Positions 1 to 39,028 of a DNA stretch of 39,028 bases are shown piece after piece. The notes beneath the pieces were generated by a model. The model saw only the letters and a program-made list of their open reading frames with translations. It did no database searches and had not been told where the DNA came from. Location: positions 1-39,028 of the forward strand of contig JALUXX010000057.1 in the NCBI GenBank assembly GCA_027013145.1. The letters are read 5' to 3'. The translations under genes and the position numbers were made by a program. How positions within the stretch are numbered: position 1 is the stretch's first letter; each line of letters begins with the position of its first letter. The DNA is from Gammaproteobacteria bacterium. Its GTDB lineage: Bacteria > Pseudomonadota > Gammaproteobacteria > 21-64-14.

Positions 1-87
1 GTGTTCTATAACCGTCAGCGGCGTCATTCCCATGTTGGGCAGATGGCTCCGCTGGCATTCGAGGCGGCCAACCTGGCTGCCGGCTAA
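1..87 (+). CDS. IS3-family transposase OrfB, C-terminal fragment (5' part outside window)
   Basis: Twenty-eight codons plus a TAA stop. The fragment carries the conserved IS3 C-terminal motif YNRQRRHSHVG followed by P-x-x-FE, seen in DDE integrase-fold transposases of this family. Only the extreme C-terminus is visible, so whether the element is intact cannot be judged. It lies about 80 bases from the 3' end of the minus-strand gene at 168-629, so the insertion sits downstream of that gene and does not interrupt it. Confidence 0.75.
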   Translation: MFYNRQRRHSHVGQMAPLAFEAANLAAG

Positions 88-113
88 TGGTCCGTTAAAC
101 CGGGGAAACTTCA
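1..113 (+). mobile_element. Right end of an IS3-family insertion sequence (truncated by window edge)
   Basis: Frame 1 from the first base reads VFYNRQRRHSHVG...PLAFEAANLAAG and stops at TAA 85-87. This is the characteristic C-terminus of the IS3-family OrfB transposase (YN-x-RRHS-x-LG-x-x-P-x-x-FE in the family). About 26 bases after the stop, through roughly 113 (ending aaacttca), look like the right terminal inverted repeat, but the left end is outside the window, so the border is approximate. Confidence 0.75.
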
Positions 114-120
114 ATCTGTC

Positions 121-140
121 CCCTTTGCTGCCCTTTGCTG
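121..140. repeat. Perfect tandem duplication of a 10-bp unit
   Basis: The unit ccctttgctg occurs twice without a gap at 121-130 and 131-140, just outside the inferred IS right end. It is followed by a run of nine C (147-155). It could be a slippage product; no function is apparent. Confidence 0.6.
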
Positions 141-167
141 CGTACGCCCCCCCCCTTGCCGCCGGCG

Positions 168-629
168 CTACTGCGCCGGCGGTTCGTTCGGCTGTTGCAT
201 CGGGTAGCTCGACGCGCCCGCCGGGGAGGAACCGGTCGCGGGTGCGCTTTGCGCCGGGGGCGGCGGCGGATTCTCCCGACCGACGAAGTGAATCGGCTCC
301 TGCCCGCGCAGCTGCGCCGGGGTGATGATGTAGTCGCCGTAGAGGCTCGGGATCCAGACGGCGTCGGCGGCCTGCTTGTTGCCGCCCGAGAGCACGTAGG
401 TGATACCGCCGATAACGCCGCCCGATATCGCGTAGACCAGCTTAGCGGCGCCGTAGGGGATCGACGCCAGCCAGGCGGCGGCCTGCATCGCCGCGCCGGA
501 GGAGGTCCCGCTGTCTCCGGCCGCCTGCGCCGGCGCGGTCGGCGCCAGGCCAAGCGCAATCGCGAACAGCAGTGCGGCCACCGCGCCGCGCCACCGCCCG
601 CCACGAGTTCCAAGGTCTCGAGTCGTCAT
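168..629 (-). CDS. Small exported protein of unknown function, Pro-rich tail
   Basis: 153 residues, family not recognised. The N-terminus is a signal peptide: basic n-region with several Arg, hydrophobic core AALLFAIALGLAP, and likely cleavage after AQA near residue 36. A Gly/Ala-rich hydrophobic stretch (about 57-82, around AISGGVIGGITYVLSGG) might insert in a membrane. A tidy central motif follows, VWIPSLYGDYIITPAQLRGQ, and then a low-complexity Pro/Ser/Ala tail. The ATG at 629 is preceded by AGGACG at a good distance. The gene is divergent from the tandem UvrA gene (143-bp gap), and an IS3 end lies just past its stop. A periplasmic or envelope location is inferred from the signal peptide only. 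Confidence 0.7.
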   Translation of the reverse strand: MTTRDLGTRGGRWRGAVAALLFAIALGLAPTAPAQAAGDSGTSSGAAMQAAAWLASIPYGAAKLVYAISGGVIGGITYVLSGGNKQAADAVWIPSLYGDYIITPAQLRGQEPIHFVGRENPPPPPAQSAPATGSSPAGASSYPMQQPNEPPAQ

Positions 630-772
630 CGATTCGTCCTCCGTTGCGGCTCACGACGATCCGCGCGCAATAGCATAACGATCCGCGCGCACCTGCGCCA
701 TGGCCGGACCGCTGCAGGGTACAATGGCGGGCCGCCGGCCGGTGCGCGGCCGCAGGGTCACAGGGAAATCCG

Positions 773-6196
<5,424 letters not shown>

Positions 6197-6233
6197 GGCT
6201 TTCCCCGACGGCGTCGCCTGATGGGAACCCTCG

Positions 6234-6282
6234 TCGGCCCGATCGAAGGCGTCGGCCGGGCAAGCCCGGCCCTACCCCACCG
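6234..6282. repeat. REP-like repeat, copy 1
   Basis: A 49-bp unit beginning tcggcccgatcgaaggcg and ending in gccctaccccaccg, with the internal palindrome gccgggcaagcccggc. It matches copy 2 (6345-6393) at 47 of 49 positions. It lies between convergent genes and could fold in RNA as a stem that slows transcription or protects 3' ends. Confidence 0.8.
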
Positions 6283-6344
6283 CTCATGCCGAGGGCGTAC
6301 CCGGGCGGCGTTCACCCCGCCGGCGACGCTTCATCAAAACCACA

Positions 6345-6393
6345 TCGGCCCGATCGAGAGCGTCGGCCGGGCAAGCCCGGCCCTACCCCACCG
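6345..6393. repeat. REP-like repeat, copy 2
   Basis: Second direct copy of the 49-bp unit, differing from copy 1 by two bases in the gaaggc/gagagc segment. The copies start 111 bp apart. Confidence 0.8.
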
Positions 6394-6400
6394 AGGGGGC

Positions 6401-6436
6401 GCCCGTAGGGCGGGGCTCGCCCCGCGGGCGACCCGC
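6401..6436. repeat. Diverged, inverted REP-like element
   Basis: The segment cgtagggcggggctcgcccc resembles the reverse complement of the core of copies 1 and 2 (ggtagggccgggcttgcccg). This gives a direct-direct-inverted cluster between the tandem UvrA gene and the LAB_N gene. The inner ggcggggctcgccccgc is itself palindromic and may act as a terminator-like stem for either convergent transcript. Confidence 0.5.
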
Positions 6437-6438
6437 TT

Positions 6439-6765
6439 TCATGCCGTGCCCATGCGCTCGTTCTTGCGGATCAGATAGAGGTTGCGCAGATAGATCGCCG
6501 AATTGGGGAGATAGGCGAGGATGCCCACCGGGTCGCGCTGGAAGATGAAGTAGAGCAGCATGATCAGGCTGCCGCCGATGCTCCAGTACCAGAACGTGGT
6601 GGGGATCACGCTCTTGCCGGCACGTTCGGAGGCCATCCACTGGATGATGAAGCGCATGGAAAAGGCCACGGTCCCGATCAACCCGAGGATGGTCAGGTAG
6701 CTCCAGTCGAGACCGAATACGCGGTGCGGGTCGGTCAACCAGACGCCTTTGTACGCACAGTTCAT
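6439..6765 (-). CDS. Small LAB_N (lipid-A-disaccharide synthase N-terminal-like) membrane protein
   Basis: 108 residues with three hydrophobic helices: LTILGLIGTVAFSMRFIIQW, TTFWYWSIGGSLIMLLYFIF, and a third around PVGILAYLPNSAIYLRNLY. The pattern FSxRFxIQWxxSE...P-x-x-FWYxSxxG...R-x-D-P-V is typical of the LAB_N domain family, small membrane domains found alone or fused to envelope enzymes. It is the last gene of the five-gene operon, six bases after the GT2 stop. By context it may anchor the soluble GT2 or move a lipid-linked sugar, as ArnE/ArnF do in the arn pathway; this is inference. The catalytic part of lipid A disaccharide synthase is absent. Confidence 0.85.
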   Translation of the reverse strand: MNCAYKGVWLTDPHRVFGLDWSYLTILGLIGTVAFSMRFIIQWMASERAGKSVIPTTFWYWSIGGSLIMLLYFIFQRDPVGILAYLPNSAIYLRNLYLIRKNERMGTA

Positions 6766-6771
6766 GGCGGA

Positions 6772-7503
6772 TCACTCCGGCGGGATGCGTTCGGTTACGG
6801 AGTAGCGGATCATGCGTTTCTTCATCCAGCGCACGGCGAACATGTCGATCACCGCACCGGCGCGGTCGAGCACGCCGTAGTGGCTGCTTCCGCTGCGCCG
6901 CTCCCGGTTGGTCACCGGGACCTCGGTCACGCGGAAACCCTGGAGCCCGATGAGGATTGGCAGGAAGCGGTGCACGCCCTTGAAGAACGGAACCTGTTCG
7001 ATACACTCGCGGCGCAGCGCGCGGTAGGTGCAGCCGGCGTCGGTGATGGGATCGCGGAGGATGCGGCTGCGGATGCCGTTGGAGATGCGTGAGACCACGC
7101 TCTTGATCCAACTGTCGCCCGCGCGCCGGCTCTGCCGGCGCGTGCCGCATACGCAGTCGGCTTCGCGCAGGGCGGCGAAGAACGCCGGCAGGTCGCGCGG
7201 GTCGTTCTGCAGGTCGGCATCGAGGGTGACGAGGATGCGCCCGCGCGCGGCGCGCATCGCCGCGAAGCTCGCGGCCGATTCGCCGCAGTTGCGCTCGAAA
7301 CGCTGCGCGCGCAGGCGCGGGTGCGTGGCGGCGAGGCGCTGCAGCACCTCCCAGGAGCCGTCGGTACTGCGATCGTCGGTGATGACGATCTCGTAGTCGA
7401 GGCCCAGGGCGTCGGCCTGGGCCTCGATGGCCTCGACGAGCGGCCCGAGGTTGTCCTTCTCGTTGTAACAGGGAACCGTGAAGCTGACCTCGGGACCGGC
7501 CAT
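6772..7503 (-). CDS. Family 2 glycosyltransferase, ArnC / dolichyl-phosphate mannosyltransferase type
   Basis: 243 residues with a GT-A fold pattern: SFTVPCYNEKDNL at the N-terminus, ITDDRSTDGSWEV, and the metal-binding DADLQNDP near residue 95. The family transfers a sugar from a nucleotide donor to polyprenyl phosphate on the cytoplasmic face. E. coli ArnC is about 320 residues with two C-terminal membrane helices; these are missing here, so the protein looks soluble or peripheral, and the neighbouring LAB_N protein could tether it. Its ATG immediately follows the aminotransferase stop (TAGATG), implying translational coupling. The sugar cannot be read from the sequence. Confidence 0.9.
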   Translation of the reverse strand: MAGPEVSFTVPCYNEKDNLGPLVEAIEAQADALGLDYEIVITDDRSTDGSWEVLQRLAATHPRLRAQRFERNCGESAASFAAMRAARGRILVTLDADLQNDPRDLPAFFAALREADCVCGTRRQSRRAGDSWIKSVVSRISNGIRSRILRDPITDAGCTYRALRRECIEQVPFFKGVHRFLPILIGLQGFRVTEVPVTNRERRSGSSHYGVLDRAGAVIDMFAVRWMKKRMIRYSVTERIPPE

Positions 7504-8619
7504 CTACCGGGCGCCCCCCGCCCCCCGGGCCTTCTCCCCGCCCCGGTACTCGGCAATCGCGGCCGCGACGCGCTCGGCATCGGCGATGGGGAGTTCGCCG
7601 TAGATGGGCAGCGACAGGATCTCGCCGACCAGCGCCTCGGTGCGCGGCAGCGCGGGGATGTCGTCGTAGCGCGCGGTGATCGCCGGCTGCTGGTGGTTGG
7701 CGACGGGATAGTGGATGCCGGTGGCGATCCCCCGCTCCTTGAGCCAGGCGGCCAGGGCGTCGCGCTCGCGCGTGCGGATCACATACATATGGTAGACGGA
7801 CTCCGCCCACGGCGCCTCCGTCGGCGTCTCCACGAGACCGGCGAGGCGCTCGCCGTAGAGGGCGCCGACCTCGCGGCGACGCGCGTTGAGGGCATCGAGG
7901 TGGCGCAGCATCACGCGCCCGACCGCCGCCTGGATCTCGTTGAAGCGCAGGTTGTAGCCGACCATCTCGTGGGTGAACTTGCTCTTGCGCCCGTGGTTGC
8001 GCAGCATGCGCACCTTCTCCGCCACCTGGTCGTCGTTGGTCATGATGCAGCCGCCGTCGCCGAGCACGGTCAGGTTCTTGGATGGGTAGAAGGAGAAGGC
8101 GCTCGCCGTGCCGATGGAACCCACGCGCCGCCCGCGGTAGCGGGCCCCGTGCGCCTGGGCGCAGTCCTCCAGCACCCACAGCTTGTGGCGTTCGGCGACG
8201 GCCATGATGCGGTCCATGTCGGCCGGGTGCCCGTAGAGGTGCACGGGCAGGATGCCGACGGTGCGCGGCGTGATCGCGGCCTCCACCGCGGCCGGGTCGA
8301 GACAGTAGGTCTCGTCGACGTCGACGAACACCGGCTTCGCCCCGCAGTGGATCAGCGGCTCCACCGAGGGGAAGGCGGTGTGGGAGGGGATGATGACTTC
8401 GTCGCCCTCCGACAGCCCCATCGCCTGATGGAGCAGCATGACCGCGGCCGTCCACGAGGAGGACAGCACGCAATGCTTCATGCCCACGTAGGCGGCCAGT
8501 TCCTCCTCGAAGGCGCGCGACTCGGCGCCGAGGATATAGCTTCCGGAATCGAGCGCCCGCAGTGCCGCCTCGCGGATCTCGTCGTTGAGAAAAACCCGTG
8601 ACAGTGGGATCTTGTTCAT
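7504..8619 (-). CDS. DegT/DnrJ/EryC1/StrS-family PLP-dependent sugar aminotransferase
   Basis: 371 residues, the usual family length. Conserved blocks: IPLSRVFLNDEIREAAL at the start, VLSSSWTAAVMLLHQAMG, IIPSHTAF, VHLYGHPADMD, LEDCAQAHGA, and the PLP-lysine motif FSFYPSKNL (Lys near residue 182), then RNHGR and YNLRFNEIQAA. The family aminates keto-sugars on nucleotide carriers using glutamate. With the oxidoreductase upstream it could form an oxidise-then-aminate pair, as in WlbA/WlbE-type 3-amino sugar pathways; whether the 3- or 4-position is aminated is not decidable here. The start at 8619 is preceded by GGAAA at a suitable distance. It is followed directly by the GT2 gene. Confidence 0.92.
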   Translation of the reverse strand: MNKIPLSRVFLNDEIREAALRALDSGSYILGAESRAFEEELAAYVGMKHCVLSSSWTAAVMLLHQAMGLSEGDEVIIPSHTAFPSVEPLIHCGAKPVFVDVDETYCLDPAAVEAAITPRTVGILPVHLYGHPADMDRIMAVAERHKLWVLEDCAQAHGARYRGRRVGSIGTASAFSFYPSKNLTVLGDGGCIMTNDDQVAEKVRMLRNHGRKSKFTHEMVGYNLRFNEIQAAVGRVMLRHLDALNARRREVGALYGERLAGLVETPTEAPWAESVYHMYVIRTRERDALAAWLKERGIATGIHYPVANHQQPAITARYDDIPALPRTEALVGEILSLPIYGELPIADAERVAAAIAEYRGGEKARGAGGAR

Positions 8620-8674
8620 CGGTTCATTTCCTTCGAAAAGAGGGTAAGAGGGAGGAACGGGGGGCGCCCGCGGG

Positions 8675-9688
8675 TCATGCCTCGAGCGGCAGGGTGCGGC
8701 GTTCGCGTGCGGAATCGAGCGCGCGCTCGATCACCCGCACCGACCAGTATCCGGCCCAGCCGTCCGCCGCCGGCGGGCTGCGATCGGCGACCGACTGCAG
8801 GAATGCGCGCACCTCCGCGAGCAGCGGCTCCTCGGGCGGGAACTCCAACTGGCGAGTGGTCTCCTCGACCGCGACGATGCCGTTCCGCCCGACCTCATGG
8901 CGGGCCTCGACCATGCGCACCTTGTATTGCGCCACGTTGAAATCGCAGATCGCGCTGGCGCGTTCGCCGAGCACCTTGACCTCGCGATACTTGCCCGGCG
9001 TGTGGTAGCCGGTCTCGATGAACGCCGAGACGACGGCGCCATCGGGACCCTCGTAGTCGAGCGCGATCCAGGACTCGTCGTCCATCCCGCGCCCGAGAAA
9101 GTCGTTGAGCACCGCGGTCACTCGCACGGGCGGGCCGCCCATGAACAGGTTGAACAGATCGACGAAGTGTATCGCGTCGGCGAAGGTGACGCCGCTGTCG
9201 TTGCGGGGACGCTTGAAGCCGCTGAAGTTGCCGCGCAGGATCTTCAGACGCCCGAACTCGCCCGCGGCGATCGCGCGCGTCAACCACTGGGCGGCGGGAT
9301 CGAAGCGGAAGATGTGCCCGACCTGCAGGATCCGCTGTTTCGACTCGGCCAGCTCGACGAGGTCGCGCGAGTCCGCCGACTCCAGGGTCAGCGGCTTCTC
9401 CACGAATACGTCCTTGCCGGCATCGAGGTAACGCCGGCACAGCTCGTGGTGCGATTGCGCCGGGGTCGCCACCAGCGCGCAGTCGACGCGATCGAGAAAG
9501 GCGTACGGGTCGGTGGACAGGCGCTCGGCGGGCAGCCCCGACTCGGCGAGCTTCTCGAGGCGCGCGGCATCGGTGTCGGCGCAATAGAGTTCCACGGGGA
9601 GCCCGCGCAGGACGCGCAGGTGGTTGGCGCCCCAGCGGCCGAGGCCGAGGAGGACGACGCGGGTGGGAGAGGCATCCGTTTCGGGCAT
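8675..9688 (-). CDS. Gfo/Idh/MocA-family NAD(P)-dependent sugar oxidoreductase
   Basis: 337 residues. The N-terminal Rossmann motif VVLLGLGRWGANHLRVL (residues 10-26) binds NAD(P). The family motif VEKPLT lies near residue 95, with a downstream GHIFRF segment and a C-terminal substrate domain. It fits nucleotide-sugar dehydrogenases that create a keto group for a partner DegT aminotransferase, which is the next gene downstream (55-bp gap). ATG at 9688 with upstream AGGAA. It occupies the operon slot where arn clusters carry ArnA, but shares no ArnA domains (no formyltransferase part, no decarboxylase). Confidence 0.88.
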   Translation of the reverse strand: MPETDASPTRVVLLGLGRWGANHLRVLRGLPVELYCADTDAARLEKLAESGLPAERLSTDPYAFLDRVDCALVATPAQSHHELCRRYLDAGKDVFVEKPLTLESADSRDLVELAESKQRILQVGHIFRFDPAAQWLTRAIAAGEFGRLKILRGNFSGFKRPRNDSGVTFADAIHFVDLFNLFMGGPPVRVTAVLNDFLGRGMDDESWIALDYEGPDGAVVSAFIETGYHTPGKYREVKVLGERASAICDFNVAQYKVRMVEARHEVGRNGIVAVEETTRQLEFPPEEPLLAEVRAFLQSVADRSPPAADGWAGYWSVRVIERALDSARERRTLPLEA

Positions 9689-9776
9689 GTGGGGTCGGGT
9701 TCCTGTGTCGAGTGGGCGGAGAGATTGTAGGGGATAGGGGCGGGCCCACCAAGCGGCGCCGGCCGCGGCGGGCGGC

Positions 9777-11414
9777 TCAGTCGAATTTGCGGATCAGTTC
9801 GGGGTCGCGCGCGATCGCCGCCGCGCTCCACACCGCGAGACCCTCGCCGCGGTAGAGCTGGCGGTACACGGGTGCCGGCTCGCCGCGCGGCGGCCAGTGG
9901 CGCAACGACAGATAGGCGACGACGTAGCCATCGGGGTGCGCCCGGACCCAATCCAGTAGCGCCGGCCCCTGCACCTCCGCAACGGGGGTCTGCAGGCGCG
10001 CGTAGAAGTTGAACTGCCCGTGGTAGGAGCTGTCGGCGACGGCGATCGGGGCACCGACCGCGGCCACGTCGTGCAGAAAGGCGCTCACGGGACGCAGGTC
10101 GTAGGCCGGCCAGGAGGCCCGGAAGAGCCCGCCGGCGAGGAGGAGCAGCATCACCCAGGTGGAGGCGGCGAGGACCTGTGCTCGTCCTGCGGCCTCCAGC
10201 CGGTGCAGCCAGCGCATCAGGCTCAGCCCGATCGCGGCCAAGGCCGCGGCCAGCGCGCCGGCGAACGTCAGCGGGACGTCGCGCGTCCAGATCAGCGCAT
10301 GCGCCAGCCGTCCGCTGAACGGCAGGTAGACCCAGAACGCCGCCAGGAGGAGGAACACGAGGGCCGGGAGCAGCAGGCGGGTGGGCGGCGGGGGTGAAGC
10401 CGTCAGTGCGCGCGCGAGCAGCAACGCCAACGGCGGGAAGATCGGCAGCAGATAGTGCGGCTGCTTGCCGCTGATCAGCGAGAAGACCACCAACACCGGC
10501 AACGACCAGGCCAGACACAGGCGCACCTCGGGGCGATCGAGGCGGCGTGCGACGGCGCCGAGCGCCCGCCAGGCATCGGGCCACAGCGCCCAGGGGAAGA
10601 GCAGCACCGGGAGCAGCGGCAGGTACCACCACCACGGCCTGCGGTGCGAGAAGGAATGGACCGTATAGCCTGCGGTCTGGTGCCAGGTCATATCGATGAA
10701 GTAGTGCAGGCCGCCCTGGATCGCCATGGGGATCAGCCACAGGAGCGCGATCCCCGCGGCGATCAGCGTCGCCGCGCCCAGGCCCCGGTACCATGCACCC
10801 CAGGTCAACCCGGCCGGGCGCCCGCCCTTCATCCACCACGGCGCGAGCAGCCCGACGGCGAGAACCGGAATGAAGACCACGGGGCCCTTGGCGAGGATGC
10901 CGAGACCGAGGCCGAGGCCGGCGAGGGCGAATCCCCCGCGCGCGGCGCCGCGCCACACGCGCAGCAGACCGAGGATCGCCGTCAGCGCGCACGCGGCCAG
11001 CAGCAGGTCGAACATCGTCGCCGACGTGAACACCGCCCAGTAAAAGGTACCGAGGAGGATCGTCGGGGCCAGCGCCGCGGTGCGCTCGTCGTCGGGCCAG
11101 AGCCGCCGCGAGATCCGCGCCGTCAGCCACAGCGCCGCCAGGCCCGCGAGCGGGCTCACCAGGCGCGCCCACCACGCGTGGACGCCGAACACCAGCCAGC
11201 CGAGTTCCATCAGCCAGAACAGCAGCGGCGGCTTGCCGTCGTAGGTGTGGCCGTTGAGGTACGGCACCCACTGGCTGTGACGCCACCACATCTCCCAGGC
11301 CACCGAGAGGTAGCGGGTCTCGTCGATGGGGATGACGGTGCGCAGCGTGAGCGTGCCCACGGTGAGCAACAGCCAGCCCCATACCCAGAACGGCGGTGAG
11401 GTCCTGGTCGGCAT
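9777..11414 (-). CDS. Family 39 glycosyltransferase, ArnT/PMT-like, polytopic inner-membrane protein
   Basis: 545 residues with the ATG chosen at 11414, close to E. coli ArnT (550). After the first membrane helix comes IPIDETRYLSVAWEMW...YLNGHTYDGKPPLLFW, the first periplasmic loop of ArnT-like enzymes with the catalytic acidic DE pair and the KPP motif. About a dozen hydrophobic segments follow, then a soluble periplasmic C-terminal domain (FNFYARLQTPVAEVQG...). Such enzymes transfer a sugar from undecaprenyl phosphate to lipid A or another periplasmic acceptor. The reading frame stays open far upstream, but homology starts near 11414. It is the first gene of the operon and divergent from the AddB-like gene. 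Confidence 0.88.
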   Translation of the reverse strand: MPTRTSPPFWVWGWLLLTVGTLTLRTVIPIDETRYLSVAWEMWWRHSQWVPYLNGHTYDGKPPLLFWLMELGWLVFGVHAWWARLVSPLAGLAALWLTARISRRLWPDDERTAALAPTILLGTFYWAVFTSATMFDLLLAACALTAILGLLRVWRGAARGGFALAGLGLGLGILAKGPVVFIPVLAVGLLAPWWMKGGRPAGLTWGAWYRGLGAATLIAAGIALLWLIPMAIQGGLHYFIDMTWHQTAGYTVHSFSHRRPWWWYLPLLPVLLFPWALWPDAWRALGAVARRLDRPEVRLCLAWSLPVLVVFSLISGKQPHYLLPIFPPLALLLARALTASPPPPTRLLLPALVFLLLAAFWVYLPFSGRLAHALIWTRDVPLTFAGALAAALAAIGLSLMRWLHRLEAAGRAQVLAASTWVMLLLLAGGLFRASWPAYDLRPVSAFLHDVAAVGAPIAVADSSYHGQFNFYARLQTPVAEVQGPALLDWVRAHPDGYVVAYLSLRHWPPRGEPAPVYRQLYRGEGLAVWSAAAIARDPELIRKFD

Positions 11415-11600
11415 GGTGGCACGTGCGGTGCGCGCCGGCGGGGCGGTGGACAGCGTGCCGGCGGGCGTGAAAGGACGACGCGGCGCAGTATATCGGCTTT
11501 CCCCGGCGGGTTCACCTGCCCGCCGGCGGGCCGGCGGGCGCGGCTGTGGCATCATGGTGCGACGCCTGTACCCGCCTTGCGGAGTCGTCGCCACACCGCC

Positions 11601-14285
11601 ATGGAAGAACTGTTCGCCGCGCTCGAATCCGGCGCCACCGTCGTGACCGCGAGCCGCCACCTCGCGCGCCATCTCGCCGACGCGCTCGACCGCGAACGGG
11701 CCCGGGGCGAGGCGGCATGGGCCGGTGCCGACGTGCTGCCCTACGCGGCCTGGCTCGAGCGCACCTGGGAGGCGGGGCTCGACGCCGGGGTGTGGGACGA
11801 CGCGGACGGGCCGCCGGCGCTGCTCAACGCCGCCCAGGAGGCGGCCCTCTGGGAGCGGGTCGTCGAGGGCTCGGCGCGCAGCGGGGCGACGCTGCTGCAG
11901 CCGGCCGGGGCGGCCCGCGCCGCACGGACGGCCTGGGGACTGCTCGCGGCGTGGCGCTGCCGACTCGATGCGCACGGCGCGCTGCTCGACGCCGACGGGG
12001 AGGCCCTCCTGCGCTGGGGGGCGGCGGTCCGGCGCCGGCTCGAGCGCCACGGCTGGATCGATTCCCCGGCACTGCCGGACCGGCTCGCGGCCGCATTTCG
12101 CGCGGGCGAACTCGCGCCGCCGCGGCAGTTGGTGCTGGCCGGCTTCGACACGTTCACCCCGCAGCAGGAGGCCCTCTGGGAGGCCCTGCGCGCGGCCGGC
12201 GCGCAGGTGCACGTGCAAACGCCGGCGCCGGGGCCGGGTGCCGCGGTGCGCACCGCCTGCGCGGATGCAGCCCGGGAGATCGAGGCGGCGGCGCACTGGG
12301 CCCGTGGACTGCTGGAGACGGGCGTCTCCGGCCCCGTGGGCATCGTCGTCCCGGACCTGGCGGGCCGGCGCGCGGAGGTCGAGCGTGCGCTCTTCGCGGT
12401 GCTCGACCCCGGCGCCGTGCTCCCGGGGTCCGGCGCGCGCCCGCGGCCCTTCCACCTGTCGCTGGGCGCGCCTCTGGCCGCGGCGCCGCCCGTGCACACG
12501 GCGCTGCAGCTGCTGGAGCTGGCCGCGACGGCGCGTATGTCCCTGGAGCGGGCCGGGGCGCTGCTGCGCTCCCCGTTCCTGGGCGGGTGGCCGCAGGAGC
12601 GCTGGGCGCGCGCGCGGCTCGACGCGGCCCTGCGCCGCGGGGGCGGCACCGAGGTCACCGCGGCCCGCCTGCGCCGCGAGGCGCTGAGCGCCGCCGGCGG
12701 ACGGCCGGCGTGCCCGCGGCTCGCGGCCGGGCTGGGGAGGCTCGCGGACGGCGGTCCGGACCTGCCCCGGCGGGCGACGCCCGAGCGCTGGGTCCACGCC
12801 TGGTCACGGATACTGGCGGCGTTCGGGTGGCCGGGCGACGGCCCGCTCGACAGCACCGCCCACCAGAGCGTCGAGGCCTTTCGCGAACTGCTGTCCGCGT
12901 TCGCGGGCCTCGGGGAGATCACCGGCCCCCTCGATGGCCCGGGGGCCGTCGGCCGCCTCGCACGCCTGGCCCGAGAGCGCGTGTTCCAGCCCGCCGACGA
13001 TCCGCCGGCACCGGTGCAGGTCCTCGGCCTCCTGGAGGCCGCAGGCCTGCACTTCACGCACCTGTGGATCACCGGGCTGCACGACGAGACCTGGCCGCCG
13101 GCGCCCGAGCCGCACCCGTTCATCCCGGTCGCCCTGCAGCGCCGCCTCGGGATGCCGCACGCCGACGCCGCGAGCGAACGGGCCTGGGCGGCGCGTGTGA
13201 CCGAGCGGCTGCTCGCGGGCGCGCCTGCGGTCGTCATCTCGCATCCGCTGCGCGACGGCGACCGCCCGCTGCGGGCGAGCCCGCTCATCGCCCATCTGCC
13301 GGAGGGTCGGCCCGACGATCCGGGAGCGGTGCACCCCGGCGGCTTCGCCGCGCGCGTGCACGCCGCCGCGCCGGGCCTGGAGGCGGTGGACGACCCGACC
13401 GGGCCGCCCCTGTCCGGTGCCCAACCCGCCGGCGGCGGGAGCGGGCTGTTCCGCGACCAGGCGGCGTGTCCCTTTCGCGCCTTCGCGCGACACCGGCTCG
13501 GCGCCGTGGGTCTCGAGCGCCCCGGGCCCGGCCTCGACGCGCGCGAGCGCGGGACCCTGGTCCATCGCGTCCTCCAGGCGGTGTGGGACGACCTGGGCTC
13601 GCAGCGGGAACTCCGGGCCTCGAACGCGCAGGCGCTCGCCGCCCGCGTCGCGGCGGCGGTCGACCCGGTACTGCGGCGCTTCGCCGCCGAGGCCCGCTCC
13701 GGCATGGGGGCGCGTTTCCTCGCGCTCGAGCGCGAGCGGCTCGTGCACCTCGCGCTCGCGTGGCTGGCACTCGAGGCCGGGCGTCCCCCGTTCGCGGTCG
13801 CGGCGCAGGAGCGCGAGCGGCGCACGGCGATCGGCGGCCTCGAGGTCACCCTGCGCCCCGACCGCATCGATCGGCTCCCCGACGGGCGCCGCATCGTGAT
13901 CGACTACAAGACCGGGGACGCGAGCACCGGGAAATGGAGCGGCGACCGCCCCGACGATCCGCAGCTGTTGCTCTATGCCGCCGCCTCCGATGCGCCGGAC
14001 CGCGGGGGCGGGGTCGCCGCGCTCGCCTTCGCGGTGCTCCGCCCCGGGCGCCTGCGCTTCGCCGGCTTCGCCGTCGAGGAAGGCATCCTCCCCGGGGTGA
14101 AGCCGCCGCCCGACGGCGGTTGGGAGGCGTGGCTCGACGACCGGCGTCGGGTGCTCGAGGATCTCGCGACGCGCTTCCGCGCCGGCGAGGCGGGGGTCGA
14201 TCCCGCGCGCGGGCGCGCGACCTGCCGCTATTGCGAGCTGCCCACCCTGTGCCGGATCGCCACGGACGCAACGGATGACGACTGA
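11601..14285 (+). CDS. AddB-like DNA repair protein with PD-(D/E)XK iron-sulfur nuclease domain
   Basis: 894 residues from the ATG at 11601. The N-terminal region is helicase-like but shows no Walker A where AddB proteins usually carry one (VVTASRHLARHLADAL instead). The C-terminal third is a RecB-type nuclease: Cys near 623 in AACPFRAFA, GTLVHRVLQ, the catalytic IVIDYKTG near 765, and a terminal CRYC...C cluster near 874-883. Four cysteines in this arrangement match the AddB-type [4Fe-4S] nuclease fold. The length and the tight coupling to an AddA/UvrD-like partner (stop overlaps the next start by 11 bases) match the family often annotated as probable DNA repair protein TIGR03623. Likely role: processing of DNA double-strand ends for recombination, as AddAB/RecBCD do. 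Confidence 0.85.
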   Translation: MEELFAALESGATVVTASRHLARHLADALDRERARGEAAWAGADVLPYAAWLERTWEAGLDAGVWDDADGPPALLNAAQEAALWERVVEGSARSGATLLQPAGAARAARTAWGLLAAWRCRLDAHGALLDADGEALLRWGAAVRRRLERHGWIDSPALPDRLAAAFRAGELAPPRQLVLAGFDTFTPQQEALWEALRAAGAQVHVQTPAPGPGAAVRTACADAAREIEAAAHWARGLLETGVSGPVGIVVPDLAGRRAEVERALFAVLDPGAVLPGSGARPRPFHLSLGAPLAAAPPVHTALQLLELAATARMSLERAGALLRSPFLGGWPQERWARARLDAALRRGGGTEVTAARLRREALSAAGGRPACPRLAAGLGRLADGGPDLPRRATPERWVHAWSRILAAFGWPGDGPLDSTAHQSVEAFRELLSAFAGLGEITGPLDGPGAVGRLARLARERVFQPADDPPAPVQVLGLLEAAGLHFTHLWITGLHDETWPPAPEPHPFIPVALQRRLGMPHADAASERAWAARVTERLLAGAPAVVISHPLRDGDRPLRASPLIAHLPEGRPDDPGAVHPGGFAARVHAAAPGLEAVDDPTGPPLSGAQPAGGGSGLFRDQAACPFRAFARHRLGAVGLERPGPGLDARERGTLVHRVLQAVWDDLGSQRELRASNAQALAARVAAAVDPVLRRFAAEARSGMGARFLALERERLVHLALAWLALEAGRPPFAVAAQERERRTAIGGLEVTLRPDRIDRLPDGRRIVIDYKTGDASTGKWSGDRPDDPQLLLYAAASDAPDRGGGVAALAFAVLRPGRLRFAGFAVEEGILPGVKPPPDGGWEAWLDDRRRVLEDLATRFRAGEAGVDPARGRATCRYCELPTLCRIATDATDDD

Positions 14286-17200
14286 GCCGGAAGACGCGGC
14301 TGCGCGCGAACGGGCGCTCGACCCGGAGCGCTCCTTTCTCGTTCAGGCCCCGGCCGGATCGGGCAAGACGGAGCTGCTGACGCGGCGCTATCTGCGGCTG
14401 CTGGCCACCGTCGACGCCCCCGAGGAGGTCCTCGCCATCACCTTCACGCGCAAGGCGGCGGGCGAGATGCGGGCGCGCATCCTCGAGGCGCTGCGGGCGC
14501 CGGCCGCGGACGACCCCCACCGGGCGCGCACGCACGCGCTGGCGCAGGCCGTACGCCGGCGCGATCGCGAACTCGATTGGGGCCTCGCGCAGCACCCGGC
14601 GCGCCTGCGCATCCAGACCATCGACTCGCTGTGCGCGGGCCTCACGCGGCGCTTGCCGTGGGTGACCCGCTTCGGCGCCCCGCCGACGGTCGCGGAGCCC
14701 TTCGACGCGCTCTACCGCGAGGCGGCGCGTGCGACGCTGCGCAGCGTCGAGACCGGGTCGCGGTGGTCGGAGGCGGTCGCGCGGCTGCTGCTCCACCTCG
14801 ACAACGACTTCCCGCGCGTCGAATCGCTGCTCGTCGACCTGCTCGGGCGCCGCGACCAATGGCAGCGTCACCTGCGGCGGCGCGCGGAGCTGGAGTCGGG
14901 CGCGTTGCGCCGCGAGTTGGAGACGGTGCTGGCACGCGAGATCGGCGCCCGCCTGGCCGCGCTGCGCGCGCGCCTCGCCGCCGCGGCCGGGGACGCGCTC
15001 GTACGCCTCGCCGACTACGCCGGACGGACGCTCGCGCGCAAAGGCGCCGACTCGCCGATCGTCGCCTGCGCCGGGCTCGACGCGCTGCCCGCCGCCGACG
15101 CGACCGGACTCGAACGCTGGCGCGGGATCGCGGCCCTGCTCCTGACCCAGGACGGTGCCTGGCGGCGCACCCTAAATGCCACCAGCGGGGTGCCCGCGGG
15201 CAAGGACCCGGAAGCGGCGCGGATGCGCGCGGCGGGACTCGAACTGCTGCAAGGACTGGCCGACGATACGGCGCTGGCCGCCGCCCTGCACGCGGTGCGC
15301 GCGCTGCCGCCGCCGCGCTACGAGGACGGGCAGTGGACGCTGTTGCAGGCCCTGTTCGAGCTGCTGCATCTGGCGCTCGCGCAACTGCGCGTGGTGTTTC
15401 AGGCGCACGGGCGGGTCGACTACGTGGAGATCGAGCAGGCGGCCGTCGAGGCGCTGGGCGCGGAGGATGCGCCCACCGACCTCGCGCTGGCCCTCGACCA
15501 CCGCGTCCGCCACATCCTGGTCGACGAATTCCAGGACAGCTCCTACTCGCACTACGAGCTGCTGCGCCGGCTGACGGCCGGGTGGGCCCCGGGGGACGGG
15601 CGCACGCTGTTCGTGGTGGGCGATCCGATGCAGTCGATCTACCGCTTCCGCGAAGCCGACGTGGGGCTCTACCTCGACGCGCGCGCGCACGGGATCGGCG
15701 CCCTGTCCCTGGAGCCGCTGTACCTGTCGGCCAACTTCCGCGCCGCCGCGGGCCTGATCGACTGGATCAACGCGACCTTCCCGGCCGTGTTCCCGGCGGC
15801 GGAGGACGCCGGTGCGGGCGCCGTCGCGTATCGTGCCTGCCGCGCGGTACGCGCGCGGGAACCGGGACCCGCCGTGGAGGTGCACGCGCTCGTCGACCCG
15901 GAGCCGGGCGCGCAGACCGAGACGATCCTGCGCCTGATCGCCGCGGCGCGCGCATCCGACCCCGAGGGACGCATCGCCGTCCTGGTGCGGGCGCGCAGTC
16001 ATCTCGACGCGCTCCTGCCCGCCCTGCGCCGGGCCGGGATCGCCTTCCTGGCGCTCGACGTCGACGCCCTCGGGGAGCATCCGGCCGCGCGCGACCTGCT
16101 GGCGCTGACCCGCGCCCTGCTCCACCCCGCCGACCGCATCGCCTGGCTGTCGGTGTTGCGCGCGCCCTGGTGCGGCCTCACGCTCGCCGACCTGCACGCG
16201 CTCGTGGACGGCGCGGCAGCCGACGCGCCGGTGCCGGAGCTGTGGGGCGATCCCGCGCGGGTCGCGGCGCTGAGCGCCGCGGGGCGCGCGCGCCTCGAAC
16301 GCGCCGTCGCAGTTCTCGAGGCCGCCCTCGCCGAGCGCGGCCGCCGCGGCCTCGCGGCGTGGATCGAAGGGACATGGCTCGCCTTGGGGGGCCCGGCATG
16401 CACCGACGCGGCGGGGTTCGAGGCGGCGCGGCGGTATCTGGCGCTGCTCGACGAACTCGACGCCGGCGGCGACCTGGAGGATCCTGCCATGCTCGAGGAA
16501 CGCCTCGCGCAACTGCGCGCACCGGCCGATCCGACGGCGGGCGAGTCGGTGCAGATCCTGAGCATCCACAAGGCCAAGGGGTTGGAGTTCGACACCGTGA
16601 TCGTGCCGGGGCTGGAGCGCCCCCCCCGGCCGCGCGGCCGCCCGCTGCTGCGCTGGATCGAACGGCGCGGGCGCGACGGGGCCGAGCTGCTGCTCGCCCC
16701 CATCGCCGCCGCGGGGGCCGATGAGGATCCGATCTACCGCTACCTTCGCGATCTCGAGGCGGCGGCCGATCGCCACGAGGCCGCGCGCGTGCTCTACGTC
16801 GCCTGCACCCGGGCGCGCCGGCGCCTGCACCTGATCGGCGCGGCCCGGGGAGCGGACGGGGGGCTGGAACCGCCGCCGGCCGATTCCCTGCTGGCCCTCC
16901 TGTGGCCGGCGCTGCGCCCGCGCTTCGAGGCGGCCGCGGCGCGGGCCGCGGCCGGCGACCTGGCGCCGGCGACGCCGCCGCGGTCCGCGCCGCCGCTCCT
17001 GCGTCTGCCCGCCGGCTGGCGCGCGCCCGCGCCCCCGCCGCCGGCATGGACCGCCCCGCCGCCGGCGCGGGTGCTGCACGCCGCGGCGGTGGCGTTCGAA
17101 TGGGCCGGCGATACCGCACGCCACGTCGGCACCGTCGTGCACCGCATCCTGCGGCGCATCGCGCACGAGGGGCTCGACACCTGGGACGCGGGGCGCCTCG

Positions 17201-17646
17201 CGCGCGCGCAGGGGGCGTGGCGCGCGGCGCTGCGCCGCCTCGGGGTCGCGCCCGGGGAACTGGACGCGGCGTGCGCGCGGGTGCACGCCGCACTCGCGGC
17301 GGTGCTCGACGATCCGCGCGCGCACTGGATCCTCGCCGCCGACCACACACAGGCGCGCAACGAGTGGGCCGTCCACGGCGTCGTCGACGGCGTCATCCGG
17401 CGCGTCGTGATCGACCGCACCTTCGTCGACGGGGCGGGCCGGCGCTGGATCATCGATTACAAGACCGGCGTGCACGCGGGCGCCGGCGTCGAGGCGTTCC
17501 TCGACCGCGAGCGCGAACGCTACCGCGCGCAGCTCGAGGCCTACGCCGCGCTGCTGGCGCGGCTCGACGCGCGTCCGCTGCGCCTCGGGCTGTATTTCCC
17601 GCTGCTGCGCGGGTGGCGGGAATGGGAGCCTGAAGGCGGAGGGTGA
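14275..17646 (+). CDS. AddA-like UvrD/Rep-family helicase with C-terminal nuclease domain
   Basis: 1123 residues with a full superfamily 1A helicase set: APAGSGKTE (Walker A, about 23-31), AITFTRKAAGEM, VDEFQDSS (near 416), GDPMQSIYRFREADVGLY (near 448), LSANFR, SIHKAKGLEFD (near 763) and LYVACTRARRRLHL. The C-terminus has HVGTVVHRILRRIA and the nuclease motif WIIDYKTG near 1058. This is the AddA/RecB layout. The start overlaps the AddB-like gene by 11 bases, so the two are probably made as a complex. Both subunits carry a nuclease motif, as in AddAB, in contrast to RecBCD where only RecB does. A C8 tract at 16620-16627 lies within the coding frame, which remains open. Confidence 0.9.
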   Translation: MTTEPEDAAARERALDPERSFLVQAPAGSGKTELLTRRYLRLLATVDAPEEVLAITFTRKAAGEMRARILEALRAPAADDPHRARTHALAQAVRRRDRELDWGLAQHPARLRIQTIDSLCAGLTRRLPWVTRFGAPPTVAEPFDALYREAARATLRSVETGSRWSEAVARLLLHLDNDFPRVESLLVDLLGRRDQWQRHLRRRAELESGALRRELETVLAREIGARLAALRARLAAAAGDALVRLADYAGRTLARKGADSPIVACAGLDALPAADATGLERWRGIAALLLTQDGAWRRTLNATSGVPAGKDPEAARMRAAGLELLQGLADDTALAAALHAVRALPPPRYEDGQWTLLQALFELLHLALAQLRVVFQAHGRVDYVEIEQAAVEALGAEDAPTDLALALDHRVRHILVDEFQDSSYSHYELLRRLTAGWAPGDGRTLFVVGDPMQSIYRFREADVGLYLDARAHGIGALSLEPLYLSANFRAAAGLIDWINATFPAVFPAAEDAGAGAVAYRACRAVRAREPGPAVEVHALVDPEPGAQTETILRLIAAARASDPEGRIAVLVRARSHLDALLPALRRAGIAFLALDVDALGEHPAARDLLALTRALLHPADRIAWLSVLRAPWCGLTLADLHALVDGAAADAPVPELWGDPARVAALSAAGRARLERAVAVLEAALAERGRRGLAAWIEGTWLALGGPACTDAAGFEAARRYLALLDELDAGGDLEDPAMLEERLAQLRAPADPTAGESVQILSIHKAKGLEFDTVIVPGLERPPRPRGRPLLRWIERRGRDGAELLLAPIAAAGADEDPIYRYLRDLEAAADRHEAARVLYVACTRARRRLHLIGAARGADGGLEPPPADSLLALLWPALRPRFEAAAARAAAGDLAPATPPRSAPPLLRLPAGWRAPAPPPPAWTAPPPARVLHAAAVAFEWAGDTARHVGTVVHRILRRIAHEGLDTWDAGRLARAQGAWRAALRRLGVAPGELDAACARVHAALAAVLDDPRAHWILAADHTQARNEWAVHGVVDGVIRRVVIDRTFVDGAGRRWIIDYKTGVHAGAGVEAFLDRERERYRAQLEAYAALLARLDARPLRLGLYFPLLRGWREWEPEGGG

Positions 17647-17800
17647 TCCCCGCGGCGCGCATCCGGGACACCCCGCTTCGTGGTGCGACGGCCGCCGCGG
17701 CGAGCGCAACACGGGAGCGGCGGGCGCCGCGGGCCGGGCTGGCGCGCCGACTCCGGTTCGGGTAGCGTGGTGGGCGACGGGACAGGGCGGAAACTCCGAC

Positions 17801-18700
17801 ATGCCGGCGAGCTTCGACGGAAAACTGGTGGTGGCGATCTCCTCGCGTGCGCTCTTCGACCTCGAGGACAGCCACCGCGTGTTCACCGAGCACGGCGTGG
17901 ACGCCTACTGCCGCTACCAGATCGAGCACGAGAACGAGGTGCTCGAGCCCGGCGTGGCCTTCCCCCTGGTGCAGAAGCTGCTCGCCCTCAACGAACGCGC
18001 GCCGGGTGCACCGCGCGTGGAGGTCATCCTGCTCTCGCGCAACAGCGCCGACACCGGCCTGCGCGTGTTCAACTCCATCCAGCATTACGGCCTGGCGATC
18101 AGCCGCGCGGCCTTCACCGGCGGCGAGAGTCCCTATCGGTATGTGCCCACGTTCGGCGCGCACCTGTTCCTGTCGGCCGACCCCGACGACGTGACCCACG
18201 CCCTCGACACCGGCGTGGCCGCCGCCACCATCCTGCCCTCCAAGGTCGGCCTCAACCCGGGCGCGCAACTTCGCATCGCCTTCGACGGCGACGCGGTGGT
18301 CTTCTCCGATGAGGCCGAGCGCGTCTACCAGACGCGCGGGCTGGCGGCGTTCACCGAGGCCGAGCGCGCCGCCGCCAACGAGCCGCTGCCCGGGGGGCCG
18401 TTCAAGGACTTCCTCGCCGCGCTGCACCGCATCCAGTCCGAGTACCCGCCGGAGGACTCGCCCATCCGCACGGCGCTGTTCACCGCCCGCTCGGCGCCCG
18501 CGCACGAGCGGGTCATCCGCACGCTGCGCGCCTGGAACATCCGCATCGACGAGGCGGTCTTCCTCGGCGGGCTGAGCAAGGGCGCGTTCCTGCGCGCCTT
18601 CGGCGCCGACATCTTCTTCGACGACCAGCGCGGACACTGCGACTCGGCGCGCGAGCACGTCCCCACCGGACACGTACCGCATGGCGTCGCCAACCGCTGA
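17801..18700 (+). CDS. 5'-nucleotidase of the cytosolic NT5C1 type
   Basis: 299 residues that closely follow the cytosolic 5'-nucleotidase 1 family (animal NT5C1A/B and bacterial homologues, Pfam 5-nucleotidase). Recognised blocks: VAISSRALFDLEDSHRVF, YQIEHENEVLEPGVAFP, RVFNSIQHYGL, FTGGESPYRYV, LFLSADPDDV, IAFDGDAVVFSDEAERV, PIRTALFTARSAP and the closing DIFFDDQRGH. The family dephosphorylates AMP/IMP-type mononucleotides and has a HAD-like fold; FDGDAV and FFDDQ supply acidic metal-binding residues. The 3' end overlaps the RquA-like gene by 20 bases, so the two are co-transcribed. Why a nucleotidase is paired with that gene is not obvious. The substrate is inferred from the family. Confidence 0.88.
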   Translation: MPASFDGKLVVAISSRALFDLEDSHRVFTEHGVDAYCRYQIEHENEVLEPGVAFPLVQKLLALNERAPGAPRVEVILLSRNSADTGLRVFNSIQHYGLAISRAAFTGGESPYRYVPTFGAHLFLSADPDDVTHALDTGVAAATILPSKVGLNPGAQLRIAFDGDAVVFSDEAERVYQTRGLAAFTEAERAAANEPLPGGPFKDFLAALHRIQSEYPPEDSPIRTALFTARSAPAHERVIRTLRAWNIRIDEAVFLGGLSKGAFLRAFGADIFFDDQRGHCDSAREHVPTGHVPHGVANR

Positions 18701-19475
18701 GGGCGCGGCCGGCGGTCTGGCGCGCGCGCGCGGGCGCGCGCGCCTGTGGCGGCGGTTCCAGCGCGAGGGGATCCCGTGGTACCTCGCGCGCCACTACTGG
18801 TGGGCCTATCTGTGGCGCGCCGGCGTGCGCTTCTGGGACCACCCGCGCGTCATCAATGCGGTTCTCTTCGGGCAGTACCGCCGCCTGATGGATACGACCC
18901 TGCGCCGCGTGGGCGCGGCGCCGGCCGGGCGCACGCTGCAGTTGACCTGCGTCTACGGCACGTTCGCCTTGCACCTCGCGCGCGCCGCGGGCCCGGAGTT
19001 CTACCTGATGGACGTGGCCGGCGTACAGCTCGAGGCGGCGCGACGCAAGCTGAACGCGCACGCCGGCGGTGGACATCTGGCGCGCATGGATGCCGAAGCG
19101 CTCGCGTACGCCGACGCCTGCTTCGATACCATCGTCATCTTCTTTCTGCTCCATGAGCTGCCCGACGCCGCACGCCGCAACGTCCTCGCCGAGGCGGTGC
19201 GGGTCGCGCGCCCCGGTGCGCGCCTGATCGTGACCGAGTACGGGCCCGTCGGCCGCAGCCACGCCTTGCACCGCAGACGTTGGTTGCGCCGTCTGCTCGC
19301 AGCCGCCGAGCCGTTTCTGCCCGGGTTCTGGGTGCAGGACCTCGATGAACTGCTCACCCAGGCGGCGCGGCACGCCGGCAGGTCGATCTCCGGCGGCGCA
19401 GCGACACCCGTGTTCGGCGGCTTCTACCGCGTGACCGACTACCGCGTGGGACCGCGGCCCGGCCCGAGCCCCTGA
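18681..19475 (+). CDS. RquA-like class I methyltransferase-fold protein (possible rhodoquinone synthesis)
   Basis: 264 residues. Features recalled from RquA proteins: HYWWAYL near residue 40, VLFGQYRRLM, QLTCVYGTFALHLA near 86-99 in the place of the usual SAM-binding E/D-x-G-x-G-x-G loop, DVAGVQLEAARRKL, FFLLHELPDAARR, and FGGFYRV near the C-terminus. RquA converts ubiquinone to rhodoquinone, using SAM as amino donor, for electron transport under low oxygen. This sequence is divergent, so a relative with another activity is possible. It starts inside the end of the nucleotidase gene. Rhodoquinone would need ubiquinone as precursor; UbiK is encoded at 35930. The family assignment is moderately firm, the function inferred. 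Confidence 0.6.
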   Translation: MASPTAEGAAGGLARARGRARLWRRFQREGIPWYLARHYWWAYLWRAGVRFWDHPRVINAVLFGQYRRLMDTTLRRVGAAPAGRTLQLTCVYGTFALHLARAAGPEFYLMDVAGVQLEAARRKLNAHAGGGHLARMDAEALAYADACFDTIVIFFLLHELPDAARRNVLAEAVRVARPGARLIVTEYGPVGRSHALHRRRWLRRLLAAAEPFLPGFWVQDLDELLTQAARHAGRSISGGAATPVFGGFYRVTDYRVGPRPGPSP

Positions 19476-19536
19476 CGCCCCGGCGCCGTATCGCCGCCAT
19501 GCAGTCTTTCCTTTCGCCACACGTCCCGAGCTTACG

Positions 19537-20541
19537 ATGACGGATCCCGCCGCAAGCCGCCCAAGCCCTGCCGGGGCGCGCGTCGGCGTGCTCGTCACCA
19601 ACCTCGGGACCCCGGATGCACCGACGCCGCGCGCGCTGCGCCGCTACCTGCGCGAGTTCCTCGCCGACCGGCGCGTCGTCGATCTGCCGCGCGCCTTCTG
19701 GCTGCCGCTGCTGTGGGGCGTCATCGCCCCGCTGCGCGGGCGGCGGGTGGCGCAGAACTACCGCAAGGTGTGGACCGACGAGGGTTCGCCGCTGCTCGCC
19801 ATCACGCGCCGGCAGACCGCGGCGCTGCGGCGCGAACTCGCGGCGCGCGGGGCCGGCGAGGTGGCCGTCGAGTTCGGTATGCGCTACGGGGAGCCGTCGA
19901 TCCGCGCCGCGCTCGAGGCCCTGCGCGGGATCGAACGGCTGCTGATCCTGCCGCTGTACCCGCAGTACTCCGCGAGCACCACCGGCTCGACCTTCGATGC
20001 CGTGGCCGCGGTGCTCACCGGCTGGCGGCGGATCCCGGAGCTGCGGATGATCGCCGACTACCACGACGCCCCGGGCTACATCGACGCCCTCGCCGCCTCG
20101 ATCCGCGCACACCGCGGCGCCGACGCGCACGCGCGGCGGCTGCTGTTCTCCTTTCACGGGCTGCCCCGGCGCTACGTCGCCGCCGGCGATCCCTACGAGG
20201 CGCAGTGTCGGACCACGGCGCGCCTGGTCGCCCACGCCCTGGACCTGCCCGAGGCGGCCTGGACCGTGACCTTCCAGTCCCGCTTCGGGCGCGAGGAGTG
20301 GCTGCAGCCGTACACGGACGCGACCCTGCGGGCCCTGCCCGGCCAGGGGGTGAAGGCGGTGGACGTCGTCTGCCCGGGCTTCGCGGCCGACTGCCTGGAG
20401 ACCCTCGAGGAGATCGCGGAGCAGAACCGCGCCTGGTTCCTCGAGGCCGGGGGCGCGTCGTTCCGTTACCTTCCGGCGCTCAACGACACGCCGGAGCACA
20501 TCCGCTTCCTGGCCGACCTCGTCGCCGGACACCTTGCCTGA
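19537..20541 (+). CDS. hemH: Ferrochelatase
   Basis: 334 residues, normal for bacterial ferrochelatase, which inserts Fe2+ into protoporphyrin IX as the last step of protoheme synthesis. Diagnostic blocks: GVLVTNLGTPDAPTPRALRRY, FGMRYGEPSI, LYPQYSASTTGSTFDAV, LLFSFHGLPRRYV (the His is the metal/porphyrin ligand), TFQSRFGREEWLQPYTD, and the CPGFAADCLETLEEI segment with the conserved Glu. No iron-sulfur tail or membrane segment is evident. It follows the RquA-like gene by 61 bases on the same strand and could be read through from it. Heme supply fits the cytochrome c5 at 37769, though the two are not linked. Confidence 0.95.
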   Translation: MTDPAASRPSPAGARVGVLVTNLGTPDAPTPRALRRYLREFLADRRVVDLPRAFWLPLLWGVIAPLRGRRVAQNYRKVWTDEGSPLLAITRRQTAALRRELAARGAGEVAVEFGMRYGEPSIRAALEALRGIERLLILPLYPQYSASTTGSTFDAVAAVLTGWRRIPELRMIADYHDAPGYIDALAASIRAHRGADAHARRLLFSFHGLPRRYVAAGDPYEAQCRTTARLVAHALDLPEAAWTVTFQSRFGREEWLQPYTDATLRALPGQGVKAVDVVCPGFAADCLETLEEIAEQNRAWFLEAGGASFRYLPALNDTPEHIRFLADLVAGHLA

Positions 20542-20665
20542 CAGGCGGTTGAAAAACAGCGCGCAAAGGGCGAGGGACCGGGACTCAACCACCGCCGGGC
20601 GCCGGCCGAGATAAGATAGAAGGGGCGCTTCACGGCGGGTGCGGCGTCGTCCGGCACGGGTGGCG
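20542..20665. other. Intergenic region with a wide inverted repeat
   Basis: Between hemH and the diguanylate cyclase gene. The arms ggcggttga (20544-20552) and tcaaccaccgcc (20585-20596) are inversely related (9 bp interrupted by three bases) around a 32-base loop. This might be a weak terminator or attenuator; there is no clear T tract. The gene promoter could not be assigned. Confidence 0.3.
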
Positions 20666-21904
20666 ATGATGACGCAGGAAGGGGCAGAGGCACGGACGCG
20701 GCGCGGCGGGAAGGCGCGCCGGCCCGGCTGGACGCTGCGCTTCGCGGACCCGCGCCAGGAGGCCGCGTTCCGCCGCGACTATTTTCATCAGTCACTGCAC
20801 CAGGTACGGGTCAGCCTGCTGGTCGGGGGCTTCCTCTACGCCGTCTTCGGGCTGCTCGACGCGCGCATCGTCCCGGATGCGACGACGGTCACCTGGATCA
20901 TCCGCTACGCCGTGGTCTGTCCGCTGATCGCCGCGGTGCTCGCGCTGTCGTACACGCGCTGCTTCGAGCGCTGTGTGGAGCCGGCGATGGCGCTGGTGGG
21001 TCTCGTCGGGAGCTGGGGGATCGTGGCGATGATCGCCGCGGCCGCCCCGCCCGGGAGCTACCTCTACTACGCCGGCCTCCTGCTCGCCGCAACCTTCGTC
21101 TACACGTTCATGCGCCTGCGCTTCGTACCCGCGACCTTCGTCAACCTGGCCACGCTCGTCCTCTACGAATCGGTCGCCCTGGACGCCGCCGCGACGCCGC
21201 CGGCGATACTGCTCAACAACAGCTTCTTCCTGGTGTCGATCAACGTCGTCGGCATGTCCGCCTGTTATTACATGGAGCACTATGCACGCACGGACTTCCT
21301 GCGGCGGATGCTGATCCGCGATCAGGCCGGACGCCTGGAGACGGCCCTGGCGCAGGTGGAGCGGGCGCGCCGCGAGGCCGAGGAGCAGTCGCGGCGCGAC
21401 GCGCTCACCGGCTTGTTCAACCGGCGCCACTTCCGCGATATCCTGGCGGTGGAGCTGGAGCGCGCACGGCGTTCGCCGTCGCCGGTCTCGCTGATCCTGA
21501 TGGATGTCGACCGCTTCAAGCGCATCAACGACACCTGCGGGCACGCGACCGGGGACGAGGTGCTGCGCCGCGTCGCGCAGTGCGTGGGCCGCGGGTTGCG
21601 CCGGCCCGACACCGCCTGCCGCTACGGCGGCGAGGAATTCGCGCTGCTGCTGCCGGGCAGCGACGGGCACGCGGCGCGCCACGTCGCCGAACGCGTGCGC
21701 GCCGCGGTCGCGGCGGTCACCGTGGGGCACCCCGGCGGTCCGGCCGCGGTGACGGCGAGCCTCGGGGTGGCGACGATGCCCGCGGGGGAGTCATGGGACG
21801 CGGATATCCTGGTCGACCGGGCCGATCGCGCCCTCTACGCCGCCAAGCGGGCCGGGCGCGACCGCGTGTGCGTGTGGGAGGGCGGCGAGGCGATGCCGGC
21901 CTGA
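20666..21904 (+). CDS. Membrane-bound diguanylate cyclase (GGDEF domain)
   Basis: About 412 residues from the ATG pair at 20666/20669; an in-frame GTG at 20639 is an alternative. The N-terminal half has about six hydrophobic segments (from about 47 to 200), a membrane sensor with no recognised ligand pocket. A short coiled-coil linker (LETALAQVERARREAEEQSR) leads to a GGDEF domain starting DALTGLFNRRHF. The active-site loop is GGEEF at 321-325, a functional variant, and the inhibitory site RRPD (312-315) is exactly five residues ahead, so product inhibition by c-di-GMP is expected. The enzyme makes c-di-GMP from two GTP. Its 3' end overlaps the likely start of the next gene. Confidence 0.93.
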   Translation: MMTQEGAEARTRRGGKARRPGWTLRFADPRQEAAFRRDYFHQSLHQVRVSLLVGGFLYAVFGLLDARIVPDATTVTWIIRYAVVCPLIAAVLALSYTRCFERCVEPAMALVGLVGSWGIVAMIAAAAPPGSYLYYAGLLLAATFVYTFMRLRFVPATFVNLATLVLYESVALDAAATPPAILLNNSFFLVSINVVGMSACYYMEHYARTDFLRRMLIRDQAGRLETALAQVERARREAEEQSRRDALTGLFNRRHFRDILAVELERARRSPSPVSLILMDVDRFKRINDTCGHATGDEVLRRVAQCVGRGLRRPDTACRYGGEEFALLLPGSDGHAARHVAERVRAAVAAVTVGHPGGPAAVTASLGVATMPAGESWDADILVDRADRALYAAKRAGRDRVCVWEGGEAMPA

Positions 21905-22884
21905 TCCCGTCCGCCGCCGATCCCGGACCGATCCGCATCGCGGTCAGCAGTTGCCTCCTCGGCGAGCCGGTGCGCTACGACGGCGGCCACAAGCGCGAGG
22001 AATGGGTCGCGCGCGTGCTCGCGCGCCGCGCCGACCTGGTCCCGATCTGCCCGGAGGCCGGGGCGGGACTCGGCGTGCCGCGCCCCCCGATCCGCCTCGT
22101 CGGCGACCCGCGCCGCCCGCGCGCCGTCGGCGTGGAGGATCCGGCCTGCGACGTGACGCCGGCCCTGAACGCCTTCGCCCGCGCCGCGGCGCGCGCGCTC
22201 GGCGAGGTCGACGGTTACATCCTCAAGGCCGGCTCGCCGAGCTGCGGGCCGGGCGCGGTGCCCGTGTTCGGTCCGCGCGGAGGGAGACGCCCCGGGGTCG
22301 GCCTGCACGCCCTCGCGATCCGCCGCCTGTGGCCGTTGCTCCCGTTCACGGACGAGACCGCGCTGCGGAACGCGGCGGGGCGCGAGCACTTCTTCGAACG
22401 GGTCCGCGCCCACCGGCGCTGGCGCCGGCTCCTCGCCGGGCGGGTGACGCTCGCGGCCCTGGCGGACTTCCACGCGCAGCACGAACTCACGCTGACGGCG
22501 CACGCCCCCGCCGCCCGCCGGCGCCTCGCGCGGCTCCTCGCAGAAGGGGGCCCCGCCCGGGCCGTCGCCCGCCGCTACGGGGCGGTCTTCATGGCCGCGC
22601 TCGCACGACCGGCGACGCGCAGCGGGCACGCGCGGGCGCTGCGACTCGCCGTGAGGCGGGTCGCGGCCGGGCACGGCGGGGACGCAGACGCGCGGCTGTC
22701 CGCCGCCGTCGAGGCCTTCCGGCGCGGTCGCGCCCCGCGCGCGGCGGCGCTGACGCAGTTGCGCCGCCACCTGCGCCGGCACCCGGACCCGTGGCTCGCC
22801 GGACAGGTCTACCTGGAACCGGTGCCGGCGTGGGTGGCGCGGGATCCCGTCGTGCCCGCGGCGGCACGGAGGCGGGGGCGGTAA
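21874..22884 (+). CDS. DUF523-DUF1722 fusion protein (YbgA-like)
   Basis: Two domains. DUF523: IAVSSCLLGEPVRYDGGHKR, ICPEAGAGLGVPRPP and GYILKAGSPSCG, with conserved Cys residues. DUF1722: FFERVRAHRRWR..., DFHAQHELTLTAHAP and the C-terminal PWLAGQVYLEP. The biochemical function is unknown; E. coli YbgA holds the second domain and is encoded next to photolyase. There is no ATG near the homology start: candidates are GTG 21874 (used here, 31 bases overlap with the diguanylate cyclase), GTG 21868, and CTG 21901, which would overlap the upstream TGA (cTGA). Start confidence is low, identity high. It is convergent with the dehydrogenase, 25 bases away. Confidence 0.85.
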   Translation: MGGRRGDAGLIPSAADPGPIRIAVSSCLLGEPVRYDGGHKREEWVARVLARRADLVPICPEAGAGLGVPRPPIRLVGDPRRPRAVGVEDPACDVTPALNAFARAAARALGEVDGYILKAGSPSCGPGAVPVFGPRGGRRPGVGLHALAIRRLWPLLPFTDETALRNAAGREHFFERVRAHRRWRRLLAGRVTLAALADFHAQHELTLTAHAPAARRRLARLLAEGGPARAVARRYGAVFMAALARPATRSGHARALRLAVRRVAAGHGGDADARLSAAVEAFRRGRAPRAAALTQLRRHLRRHPDPWLAGQVYLEPVPAWVARDPVVPAAARRRGR

Positions 22885-22909
22885 CGGGCGGACGGGGGGC
22901 GACGCCGCA

Positions 22910-23776
22910 TCAACCGCGGAACAGTGCCTGCTTGTGCCGGAACAGGGCGGAGATGTCGAGGTCCCCCGCCCCGGCGTCGATCAGCCGACGGTAGTGCACC
23001 AGCGTCATCTCCACCAGGGGCAGGTGCGCGCCGAGCCCCGCGGCGAGATCCCGGCAGATTTCGAGATCCTTGTGGTGCAAGGCGACGCGAAACCCCGGAT
23101 CGAAACGACCCGCCAGCATCGTCGGCCCGCGATGAGTGAGGAACCAGTTGCCGGCGGCCCCGCCCCCGACGGCCTCGATCACCCGCTCGCCCGGCAGCCC
23201 GAGCGCCCGCGCGAAGGCGAGCGCCTCGCTGACGGCCTGGTTGATCCCCGCCGCCATCGCCTGGTTCACGGCCTTCGCCGCCTGCCCGCAGCCGGCCGGA
23301 CCCAGATGGACGATGCGCGCGGCCAGCACCTCCAGCAGCGGGCGCGCCCGCGCCACGTCCCGCGCCTCGCCGCCGAGCATCATCGACAGCGTGGCGCCGC
23401 GCGCGCCCTCGACCCCGCCCGACACCGGCGCGTCGAGAAACGCCCCGCCCGCGGCCCGTACCCGCTCGTCGCACACTCGGGCCGTGTCCGGACGCACCGT
23501 GGAGAGATCGATGACCAGGGTGCCGGGACGCAGGTGCGGGATCGCTTCATCGACGACGCCGAGCACGTCCGCGTCGGCCGACACGCACAGCAACAGCGCG
23601 TCGCACCGGCGCGCCAACTCCCCGGGGTCGGTCGCGACGCCGACGCCGGTCGCCGCGGCGAATGCCTCGGCACGCGCCCGGGTGCGGTTCCATACCGCCT
23701 CGAGCCGCCCCGCCTGCGCCAGGTTCGCGGCCATCGGCCGGCCCATGGCGCCCAGTCCGATGAATCCCGCGCGCAC
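22910..23776 (-). CDS. 3-hydroxyisobutyrate dehydrogenase-family NAD(P)-dependent oxidoreductase
   Basis: 288 residues. The N-terminal Rossmann motif GFIGLGAMGRPMAANL, the substrate-binding motif DAPVSGGVEGA and the catalytic Lys in GCGQAAKAVNQ identify the beta-hydroxyacid dehydrogenase family (3-hydroxyisobutyrate, tartronate semialdehyde, glyoxylate/succinic semialdehyde reductases). The exact substrate is not readable; a succinic semialdehyde or glyoxylate reductase role is possible. The start is GTG at 23776, preceded by AGGG at about 11 bases. It lies 28 bases after sodC and so is probably the last gene of a speA-sodC-dehydrogenase transcript. Confidence 0.9.
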   Translation of the reverse strand: MRAGFIGLGAMGRPMAANLAQAGRLEAVWNRTRARAEAFAAATGVGVATDPGELARRCDALLLCVSADADVLGVVDEAIPHLRPGTLVIDLSTVRPDTARVCDERVRAAGGAFLDAPVSGGVEGARGATLSMMLGGEARDVARARPLLEVLAARIVHLGPAGCGQAAKAVNQAMAAGINQAVSEALAFARALGLPGERVIEAVGGGAAGNWFLTHRGPTMLAGRFDPGFRVALHHKDLEICRDLAAGLGAHLPLVEMTLVHYRRLIDAGAGDLDISALFRHKQALFRG

Positions 23777-23803
23777 CGCGTCGATGGCCCTCGCGCGACC
23801 CCT

Positions 23804-24331
23804 TCAGTCGACCACGCCGCAGGCGATGCGCGCGCCGCCGCCGCCCAACGGTGCGGGGCTGTCCGCATAGTTGTCGCCGCCGGCGTGGATCATCAGGGCA
23901 TGGCCGCGCAGGTCGCGCAGGCGCAGCCGCGGCGCCAGGACGGGCGCGACGGCGTCGCCGGCGGCATCCGCGTAGAGCACCGGCAGGTCCCCGAGATGGC
24001 CGTGGCGATAGGGTCCGGCATGACGCCCCGTGCGCCGGGGATCGAAGTGCCCGCCCGCCGCCAGCCCCGCCACCGGACTCCCCTCCTTCATCCCTGGTCC
24101 GCAGTCCGCGTTGCGGTGCAGGTGGAAGCCGTGAGCGCCGGGCGCGAGACCGTGCAGCCGCGGCGTGAACACGGCGCCGTAGCGGCTGTCGCGCACCGCG
24201 ATGGAGCCGATCTGGGCCCCGACGCCGTCCGGCGTGACGCGGTGCATGTGGATCCGCTCCTCGCCGGCCTGCGCCGCCCCCATTCCGATTCCCACGGCGA
24301 GTCCGAGTACCGCATAACGGTTGCGCTTCAT
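23804..24331 (-). CDS. sodC: Periplasmic Cu/Zn superoxide dismutase
   Basis: 175 residues with a signal peptide (KRNRYAVLGLAVGIGMGAAQA, cleavage near 22). Copper ligands lie in HGFHLHRNADC, and the bridging and zinc-site residues in GGHFDPRRTGRHAGPYRHGHLGDLP. The last copper His is in HALMIHAGGDNY. PLGGGGARIACGV supplies the second disulfide Cys. This is a complete bacterial SodC that dismutates superoxide in the periplasm. GGAGGGACAG precedes the ATG at a good distance. It is 81 bases downstream of speA in the same direction; polyamine synthesis and superoxide defence may be co-expressed, which is inference. Confidence 0.95.
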   Translation of the reverse strand: MKRNRYAVLGLAVGIGMGAAQAGEERIHMHRVTPDGVGAQIGSIAVRDSRYGAVFTPRLHGLAPGAHGFHLHRNADCGPGMKEGSPVAGLAAGGHFDPRRTGRHAGPYRHGHLGDLPVLYADAAGDAVAPVLAPRLRLRDLRGHALMIHAGGDNYADSPAPLGGGGARIACGVVD

Positions 24332-24412
24332 CGCCTGTCCCTCCCTTGCCCCGCGCCGCCTCCCGGCGCGACGGACCCATGCTAACAGATCGCCGCCGCC
24401 GTGCCTGCGCCC

Positions 24413-26299
24413 TCAGTCCTCGAGGTAGGTGTAGCCGTCGAGGCCGCCCTCCAGGCTCTCCCAATAGGCGGCACGGCGCGCCGCATCGATCGGGGCCGCC
24501 TCGAGCTTCGTGCGATAGCGCTCGCGCAGCGTCTGCGGGTCGAAGTGCACGTAACGCAGCAGGGCGTCCACCGTGTCGCCGCGCTGGGCGTCCTCCAGTC
24601 GGTAGCCGCCGCCCGCGTCGAGTACGACGTTCACCGAGTCGGTGTCGCCGAAGAGATTGTGCATGTCGCCGAGGATCTCCTGGTAGGCCCCGACCAGGAA
24701 GAACCCGAGCAGGTAGGGCTCGCCCGGCCGCCACGCGTGCAGCGGCAGCGTGCTCTCGACCCCTTCGCGGTCCACGTATTGATCGATACGCCCGTCGGAA
24801 TCGCAGGTCAGGTCCTGAATCACGGCGCGCCGGGCCGGGGCCTCGTCGAGGCGGTGCAGGGGCACGATCGGGAAGATCTGATCGATGGCCCAGACGTCGG
24901 GCAGCGACTGGAACACCGAGAGGTTGCAGAAATACTTGTCGGCGAGCTTCTCGTCGAGTTCGTCGAGCAACTCGCGGTGGGCGCGGATGGACGGCTGCAG
25001 GAGCGGACGGACCCTGCGGCAGGCGGCGAAGTAGAGCCGCTCGGCGCGCGCCCGTTGCGCGATCGTCAGCACCCCGTGCATGTACATCGACTGCGCCTCC
25101 GCAAGCCAGTGCGCGGCGTCGTGATAGGCCTCGAGGGCGGAGCGCTCCGATACGCCCTCGCAGGCGCGCCACAGGTCGTGCAGGATGAGCGGATCGTCCG
25201 CGCCCGGCGCCGGACCCGGCTGGTCGTCGGCGGCGGGTTCGACGTCGGTGACGTTGGTGATCAGCACCGCGTGATGCGCGGTCATCGCCCGCCCGGACTC
25301 GGTGACGATGTCCGGGTGCGGGAGATCGTGCTCCGTACAGACCTCCCACAGGGTATGCACCACGTTGCGCGCGTACTCGCCGACGGTGTAGTTCATCGAG
25401 CAGAAACTGCGCGAACGGGTCCCCTCGTAGTCCACGCCGAGCCCGCCGCCGACGTCGACGCAGGAGAGCGGGACGCCCAGAGCGCGCAGTTCCGCGTAGC
25501 AGCGCGCCGCCTCGCGCGCGCCGCGCTGGATGTCGCGGATGTTGGCGATCTGCGACCCGAGATGGAAATGCAGCAGGCGCAGCGAACCCAACAGGCCCGC
25601 GCCCTGCAGGCGCTCCACGACCTCCAGCACCTGCGCCGCGGAGAGCCCGAACTTGGACTTCTCGCCGCCGGTGTTCTGCCACTTTCCCGCGCCGATCGAG
25701 GCCAGCCGCATCCGCACGCCGAGCAGGGGTTCGACGCCCAGGGCGCGGGATTCCTCGACCACGAGTTCGAGTTCGGAGAGCTTCTCGACGACGATGAAGA
25801 TGCGGTGCCCGAGTTCACGCCCGATCAGGGCGAGCCGGATGTATTCACGATCCTTGTAGCCGTTGCAGACGATCAGCCCGCCCGCGGGCGTGAGCGCGAG
25901 CGCGGCCATCAGCTCCGGCTTGCTGCCCGCCTCGAGGCCGACCCGGCCGTCGCCGTGGCCGAGAATTTCGGTGACCACGCTGCGCTGCTGATTGACCTTG
26001 ATCGGGTACGCGGCGGTGAACGAGCCCTCATAGCCGTCCGCGGCGGTGGCCGCGGCGAAGGCCTCGACCAGCGTGTCGACGCGCTCGTGCAGGATATCGA
26101 CGAACCGGACCAGCACCGGCCAGGAGAGTCCGGCCGCGCGCACGCGATGGGCGAGTTCGTGGAGGTCGACCGCGCCGCGGCGGGGATCGCGGCCGGGATG
26201 GGCGATCAGGTGACCGTCGGGGCCGACGTCGAAGTATCCCGCACCCCAGTGGACCAGGTTATAGGTGGCGCGAGCCTGCTCGATGTCCCATCCGCTCAT
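24413..26299 (-). CDS. speA: Biosynthetic arginine decarboxylase
   Basis: 628 residues from the ATG at 26299 (an ATG at 26335 would add 12), similar to E. coli SpeA (658). It decarboxylates arginine to agmatine using PLP, the first step from arginine to putrescine. Key segments: ATYNLVHWGAGYFDV near the N-terminus, the PLP lysine in YPIKVNQQRSVV, LGLEAGSK-type block (VGLEAGSKPELMA), CNGYKDREYIRLAL, GEKSKFGLSAAQVL, LLHFHLGSQIANIRD, DVGGGLGVDYEGTRS and TESGRAMTAHHAV. The C-terminal CDSDG and GAYQEILGDMHNLFGD blocks are intact. It is divergent from speE across 112 bp. No agmatinase or agmatine deiminase gene is in the window. Confidence 0.96.
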   Translation of the reverse strand: MSGWDIEQARATYNLVHWGAGYFDVGPDGHLIAHPGRDPRRGAVDLHELAHRVRAAGLSWPVLVRFVDILHERVDTLVEAFAAATAADGYEGSFTAAYPIKVNQQRSVVTEILGHGDGRVGLEAGSKPELMAALALTPAGGLIVCNGYKDREYIRLALIGRELGHRIFIVVEKLSELELVVEESRALGVEPLLGVRMRLASIGAGKWQNTGGEKSKFGLSAAQVLEVVERLQGAGLLGSLRLLHFHLGSQIANIRDIQRGAREAARCYAELRALGVPLSCVDVGGGLGVDYEGTRSRSFCSMNYTVGEYARNVVHTLWEVCTEHDLPHPDIVTESGRAMTAHHAVLITNVTDVEPAADDQPGPAPGADDPLILHDLWRACEGVSERSALEAYHDAAHWLAEAQSMYMHGVLTIAQRARAERLYFAACRRVRPLLQPSIRAHRELLDELDEKLADKYFCNLSVFQSLPDVWAIDQIFPIVPLHRLDEAPARRAVIQDLTCDSDGRIDQYVDREGVESTLPLHAWRPGEPYLLGFFLVGAYQEILGDMHNLFGDTDSVNVVLDAGGGYRLEDAQRGDTVDALLRYVHFDPQTLRERYRTKLEAAPIDAARRAAYWESLEGGLDGYTYLED

Positions 26300-26372
26300 G
26301 GCGCACAGTTTCGAGGCTCCCCCGGCGACATGCAAGCGCCCGCCGCGCTTGCCCGTCGCCGCCGGGCGTGGC

Positions 26373-26378
26373 TATCAT
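26373..26378 (+). promoter_or_regulatory. Candidate sigma-70 promoter for speE (-10 element)
   Basis: TATCAT (26373-26378; five of six match to TATAAT) with TTGCCC at 26349-26354 as -35, spacing 18. The predicted start near 26385 gives a leader of about 27 bases to the TTG start of speE. It lies in the speA-speE divergent region. Confidence 0.4.
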
Positions 26379-26411
26379 CCGCCATCGACTTCCAGGGCGG
26401 AGACCGGGCGC

Positions 26412-27287
26412 TTGCGCAAGCTCGACGAAAACTGGTTCACCGAGGTCGCCGCGGAGGCGGGCAGCGCGTTCTCCCTGCGCCTGACCGCGGCGGGGCGCAT
26501 CCACGAGGAGCGCACGCCGTACCAGCTCATTGAGGTCTACGAGACGGAGCACTTCGGCCGCCTGCTGACCATCGACGGCTTCGTCATGCTGACCGAGCGG
26601 GACAACTTCCTCTATCACGAGATGATGTCGCACCCGGCGCTGTACACCCACCCGGCGCCGCGCCGCGTGCTCATCATCGGGGGCGGCGACTGCGGGACGC
26701 TGCGCGAGGTGCTGCGCCACCCCGAGGTCGAGTCGGCGCGCCAGGTGGAGATCGACGAACGGGTCACGCGCGTGTCGGAGCGGTTCTTCCCGCAGTTGTG
26801 CGAGGCGAACTCCGACCCGCGCGCGCACCTCGAGTTCGGGGACGGGATCCGCTTCGTCAAGGAAGCGCCGGCGGCCGGCTTCGACGTCATCATCGTCGAC
26901 AGCACCGACCCCATCGGCCCCGCCGCGGGCCTGTTCTCGCAGGCCTTCTACGCCGACTGCCTGCGTGCGCTCGATGCGAACGGAATCCTGGTCGCGCAGA
27001 GCGAGTCCCCCCTGCTGCACCAGAAGCTGCTCCTGTCGATGCACACAGCGCTGCGCGGCGCGGGGTTCCTCGACATCGCCGTCCTGAACTTCCCCCAGCC
27101 GGTCTATCCCTCGGGCTGGTGGTCGGCGACGATGGCGTGCAAGGACGCGCCGCTCACGGGGTTCCGGGAAGAGGACGCGCGCGAGAAGCCGTTCCCGACC
27201 CGCTACTACAATGCGGGCATCCATACGGCCTCCATGGCGGCGCCGGAGTTCCTCTACCAGGCGCTCGCGGGGACCGGCCCGGCCTGA
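26412..27287 (+). CDS. speE: Spermidine synthase (polyamine aminopropyltransferase)
   Basis: 291 residues if started at TTG 26412, preceded by GGCGGAG; this gives the family N-terminus RKLDENWFTEVAAEAG and a length like E. coli SpeE (288). Earlier in-frame starts would run into the speA start region. The enzyme transfers aminopropyl from decarboxylated SAM to putrescine. Recognised: QLIEVYETEHFGRLLTIDG, NFLYHEMMSHP, RVLIIGGGDCGTLREVL (usually GGGDGG; here Cys replaces one Gly), VEIDERV, and the catalytic acid segment VIIVDSTDPIGPA, then LFSQAFY and YPSGWWSATMA. No speD is present in the window. Divergent to speA. Confidence 0.94.
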   Translation: MRKLDENWFTEVAAEAGSAFSLRLTAAGRIHEERTPYQLIEVYETEHFGRLLTIDGFVMLTERDNFLYHEMMSHPALYTHPAPRRVLIIGGGDCGTLREVLRHPEVESARQVEIDERVTRVSERFFPQLCEANSDPRAHLEFGDGIRFVKEAPAAGFDVIIVDSTDPIGPAAGLFSQAFYADCLRALDANGILVAQSESPLLHQKLLLSMHTALRGAGFLDIAVLNFPQPVYPSGWWSATMACKDAPLTGFREEDAREKPFPTRYYNAGIHTASMAAPEFLYQALAGTGPA

Positions 27288-27412
27288 CCGCCCCGGCGGG
27301 CCGCCCAACACGGTCCGCACGTAGTTCCGGCGACCACATCCGGAATACGCGGCGCACACGCGGCGTCCCACCCCCGACCCATACCAAAACCATTTCGATG
27401 GAGGACATCACC

Positions 27413-27916
27413 ATGCCTCACGCTCCCAAGGGGCCGCTCGCGCGCGTCGCGCAGGCGGCCTGTGCGGCCGTGCTGATCGGCCTCGCCGCGCCGGCGGCCG
27501 TGGCCGCACCACATTCCGAGTGGTCGGCCCCGGCCGCGGCCAACCCCCACCACCACTACGGTGCGATCTTTCAGCTCGACCACGGCGGGCGCAAGATCAT
27601 CAAGAAGACCCTCAACAACATCAAGAATCTCCTCGAGGACTCGCGCCTCAAGGGACACGTTACGGTGGAACTGATCGCCAACAGCCGCGGGTTCGACGTC
27701 TACACCAAGGGCAACGGCTTCGAGAAGGAGCTGAAGATGCTGCAGCGACGCGGGGTGATCCTGGCGCAGTGTCGCAACACGCTGCGTGAGCTGCACATCG
27801 ACCGCAAGGACCTCTACCCGTTCATCACCATCGTCCCCTCGGGCGTGGGTGAGATCACCATTCGCGAGGCCGAGGGTTGGGCCTACATCCACCCGAGCGC
27901 GCCGCCGCAGCTCTAG
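27413..27916 (+). CDS. Exported DsrE-like protein
   Basis: 167 residues. GGAGG eight bases before ATG 27413 fixes the start. The signal peptide runs to about residue 33 (VAQAACAAVLIGLAAPAAVAA). The mature part has a DsrE/DsrF-type alpha-beta pattern: YGAIFQLDHGGRKIIKKTLNNIKN, VTVELIANSRGFDVYTKG, LQRRGVILAQCRNTL, with one Cys at the position conserved in the family, and IREAEGWAYIHP at the end. Cytoplasmic DsrE proteins carry sulfane sulfur; exported forms like this are common in sulfur-related proteobacteria, but their role is unproven. It lies 125 bases after speE and may have its own promoter. Confidence 0.85.
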   Translation: MPHAPKGPLARVAQAACAAVLIGLAAPAAVAAPHSEWSAPAAANPHHHYGAIFQLDHGGRKIIKKTLNNIKNLLEDSRLKGHVTVELIANSRGFDVYTKGNGFEKELKMLQRRGVILAQCRNTLRELHIDRKDLYPFITIVPSGVGEITIREAEGWAYIHPSAPPQL

Positions 27917-27933
27917 GCGCCCGGCCCTCTCCT

Positions 27934-27968
27934 CCCCGGCGGTGCGCCGCACGGGCGCACCGCCGGGG
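27934..27968. terminator. Strong hairpin between convergent genes, possible bidirectional terminator
   Basis: A perfect 13-bp stem: ccccggcggtgcg (27934-27946) and cgcaccgccgggg (27956-27968) around a 9-base loop. It lies between the stop of the DsrE-like gene and the stop of the DUF4124 gene. There is no T tract on either side, so termination is plausible but not of the classical intrinsic type. Confidence 0.5.
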
Positions 27969-27970
27969 CC

Positions 27971-28444
27971 TCACCCGCCGCCGGCCTCCCCGCACCAGCG
28001 CCGCACCGCGCGCCGCGCCTCTTCCAGGGCGCGGGTTCGTCCCGCGTCGGACAGGACCTCTCGCTTGCCCTGGGCGTCGATCGTATAGAGGTAGCTCGCC
28101 GTACGGTAGGTCCGCAGCCGGTCGCGCGCGATCCCGCAGTTGCGCCGGCGCACCTCCGCCGTCCGCCGCGCGCGGGCCGCGGCGGCCTCCCGCTCCGCCC
28201 GCTCCTCCCGGAACGCCCGCAGCAGGCGGCGCGTGCGCTCCTCGTGCCAGGCCCGGTCGGGGTCGTCCGTGACCGGCGCCGGCGCATCGGGCGCGGGGAT
28301 CGCCCGCGCCCCGGCGCCCGGCGGGCGGTCGCTGAAATGAACCTCGCCCGAGGAATCCGTCCAGCGGTAGATGCCCTCGGCGCGCGCAGACCCGCCCGCG
28401 ATCCACAGGGCCGCCAGGATGAAGACGCAGAGTACGGGACGCAT
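27971..28444 (-). CDS. DUF4124-domain exported protein
   Basis: 157 residues with a signal peptide (RPVLCVFILAALWIAGGSARA) and then the DUF4124 motif IYRWTDSSGEVHFSDRPP at about 25-42. A long Arg/Glu/Ala-rich helical stretch follows, probably coiled coil (about 64-105), and two Cys (RRRNCGIA and RRWCGEA) may form a disulfide. DUF4124 proteins are periplasmic proteins of unknown function, abundant in gammaproteobacteria. It is convergent with the DsrE-like gene and upstream of the FetB-like gene (92-bp gap). Confidence 0.85.
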   Translation of the reverse strand: MRPVLCVFILAALWIAGGSARAEGIYRWTDSSGEVHFSDRPPGAGARAIPAPDAPAPVTDDPDRAWHEERTRRLLRAFREERAEREAAAARARRTAEVRRRNCGIARDRLRTYRTASYLYTIDAQGKREVLSDAGRTRALEEARRAVRRWCGEAGGG

Positions 28445-28536
28445 CGGGGCCTCCCCGCTCGAAACTACTCCCAGACTGCATAGCGGACCGAAGGCGGCGA
28501 TCTGTAGGCGGCGCGGTCACGCCGCCCGCCGCCGCC

Positions 28537-29331
28537 TCAGGGGCGCAGGCGGTCCAGGCGCAGGCGCTGGCGCTCGTCGAACAGCCGCCACGATCCCGCC
28601 CACACCGCGCCCACGGTGCCGAAGCCGGTACCGGCGGCGATCAGGAACATGATCAGGATCTGGTATTTCACTGCCTCCACGGGCGGGCTCCCGGCGAGGA
28701 TCTGGCCGGTCATCATCCCGGGCAGGCTGACGATGCCGGCCGCCGCCATGGCGTTGATGATCGGAATCAGCCCCCCGCGCATGCTGTCGCGGCGGATGTC
28801 GCCGATGGCCCGGCTCCAGTCCTGGCCGAGCATGAGACGACCCTCGATCACGGCGCGCTGCTGCCAGGCCTCCTGCGTGAGCCGGTCCATGGCGATGGCG
28901 ATCCCGTTCATGGTGTTGCCGAGCAGCATCCCCAGCAGCGGAATGGCGTACTGGGGCTGGTACCAGGGCTGCGGGCCGATCACCACGATCAGCGCCAGCA
29001 GGGTGACGGCGAACGAGGATACGAACATCGACAGCGTACCGACCCCGAACCCCCACCAGCCGGCGAGGCGGCGGCGCTGGCGCGCCATCACCTCGCGCCC
29101 GGCGAGCAGCAGCATCAGCAGGGAGATCGCGCCGATCCACAGCAGGTGGACGTTGGCGAACACCGCCTTGAGGACCAGGCCGACCAGCAGGAGCTGAACG
29201 GTCGTGCGCAAGGCCGCGATCAGCAGGGGGCGGGCGATCTCCAGGCGCAGGCGCAGCGACAGGGGGACCAGCGCGAGCACGAGCAGCGCGGCCAGGGCGA
29301 GGTCGAACGGCGTGAGATGGATCAGGTGCAC
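28537..29331 (-). CDS. fetB: FetB-like ABC transporter permease
   Basis: 264 residues from GTG 29331, close to E. coli FetB (259). About seven membrane helices are visible, starting LALAALLVLALVPLSLRL. Family blocks: ARPLLIAALRTTVQLLLVGLVLKAVF, PLLGMLLGNTMNGIAIAMDRL, GRLMLGQDWSRAIGDIRRDS, and IPIINAMAAAGIVSLPGMMTGQILAG. FetAB is described as an iron exporter that helps resist oxidative stress; the substrate here is inferred from homology. The start overlaps the end of the ATPase gene (ATPase stop 29322-29324), so translation is probably coupled. Confidence 0.9.
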   Translation of the reverse strand: MHLIHLTPFDLALAALLVLALVPLSLRLRLEIARPLLIAALRTTVQLLLVGLVLKAVFANVHLLWIGAISLLMLLLAGREVMARQRRRLAGWWGFGVGTLSMFVSSFAVTLLALIVVIGPQPWYQPQYAIPLLGMLLGNTMNGIAIAMDRLTQEAWQQRAVIEGRLMLGQDWSRAIGDIRRDSMRGGLIPIINAMAAAGIVSLPGMMTGQILAGSPPVEAVKYQILIMFLIAAGTGFGTVGAVWAGSWRLFDERQRLRLDRLRP

Positions 29332-29891
29332 GGTGCGGCGGGGTCCGCGGCCGCGACGAGACGGCCGTCCTCGAACCGGAACCGCCGCGTCGCCACGCGC
29401 GCGAGCTGGGCGGCGTCGTGCGCCACCCAGATCACGCCGGCGGCGCACTCGCCGCGGTACTCGGCGATCAGCGCCTCGACTCGTTCGCGCCCGGCGGCGT
29501 CGAGATTGGCGGTCGGCTCGTCCAGGAGCAGGACCTGCGGCCGGTTCTCCAGCAGGCGCAGGAGCGCGAGGCGCTGGCGCTCGCCCGTGGACAGGCGGCG
29601 GACCTCCCAATCGAGCGCCGCCGGCGGGAGGCCCAGTCGCCCGAGCCCCGGTGCGGGATCGTCGCGGAAGTGATCGCGCACGCGCTCGCCCCACCACGCA
29701 CTCTCGGCGGGCAGGAGGCCGACGCGCCGGCGCCATTGCGCGGGCGGCACGCGGCGGGCGGGGACCCCGTCGAGCAGCACCTCCCCTTCGTGCGGGTCGA
29801 GGTCGGCGATGGCGCGCAGGAGCAGGGTCTTGCCGGCCCCCGACGGCCCGCTCACCCCGACGCACTCGCCGGGACCGAGGTCGAGGTTCAC
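29322..29891 (-). CDS. fetA: FetA-like ABC transporter ATPase, N-terminus uncertain
   Basis: 189 residues from GTG 29891. Walker A is GPSGAGKTLLL, the signature is LSTGERQRLALLRLL (LSTGE in place of LSGGE), Walker B is VLLLDEPTANLD, and the switch His follows in VAHDAAQ. Pairing with FetB supports iron export. Homologues usually have about 20 more residues before the L-x-P-G-E motif; in frame upstream lies LLVQSLRTPHLQPVNLDLG, which looks like that missing part, reachable from CTG 29939 but from no ATG or GTG. The in-frame upstream stop (TAA) lies in the MITE. The insertion may have removed the original start codon; the true start is therefore open. Confidence 0.85.
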   Translation of the reverse strand: MNLDLGPGECVGVSGPSGAGKTLLLRAIADLDPHEGEVLLDGVPARRVPPAQWRRRVGLLPAESAWWGERVRDHFRDDPAPGLGRLGLPPAALDWEVRRLSTGERQRLALLRLLENRPQVLLLDEPTANLDAAGRERVEALIAEYRGECAAGVIWVAHDAAQLARVATRRFRFEDGRLVAAADPAAPCT

Positions 29892-29973
29892 GGGTTGCAG
29901 ATGGGGGGTGCGCAGCGATTGGACCAGCAGACGTTTCAGGGCCCGACTCCTCGACCGGCCTTTCGGGCGCGGC

Positions 29974-30141
29974 CCAGGAGCCTGTCGGACTTAGGCATGT
30001 TCTACTGCGGCGGTGGGAGATCGGCCCATTTTTCCGATCGTTCTCGTTAAATAGCGATTACCATTCGCCTCAAACGATCGGAAAACTGTCCTCGATCTCC
30101 CGCCGCCTCGCTACGAACACCTAAGTCCGACAGGCTCCTGG
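29974..30141. mobile_element. 168-bp palindromic MITE-like element
   Basis: Perfect 22-bp terminal inverted repeats (29974-29995 and 30120-30141; outer sequence ccaggagcctgtcggactta) continue inward as imperfect arms of about 75 bases each. Examples are tgttc...gcggc.ggagatcg and ttttccgatcgtt against their complements. The centre, around gttaaatagcgattacc, is clearly richer in A+T than the flanks. There is no open reading frame. The four bases cggc flank both ends (29970-29973 and 30142-30145), a possible target duplication, though weak evidence in GC-rich DNA. It fits a non-autonomous element moved by a transposase encoded elsewhere. Confidence 0.8.
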
Positions 30142-30220
30142 CGGCGGCGCGCGCGATTCGCTATGGTAACCCGCATCCCGGCGCCGCGGTACGGCGCCGG
30201 CCCCCGGAACGAGGACGAAA

Positions 30221-30460
30221 ATGAACGATCCGGTCGTCGCCCGCAAGGGCCCCTTCGAGGTCGAACTGGAACCGGGTACCTATTGGTGGTGCGCCTGCGG
30301 GCGCTCCGGGAATCAGCCGTTCTGCGACGGCTCCCACCAGGGGACCGGTTTCTCGCCGGTGAAGCTGGAGGTGGCGCGCAAGACCCGCGCCGCGCTGTGC
30401 GGTTGCAAGCGCACGGGCACCCCGCCCTACTGCGACGGGACGCACGAGAACCTCGACTGA
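30221..30460 (+). CDS. CDGSH iron-sulfur domain protein (two CDGSH motifs)
   Basis: 79 residues. There are two copies of the C-x-C ... C-D-G-[ST]-H motif: CACGRSGNQPFCDGSH (about 28-43) and CGCKRTGTPPYCDGTH (about 60-75). Each should bind a [2Fe-2S] cluster with three Cys and one His, as in mitoNEET-type proteins. There is no membrane anchor. GAGGA eight bases before the ATG supports the start. Such small bacterial proteins are thought to move electrons or clusters; the partner is unknown. It follows the MITE by about 80 bases and is convergent with the EAL gene. Confidence 0.93.
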   Translation: MNDPVVARKGPFEVELEPGTYWWCACGRSGNQPFCDGSHQGTGFSPVKLEVARKTRAALCGCKRTGTPPYCDGTHENLD

Positions 30461-30496
30461 ACCTCCCTGCGGCGGGCGCTCCGCGCCGGCCGAACC

Positions 30497-32836
30497 TCAG
30501 GTCCCGCGCTGCGAACGATCGGCCACGTCGGGCTCGAAGCCGGCCGGGAGCCGGGTCTGCTCTCGGATCAGGGCCTCGAACTCCGCGCGCGGTTGCGGGC
30601 GCCCGATCCAGAAGCCCTGGCCGCGGTCCACGCCGAGTTCGCGCAGGATGCGGTACTGGGATTCGGTCTCGATACCTTCGGCGACGGTGACGCAGCCGAG
30701 CCCGCGGGCGAGCGCCGCGACCGCCTCGACGATCGCCCGGTCGGCGGGGCTGGAGGCGACCTCGGCGACGAAGCTGCGGTCGATCTTGATCACCTGCACG
30801 GGCAGGCGGCGCAGGTAGGCGAGCGAGGCGTGCCCGGTACCGAAATCGTCGATGGCGAAGCGCACGCCGATGTCGGCGAGGCTGCGCAGGGCCGCGGCGC
30901 TGCGCTGCACGTCCTGCATGACCGCGGTCTCGGTCACCTCCAGTTCGATTGCGCCGGGCTCGACGTGGCTGACGGCCAGGGTGCGGCGCAGCTTCAACGG
31001 ATAGTCCGGGTTGCGCAGCTCCTCGGCGCTCAGGTTGAGCGAGAGCCGCACGTGCAGCCCCCGGGCCTCCCACTCCTTGAGATCCCGGCACGCGCGGCGC
31101 ACCACCCACTCGCCGAGCGCACCGATCCAGCCGGTGGCCTCGGCGAGCGGGATGAACTCGCCCGGCGGCAACAGTCCGCGCCCGGGGTCGTCCCAGCGGA
31201 TCAGCGCCTCGGCGCCCACCAGCGTGCGCGCCTCCAGATCGATGATCGGCTGGTAGTGCAGGACGAATTCGTCGCCCGCGAGCGCACGCTCGACCGCCTG
31301 CTGAAAGCCGACGCGCGCCACGCTGCGGCGGCTGCTGTCCGGATCGTAGAGCGCGACCCGCCCGCGCCCGTCCTGTTGCGCGGCGTGCACCGCGCTCGCC
31401 ACCGCCCGGAGCAGCTCGTCGGCGCTGTCGGCATCGTCCGGGAAGCAGCTCACGCTGACCGTGGCGTTCAGGCGCAGGGTCTGCCCGCCCGCGAACAGGG
31501 GCTCGTTGATCGCCTCCTGCAGGCGTCGCGCGAGACGGTGGATGCGCAGGAGGTCGGCCCCCGGGACCCCGACGAGATACTGCTCCACGCCGAGGTGCGC
31601 GACCAGCGCCTGCGGATCGGGGACCTGCTCGAACAGGCGCCGGGCGGTCTCCTGCAACACCTGCTGGGCACCGTCGGCGCCCAAGGCGTCGTGCACGTCG
31701 GCGAAGTCGTCGAGGTGCACCTGCAGGAGCCCCAGGGTACGCGCGCCCTCGCCGAGGCGCCGCTCCAGCCATTCGCGCGCGGCGAGCAGGTTGGGCAGTC
31801 CGGTCAGCGGGTCGTGGCGCTCGCCGGCCGCCAGCGCGTGCAGGTGGGCGCGCTCGCGCCGGAGCAGCACGCGCGAGAGCCCGACATAGCCCCCGAGCCC
31901 GAGCAAGCCGAGGATGAGGAACGGGACGCTGCCCCGCCACCACAGAGCCCAGACCTCGGACTCGGGCACGCTGATGTACAGCACCATCGGGAAGCCGATG
32001 ACGCGGGCGTAGCGCCCGATGCGCCGCGACCAGTCGCTCTGCACGCGCCCGCGATAGGCACCGGTCAGGCGTTGCGGGTGGCGCTCGAGCGCCTGCATCA
32101 GGGGTCCGGCCATGCGCGTGGCATAGAGGCGCGCCGGGTTCGGGCCCGGCAGGCGCGCCACGTGCACGCCGTTGAGCGTGATCAGGCCGATGGCCATGGA
32201 GGCGGACATCCGCTCGAAGCGCCAGCGGTCGGTCAGGGTCTTGAGCAGGATGCTCGCCTGCAGGATGAAGCGCGGCGTCCCCGCCGGCGTGCGCACGGCG
32301 TAGCGCACGGGAATGCGCCAGTCCCCCAGGACCAGCCCCTGCTGGGTCCGACCGACCCAGAGGCCGCGGGTGCCGAGCGCGGCGCGGATGCTGGCGAGGA
32401 TCCTGGGGTGGCGGCGCGGATCCGGCAGCGGCGCGTCGAACGGGCGCGCGCTGTTGACGAGCATGCGCCCGTCCGGGGCGAACAGGACCATGCTCGCGAC
32501 GCTCGGGTGATGCTGCTGGTAGGCGCGCAGCAGCGCGTAGGCCCGGCGCCGGAACTGCCGCTGGTCGCGGGGCGGGAGCTGTTCGCCGAGGTAGGGGAGG
32601 TCGTTGCCGAGCCCGGCGAGCATCGCCTGCACGCCGTTGGCGGCCATCGCCGCCTCCACGCCGAGTTCGGAGTCGACGCGTGAATAGGCCTCGAACCAGC
32701 TCCACACCCCGAACGCGACGAGTACGACGAGGCCCCCGGCGACGAACAGGAGCGTGAGGCGGCGCCACAGCGGGCCGGGCTCAAGGGTCCGGCGCTGGCC
32801 CGGGGACACGGCGGCGGCGGTTCGCGGCGCGACCAT
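30497..32836 (-). CDS. Membrane GGDEF-EAL protein, probable c-di-GMP phosphodiesterase
   Basis: 779 residues. TM1 is near 28-48 and TM2 near 305-325, with about 250 periplasmic residues between them that resemble a CACHE-type sensor (VLFAPDGRMLVNSARPF, then a second half). The GGDEF domain starts HDPLTGLPNLLAAREWL, but its active loop reads GVEQY near 415, so cyclase activity is unlikely. The EAL domain is complete: FVLHYQPIIDLE, GAEALIRW near 540, LSLNLSAEEL, ELEVTETAVM, FAIDDFGTGHASLAYLRRLP, KIDRSF and TVAEGIET. It should hydrolyse c-di-GMP in response to a periplasmic signal. It opposes the diguanylate cyclase at 20666. It lies downstream of the amtB terminator, so it is a separate transcript. 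Confidence 0.93.
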   Translation of the reverse strand: MVAPRTAAAVSPGQRRTLEPGPLWRRLTLLFVAGGLVVLVAFGVWSWFEAYSRVDSELGVEAAMAANGVQAMLAGLGNDLPYLGEQLPPRDQRQFRRRAYALLRAYQQHHPSVASMVLFAPDGRMLVNSARPFDAPLPDPRRHPRILASIRAALGTRGLWVGRTQQGLVLGDWRIPVRYAVRTPAGTPRFILQASILLKTLTDRWRFERMSASMAIGLITLNGVHVARLPGPNPARLYATRMAGPLMQALERHPQRLTGAYRGRVQSDWSRRIGRYARVIGFPMVLYISVPESEVWALWWRGSVPFLILGLLGLGGYVGLSRVLLRRERAHLHALAAGERHDPLTGLPNLLAAREWLERRLGEGARTLGLLQVHLDDFADVHDALGADGAQQVLQETARRLFEQVPDPQALVAHLGVEQYLVGVPGADLLRIHRLARRLQEAINEPLFAGGQTLRLNATVSVSCFPDDADSADELLRAVASAVHAAQQDGRGRVALYDPDSSRRSVARVGFQQAVERALAGDEFVLHYQPIIDLEARTLVGAEALIRWDDPGRGLLPPGEFIPLAEATGWIGALGEWVVRRACRDLKEWEARGLHVRLSLNLSAEELRNPDYPLKLRRTLAVSHVEPGAIELEVTETAVMQDVQRSAAALRSLADIGVRFAIDDFGTGHASLAYLRRLPVQVIKIDRSFVAEVASSPADRAIVEAVAALARGLGCVTVAEGIETESQYRILRELGVDRGQGFWIGRPQPRAEFEALIREQTRLPAGFEPDVADRSQRGT

Positions 32837-32898
32837 GGACTCCGATCCGCCGCCTCCCCGCAGACCCCCACCGGCCCCGGGTGCGGCGGCGATTGAGC

Positions 32899-32939
32899 GG
32901 ATCCGATACGGACGGATCCCCTACCCGCTCATTCGGGTA
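32899..32939. promoter_or_regulatory. Two adjacent inverted repeats upstream of the GGDEF-EAL gene
   Basis: ggatccg/cggatcc (32899-32905 and 32913-32919) and tacccg/cgggta (32922-32927 and 32934-32939). Their centres are about 21 bases apart, two helical turns, and 70-95 bases before the start at 32836. A pair of operator half-sites or a small stem-loop leader is possible. No regulator is identified. Confidence 0.35.
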
Positions 32940-32994
32940 TGGCCCTATCTTAATTCAAAAACTGACCGATGCCATGGGAAATCCCGGACGGGCG

Positions 32995-33020
32995 AAAAAA
33001 ACGGGCGCCGAGGCGCCCGC
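32995..33020 (-). terminator. Intrinsic terminator after amtB
   Basis: On the minus strand, cgggcgc-ctcg-gcgcccg forms a 7-bp GC stem followed by seven T. It lies about 70 bases past the amtB stop and separates the torF-glnK-amtB transcript from the GGDEF-EAL gene. Confidence 0.85.
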
Positions 33021-33090
33021 AAGGAGGGAGGAGCTTCGATGAACCGTACGACCGCGGCCGGCCCGGGGCGCACCCCGGGCCGGCGGCGGC

Positions 33091-34512
33091 TCAGTCGTAG
33101 ACCTCGCGTCCGGCGTGGGCCCCGGCCGGCGGAACGGCGGCCGGTGCAGGGGCCGCCTCGGGCATGCTGAGACCCGTGGTGCCGGTGTACTCGTAGACCT
33201 GCTCGCCGTGCAGCGAGATGTCGAGCCCGGCGACCTCGTCCTCCTCGGCCACGCGCAGCCCCATCAGGGCGTCGAGCACCTTGAGGATGATGAAGGTGAC
33301 CACCGCGTCGTAGACGACGGTGACGATCACGCCGAACCCCTGGAGCTGGAGCTGGTGCAGGACGCTGCCGCCGGCCGCGTCCGACACCCCCGCGCCGCCG
33401 AAGAATTTGGCGGCGAAGATGCCCGTCAGCATCGCGCCCAGGGCCCCGCCGACGGCGTGCACGCCGAAGGCGTCGAGCGAGTCGTCGTAGCCGAAGATCG
33501 CCTTCATGTAGGTGGCGCTCCAGAAGCAGACCACGCCGGCACCGATGCCGATGACGAACGCGCCCACCGGCCCGACGAAGCCGGAGGCCGGGGTGATCGC
33601 CACCAGACCCGCGACCGCGCCCGAGGACATGCCGAGCAGCGTCGGCTTGCCGCGTGCCGCCCACTCGGCGAACATCCACGCCAGCGCCGCGACCCCGGTG
33701 GCGATCTGTGTGACCGCCATGGCCATGCCGGCCGTGCCGTTGGCGGCGACCGCGGAGCCCGCGTTGAATCCGAACCAGCCCACCCACAGCAGCGCCGCGC
33801 CGGACATCGTCAGGACGAGGTTCACCGGGGGCATGGGCTCCTTGCCGAGACCCTTGCGCTTGCCCAATACCAGCGCGGCGACCAGCCCCGCGACGCCGGC
33901 ATTGATGTGCACCACGGTCCCGCCGGCGAAGTCGAGCACGCCGTCGCCGCCGAGCCAGCCGCCGGGGCCCCAGACCATGTGCGCGATCGGCGAATAGACC
34001 AGCACCGACCACAGACCGAGGAACCAGAGCATCGCCGAGAACTTCATGCGCTCGACGATCGAGCCGATGATCAGCGCCGGGGTGATGATGGCGAAGGTCA
34101 TCTGGAAGGTCATGAAGACCGACTCGGGGATGGTCCCGTTCATCGCACCGTAGCCCATGCCGTCGAGGAAGAACCGGCTGAAGCCGCCGACGAACTTGTT
34201 GCCCCCCGTGAACGCCAGCGAGTAGCCGATGATCGCCCACAGGGCGGTGACCAGGCAGGTCACCGCGAAGGTCTGCGCGGCGACCGACAGCAGGTTCTTC
34301 TTGCGCACCATGCCGCCGTAGAACAGGGCCACGCCGGGGATGGTCATCATCAGGACCAGCGCCGTGGAGGTGAGCATCCAAGCGGTGTCGCCCGCATCCA
34401 GCTTGGGCGCGTCCGCGGCCATGGCGAGCGCGGGCGTGAGCCACAGGCCGATCACCCCCGCGATGAGCCCCGGGAGCCCGCGGGCCGCCCCGATCGATTG
34501 CTTGAATTTCAT
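33091..34512 (-). CDS. amtB: Ammonium transporter AmtB
   Basis: 473 residues with an N-terminal signal-like segment (GLPGLIAGVIGLWLTPALAMA), then 11 membrane helices. Family motifs: TIPGVALFYGGMVRKKN, FAGGTVVHINAGVAGLVAALVLGKR (first pore His), WVGWFGFNAGSA, FGVHAVGGALGAMLTGIFA (second pore His). The cytoplasmic tail contains AGLDISLHGEQVYEY, which binds GlnK in known systems. It conducts ammonium into the cell. It is 30 bases after glnK, and both lie behind torF and a sigma-54 promoter. The last 25 residues are Pro/Ala-rich and unusual in length but not disruptive. Confidence 0.97.
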   Translation of the reverse strand: MKFKQSIGAARGLPGLIAGVIGLWLTPALAMAADAPKLDAGDTAWMLTSTALVLMMTIPGVALFYGGMVRKKNLLSVAAQTFAVTCLVTALWAIIGYSLAFTGGNKFVGGFSRFFLDGMGYGAMNGTIPESVFMTFQMTFAIITPALIIGSIVERMKFSAMLWFLGLWSVLVYSPIAHMVWGPGGWLGGDGVLDFAGGTVVHINAGVAGLVAALVLGKRKGLGKEPMPPVNLVLTMSGAALLWVGWFGFNAGSAVAANGTAGMAMAVTQIATGVAALAWMFAEWAARGKPTLLGMSSGAVAGLVAITPASGFVGPVGAFVIGIGAGVVCFWSATYMKAIFGYDDSLDAFGVHAVGGALGAMLTGIFAAKFFGGAGVSDAAGGSVLHQLQLQGFGVIVTVVYDAVVTFIILKVLDALMGLRVAEEDEVAGLDISLHGEQVYEYTGTTGLSMPEAAPAPAAVPPAGAHAGREVYD

Positions 34513-34542
34513 GGGTCTCTCCTCAGTAGTGCCCGGAAACCG

Positions 34543-34932
<390 letters not shown>

Positions 34933-35616
34933 TCAGAGATCGAAGCTCTTGGTCCAGTTGACGAACACCTTCGGCCGCGAGTCCAGCGGAAACTTTCTGT
35001 CGCTGAGAGTAGTGTCGCTGACCGTCACCGCGAACTCGCCGAGCTTCCCGAGCCCCTTGGTCACGCTGGCGTTGAAGTCGGTGTAGCTGTCGAAGGCCGC
35101 CGCCGTGGGATTGTCGAAGTGGTAACGCCCCACGTGGGCGCCCACGCTCAGGTCCTTGCCCCAGGGGAGCGGATAGCTGACCGCGACCTCGTAGTACTGG
35201 GCGTCGGTGTTGGTGCCGAAGACGTCGTTGGTGAAGTGTCCGGCGGCGCTGAACGGACCGTAACTCAGCGCGGCCGAGAACTCCGTCCAGTTGATGCTCG
35301 GATTCTGCGGGTAGTCGTACTTGATGACCCCGAGATCGATTCCGACCCCCTTGAACGTGCGCGAGATCCCGCCGTAGAGGTCGAGTTCCTGCGACCCGAA
35401 AGAGGTATTGGACACCCAGGTACCCACGTAGAGCCCGGAAGAGTGCGAGTAGTCGACCCCGCCCGAGATGGCGGCGCCGTTGTTGGTCTGCGTGGTCCCG
35501 CGCCAGACATAGTTCGAGGTCGCGCCGATGTTCGCCGTCAGGCCGGCATGTGCCGGCGCGGCCGTGAGCAGGCCGGCGGCGAGCGCGGCGGATCCGGTTC
35601 GTATCAACCACTTCAT
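34933..35616 (-). CDS. TorF-family putative porin (outer membrane beta-barrel)
   Basis: 227 residues with signal peptide MKWLIRTGSAALAAGLLTAAPAHA, mature start GLTANIGATSNYVWRGTTQT (the family hallmark), then alternating aromatic beta strands and a terminal VFVNWTKSFDL ending in a hydrophobic residue. AGGGGG precedes the ATG at 35616. The family (TIGR02001 type) is often found next to glnK-amtB in proteobacteria. It is the first gene of the torF-glnK-amtB operon, so a role in outer membrane passage of a nitrogen compound is inferred. No pore selectivity can be read. Confidence 0.88.
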   Translation of the reverse strand: MKWLIRTGSAALAAGLLTAAPAHAGLTANIGATSNYVWRGTTQTNNGAAISGGVDYSHSSGLYVGTWVSNTSFGSQELDLYGGISRTFKGVGIDLGVIKYDYPQNPSINWTEFSAALSYGPFSAAGHFTNDVFGTNTDAQYYEVAVSYPLPWGKDLSVGAHVGRYHFDNPTAAAFDSYTDFNASVTKGLGKLGEFAVTVSDTTLSDRKFPLDSRPKVFVNWTKSFDL

Positions 35617-35717
35617 GAGTTCGTCCCCCTGTTCAGGAAGCATCCGGTTGAGGCTTCCGGGCCGGGCTGGGTCCCGGGCCGGTGCGGCCCGTACCATCGG
35701 GCTCGCGGCCTGGGTAT

Positions 35718-35733
35718 TGCAGATCCCGTGCCA
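35718..35733 (-). promoter_or_regulatory. Sigma-54 promoter for torF-glnK-amtB
   Basis: Minus-strand TGGCACGGGATCTGCA matches the consensus TGGCACG-N4-TTGCA with one mismatch (C for T). The GG and GC dinucleotides have exact -24/-12 spacing. The predicted start is near 35707, about 91 bases before the torF ATG. Confidence 0.88.
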
Positions 35734-35796
35734 CCGATTAAAATGCCTATGAAATCGCGAGTTATCGCGAACGTGCCGCGCAACGCCGGAACCGGA

Positions 35797-35811
35797 GCAC
35801 CGGGATGGTGC
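35797..35811. promoter_or_regulatory. NtrC-type enhancer site 1
   Basis: GCACC-GGGAT-GGTGC, a perfect inverted repeat with the NtrC core GCACC-N5-GGTGC. Its centre is at about -97 relative to the predicted torF start. Confidence 0.8.
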
Positions 35812-35828
35812 GCATCGCCATGAGGGCG

Positions 35829-35843
35829 GCACCAACGTGGTGC
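35829..35843. promoter_or_regulatory. NtrC-type enhancer site 2
   Basis: GCACC-AACGT-GGTGC, a second perfect core, centred 32 bases from site 1 (three helical turns) at about -129. The pair copies the known spacing of the enteric glnA enhancer sites. Confidence 0.8.
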
Positions 35844-35929
35844 AGGGATCGGGACCCGGCGGCGAGGACACGCCGGGTGGCGTTGGCGTACACTGCGCGC
35901 TGACCCAGCGCGGAAGAGATCGACCCGAA

Positions 35930-36187
35930 ATGGACCCCAAGACTCTCGACGACCTCGCCCGCCGGCTCGCGGACGCAGTCCCCCCGGCCATACGCGGTTT
36001 CCAGGAAGACCTGCAGAAGAACCTCCGCGCCGGCCTGCAGGCGGCGTTCGCCCGCCTCGACCTGGTCCCGCGCGAGGAATTCGATGTTCAGACCGAACTC
36101 CTGGCGCGCACCCGGGAGCGGCTCGAGGCGTTGGAGGAGCGGGTCGCGGAACTCGAACGCCGGGTGCTCGATCAACCATCACAATGA
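35930..36187 (+). CDS. ubiK: Ubiquinone biosynthesis accessory factor UbiK (BMFP family)
   Basis: 85 residues from ATG 35930, near E. coli UbiK/YqiC (96). Conserved: DPKTLDDLARRLADAVP, IRGFQEDLQKNLRAGLQAAF, LDLVPREEFDVQTELLARTRERLEALEERVAELE; the second half is a coiled coil. UbiK works with UbiJ in the soluble Ubi complex to support aerobic ubiquinone synthesis. Longer upstream starts (35837) lack family similarity. It is divergent from torF, and the two NtrC sites lie 87-130 bases before its start. Confidence 0.92.
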   Translation: MDPKTLDDLARRLADAVPPAIRGFQEDLQKNLRAGLQAAFARLDLVPREEFDVQTELLARTRERLEALEERVAELERRVLDQPSQ

Positions 36188-36241
36188 CGGAAACGGGGCG
36201 CCAGCGGACGCGCGCCCCGCATTACCGAGGAAGGGACGCCG

Positions 36242-37753
36242 ATGACGCTGGCGGTCGCCCACAGCCGAGCCGGGGAGGGTGTGCACGCACCCGCCGTCAC
36301 CGTCGAGGTGCATCTCGCCAACGGCCTTCCGGCGACGACGCTGGTCGGTCTCCCCGAGACCGCCGTGCGCGAGAGCCGGGAGCGCGTGCGCGGTGCGCTG
36401 GTGAACAGCGCGTTCGCGTTTCCGGCGCGGCGCATCACCATCAACCTGGCGCCCGCGGACCTGCCGAAGGAAGGCGGGCGCTTCGACCTCGCCATCGCTC
36501 TGGCCATTCTGGCCGCCTCCGGTCAGATCCCGGCCGCACCGCTGGGGGCCTGCGAGTTTCTCGGTGAGCTTGCTCTGACCGGAGAGTTGCGGGCCGTGCG
36601 CGGCGTGCTGCCCGCCGCCCTCGCGGCGCGCGAGGCGGGCCGCGCGCTCGTGCTGCCGCAGGCCAACGCCGCGGAGGCCGCTCTGGCGTCGGGCCTGGAG
36701 GTGTTCGGCGCCCGACACCTGCTCGACGTCTGCGCACACCTGACCGGTACGCGTGCGTTGCAGGCGCAGCCCTACCCCGAATGGGCCGGCCGGGAACCAC
36801 CGGTGCCGGATCTGACCGAGGTGCGCGGCCAGTACCACGCCAAGCGCGCGCTCGAGATCGCCGCCGCGGGCGCGCACAGCCTGCTCTTTCTCGGGCCGCC
36901 GGGGAGCGGAAAATCCATGCTCTCCGCCCGCCTGCCGGGCATTCTGCCGCCGATGGAGGAGGATGAGGCGCTGGAGGCCGCGGCCATCGCCTCGGTGAGC
37001 CGGCAGGGGTTCACGCCCGCGGCGTGGCGCCGGCGCCCGTTCCGGGCCCCGCACCACACCGCCTCGGGCGTCGCGCTGGTGGGGGGCGGGAGCAACCCGC
37101 GCCCCGGCGAGGTCTCACTGGCCCACCACGGGGTCCTGTTCCTGGACGAGCTGCCGGAATTCGACCGCCGTGCGCTGGAGGTGCTGCGCGAACCGCTCGA
37201 ATCCGGGTCCATCACCATCTCGCGCGCGGCGCGCCAGGCCGACTTCCCGGCGCGCTTCCAACTCATCGCGGCGATGAATCCCTGCCCCTGCGGTTACCTC
37301 GGTGATCCCTCCGGCCGCTGCCGCTGCACCGCGGAGCAGGTGGAACGCTACCGCGCGCGTGTCTCCGGTCCGCTGCTCGACCGGATCGACCTGCACGTGG
37401 AGACCCCCAGGGTGCGCCGCGAGCAACTGCTCGGCAAGCCGGACGGGGAACCCTCGGCGGTGATCCGCCGGCGCGTCGTGCGGGCGCGGGAACGCCAGAT
37501 CGCGCGCGCGGGCGTGCCCAATGCGGCGCTGAGCAATCCCGAGGTGGACCGGTGGTGCGCGTTGCAGCCCGGGGACCGGGAACTGCTGGCCAACGCGATC
37601 GAACACCTCGGCCTGTCGGCGCGGGCCTACCACCGCGTGCTGAAGGTGGCGCGCACCATCGCCGACCTCGCCGGGGACGCGGATATCCGCACCGGGCACC
37701 TCACCGAGGCGATCGGCTATCGGCGCCTCGACCGCCGCCCGGCGGGGCGTTGA
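36242..37753 (+). CDS. comM: YifB/ComM family Mg-chelatase-like AAA+ ATPase
   Basis: 503 residues. The N-terminal Lon-like (S5 fold) domain contains VTVEVHLANGLPATTLVGLP and ITINLAPADLPKEGGRFDL. The AAA+ domain has Walker A GPPGSGKSMLSARLPGILPP near 218, PFRAPHHTASGVALVGGG, NPRPGEVSLAHHGVLFLDELPEF as Walker B, and a zinc-binding-like segment NPCPCGYLGD...CRC. The C-terminal part matches the Mg-chelatase tail (LSARAYHRVLKVARTIADL). ComM is a branch-migration helicase for natural transformation in Vibrio and Haemophilus. GAGGAAGGG precedes the ATG. It follows ubiK by 54 bases. Confidence 0.95.
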   Translation: MTLAVAHSRAGEGVHAPAVTVEVHLANGLPATTLVGLPETAVRESRERVRGALVNSAFAFPARRITINLAPADLPKEGGRFDLAIALAILAASGQIPAAPLGACEFLGELALTGELRAVRGVLPAALAAREAGRALVLPQANAAEAALASGLEVFGARHLLDVCAHLTGTRALQAQPYPEWAGREPPVPDLTEVRGQYHAKRALEIAAAGAHSLLFLGPPGSGKSMLSARLPGILPPMEEDEALEAAAIASVSRQGFTPAAWRRRPFRAPHHTASGVALVGGGSNPRPGEVSLAHHGVLFLDELPEFDRRALEVLREPLESGSITISRAARQADFPARFQLIAAMNPCPCGYLGDPSGRCRCTAEQVERYRARVSGPLLDRIDLHVETPRVRREQLLGKPDGEPSAVIRRRVVRARERQIARAGVPNAALSNPEVDRWCALQPGDRELLANAIEHLGLSARAYHRVLKVARTIADLAGDADIRTGHLTEAIGYRRLDRRPAGR

Positions 37754-37768
37754 CGGGCGGGGGCCGCG

Positions 37769-38254
37769 CTACTTGCTGTGCGAGACCATGTATTCGACGG
37801 CGTTCTTGATGTCCTGATCCGGCAGGTCGGAGCCGCCCTTCGGGGGCATCTTCTTGAACCCGTGCAGGGCGTGCTGGAACAGGACCTTCATCCCCTTGGC
37901 GACGTGCGGCGCCCACGAGGCCTTGTTGCCGAACACCGGCGCCCCCAGGGCCCCGGTCGCGTGGCAGGCCGAGCAGACCTGGTGGTAGACCTGCTCGCCG
38001 GTGAGGATCTTGGGTTTTGCGGGCGCCGCGGGGGCGGCCTGTGCCGGCATGGCCTGGCCGGCGACGTGCACCCGGCCGACGGGCTGCAGTCGCGCCAGGA
38101 GCTGCGCACGCGCCTCCGCGCTCTGCCCGGTGTTGCTTTCGTTGAAACGCGTATCCAGGTAGTGGGCGACGATGATGAAGATCACCGCGAGGCCCGCGAG
38201 GACCAGCAGCACCGCGCGAAAAGTCGAAATGAAGACGTCGTCTTGATGGCTCAC
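37769..38254 (-). CDS. Membrane-anchored class I cytochrome c (c5 type)
   Basis: 161 residues. An N-terminal uncleaved helix (AVLLVLAGLAVIFIIVAHYL, about 14-33) anchors it in the inner membrane with the rest in the periplasm. An Ala/Pro linker leads to the heme domain: GEQVYHQVCSACHATGALGA holds the CxxCH heme site near 94, and GFKKMPPKGG supplies the axial Met. It is a c5-type electron carrier, as found with terminal oxidases or denitrification enzymes. It is convergent with comM across 15 bases. The donor and acceptor are unknown. Confidence 0.92.
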   Translation of the reverse strand: MSHQDDVFISTFRAVLLVLAGLAVIFIIVAHYLDTRFNESNTGQSAEARAQLLARLQPVGRVHVAGQAMPAQAAPAAPAKPKILTGEQVYHQVCSACHATGALGAPVFGNKASWAPHVAKGMKVLFQHALHGFKKMPPKGGSDLPDQDIKNAVEYMVSHSK

Positions 38255-38611
38255 CTGTCGCTCCTCAGCCGTGCGGTCGACCGATCGACCTTGTTTCTTC
38301 TATTTAAGGTGTCCGTTCAGCGGCCCCGTGCCGGCCGACCGTCCCGGCACGGCCGGCCGGGTCGCTGCGGAGGAATCGCGCCGGGGGCACGGCGCCGCGG
38401 GACGGCGCACAGTATAGCCGCAAGCCCCCGGAGATTGAACTTGGCGGGCTAAAGTCCCGGCGCTCGCGGCCGCTAACCCGGGTAACCGGGAAAACCGCCC
38501 GGCCGGCCCCCCACCTGTGGGGGAGCGGCCGGCCGCGACAGGGACCCCCGCGGCCGGGCGCCGCAACGCCACGAAGCCGCGCGCCGGGCGGGCGCGCCAG
38601 GGGTAGCCCAC
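38255..38611. other. Gene-free control region with GC-rich hairpins
   Basis: A 357-bp region between the divergent cytochrome c5 gene and the flagellar-like small gene. It includes the AT-rich ttgtttcttctatttaagg (38291-38309) in the likely promoter area of the cytochrome gene. A FliA-type promoter lies at 38450-38476. A strong interrupted stem (38501-38513 with 38518-38534) would lie in the leader of the plus-strand transcript. The CG-rich palindromes at 38327-38362 have no assigned role. Confidence 0.6.
38450..38476 (+). promoter_or_regulatory. FliA (sigma-28) type flagellar promoter
   Basis: TAAA (38450-38453), exactly 15 bases, then GCCGCTAA (38469-38476), against the FliA consensus TAAA-N15-GCCGATAA: one mismatch in twelve defined positions. 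A transcript from about 38483 would have a leader of about 130 bases before the small gene at 38612. Confidence 0.75.
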
Positions 38612-38845
38612 ATGAGTGTTTCCGCCATCGGCCCTGCTTTGCAGGGAATCCAGAACGGCCTCGCGGATCTCACGCGCAACGCGCAACGCATCGCGCAGGC
38701 CAACCGCCACGGCGGGGCCGCGCCCCCGGACGTATTGGGCCCGCTGGTCAACCTGCCCCGGGACCGCCTCCAGGTCGCCGCCTCGGTGCAGGCCCTGAAG
38801 GCCGCGGACGCCACCCTCGGGACGCTGCTCGACGTGAAGGCCTAA
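38612..38845 (+). CDS. 77-residue protein with flagellar rod/hook-like N- and C-terminal motifs
   Basis: Not a named family to me. Residues 6-30 (IGPALQGIQNGLADLTRNAQRIAQA) look like the N-terminal D0 helix of flagellar axial proteins, where A-L-x-G-x-x-x-G-L-x-x-x-x-x-N-x-x-x-I-A is typical. Residues 45-77 (LVNLPRDRLQVAASVQALK, then AADATLGTLLDVKA) look like the C-terminal D0 helix of FlgE/FlgG-type proteins. Only about 15 residues separate the two, so there is no exposed domain. A FliA-type promoter lies upstream. The ribosome site is weak (AGGGGTAG). Likely a flagellar or surface-associated small protein; function unknown. Confidence 0.75.
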   Translation: MSVSAIGPALQGIQNGLADLTRNAQRIAQANRHGGAAPPDVLGPLVNLPRDRLQVAASVQALKAADATLGTLLDVKA

Positions 38846-39028
38846 CCCGCATTTCTCACCGGGCGGCCGGTCGTTGTGGGGCTTACGGAACTCCCTCACC
38901 CCCGTAACCCCAAGATGTAGCCCGTATATGGTCTCCTCCCATTTTGCAAGGCCGTGAGCGGGTCGATGGCAGGGACAGGTTGCGTCCGTATATTCGGCCT
39001 GTTGGTGAGGACCCGCGAGGGGTTCTCT
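38846..39028. other. Unassigned right-hand end
   Basis: 183 bases after the small gene. The last 130 or so are less GC-rich than the rest of the window (for example gtagcccgtatatggtc, ttgcgtccgtatattcgg). No gene, terminator or repeat that I can name is visible. The minus strand stays open in one frame, but its product resembles nothing I know. Confidence 0.4.

What the first reader, a model, noticed from the sequence alone, without database searches (positions are those of the whole stretch)
38450..38845. FliA-type promoter driving a D0-only flagellar axial-like mini-protein
Two independent signals agree. The 77-residue product reads like the N- and C-terminal D0 helices of a rod/hook protein joined directly, with no D1/D2 domain. 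Upstream is TAAA-N15-GCCGCTAA, one mismatch from the FliA consensus. A cap, plug, minor axial subunit, or regulator that pairs with axial-protein ends during export would be plausible. I know of no characterised protein of this layout.
Basis: partly seen in the sequence, partly recalled or inferred. Interest (0 to 1): 0.75.

Follow-up and report, generated by a model that had tools for sequence, protein, structure and literature searches.

The report
FliA-controlled miniature flagellar hook-type protein
Behind a promoter of the type used by late flagellar genes sits a gene for a 77-residue protein that looks like only the two end helices of the flagellar hook protein; relatives occur across flagellated Gammaproteobacteria, often beside a gene for a protease whose Campylobacter relative needs the flagellum to leave the cell, yet nobody seems to have described it.

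Summary
The ORF (38612-38845, 77 aa) and the FliA-type site TAAA-N15-GCCGCTAA (38450-38476) are where stated. The genome has only six such sites, and this one fits the consensus better than the site before its own flagellin gene. The protein belongs to an undescribed family: 68 of 275 class genomes carry it. Carriers have FliA in 63/68 cases, non-carriers in 96/207. FliA-type sites precede orthologues far above chance (29/65 above the 99% null). The family profile next finds hook-protein (FlgE) C-termini; 11 of 22 members hit Pfam Flg_bbr_C; AlphaFold gives two helices (3-32, 39-76). One relative carries a full-length FlgE paralogue in the mini-protein's place. New here: 24 of 68 loci have, directly adjacent on the same strand, a SprA-related (PF12118) putative zinc metalloprotease. 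Its Campylobacter relative CJM1_0395 needs the flagellum to reach the supernatant (PMC5223770). Both proteins end in a similar tail (hydrophobic-D-x-x-A/V). The window seems to have lost this partner; close relatives show intermediate stages. Best reading: a late, exported, D0-only hook-type subunit acting at the flagellum, often with a flagellum-secreted protease. Its function is inferred, not shown.

The parts
38450..38453 (+). -35-type box TAAA (context TAAAGT) of a FliA (sigma-28) type promoter
   Evidence: AAAGT invariant in the four syntenic loci aligned; own flagellin gene has TAAAGT too
38469..38476 (+). -10-type box GCCGCTAA, 15 nt after TAAA; one mismatch from GCCGATAA
   Evidence: GCCG-TA invariant in the four syntenic loci
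38477..38598 (+). long leader; in L071 an intact sprA, and in L065 and L070 an sprA-like ORF without the protease core, lies between promoter and mini-gene; here the partner seems to be lost
   Evidence: inference of loss from synteny
38599..38603 (+). possible ribosome-binding site AGGGG
   Evidence: sequence
38612..38845 (+). 77-aa D0-only hook-type mini-protein gene, stop codon included
38618..38707 (+). codons for predicted N-terminal helix (residues 3-32), resembling the FlgE N-terminal D0 helix
   Evidence: pLDDT 80 overall; weak domain-1 alignment to FlgE
38726..38839 (+). codons for predicted C-terminal helix (residues 39-76), homologous to the C-terminal D0 of FlgE/FlgG (PF06429 in relatives)
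37769..38254 (-). divergent cytochrome c-type gene (CSACH), the syntenic neighbour used for the promoter footprint
   Evidence: recurring neighbour in 6 loci (cluster 8)

Best explanation
The gene encodes a late flagellar (FliA-regulon) mini-subunit made only of the two D0-type terminal helices of a hook-class axial protein joined by a short linker. The most likely mechanism: transcribed by FliA RNA polymerase once the hook is finished; exported by the flagellar type III apparatus through its D0-like N-terminus; packs as a helical hairpin against the D0 layer of axial subunits, or stays at the channel/tip or surface, as a minor subunit, plug or docking piece. In many relatives it is made with a SprA-related metalloprotease that is probably exported the same way, and the two probably act together. 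Shown by computation: ORF, promoter-like site and its conservation, homology of the C-terminal half to FlgE/FlgG, two-helix prediction, association with FliA genomes, operon-like pairing with sprA. Inferred: export, packing, role, cooperation with SprA, and loss of sprA in the window's lineage.
For: ORF and site at the stated places; 6 exact sites per genome, control 0. Family of small ORFs in 68/275 class genomes, under purifying selection. FliA-like sites: <=1 mismatch 8/65 versus 0.035 expected, <=2 16/65 versus 0.96; leave-one-out matrix 29/65 above the 99% null; boxes invariant across four syntenic loci; where sprA comes first (L071, L072, L084) the site lies ahead of sprA or at its start. 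Homology: PF06429 in 11/22 members; own FlgE 1.4e-7, FlgG 1.3e-6, decoys >=0.0036; PDB next-best are FlgE C-termini, E 0.02. L135: full-length FlgE paralogue (NF004238 over cut-off) 35 nt before sprA, with the mini-type C-terminus (domain E 4.8e-13). Helices 3-32 and 39-76. FliA co-occurrence Fisher 1.4e-12; with sprA among FliA+ genomes OR 8.2, p 7e-9. sprA adjacent in 24/68 loci, PF12118 E 7e-34. CJM1_0395, SprA-related, is flagellum-dependent in supernatants of two C. jejuni strains (PMC5223770). PA0505, reported as surface-captured (PMC3511353), sits by my recollection of PAO1 locus order where L183 has the family member after bioC-bioD.
Against: No direct evidence of export, assembly or phenotype. 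The window protein alone hits no family. The N-terminal match to FlgE is not significant by itself, and PF00460 was not among the hits of any member. Foldseek/VIA find only generic helical hairpins. 25 FliA+ carriers lack sprA and 15 FliA+ sprA genomes lack the mini-gene, so the two are not obligatory partners. Pseudomonas orthologues have no FliA box in the 250 nt upstream. G082 has the gene and a good box but no FliA or FlgK in its bin; G035 has gene and sprA without FliA or FlgK over cut-off. The genus-mate G001 is flagellated but has only a marginal, probably spurious match.
Confidence: 0.6

Rival explanations
1. It stays in the cytoplasm as an export chaperone, pilot or regulator: the D0-like hairpin pairs with the free D0 ends of an axial protein or of SprA and delivers or holds it, without being built into the flagellum.
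For: Small helical hairpin; co-transcription-like pairing with a putative export substrate, sprA; export chaperones bind C-terminal ends of late substrates (established knowledge: FlgN, FliT, FliS); both proteins end in hydrophobic-D-x-x-A/V.
Against: Known export chaperones do not share sequence with D0; here the C-terminal half is homologous to FlgE/FlgG, i.e. to substrates. The L135 paralogue in the same place is a full-length hook protein. The family member tentatively equated with PA0505 was reported as surface-exposed.
Confidence: 0.2
2. A purely structural minor axial subunit (hook-filament junction, filament base or tip), with the sprA pairing only a shared-regulon convenience.
For: 25 FliA+ carriers have no sprA in the genome; D0 homology; FliA timing.
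Against: Strong association and direct adjacency with sprA; patchy distribution, including absence in most flagellated class members, argues against an essential structural part.
Confidence: 0.25
3. In the window's own genome the gene is a leftover: its partner sprA is gone and the mini-gene is on its way out.
For: No PF12118 in the own genome contigs (control genomes silent too, so absence is not proven, but the same search worked in 57 other genomes); L065 and L070 show sprA reduced to its two ends; genus-mate G001 has no clear copy.
Against: Intact ORF with all conserved positions, better FliA box than the own flagellin gene. The contig ends 183 nt after the stop, so a downstream partner may be off the contig.
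Confidence: 0.12
4. Non-flagellar helical hairpin; the D0 match is a coincidence of coiled-coil composition and the promoter a chance match.
For: Fold search gives only generic hairpins; single-sequence searches are silent.
Against: Reversed decoys score far worse; the next-best genome-wide matches repeatedly lie in frames of hook-protein length, at their C-terminal end; promoter and FliA associations.
Confidence: 0.05

Closest known systems
Flagellar hook protein FlgE (and FlgG), D0 domain; Pfam PF06429 Flg_bbr_C
   Same: C-terminal ~40 residues homologous (own FlgE 1.4e-7); N-helix of similar pattern (G-I/L-x-x-G/A ... N-x-x-I-A); two-helix hairpin
   Different: No D1/D2, 77 aa, C-terminus ends LLDxxA/V rather than the NIR/NLR type, FliA-type promoter, not in the flagellar operon
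SprA-related family PF12118, e.g. Campylobacter jejuni CJM1_0395
   Same: Direct neighbour in 24/68 loci, FliA-type sites ahead of many sprA genes, similar C-terminal tail
   Different: Different protein (HEAAH zincin-like core, disordered ends); not found in the window's genome
P. aeruginosa PA0505 (hypothetical protein)
   Same: L183 member lies after bioC-bioD, the place of PA0505 as I recall the PAO1 locus order; PA0505 reported as surface-captured (PMC3511353)
   Different: Identity by locus order from memory, not by sequence; no FliA box found upstream of the Pseudomonas members
Type III secretion inner-rod and needle proteins (PF17001, PF09392)
   Same: Similar size and helical-hairpin plan; weak hits in 3 members (0.0015) and 1 member (0.025)
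   Different: Hits below significance; genomes and promoters point to the flagellum
FliE, FlaG and FlgM (small flagellar proteins)
   Same: Small, exported, flagellar (FlaG and FlgM late)
   Different: No sequence relation found (one FliE hit at 0.052 in one member)

Membership tests
Flagellar hook/rod axial proteins (FlgE/FlgG class) | C-terminal Flg_bbr_C (PF06429) region | tested here: inconclusive
   Window protein alone: no hit up to E 10. Family: 11/22 members, best 4e-6; family HMM to own FlgE 1.4e-7, FlgG 1.3e-6.
Flagellar hook/rod axial proteins (FlgE/FlgG class) | N-terminal Flg_bb_rod (PF00460) region | tested here: not met
   Not listed for any member; N-terminal alignments to FlgE only 4-6 bits.
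Flagellar hook/rod axial proteins (FlgE/FlgG class) | D1/D2 (or Dc) domains between the D0 helices | tested here: not met
   77 aa, helices 3-32 and 39-76 with a 6-residue linker.
Flagellar hook/rod axial proteins (FlgE/FlgG class) | Export by the flagellar type III apparatus and assembly into the axis | not testable with these tools
   Needs protein localisation.
FliA (sigma-28) regulon | TAAA-N15-GCCGATAA-type promoter upstream | tested here: met
   One mismatch, 6 exact pattern sites per genome; conserved in orthologues.
FliA (sigma-28) regulon | FliA present in the genome and in genomes of orthologues | tested here: met
   Own FliA 5.5e-81; 63/68 carriers versus 96/207 non-carriers.
FliA (sigma-28) regulon | FliA-dependent transcription | not testable with these tools
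   Needs transcript mapping in a fliA deletion.
Mini-D0/SprA pair (proposed here) | Adjacent same-strand PF12118 gene | tested here: not met
   Met in 24/68 orthologue loci, not in the window; own genome has no PF12118 match; contig ends 183 nt downstream.
T3SS inner rod / needle proteins | PF17001 or PF09392 profile match | tested here: inconclusive
   Best 0.0015 in 3 members and 0.025 in 1.

The most novel reading that the evidence does not exclude
In a large part of the Gammaproteobacteria, including pseudomonads, the finished flagellum doubles as a secretion device for a SprA-type metalloprotease, and the FliA-controlled D0-only mini-protein is its dedicated exported partner: a hook-protein derivative stripped of D1/D2 that docks the protease in or on the flagellum through the tail that both share.
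Probability: 0.3. Interest if true: 0.8.

Novelty: new variant of a known kind. Interest (0 to 1): 0.66.

Why it matters
The flagellum is one of the best-studied bacterial machines, yet this points to a widespread late flagellar gene that no paper found here describes: a hook-type protein reduced to its D0 ends, lying outside flagellar operons where it is easily missed. Its pairing with a protease family that has a flagellum-secreted member makes a concrete question testable: do flagella of ordinary environmental bacteria and pseudomonads routinely export a protease, and what does a D0-only subunit do in that?

Tried and rejected
Single-sequence Pfam, NCBIfam and PDB searches gave nothing useful. 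Foldseek and VIA-align return only generic hairpins, not diagnostic; absence of flagellar entries there is not evidence against. Loci L026, L027 and L028 from the first search are chance coiled-coil or frame matches; the match in L026 lies inside a 275-aa ORF. I first counted the G096 hit as a FlgE false positive; its position 35 nt before sprA showed a FlgE paralogue in the mini-protein's place. A direct neighbour of flagellar genes was sought and not found among recurring neighbours; the shared neighbours are sprA and lineage-specific housekeeping genes. Plasmid records hold no relative of a Pseudomonas member. Literature searches for the family found no description; subscription papers and supplements were out of reach, so an entry in a supplementary FliA table cannot be excluded.

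Full report
Observation. The stretch 38450-38476 reads TAAA-N15-GCCGCTAA and the ORF 38612-38845 encodes MSVSAIGPALQGIQNGLADLTRNAQRIAQANRHGGAAPPDVLGPLVNLPRDRLQVAASVQALKAADATLGTLLDVKA. The exact pattern TAAA-N15-GCCG[AC]TAA occurs six times in the 3.28 Mb genome and its reversed control never; all six have an ORF downstream on the same strand. The organism's own flagellin gene carries TAAA-N15-ACCGATAC 157 nt before its ATG, so the site of the finding fits the consensus better, at a similar distance (162 nt). The genome encodes FliA, FlgK and an flg operon on another contig, which I read by eye as FlgB to FlgL.

A real family. A protein search of 93 related genomes found small ORFs in about 22 of them; alignment A1 of 22 members shows an N-terminal segment with G12, a variable linker and a C-terminal segment ending in LLDxxA/V. 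A profile search of 275 class genomes finds 68 carriers by my reading of small, mostly near full-length matches. Four pairs of relatives give omega 0.06-0.26; a fifth pair (0.32) has only two changes and is uninformative. The phylum scan adds larger genomes whose locus content reads as pseudomonads and a few members outside the class.

Relation to hook proteins. Alone, the window protein hits nothing. Of 22 members, 11 hit PF06429 Flg_bbr_C, best 4e-6. A 64-member HMM scores the genome's own FlgE at 1.4e-7 and FlgG at 1.3e-6, FlgC at 0.004, FlgB/F/K/L not, with reversed decoys at 0.0036 or worse. Genome-wide, after the small ORFs the next matches repeatedly lie at profile positions ~35-76 in open frames of 400-560 aa, the length of hook proteins. 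In PDB the best sequences are FlgE C-termini, E 0.02. The similarity is mainly to the C-terminal D0; the N-terminal helix aligns in register but without significance of its own. AlphaFold2 on 65 sequences gives helices 3-32 and 39-76, mean pLDDT 80, pTM 0.60. In genome G096 (L135) the gene directly before sprA is a 396-aa FlgE-type protein over the NCBIfam cut-off, distinct from the genome's other hook-type match on a contig that also carries FliA; its C-terminal 43 residues match the mini HMM at 4.8e-13 and it ends LFDATA. This is the clearest sign that the mini-protein is a hook-type protein without D1/D2.

Regulation. In 200 nt before 65 orthologues, sites with at most one mismatch (spacer 15-16) occur in 8 versus 0.035 in dinucleotide shuffles, at most two in 16 versus 0.96, none on the reverse strand. 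A leave-one-out matrix places 29 of 65 above the 99% null quantile, 0.65 expected (for five loci the region ahead of sprA or its remnant was used). In L071, L072 and L084, where sprA precedes the mini-gene, a site with one mismatch lies ahead of sprA or close to its start. The window, L065, L070 and L071 share the cytochrome c neighbour; in their alignment AAAGT and GCCG-TA are invariant. Pseudomonas members lack a box in the 250 nt upstream.

Association with flagella. FliA over cut-off: 63 of 68 carriers, 96 of 207 non-carriers, Fisher 1.4e-12 (phylogeny not corrected). The five exceptions were checked: G093, G220 and G152 have FlgK, G035 has an flg region without FlgK over cut-off, and G082 shows neither FliA nor FlgK in its bin.

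The neighbour. Clustering of 2297 flanking ORFs gave one recurring neighbour beyond lineage synteny: in 24 of 68 loci a PF12118 SprA-related protein with a DREVRAHEAAH-type motif, same strand, in most cases starting just after the mini-gene and in three (L071, L072, L084) ending just before it. Among FliA genomes mini and sprA co-occur with odds ratio 8.2, p 7e-9. Some sprA genes elsewhere in the genome also have FliA-like sites. CJM1_0395 of C. jejuni, called a SprA-related zinc metalloprotease, was absent from supernatants of flgG mutants of two strains, and its mutant grew and moved like wild type (PMC5223770). All 24 adjacent SprA proteins end in A or V, mostly with D/N/S at -4 and a hydrophobic residue at -5; 61 of 68 mini-proteins end in A or V, with D or N at -4 in 65 of 68. 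L065 and L070 have, between promoter and mini-gene, an ORF that keeps the start and the tail of sprA without the protease core; the window has neither, which I read as loss of the partner. The own genome shows no PF12118, though the contig ends 183 nt after the stop.

Pseudomonas link. In L183 the member follows bioC-bioD. From memory this is the place of PA0505 in PAO1; PA0505 was reported among surface-exposed proteins together with FliD (PMC3511353). The equation rests on remembered locus order, not on sequence.

Mechanism. Most likely a late exported mini-subunit using D0 packing at the flagellum, in many species with an exported protease. Export, packing and cooperation are inferences. 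Rivals: cytoplasmic chaperone/regulator, SprA-independent minor subunit, decaying leftover in this lineage, chance coiled coil (least likely).

Novelty. No paper in the searched library describes the family. It is a new variant of a known kind (axial proteins), not a new class of system.

Noticed in passing
G000:C62:70591-70749 (L173, L174): Two tandem exact FliA-type sites 119 and 251 nt before a PilM-like gene: possible FliA control of a type IV pilus operon.
   Followed up: no
G000:C5:20495, C21:40536, C36:96692 (L169-L171): The other exact FliA-type sites precede an M23-type peptidase (ATG 34 nt after the start of the site), a GGDEF/EAL-like protein and a radical SAM-like protein (names by eye from the translations).
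   Followed up: no
L070 and L065, upstream of the mini-gene: sprA-like ORFs that keep the sprA start and C-terminal tail but have no protease core, still behind a FliA-like site.
   Followed up: partly
L132:5947-6288 (G035): A second kind of D0-type mini-protein (113 aa, with an NNIAN motif, nearer to FlgC/FlgK ends) in a genome that lacks FliA and FlgK over cut-off.
   Followed up: no
L135:584-1774 (G096): FlgE paralogue on a different contig from the genome's other hook-type match, adjacent to sprA.
   Followed up: yes
SprA proteins in L064-L127 and L136-L166: Common C-terminal tail hydrophobic-D/N/S-x-x-A/V shared with the mini-proteins, possibly a shared binding or export tag.
   Followed up: partly
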